A stretch of DNA of 9,487 nt from Terriglobia bacterium. Its GTDB lineage: Bacteria; Acidobacteriota; Terriglobia; UBA7540. Shown here piece after piece: positions 1 to 9,487 of the stretch; the stretch's first letter is position 1, and every line of letters starts with the position of its first letter. The position numbers and the translations under genes were made by a program. The stretch covers positions 1 through 9,487 of the forward strand of contig JASHYZ010000007.1 of NCBI GenBank assembly GCA_030042795.1, read 5' to 3'. The notes beneath the pieces were generated by a model. It saw only the letters and a program-made list of their open reading frames with translations, searched no databases and was not told where the DNA came from.

Positions 1-602
<602 letters not shown>

Positions 603-1532
603 ATGAGTCATTTTGATCGAAGAGGGTTCTTGCGAGGAGGCGCAGCGGCGGTGGCACTAGGGGCCGCTGGACGCAGGATTTCACGGTTGTGGGCCAACCC
701 GCTGGGCTTGCCCATCGGGCTTCAGCTTTACACCGTGCGTGAGCAAGCTGCAAAAGACATCAAGGGCACGCTCACGCAGGTTGCGGCGATTGGCTATCAA
801 GAGGTCGAGATCGACGGCTTTTACCACGAGAAGCCGGCGGAATTGAGGAAGACGATTGAAGCCGCAGGCCTGAAGGCGCCGAGCGGCCACTGCGGCGCCG
901 AGCAGTTGAAAAATGATCCCACAGAACTCATTGACTCTTACCGCGAGGTGGGCGCGCAATATCTGGTTTGCGCCTTTCCCGCTCATCGGCCGGGCGCGGC
1001 ACAGGCGATGGTCCGCGCGGCCGGGCAGCCTTTCGCGCCCAACTTTGACGCCGACGACTACAAGTGGATGGCCGAAGTCTTCAACAAAACCGGCGAACAG
1101 TGCCAGCAGGCGGGAATGCAGTTCGCTTATCACAACCACAATCTCGACTTCAAAACTTTCGACGGCGAGACGGCTCTTGACCAGCTTCTACACAACACGG
1201 ACTCCAAGCTTGTGCAACTCGAGCTGGACTGCTACTGGGTGTCGCGGGCGGGCAAGGATCCCGTGGACTACATGAAGCGCTACGCGGGACGCGTTCCCTT
1301 GCTGCACATCAAGGATATGAAGTCCGGCCTTACACCCACGACCGATATCATGAAAGGCGGAGACCACGACTTCATCGAAGTGGGTCGCGGATGTATTGAC
1401 TGGAAGCGAATCTTCAGCGCTGCTCCAGAAACGGGTGTAAAGCACTACTTCGTGGAGCAGGATGTCTGTGACGGCCCGCCCATTGAGAGCGCAAAGATCA
1501 GTTACGAATATTTGAAGAATCTCCAAGTCTGA
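603..1532 (+). CDS. Tat-exported sugar phosphate isomerase/epimerase-like TIM barrel
   Basis: A 309-residue protein of the xylose isomerase-like TIM-barrel superfamily (AP endonuclease 2 / IolE type, COG1082). The N-terminus MSHFDRRGFLRGG followed by a short Ala/Gly hydrophobic stretch is a twin-arginine signal (RR at 6-7, FL at 9-10), so the folded, metal-loaded enzyme is probably exported to the periplasm. Barrel landmarks: GLQLYTVRE (39-47), GYQEVEIDGF (64-73), HNHN (177-180), LELDCYW (206-212), LHIKD (234-238) and FVEQD (283-287). Glu, Asp and His residues in these strands are the expected divalent-metal ligands. The start is set by AAGGAGG at 587-593. The substrate cannot be read from sequence; the family acts on sugars, inositols and their keto forms. 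It appears monocistronic, converges on the ABC ATPase gene, and shows no functional link to the exporter. Confidence 0.87.
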   Translation: MSHFDRRGFLRGGAAAVALGAAGRRISRLWANPLGLPIGLQLYTVREQAAKDIKGTLTQVAAIGYQEVEIDGFYHEKPAELRKTIEAAGLKAPSGHCGAEQLKNDPTELIDSYREVGAQYLVCAFPAHRPGAAQAMVRAAGQPFAPNFDADDYKWMAEVFNKTGEQCQQAGMQFAYHNHNLDFKTFDGETALDQLLHNTDSKLVQLELDCYWVSRAGKDPVDYMKRYAGRVPLLHIKDMKSGLTPTTDIMKGGDHDFIEVGRGCIDWKRIFSAAPETGVKHYFVEQDVCDGPPIESAKISYEYLKNLQV

Positions 1533-1616
1533 AGAAGGAAGGAGCCAGAAGTAAGAAGTCAGGAGACAGAAGCTGAGACTCGAAAGTCGAAACTAGAAAT
1601 TCTAGAGTCGAATTGG
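1533..1616. repeat. Purine-rich heptad-repeat array (left arm)
   Basis: Starting on the first base after the epimerase-like stop codon, twelve 7-bp units run in unbroken register, of the type AGAAGTC or AGGAGAC. They degenerate rightwards into GAAAGTC and TAGAGTC. The reverse-complement vocabulary appears at 1679-1762. A 13-bp palindrome CTAGAAATTCTAG is at 1593-1605. Confidence 0.8.
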
Positions 1617-1678
1617 CTCGCAGATCAGCGCAAGCTGTGGAGGATCTTTGTACCAGGAGTTCGAATTTCGTGTTTCGT

Positions 1679-1762
1679 CTTCTGACCGCTGACTTCTTGC
1701 TTCTAACTTCTTACTTCTATCTTCTGTCTCCTGGCTTCTGACTCCTGGCTTCTGTCTCCTGC
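1679..1762. repeat. Pyrimidine-rich heptad-repeat array (right arm)
   Basis: Twelve consecutive 7-bp units in perfect register. The first is CTTCTGA (1679-1685) and the last CTCCTGC (1756-1762); the middle alternates CTTCTGN with CTCCTGG. Individual units are the reverse complement of units in the left arm. CTTCTGTCTCCTG at 1721-1733 and again at 1749-1761 complements 1560-1572. ACTTCTTACTTCT at 1706-1718 complements 1547-1559. The two matches are not colinear, so this is shared vocabulary rather than one clean hairpin. Confidence 0.85.
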
Positions 1763-1768
1763 TTTTTT
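1749..1768 (+). terminator. Possible terminator: heptad arm plus T-run
   Basis: CTTCTGTCTCCTG (1749-1761) can pair with CAGGAGACAGAAG (1560-1572) and is followed at once by C and six T. The stem and U-tract fit a rho-independent terminator for the plus-strand gene, but the loop would be about 176 bases, so this is tentative. Confidence 0.3.
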
Positions 1769-2460
1769 CACGCCACCTCTTGCCCCACCGGCAGCAGCTC
1801 GCCTTTTTCCAAATGGCGCGTCACGGTGGCGTAGCGGGCAGCGTGTGGATCGTGCGTGACCATCACAATGGTCTTCTTAAACTCGCTGTTCAGACGCGAG
1901 AGCATGTTGAGGACATCGTCGGCCGAGCTGGCGTCCAGGTTGCCGGTGGGCTCGTCGGCGAGAATCAGCTTGGGATCAGAAACGATGGCGCGCGCGATGG
2001 CTACGCGCTGCTCCTGCCCACCGGAAAGCTGGCGAGGATAGTGATCAAGCCGATCTCCCAACCCCACGAGCTGCAGTGCAGTGACGGCGTGTTCGCGGCG
2101 CTCTTGTTTGGAAAGATGCGTGAGTTTCAGGGGCAGTTCCACGTTCTCAAACGCAGTCAGTACCGGAATCAGATTAAAAGACTGGAAGACAAAGCCCACA
2201 TTTTCGTTGCGCCAGCGCGCCATCTCGCCATCCGAGAGCTTTCGCAGATCATCACCGAGCACACGAATCTCGCCGCTGGTGGGCGTGTCCATGGCGGCGA
2301 TTAAGTGCAATAGAGTGGTCTTGCCTGATCCCGACGGCCCCATCAGCACCACGAACTCGCCTTCGTGGATGTCAATGTCGACATCCTTCAGGGCCATCAC
2401 GTGAAACTCGTCGCGAATGTACTCTTTGGTGAGTCTTTGCGCCTCAATCACAATTGCCAT
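1768..2460 (-). CDS. ABC transporter ATP-binding protein, MacB/LolD/DevA type
   Basis: The 230-residue ATPase that powers the exporter encoded just upstream. All nucleotide-binding motifs are intact: Walker [10 protein letters not shown] (41-49), Q-loop Gln at about 93, ABC signature LSGGQEQR (145-152), Walker B LILADE (165-170), NLD D-loop (174-176) and switch His 203 in VTHD. The sequence around these motifs ([23 protein letters not shown]) is typical of the LolD/MacB/DevA clade, which pairs with FtsX-fold permeases. The start at 2460 is preceded by GGAG at an eight-base spacing. The frame stays open a further 32 codons upstream to 2556, but that stretch is REP-like palindromic DNA and was excluded. 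It is the last gene of the operon, converging on the epimerase-like gene. Confidence 0.93.
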
Positions 2461-2657
2461 GGAGTGTTCTCCGTTCCGTCGTTGGGGCGCCTCCTGTGGT
2501 GGCCCGCAGGGTAGGCACAGGGATGCCCGCCCAGGCGCGCCCCGGGGTTTGTACATTTACCCTGCACGGTCAGAGCCTGCCCTGAGCAAGGCGAAGGGAT
2601 GGCCGTGCCACGTGGCACGGGCTTCCAGCCCGTGAAGGGCAGGCACAAGGCCTACCC
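2461..2657. repeat. Block of REP-like palindromes between two operon genes
   Basis: Begins at the lipocalin-like stop codon. It contains the 18-bp perfect palindrome CCGTGCCACGTGGCACGG (2603-2620), overlapped by a second hairpin, CACGGGCT/AGCCCGTG with a 3-base loop (2616-2634). An imperfect hairpin of GGGCAGGC with GCCTACCC abuts the lipocalin-like stop codon. A related unit AGGGTAGGCACAGG near the ATPase start matches 12 of 14 bases of AGGGCAGGCACAAG near 2637-2650. Such structures commonly behave as REP elements; in the mRNA they could stabilise or separate the upstream message. Confidence 0.65.
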
Positions 2658-3032
2658 CTACTTCGCCGTCGCGCGTTTGAGCGTGGCATCCGTACCCCAA
2701 CTGCCGTCGTCCGTGCCAATGTGAAGCTGAATCTGATCTCCGTTCACCTTTCCTGCCGCCACCAGCTTGATGGGCTGGCCCTGCCATTCTGACGCCACCG
2801 AAAACGAGAGGTTGTCACCATCGAGTTTCCCGTCCGCTATGGGAAGTTCCTTGCCTTCCATGCTCAGCATGGTTCCCGTGAGCTTGTTATTGTCGCTCCG
2901 AAAGGTAAAAGTGAATGACGGACCCTGGTCAGACTCGCCGGTCCATTTACCGCTGACGTCGGCGGCGAAGAGCAGGGAACCGAACAGGCCCACCAGAAAC
3001 AGACTGGTCACCAAAAGCCGTGTTGTGCGCAT
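2658..3032 (-). CDS. Small secreted lipocalin-like beta protein
   Basis: A 124-residue protein with an N-terminal signal: basic MRTTR, then a hydrophobic stretch of about 18 residues ending LLFA, with probable cleavage near AADVSG. The mature part has alternating polar/apolar strands and the pattern DVSGKWTGESD...FTFTF...KLTGTM...GKLDGDNLSFSV...GKVNGDQIQLHI. This resembles the small single-domain beta-barrel/lipocalin-like secreted proteins common in Acidobacteriota and Planctomycetota. No catalytic motif is visible and its role is unknown. It sits between the fusion protein and the ATPase of the exporter, so it may be cargo or a periplasmic partner (inference). GAGGAG at 3042-3047 directly abuts an ATG at 3041 but is nine bases from the ATG at 3032, so 3032 is preferred; starting at 3041 would add three residues. 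Confidence 0.75.
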   Translation of the reverse strand: MRTTRLLVTSLFLVGLFGSLLFAADVSGKWTGESDQGPSFTFTFRSDNNKLTGTMLSMEGKELPIADGKLDGDNLSFSVASEWQGQPIKLVAAGKVNGDQIQLHIGTDDGSWGTDATLKRATAK

Positions 3033-3227
3033 ACGATTCATCTCCTCAGCACCGTGAATTCATTCGCTCACTATCCCGAACACTCCTGTCAGGAAGCTGA
3101 TGATCTTTTACTGCCTGGATAACATTTGTCACAATCCTTGTGCGTTTCGTGAGTCTCGCTGTCCCACTCATTGATTCTAAAAGACATTCCAGCTTTGTTC
3201 GATTGCCTCGATGAACCAGGAATCCCG
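3033..3227. other. Intergenic gap upstream of the lipocalin-like gene
   Basis: 195 bases without a gene between the fusion protein stop and the lipocalin-like start; too long for simple translational coupling. It holds TTGATTCTAAA at 3171-3181, a word also found twice upstream of the permease operon. On the minus strand this gives a -10-like TAGAAT, but no matching -35 was found. A weak alternative minus-strand pair is TTGTGA near 3135 with TAAAAG near 3110. An internal promoter here is possible but not shown. Confidence 0.4.
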
Positions 3228-4562
3228 TCAGGCACCCTTGATTTGCACCCGGTCACCGTCCTTCAACCCCGAAGGCGGATTGACGATGACGTCTTCGCCG
3301 CCGATCAAGCCGGCTTCGATGCGCGCGCCTTGGCTGCCGGTAGATGCCACTTTGACGGCGCGGCGCACGGCATGACCGCCGAGCACCACGAAGACTGCTC
3401 CATTTTGCACGGCCGAGGCGGGCACCGTAACCACCGGCTGAGCCTGCTGCGAGGAGTTCGCTTGCTCATCGGCCAGGAATGCCACGCTGGCGTTCATCTC
3501 GGGCCGCAAGTACGAATCAGGGTGCAGGACCTTAACCTTCACCTGCACCGTGGCCTTCTGGCGGTCGGCTTTCGGCGACATCTCCGCCAGTTCGCCATCG
3601 TACTTCCGGTCCGGGAAAGCGTCTGTGGTCACAATTCCTTTCTGGCCCATGCGGAGTTTGGCGAAATCATTCTGGGCAATGTCGAGCTCCACCTGAAGGT
3701 CATTCAGGTCCGCAAGCGTAACGACGTAGCCCTTGGCGCCCTTGTCGCCTACGAAACCGTTGGTGACGAACTCGCCTTGCTCGACGGCGCGCTCCAGAAT
3801 GGTGCCGTCAATCGGCGCCCGGATCACGGTGTTATCGAGCTGATCCTGGTCAAAATCCACCAGTCCCTTGGCTTGCTCCACCTGGCCGCGCATAGCATCG
3901 ATGTCTTCCTGCCGGGGGCCGACTTTCACCAAATCGTAAGCCTGCTGAAGGGACTTCACTTTGGCGACGTCGTCCTGATAAGCGTATTGCGCGTTGTCGA
4001 AATCTTGCTTTGAGACCACTCCGGCAGCCACCAACTCCTTGTTACGCTCGTAGAGCAGTTTGGCGTTGGCCATGTCGGCTTCGGCTTGGCCGAGATTTGC
4101 CCGCGCTTCGTCGATCTCCTGGGGACGCGAGCCATGTTCCAGCTCAAGCAATTTGGATTGCAGATTGGCGAGGTTACCTTTGGCCTGTTCGAGCTGGGCG
4201 CGATACTCCGTATCTTCCAAGCGGACGATCGGTTGGTCTTTCTTTACTTGATCGCCCTTCTCGACGCCAATCCAAGCCACCTTGCCATTCACCTTGGACG
4301 CAACTTCGATTTCGTGGTGGGCGACAATGTATCCCGTTGCGTTCAGGATTACGCTACCAGGGCCGGCGGTTGCGGCCGGAGCGCTGACGCGCACGGTCTG
4401 CACCGTGGCGGGAGCCGCCAGTGAACTGTAAACCGCGCGGCCCACACCTAGCAGGACGAGTAGCGAGACTCCCAAAATGATCCAGCGTGTGGCCCACTTG
4501 GAAGGCTGCGGCGGACGCTTGCGGTCGCGGTCGATTTTCAGGCTGTGAAGATCACTTGGCAT
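3228..4562 (-). CDS. HlyD/MacA-type periplasmic membrane fusion protein
   Basis: A 444-residue adaptor linking the inner-membrane ABC complex to the outer membrane. Order of parts: a short cytoplasmic N-terminus; one membrane anchor at about 26-46; first half of the biotinyl-lipoyl-like domain at about 80-118 (VNGKVAWIGVEKGDQVKKDQ, then IVRLED); a long alpha-helical coiled-coil hairpin at about 119-240; second lipoyl half at about 241-268 (NTVIRAPIDGTILER); a beta-barrel at about 285-365; and a membrane-proximal domain near the C-terminus (VTVPASAVQNG, GGEDVIVNPPSGLKDGDRV). The hairpin carries two related segments, HGSRPQEIDEARANL and GPRQEDIDAMRGQV, as is usual in HlyD-like proteins. Placement after two FtsX-fold permeases and near a LolD-type ATPase makes it a DevB/MacA-like partner rather than an RND adaptor. 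The Shine-Dalgarno is weak (AGAGAG). No outer-membrane TolC homologue is in view. Confidence 0.92.
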   Translation of the reverse strand: MPSDLHSLKIDRDRKRPPQPSKWATRWIILGVSLLVLLGVGRAVYSSLAAPATVQTVRVSAPAATAGPGSVILNATGYIVAHHEIEVASKVNGKVAWIGVEKGDQVKKDQPIVRLEDTEYRAQLEQAKGNLANLQSKLLELEHGSRPQEIDEARANLGQAEADMANAKLLYERNKELVAAGVVSKQDFDNAQYAYQDDVAKVKSLQQAYDLVKVGPRQEDIDAMRGQVEQAKGLVDFDQDQLDNTVIRAPIDGTILERAVEQGEFVTNGFVGDKGAKGYVVTLADLNDLQVELDIAQNDFAKLRMGQKGIVTTDAFPDRKYDGELAEMSPKADRQKATVQVKVKVLHPDSYLRPEMNASVAFLADEQANSSQQAQPVVTVPASAVQNGAVFVVLGGHAVRRAVKVASTGSQGARIEAGLIGGEDVIVNPPSGLKDGDRVQIKGA

Positions 4563-4573
4563 GTGCTCTCTGT

Positions 4574-4749
4574 GAGGAGTCAGAAGCCAGAAGGAACAAT
4601 CCTCATTGTTCAGCAGCCGTCTCCGTTATAGACTTCTACTTTGTTCTATTAGAGTTACCCAGTCTAGCGACGTCTCATCCAGTCTCATTCTGACTTCTGA
4701 CTCCTTGCTTCTGTTTTCTTGCTTCTGACTCCTGACTCCTGACTTCAGG
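4574..4749. repeat. Heptad-repeat intergenic element between permease 2 and fusion protein
   Basis: The left arm has three purine-rich 7-bp units (4574-4594). The right arm has nine pyrimidine-rich units in register (4687-4749), ending about ten bases from the permease stop codon. GGAGTCAGAAGC (4576-4587) is the perfect reverse complement of 4721-4732. Between the arms lies a short hairpin, GAACAAT/ATTGTTC with loop CCTC (4594-4611). The units match those at 1533-1762. Confidence 0.8.
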
Positions 4750-4758
4750 TTTTCACTT

Positions 4759-5925
4759 CTACGCCTGCCTTAGGGCGGCCACGATCTCCTTGCGCGCGGC
4801 GCTGAACGCCGGGAACAGTCCGCCGAGCGCTCCCAGGACCATTGCAAAGATCACACCCTTCAACATAATATCGGGCGTCACCTTGAAGTTGAACGCTGTC
4901 TGAGCAAAAGTCGCGAAGTTACCAATGGTGGCGGTGATGCCGTTCAAGGGCAGCACCAGAATGCACCCGATCAGGCCGCCAACGATGGAGAGCAGAACCG
5001 CTTCGATGAAAAAGCTCAGCAAGACCGAGCCGCGCGAGAAGCCCAACACTCGCAAGGTGCCGATTTCGGCCGTCCGGCGCGCCACGGCGGCGTACATCGT
5101 ATTCATGGCCGCGAACGCGCTGCCCACCGCCATGATGATGGAGCAGAAAATCCCGAGGAACTCGACGGGCGCGCCTGACGAGGTCTGATTGTCGTAGTAC
5201 GTCTTCTCAGACATGGCCGTCATGTTGAGCTGCTGGTCGCTCTCGATGTTCTTAATCAACGCATCCGCAGCCACCGGGTCCGTAGCGCGCAGCAACGCCG
5301 AGCTTAGCACCGCGCTGCGGTTCTGGTCGGCGCTCAACTGATTGAGGTCCGCAAAGATCTCGCTGTTGGTGGCGCTCTGGCCTGCGGACATCACGCCCAC
5401 CACGTCCCAGTCCGCGCTTCCGAGGCGCAACTTGCCTCCCAACCGCGCCTGCGCATAGGCTTTGGCAATGGATTGTCCCACCACCACCTCTCGCTTGCCG
5501 GGCTCGAACCAACGTCCCTCCACAATCCTCAAACCTTCGCGCAGTTCGATGCCAACCGGAGTCAACCCACGCAGCGTAATATTCTGCCCGTCGGGATTCG
5601 CCTCGTTCGCCAAGTTGACGATGGTGACCATCTCCAGCGATGCCAAAGGCTGGCCGGAACTGTCGCGCGCGATCCCAGGCTTGTCTTTCAACACCTGGAA
5701 ATTCGCACGCGTGAAGTTGCTCACCAGTTCTGTGGTCGATCCCTTCCGTAGAACCAGGACGTGCAAAGGATCGCCGGTGGAGTGGAGCGAGGAGTCCAAA
5801 CCATTCACCAAGGCAAGAATCGCCAACAGGACAGAAACCGTCAGCGCGATGCCCAACGCTGTCATGACGGTGGTGGTCTTTCTCACCAGAAGGTTCCGGA
5901 AATTGTATGCGATGGGAATGGACAT
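4759..5925 (-). CDS. ABC transporter permease, FtsX/MacB fold (permease 2)
   Basis: A 388-residue inner-membrane permease with the four-helix MacB/FtsX architecture: TM1 at about 17-41, a large periplasmic domain at about 45-250, then TM2 (about 254-281), TM3 (about 302-328) and TM4 (about 354-374). The cytoplasmic loop after TM2, RRTAEIGTLRVLGFSRGSVL (283-302), is the coupling motif of FtsX-domain proteins that contacts the ATPase. The C-terminus FPAFSAARKEIVAALR is also typical. The start at 5925 gives MSIPIAYNFRNLLVRKTTT, matching permease family N-termini. The frame is open a further 52 codons to 6081, but that stretch runs through heptad repeats and the end of the neighbouring gene, so it was rejected. 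No clear Shine-Dalgarno precedes 5925. It probably pairs with permease 1 as a heterodimer; DevC/LolE-like proteins are the closest functional analogues. Confidence 0.9.
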   Translation of the reverse strand: MSIPIAYNFRNLLVRKTTTVMTALGIALTVSVLLAILALVNGLDSSLHSTGDPLHVLVLRKGSTTELVSNFTRANFQVLKDKPGIARDSSGQPLASLEMVTIVNLANEANPDGQNITLRGLTPVGIELREGLRIVEGRWFEPGKREVVVGQSIAKAYAQARLGGKLRLGSADWDVVGVMSAGQSATNSEIFADLNQLSADQNRSAVLSSALLRATDPVAADALIKNIESDQQLNMTAMSEKTYYDNQTSSGAPVEFLGIFCSIIMAVGSAFAAMNTMYAAVARRTAEIGTLRVLGFSRGSVLLSFFIEAVLLSIVGGLIGCILVLPLNGITATIGNFATFAQTAFNFKVTPDIMLKGVIFAMVLGALGGLFPAFSAARKEIVAALRQA

Positions 5926-5931
5926 AGAACT

Positions 5932-6004
5932 TAAGCCAAGAGCCAGTAGGCAAGAGCCAATAAAGCCAACACTATTCCTCTTGCCTCTTGGCCATTGCCT
6001 TTCA
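5932..6004. repeat. Inverted heptad element between the two permease genes
   Basis: The left arm has TAAGCCA, AGAGCCA, GTAGGCA and AGAGCCA (5932-5959). The right arm has CCTCTTG twice, then GCCATTG and CCTTTCA (5977-6004), the last unit overlapping the TGA of permease 1. GCCAAGAG at 5935-5942 pairs with 5985-5992, and GGCAAGAG at 5949-5956 pairs with 5978-5985, giving a nearly colinear hairpin. This element fills almost the whole gap between the genes. Confidence 0.8.
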
Positions 6005-7165
6005 TTCGGTGCTTCGTAGCGCCTCCACAATTGAAATGCGCGACGCGCCAAGCGCGGGCACGAACGCGCTGGCCAGGCCAATCAGTGCGGCCATGACCAG
6101 GCAAAGCGCGGCCACGGGCGACACAATGGTCAGGTTCTTGAACTGCGGAAAGAAAGCGACCCCCGGCATGTGTCCCACGCCAGCGGCAAGCAGCGACGCC
6201 AGGATGAGGCCGACGGCGCCGCCTACGGCAGCGATCGCCATCGCCTCGCCCAGAATGAGGCCCAGAATGATGCCGCGTGTGTAGCCCAGCGTCTTGAGAA
6301 CGCCAACCTCGCGCACTCGCTCGCGAACGGACATCGCAATCGTGTTGGCCGACACCAGGAGAATGGTGAAGGTGACAGCGGCGCAGATACTGAGCAGAAA
6401 CACCTTGATGTTGCCGAGGAAGGAGACAAAACTCAGGAAGAATGCGCTCTCACTCTCCGTTTTCGTCTGGACGGTAGACTCGTGGAACATGTCGTCCACG
6501 GCTTTCTCAACCTTTGGCACATCGTCCTTCGTGTCCACCAGAATGTCAAAGGTGCCCACGTTGCCGCGCCGGGCCACAGGCATGCTCTGCTCCAGATATT
6601 CGCGATTAAAGTAAAGGGCCTCGAAGTGGCTGGGGTCGTCGAAGATGCCTTTCAGCGTAAACTCGAATGTGCCCGGGAAGATGTCACCGATAAGGGTGAT
6701 GCGGTCTCCAAGGCGCCAGCCCAGCCTCTGAACCAATGACTGGCTGGCGATGCAGGCCGTGCGGTCATGCTGGAAGGCCTGCTTCTGATCCTCAGGTATT
6801 TCGAGCTCTCCCCGATAGAGAAACAACTTGTCGGGCTCGGCGGCAAAGCGAGCGAACATATGCTCAGGACGATCATCGATGTACTTCCCGCCGAACCATT
6901 GCTCGATGCCTACCACCTTCACCCCTGGCACCTGTTCGATCTTCTCGCGATAGGACTGGGGAAGGGGTAGCGTGAGCGAAACTCGATTGCGGGTGACGAG
7001 GCGTAGTGCCCCCCAGTCTGTGGGCTGGATGCCAAACAGAGCGTGATAGATGGCAAGCAGCACACCCAGCAAGCAGATGGACACGCCCATGCTGGCGACC
7101 GTAAGTATGGTGCGGCGTCGATTTCGCCAGCAGTTTTTCAAGATCAAAGGCAGGTGTTTTGCCAT
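6002..7165 (-). CDS. ABC transporter permease, FtsX/MacB fold (permease 1)
   Basis: The first gene of the exporter operon; 387 residues. TM1 lies at about 19-41 behind a basic KNCWRNRRRT segment. A periplasmic domain spans about 45-245. TM2 is at about 253-280, TM3 at about 303-330 and TM4 at about 348-372. The ATPase-coupling loop RERVREVGVLKTLGYTRG (281-298) and the terminal PALGASRISIVEALRS are classic FtsX-domain features. The start at 7165 has a strong AGGAGG (7175-7180) nine bases upstream. It differs clearly in sequence from permease 2 although the fold is the same, which supports a heterodimeric LolC/LolE-style or DevC-style exporter rather than a homodimeric MacB; MacB would also carry its ATPase fused. 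The promoter at 7441-7468 lies about 270 bases upstream, with a structured leader between. Confidence 0.92.
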   Translation of the reverse strand: MAKHLPLILKNCWRNRRRTILTVASMGVSICLLGVLLAIYHALFGIQPTDWGALRLVTRNRVSLTLPLPQSYREKIEQVPGVKVVGIEQWFGGKYIDDRPEHMFARFAAEPDKLFLYRGELEIPEDQKQAFQHDRTACIASQSLVQRLGWRLGDRITLIGDIFPGTFEFTLKGIFDDPSHFEALYFNREYLEQSMPVARRGNVGTFDILVDTKDDVPKVEKAVDDMFHESTVQTKTESESAFFLSFVSFLGNIKVFLLSICAAVTFTILLVSANTIAMSVRERVREVGVLKTLGYTRGIILGLILGEAMAIAAVGGAVGLILASLLAAGVGHMPGVAFFPQFKNLTIVSPVAALCLVMAALIGLASAFVPALGASRISIVEALRSTE

Positions 7166-7250
7166 CGCCGAATTCCTCCTGCCGTGCCTGCAGTAGCGCT
7201 TCCGGTTCTCCGCACAGGGTAATACGACAACGCGAACCAGAAATTACAGT

Positions 7251-7313
7251 GAGGCAGTTAGAAGCCAGAAGTCAGAGCCAATGGCCAAGAGCCAAAAGGC
7301 AAGAGCCAGAGGC
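7251..7313. repeat. Heptad-repeat array in the leader of the permease operon
   Basis: Nine 7-bp units in register, changing from the CCAGAAG type (as at 1533) to the CAAGAGC type (as at 5932), so the array joins both sub-vocabularies in one tract. No pyrimidine-rich partner arm was found next to it. It lies between the operon promoter and the permease 1 start, so it should be transcribed. Confidence 0.75.
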
Positions 7314-7374
7314 CTCCCGCGCTGTGGTTTACTCTCACTACCTGTCTTGCTTGAATCGTCGCTTCCAACTGCGT

Positions 7375-7413
7375 GGCAACATCTCGAAAGACCCCTCAAA
7401 TGGTGATGTTGCC
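7375..7413 (-). promoter_or_regulatory. Leader hairpin, 9-bp perfect inverted repeat
   Basis: GGCAACATC (7375-7383) and GATGTTGCC (7405-7413) are exact reverse complements separated by 21 bases. Transcribed from the promoter at 7441-7468 this would fold about 20 bases into the leader. ATCTCGAAA occurs at 7381-7389 and again at 7418-7426, so an operator or protein site is an alternative reading. Confidence 0.5.
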
Positions 7414-7440
7414 AAAAATCTCGAAAATAAGATCCTATTG

Positions 7441-7468
7441 ATTCTAAATAGCTTGAGTCGATCGTCAA
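7441..7468 (-). promoter_or_regulatory. Sigma-70-like promoter of the exporter operon
   Basis: On the minus strand TTGACG (7468-7463), a 16-base spacer, then TAGAAT (7446-7441): five of six matches to each consensus hexamer. Predicted transcription start is near 7434, about 270 bases before permease 1. The promoter is preceded by three direct repeats (7478-7544). Confidence 0.6.
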
Positions 7469-7477
7469 TCTTCGGTC

Positions 7478-7544
7478 TTGGGTTCGTTTTGGGTTCGTTT
7501 TTTCAAGCCTTTGCTGATTCTAAAGTACTTCTTGGGTTCGTTTT
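7478..7544. promoter_or_regulatory. Three phased direct repeats upstream of the -35 box
   Basis: TTGGGTTCGTTTT occurs exactly three times, starting at 7478, 7489 and 7532. The spacings of 11 and 43 bases are close to one and four helical turns, and the nearest copy ends ten bases from the -35 hexamer. Position and phasing fit activator binding sites (inference). The reverse complement carries CGAACCC cores. Confidence 0.45.
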
Positions 7545-7558
7545 TGTATTTAAGGCAT

Positions 7559-7570
7559 ACCCCCGGGGGT
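7559..7570. repeat. 12-bp perfect palindrome ACCCCCGGGGGT
   Basis: Perfect GC palindrome in otherwise AT-rich intergenic DNA, eleven bases before the left end of the TA-flanked element. Role unknown. Confidence 0.5.
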
Positions 7571-7581
7571 GCAAGGTTTTA

Positions 7582-7818
7582 GCAGCCTGCGGAAAAAGTC
7601 AGTTTCGGGCCTCGAAAGGGCGGGGCTGAAGAGTCTGTGTGAAAACTCGTGGATTCCCGCTTTCGCGGGAATGACCGGGTTGGAGTGGACCCCGTAAACC
7701 CGATGATGTCACCCCCACGCAAGCGGAGGCCCACAGCAGGCAATGGCGAGCACAAGTTTTCACACATGCTCTCCAGCCCCGCCCAAAAGCATGCCCTGAT
7801 AGTTTTTCCGCAGCCTGC
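7582..7818. mobile_element. TA-flanked MITE-like element containing repeat copy 1
   Basis: 237 bp bounded on each side by TA (7580-7581 and 7819-7820). The outer ends are inverted repeats, GCAGCCTGCGGAAAAA on the left and GCAGGCTGCGGAAAAA reading in from the right (15 of 16 match). A second inner pair of 34-bp inverted repeats (7618-7651 with 7784-7751, 30 of 34 match) encloses a core with the hairpin ATTCCCGC/GCGGGAAT. There is no transposase; a 62-codon open frame on the minus strand looks incidental. TA flanks and non-coding inverted repeats fit a MITE mobilised in trans, IS630/Tc1-mariner style (inference). It lies 32 bp past the sigma factor stop. Confidence 0.65.
7616..7782. repeat. 167-bp direct repeat, copy 1
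   Basis: Matches 8490-8656 over 167 bp with no gaps and six substitutions (about 96%), same orientation, 874 bp apart. Four of the six differences fall in the left inverted-repeat end. Confidence 0.9.
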
Positions 7819-7852
7819 TAGACTAGACGCTTCTCAGGCACGGACCCGGCAA

Positions 7853-8707
7853 TCAAGGCGCCCCTAGCACGGCTGCCAGTTGGCCCAGCCACCTGCCAGT
7901 TCCTTGCAGACTGCCAGCCCCACTTGCCCGTTTCCGGTTTCCGCGGCGCGGCCGGGCCTTGCAGCCAGCCAGAATCGAGCGCAACTGCTGCTTGGCGCGG
8001 AAAATCAGCAAACCAACGTTTGCCTTGCTTATGCCCAGCGTCTTCGCGATTTCATTGTAGCTCAGGTCGCTGAAATACCGCATGACCAGCGGAACCAGGT
8101 AGCGCTCGGGAAGCCTAAAGATGGCATCGCGGACCACGTCCGATCTCTCCTTTGAGACCAAATCCTCGAACGGCGAGCGAAGCGGGGCAGCGGTCTCCGG
8201 CAAGTCGAGGTTGTCAGCCTGGATGACCCTCTGCTCAGACCTGCGCTTTCGCAGCAGATCGATGCAGTGATTACTGGCCACCCGCGCCAGCCAACGGTCG
8301 AACGGCTGCGAGGAATCGTACGATTCGAGCGAATTCGGAAGCTTCACGAAGACGTCGTTTGCCGCGTCCTCGGCTTCTTCGGGCGATCCCAGCATTCGCC
8401 GGCATGTCCGGAGTACCTTCGGATGGTGTTCCTCGTAGATTTGGGCAAAATCTTCTCGGCTGGGCCTTCGGTTCTCACCGTTGCCCGGCAAGGGCGGGGC
8501 TTTAGATTCTGTATGAAAACTCGTGGATTCCCGCTTTCGCGGGAATGACCGGGTTGGAGTGGACCCCGTAAACCCGATGATGTCACCCCCACGCAAGCGG
8601 AGGTCCACAGCAGGCAATGGCGAGCACAAATTTTCACACATGCTCTCCAGCCCCGCTCTCGTCGAATCGTCGCAAGAACCGTGATTCAGGACGTTTAATG
8701 TGTTCAT
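7853..8707 (-). CDS. ECF sigma-70 family factor with repeat-encoded N-terminal extension
   Basis: An RNA polymerase sigma factor of the extracytoplasmic-function type. Region 2 lies at about 87-155 (FAQIYEEHHPKVLRTCRRML, EDAANDVFVKL, then RWLARVASNHCIDLLRKRR). Region 4 is at about 193-246 with a helix-turn-helix (LPERYLVPLVMRYF, LSYNEIAKTLGISKANVGLLIFRAKQQLR). The ATG at 8707-8705 overlaps the TetR stop as ATGA, implying translational coupling, and gives 284 residues. Residues about 18-73 are encoded by a 167-bp repeat (8490-8656) read in frame, so the usual N-terminus is replaced or lengthened by low-complexity sequence including SFPRKRES. Alternatives are an ATG at 8641 within the repeat, which has GGAG just upstream, or a TTG near 8491. 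A basic tail of about 38 residues follows region 4. No anti-sigma gene follows; a MITE-like element does. It may or may not still work. Confidence 0.85.
   Translation of the reverse strand: MNTLNVLNHGSCDDSTRAGLESMCENLCSPLPAVDLRLRGGDIIGFTGSTPTRSFPRKRESTSFHTESKAPPLPGNGENRRPSREDFAQIYEEHHPKVLRTCRRMLGSPEEAEDAANDVFVKLPNSLESYDSSQPFDRWLARVASNHCIDLLRKRRSEQRVIQADNLDLPETAAPLRSPFEDLVSKERSDVVRDAIFRLPERYLVPLVMRYFSDLSYNEIAKTLGISKANVGLLIFRAKQQLRSILAGCKARPRRGNRKRASGAGSLQGTGRWLGQLAAVLGAP
8490..8656. mobile_element. 167-bp repeat copy 2, inserted in the sigma factor gene
   Basis: The inner element of the TA-flanked copy, without its outer GCAGSCTGCGGAAAAA ends. Terminal inverted repeats 8492-8525 and 8658-8625 match at 25 of 34; the left end has diverged. 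The core hairpin ATTCCCGC/GCGGGAAT is intact. It is open in the sigma reading frame across its whole length, so it adds about 56 codons instead of breaking the gene. Confidence 0.8.
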
Positions 8708-9375
8708 GGTCGCCACTCTGTTGCTTGCGCAGGTCTTTCGGCCACAGCACGAATGCCGGCCAGAGAAAACTGATAAACATGGTCCGCAAGGGCGTCAATT
8801 ATTTCCGGAGTGTATTTGAAACCCAGCGGCGCCATCCGCGCAGTGATCGGCTTGGAACTCTTGTAAAACAGGCACTGCGCTTGAATGCTAAGGAAACATT
8901 GCCAAACCCTCTCATCGTTGAGGGACGTGTTAAGAAGCTCGGCGACCATACCGCCGAGTCGCAAACTTGTTGGTTTAATGCCCTTCTCAACGATCAGGTC
9001 TAGCGCGGGCGTTGGGTCAATCATTTCACGCGCGATGAGCTTATCCATCCACGAGTCTTCTTCGGGGTCGAGAAGCCTGTGGAGTAACAGCCGGATGTAG
9101 GTGCGCAAGCGCTCCTCCGGAGGTAACGGCTCGGCTGCCTCAATAAGGTCTACTTTGATCTGGTGCACAGCCTTCGCAGCCATTTCCACCACCTCCTTGT
9201 AGAGGCCCAGCTTGTCGCGAAAGTGATAGTTCACAGCGGCCAGATTGGCGCCCGCCACCTGGCAGATCTCACGAATGGTGACGTTGTTGAATCCCTGCTC
9301 GGCGAAGAGCTCGGCAGCAACATGGAGGAGACGCAGGCGGGTCTCGATATCAGAGGTAGGGCCTGTGGTCACCAT
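8704..9375 (-). CDS. TetR-family repressor, CecR/YbiH-like C-terminal domain
   Basis: A 223-residue transcriptional repressor. N-terminal DNA-binding domain with the TetR helix-turn-helix: LLHVAAELFAEQGFNNVTIREI (16-37), then VAGANLAAVNYHFRDKLGLYKEVV (40-63). The C-terminal half has the CerR/YbiH (DUF1956) pattern PEEDSWMDKLIAREMIDPTPALDLIVEKGIKP. In E. coli, CecR (YbiH) of this type controls a membrane fusion protein/ABC exporter operon, and an MFP/ABC operon lies downstream here, so control of that exporter is a reasonable inference. The effector is unknown. The gene has its own promoter and a palindromic operator (9406-9452), consistent with autorepression. The start at 9375 lacks a clear Shine-Dalgarno; the next codon is GTG, but the family N-terminus fits either. 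The stop overlaps the sigma factor start (ATGA). Confidence 0.92.
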   Translation of the reverse strand: MVTTGPTSDIETRLRLLHVAAELFAEQGFNNVTIREICQVAGANLAAVNYHFRDKLGLYKEVVEMAAKAVHQIKVDLIEAAEPLPPEERLRTYIRLLLHRLLDPEEDSWMDKLIAREMIDPTPALDLIVEKGIKPTSLRLGGMVAELLNTSLNDERVWQCFLSIQAQCLFYKSSKPITARMAPLGFKYTPEIIDALADHVYQFSLAGIRAVAERPAQATEWRP

Positions 9376-9405
9376 AGTTTAAGGTCAGTCAAACGACCGA
9401 ATCAA

Positions 9406-9426
9406 ACATGTGATTCAAACACATGT
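9406..9426. promoter_or_regulatory. Probable TetR operator, perfect 21-bp inverted repeat
   Basis: ACATGTG, seven bases, then CACATGT: perfect 7-bp half-sites overlapping the -10 hexamer and predicted start point of the TetR gene, the position expected for an autorepressor site. A partly overlapping TGATT/AATCA pair (9411-9434) extends the dyad-rich zone. Confidence 0.6.
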
Positions 9427-9452
9427 ATAAATCATATGTTCTGTGCTGTCAA
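9424..9452 (-). promoter_or_regulatory. Promoter of the TetR-sigma operon
   Basis: Minus strand: consensus -35 TTGACA (9452-9447), a 17-base spacer, then TATACA (9429-9424). Predicted start near 9417 leaves a leader of about 42 bases. It overlaps the inverted repeat at 9406-9426. Confidence 0.65.
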
Positions 9453-9487
9453 GAGAGTTTTTTGGGGAGTTGATTTCGAACACTCAG

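Follow-up and report, generated by a model that had tools for sequence, protein, structure and literature searches.

The stretch of DNA analysed here (the window, 9,487 nucleotides from a Terriglobia bacterium of the Acidobacteriota) raises the question of how repeat DNA came to form the N-terminus of an ECF sigma factor, and whether the resulting protein segment is made and serves any purpose. According to the ORF list and Pfam, the minus strand of the window encodes a TetR regulator, the ECF sigma factor, two MacB/FtsX-type permeases and an HlyD-type fusion protein; a further ORF (2556-1768) resembles an ABC ATPase, as judged from its sequence. The TetR regulator, which contains a CecR_C domain (8704..9375, minus strand), lies upstream of the sigma gene (7853..8707, minus strand; 284 aa) and is coupled to it through an ATGA overlap of the TetR stop and the sigma start (8704..8707, minus strand). 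The same overlap occurs at 9980-9983 of locus L001, whose DNA represents the plain arrangement with a short lead ahead of region 2 and the FtsX gene 115 bp past the sigma stop. The equivalent gap in the window measures 687 bp and contains one copy of a repeat. Among the genomes compared by the permease protein, the closest are G001 (81%) and G002 (80%), with 4 of 40 genomes matching at E 1e-100. Imperfect short direct and inverted repeats of the CTTCTGACTCCTGGCTTC and GCCAAGAGCCA types are also found between genes of the window, at 1533-1770, 4674-4767, 5935-5959 and 7251-7308.

The sigma frame is open throughout, from the ATG at 8707 to the stop ending at 7853. Pfam Sigma70_r2 (residues 90-156) and Sigma70_r4_2 (residues 192-242) both score far over the Pfam cut-offs and the match to TIGR02937 exceeds its own, so that by its profiles the protein, with sigma-70 regions 2 and 4, is an ECF sigma factor. 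Its core, delimited by Pfam, the AlphaFold model and the alignment, comprises residues 85-250 with regions 2 and 4 (7958..8455, minus strand). Because the part shared with lead-free relatives begins at residue 85 and Pfam region 2 at residue 90, the lead can be put at about 84-89 residues; residues 1-84 are used below. A second copy of the repeat forms sigma codons 17-72 and begins 16 codons past the TetR-overlapping ATG. The original prediction of about 56 in-frame residues derived from a mobile-type repeat, behind the coupled ATG and ahead of region 2, is thereby borne out, with 56 codons contributed. That the element can be read through in this frame is unremarkable, since 9 of the 48 frames of eight family elements, several of them near-duplicates, are open from end to end.

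Both copies of the element measure 167 bp from TIR to TIR on the minus strand, copy 1 lying between the sigma gene and the FtsX-type permease gene (7618..7784) and copy 2 within the sigma gene (8492..8658). The repeat alignment (7609-7782 against 8483-8656) extends over 174 nt at 95% identity in the same orientation, 874 bp apart, and the likeness is beyond chance. The repeat comparison places the terminal inverted repeats of copy 2, 27 bp each as used here and not assigned to a strand, at 8492..8518 and 8632..8658. Between them lies a REP-like palindrome, GTCATTCCCGCGAAAGCGGGAAT (8527..8549, minus strand), which is common in the order of G001; a second palindrome in copy 2 is diverged and unmatched by the REP pattern. 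With MITEs the element shares its short, non-coding make-up, its terminal inverted repeats and its several copies, and it is called MITE-like here. No clear target site duplication was seen by eye in the flanks inspected. Copy 2 folds better than its shuffled versions both as DNA (z -3.7) and as RNA (z -6.5), none of 200 shuffles being equally good in either case. The predicted RNA hairpin (-89.6 kcal/mol) would start about 46 nt past the sigma ATG and could affect the message; no known RNA family was detected at the gathering threshold.

A search with sigma residues 76-284 returned 560 proteins at E <= 1e-3. Among the best 120 of these 560, leads were found in P0001-P0004. In the nearest outgroups region 2 begins about 11-14 residues after the start, and the repeat is missing there, as had been anticipated for homologues lacking the insertion. 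Leaving P0001-P0004 aside, the best 120 have an EAEDA-type motif 33-47 residues from the start, apart from P0012, P0015, P0016, P0085 and P0105 (7-25) and P0084 (260), and the motif pattern failed to match in eight rows. In P0012, P0015 and P0016, all placed outside the lead clade, the annotated start falls within region 2 (MLGS.., MICRRMLGS..); these are perhaps broken leads or start-calling errors. P0084 is a 425-aa fusion of a TetR/CecR regulator and an ECF sigma factor, in which the stop at the TetR-sigma junction was lost in another lineage. The lead-free relatives rule out the lead as an old conserved ECF extension. In searches with leads alone, residues 1-82 of the window sigma returned only P0001 (1 of 15 candidates), and the P0002 lead returned P0002 and P0003 among 31, so that a lead widespread in proteins is ruled out at this sensitivity. 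Distant orthologues with the same N-terminal residues, the finding that would have spoken against an insertion, did not appear. In the class-wide sigma search, with no more than eight candidates scored per genome, one genome of 399 matched at E 1e-60, and tblastn of the P0002 and P0003 leads against 40 genomes gave weak matches in five at E 0.01 and in one at E 0.001. One match to the P0002 lead, L100, is repeat-like and interrupted by stops (RAGL*PRR..GGAEAPP).

The proteins that do carry a lead indicate that the site has a longer history than one insertion. P0001 is 99% identical to the window sigma over residues 76-284 of the latter and shares its first 82 residues exactly. P0002, P0003 and P0004 are 79-81% identical to the window sigma and have in common with it a left part of 16 residues, a RAG(L/I) left edge, an APPLP right edge and 9-10 residues of right flank that include RR. 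In the window, the left flank corresponds to residues 9-16 (8660..8683, minus strand) and the right flank to residues 75-84 (8456..8485, minus strand). The left-flank pattern is missing in lead-free relatives and, judging from this distribution, is part of the older insertion. What lies between the flanks differs. P0002 and P0003 agree at 158 of 165 core positions and at 13 of 16 and 9 of 10 flank positions, and yet their interiors are no closer than chance, 672 of 1000 shuffles doing as well. By the same measure P0002 and P0004 have related interiors (0 of 1000 shuffles as good), and the interior of the window lead resembles neither that of P0002 (764 of 1000) nor that of P0004 (428 of 1000). 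Read straight, the interiors of the window and P0003 give 19 of 1000 shuffles as good. On the opposite strand, however, the translation of window copy 1 matches P0003 residues 17-71 at 29 of 55 positions without gaps (E 4e-16, as a single comparison), the two stops of copy 1 on that strand being K and Q in P0003. By this alignment, an element of the window's kind occupies the corresponding residues of P0003, in reversed orientation. No lead length is fixed either, as the middle parts measure 58, 52, 58 and 37 residues across the lead-bearing sequences.

Since the leads share the ends of the slot and not its interior, the protein comparison argues that an in-frame slot predates its present content, which was exchanged. 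Of the original insertion claim the in-frame repeat is thus real, but a single insertion is an incomplete account. A tree built from 45 core sequences unites the five lead-bearing rows with P0005 in a clade (98/95); P0005 itself lacks a lead and falls within this clade at weak nodes (91/80, 91/66). Both one gain followed by one loss and a position of P0005 as sister to the lead-bearing rows are possible on this topology. Just outside both ends of copy 2, the window has an inverted pair of CGGTTCT (8469-8475 and 8675-8681), each member 33 bp from the inner end of GCGGGGCT on its side; the pair is possibly an older outer end of the slot, or chance.

The same pattern of kept ends and differing interiors recurs in the repeat family. 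Within the order of G001, 14 of 40 genomes contain the TIR pattern at up to three mismatches, and none of the 40 contains its reversed control. The two window copies and six paired-TIR elements of relatives, a subset of all pairs, were compared with one another. Across the resulting 28 pairs the TIRs are 73-94% identical; the interiors are similar in three pairs (0.81-0.98), and in the other 25 they lie inside or barely over the range of 30 shuffles (largest excess 0.51 vs 0.50). Because the TIRs are alike and most interiors are at the level of shuffles, this family seems to exchange its interiors as a habit and to keep its ends. Two elements of G006, L058 and L083, share outer flanks past the TIR (CACGGACGAGGGAGG, CCCAGCGGTCGG) and have unrelated interiors. 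Copy 1 with its flanks was matched in 20 of 40 genomes of the order at E 0.001 (at most 19 candidates scored per genome) and copy 2 in 19 of 299 genomes of the class at 1e-4 (two scored per genome). The full-length window element was not found in the 40 genomes of the order, the matches being mainly to the palindrome or the ends, and the best class-wide match extends over roughly half of copy 2, at 80%. Inverted REP pairs, the hallmark of REPs and REPINs, are present in relatives, for example at L028, L031, L088, L089 and L091.

Neither paired TIRs nor paired REPs were seen beside the 30 of 49 Y1_Tnp matches that were examined in eight genomes; the sole matches there were single and weak, one of them TIR-like and the other REP-like (L119), and other loci, 291,572 bases in all, gave 0 matches to these patterns. 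Paired TIRs of the window type around a Y1 transposase are ruled out at the 30 loci. No RAYT beside or flanked by the repeat was found among them, and no transposase with matching ends, Y1_Tnp being the one transposase tried (30 loci, eight genomes). An exact piece of the repeat had 0 matching stretches in viral contigs and the sigma factor had no relative there; in the plasmid collection, two records labelled Neisseria gonorrhoeae matched in short palindromic stretches. Across 69 loci, 30 of 62 elements lie inside some ORF of at least 120 aa. Most of these ORFs look spurious; the two on which Pfam was run are both Pfam-supported genes with an in-frame REP. One (L039, 564-2204, minus strand) encodes a PilS-like sensor kinase with the REP between two PAS part-matches, the other (L053, 1-2256) a GH106/laminin-G protein with the REP past both domains. 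In L069, a TIR-like stretch (three mismatches) overlaps the apparent signal peptide start of a long ORF at 1462-3027 (MKIFTHTLQLLLL..).

Taken together, these observations are best explained, with a probability of roughly 0.65, by a translated, disordered and tolerated lead on an intact ECF sigma factor, encoded in an older slot whose content has been replaced. An ancestral sigma gene would have gained an in-frame insertion directly behind codon 8 or so, downstream of the TetR-coupled ATG and ahead of region 2. This would have left a slot bounded by RAG(L/I).. and ..APPLP, the translated GCGGGGCT / AGCCCCGC repeat ends, in which different repeats later replaced one another, whether by new insertion, gene conversion or inversion. 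The present content in the window would be the 167-bp MITE-like element with its 27-bp terminal inverted repeats and REP-like palindrome, and translation starting at the coupled ATG would run through the whole lead of about 84 residues, giving a disordered tail that the intact sigma factor tolerates, presumably at no selective cost or gain. In the AlphaFold model the lead indeed has pLDDT <50, which is read as disorder, and residues 84-163 and 179-250 form helices, for the most part confidently modelled. A long lead appears compatible with sigma activity by analogy, because mycobacterial SigE chains in solved initiation complexes carry 83-90 residues ahead of the matched part (in chain numbering, which may include tags). 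Query residue 86 aligns to chain residue 83-90 of these proteins; the match excludes the leads, however, and that of the window is repeat-derived.

Translation of the lead from the coupled ATG is, in our judgement, the likely case. It is favoured because Met is missing between residue 2 and region 2 in both P0002 and P0004, so that their first ATG is the only one that yields a whole region 2, although GTG or TTG starts are conceivable in these two proteins. Alternatively, the lead could be mostly untranslated, with the start inside or after the repeat (ATG 8641, GTG 8608, TTG 8491 or another) and the repeat acting, if at all, as a hairpin in the TetR-sigma RNA that alters stability, processing or coupling. 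The strength and position of the predicted hairpin would suit this explanation, and many N-terminal intragenic REPs may be non-coding according to PMC3733652. Lead codons do not score as coding either, whereas core codons do, but a negative score fits an untranslated and a newly translated lead alike. A restart inside the repeat, as raised in the original prediction, gains little from the internal in-frame ATG at residue 23 (8639..8641, minus strand): GGAG stands just 3 nt upstream, this start would keep about 62 residues of the lead, P0002 and P0004 lack an internal Met, and the ATGA overlap is retained as in L001. We consider a largely untranslated lead rather unlikely in the window. Some of the leads may nevertheless be annotation artefacts, since open frames are common in the family (9 of 48) and gene finders favour long frames. 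A neutral-decay simulation of an 84-codon lead gave probabilities of an open frame of 0.31 and 0.04 at 0.2 and 0.8 substitutions per site without indels, and of 0.06 and 0 with indels; being tied to assumed distances, it is not taken as evidence.

If the lead is translated as a tolerated tail, no service role is required to account for it. A domesticated N-terminal extension that regulates the sigma factor, for example through self-inhibition or proteolysis, would have precedents in ECF groups with N- or C-terminal regulatory extensions (PMC8999054), and the slot flanks are common to the lead-bearing relatives. However, Pfam and TIGR profile scans detected no known domain in the lead, which is neither conserved nor, in the AlphaFold model, folded as a regulatory extension should be. 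Its interior, orientation and length vary among relatives, and together with codon usage the first and last of these look unconstrained from the sequence comparison. Even the flanks are less conserved than the core (left flank 7-9 of 16 positions against 140-144 of 165, window vs P0002-P0004). The domesticated MITE that had been envisaged is therefore not shown, and a regulatory lead seems quite improbable. The slot might instead serve recombination, its TIR-bounded segment being swapped or inverted so as to give alternative N-termini or, if stops lie on the inverted strand, an on/off state; this is suggested because the element of P0003 is reversed at the same residues and the window copy, when inverted in silico, brings a stop into the frame at residue 21, and we think it very improbable. 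Decay of the sigma gene, with the repeat as a step to a pseudogene, could be read from the deviation of the window at 3 of 64 strongly conserved core columns, the joint highest of 44 rows, and from the stem branch of the window and P0001 (0.18) in the core tree. Three lead-free rows deviate equally, though, the branch of P0010 is 0.21, the frame is intact, core codons score as coding and regions 2 and 4 exceed their cut-offs by far. A dying gene is thus very improbable, and the silencing that had also been considered is not indicated, regions 2 and 4 being intact.

A tolerated lead in an exchangeable slot would join other known cases. In-frame palindromic repeats as such are established, as Rickettsia palindromic elements (RPEs) and as intragenic REPs, and a narrow search of the open-licence literature found no report of a repeat-built sigma N-terminus. 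RPEs are palindromic repeats of about 150 bp that lie in frame in protein-coding genes (PMC10969869), and the element in the sigma slot is likewise palindromic and in frame in a gene with repeat-free homologues. It differs in belonging to another phylum and another repeat family, in being known from one slot gene and two other Pfam-supported genes and from sequence alone, and in that reading frame and orientation vary between relatives. The TIRtrons or TIRYT of Acidobacteria are TIR-bounded repeats of the same phylum as the window (PMC3733652). Unlike these, the window TIR does not show the reported GGGGWSAS motif by eye, and its paired form is absent beside the 30 of 49 Y1_Tnp matches examined in the eight genomes. 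Intragenic GTAG/CGTC REPs are palindromes inside ORFs, some of them N-terminal, and different REPs occupy about the same recB site in two Xanthomonas species (Di Nocera 2013; PMC3733652). Here, the REP-like palindrome is part of a larger element bounded by 27-bp terminal inverted repeats, and exchanged or inverted content is seen in relatives whose cores are near-identical. The locus is a clear instance of repeat DNA written into a protein in a soil-type bacterium, which does not imply that the lead is useful. It also offers a set of natural variants with which to ask if segments of this sort are translated, by what route they are exchanged and what amount of unrelated sequence the N-terminus of an ECF sigma factor tolerates. 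Beside the known systems, this locus shows unrelated content on near-identical sigma cores (P0002 and P0003) inside shared ends at one gene site, together with one pair (the window and P0003) in which one kind of element stands in opposite orientations.
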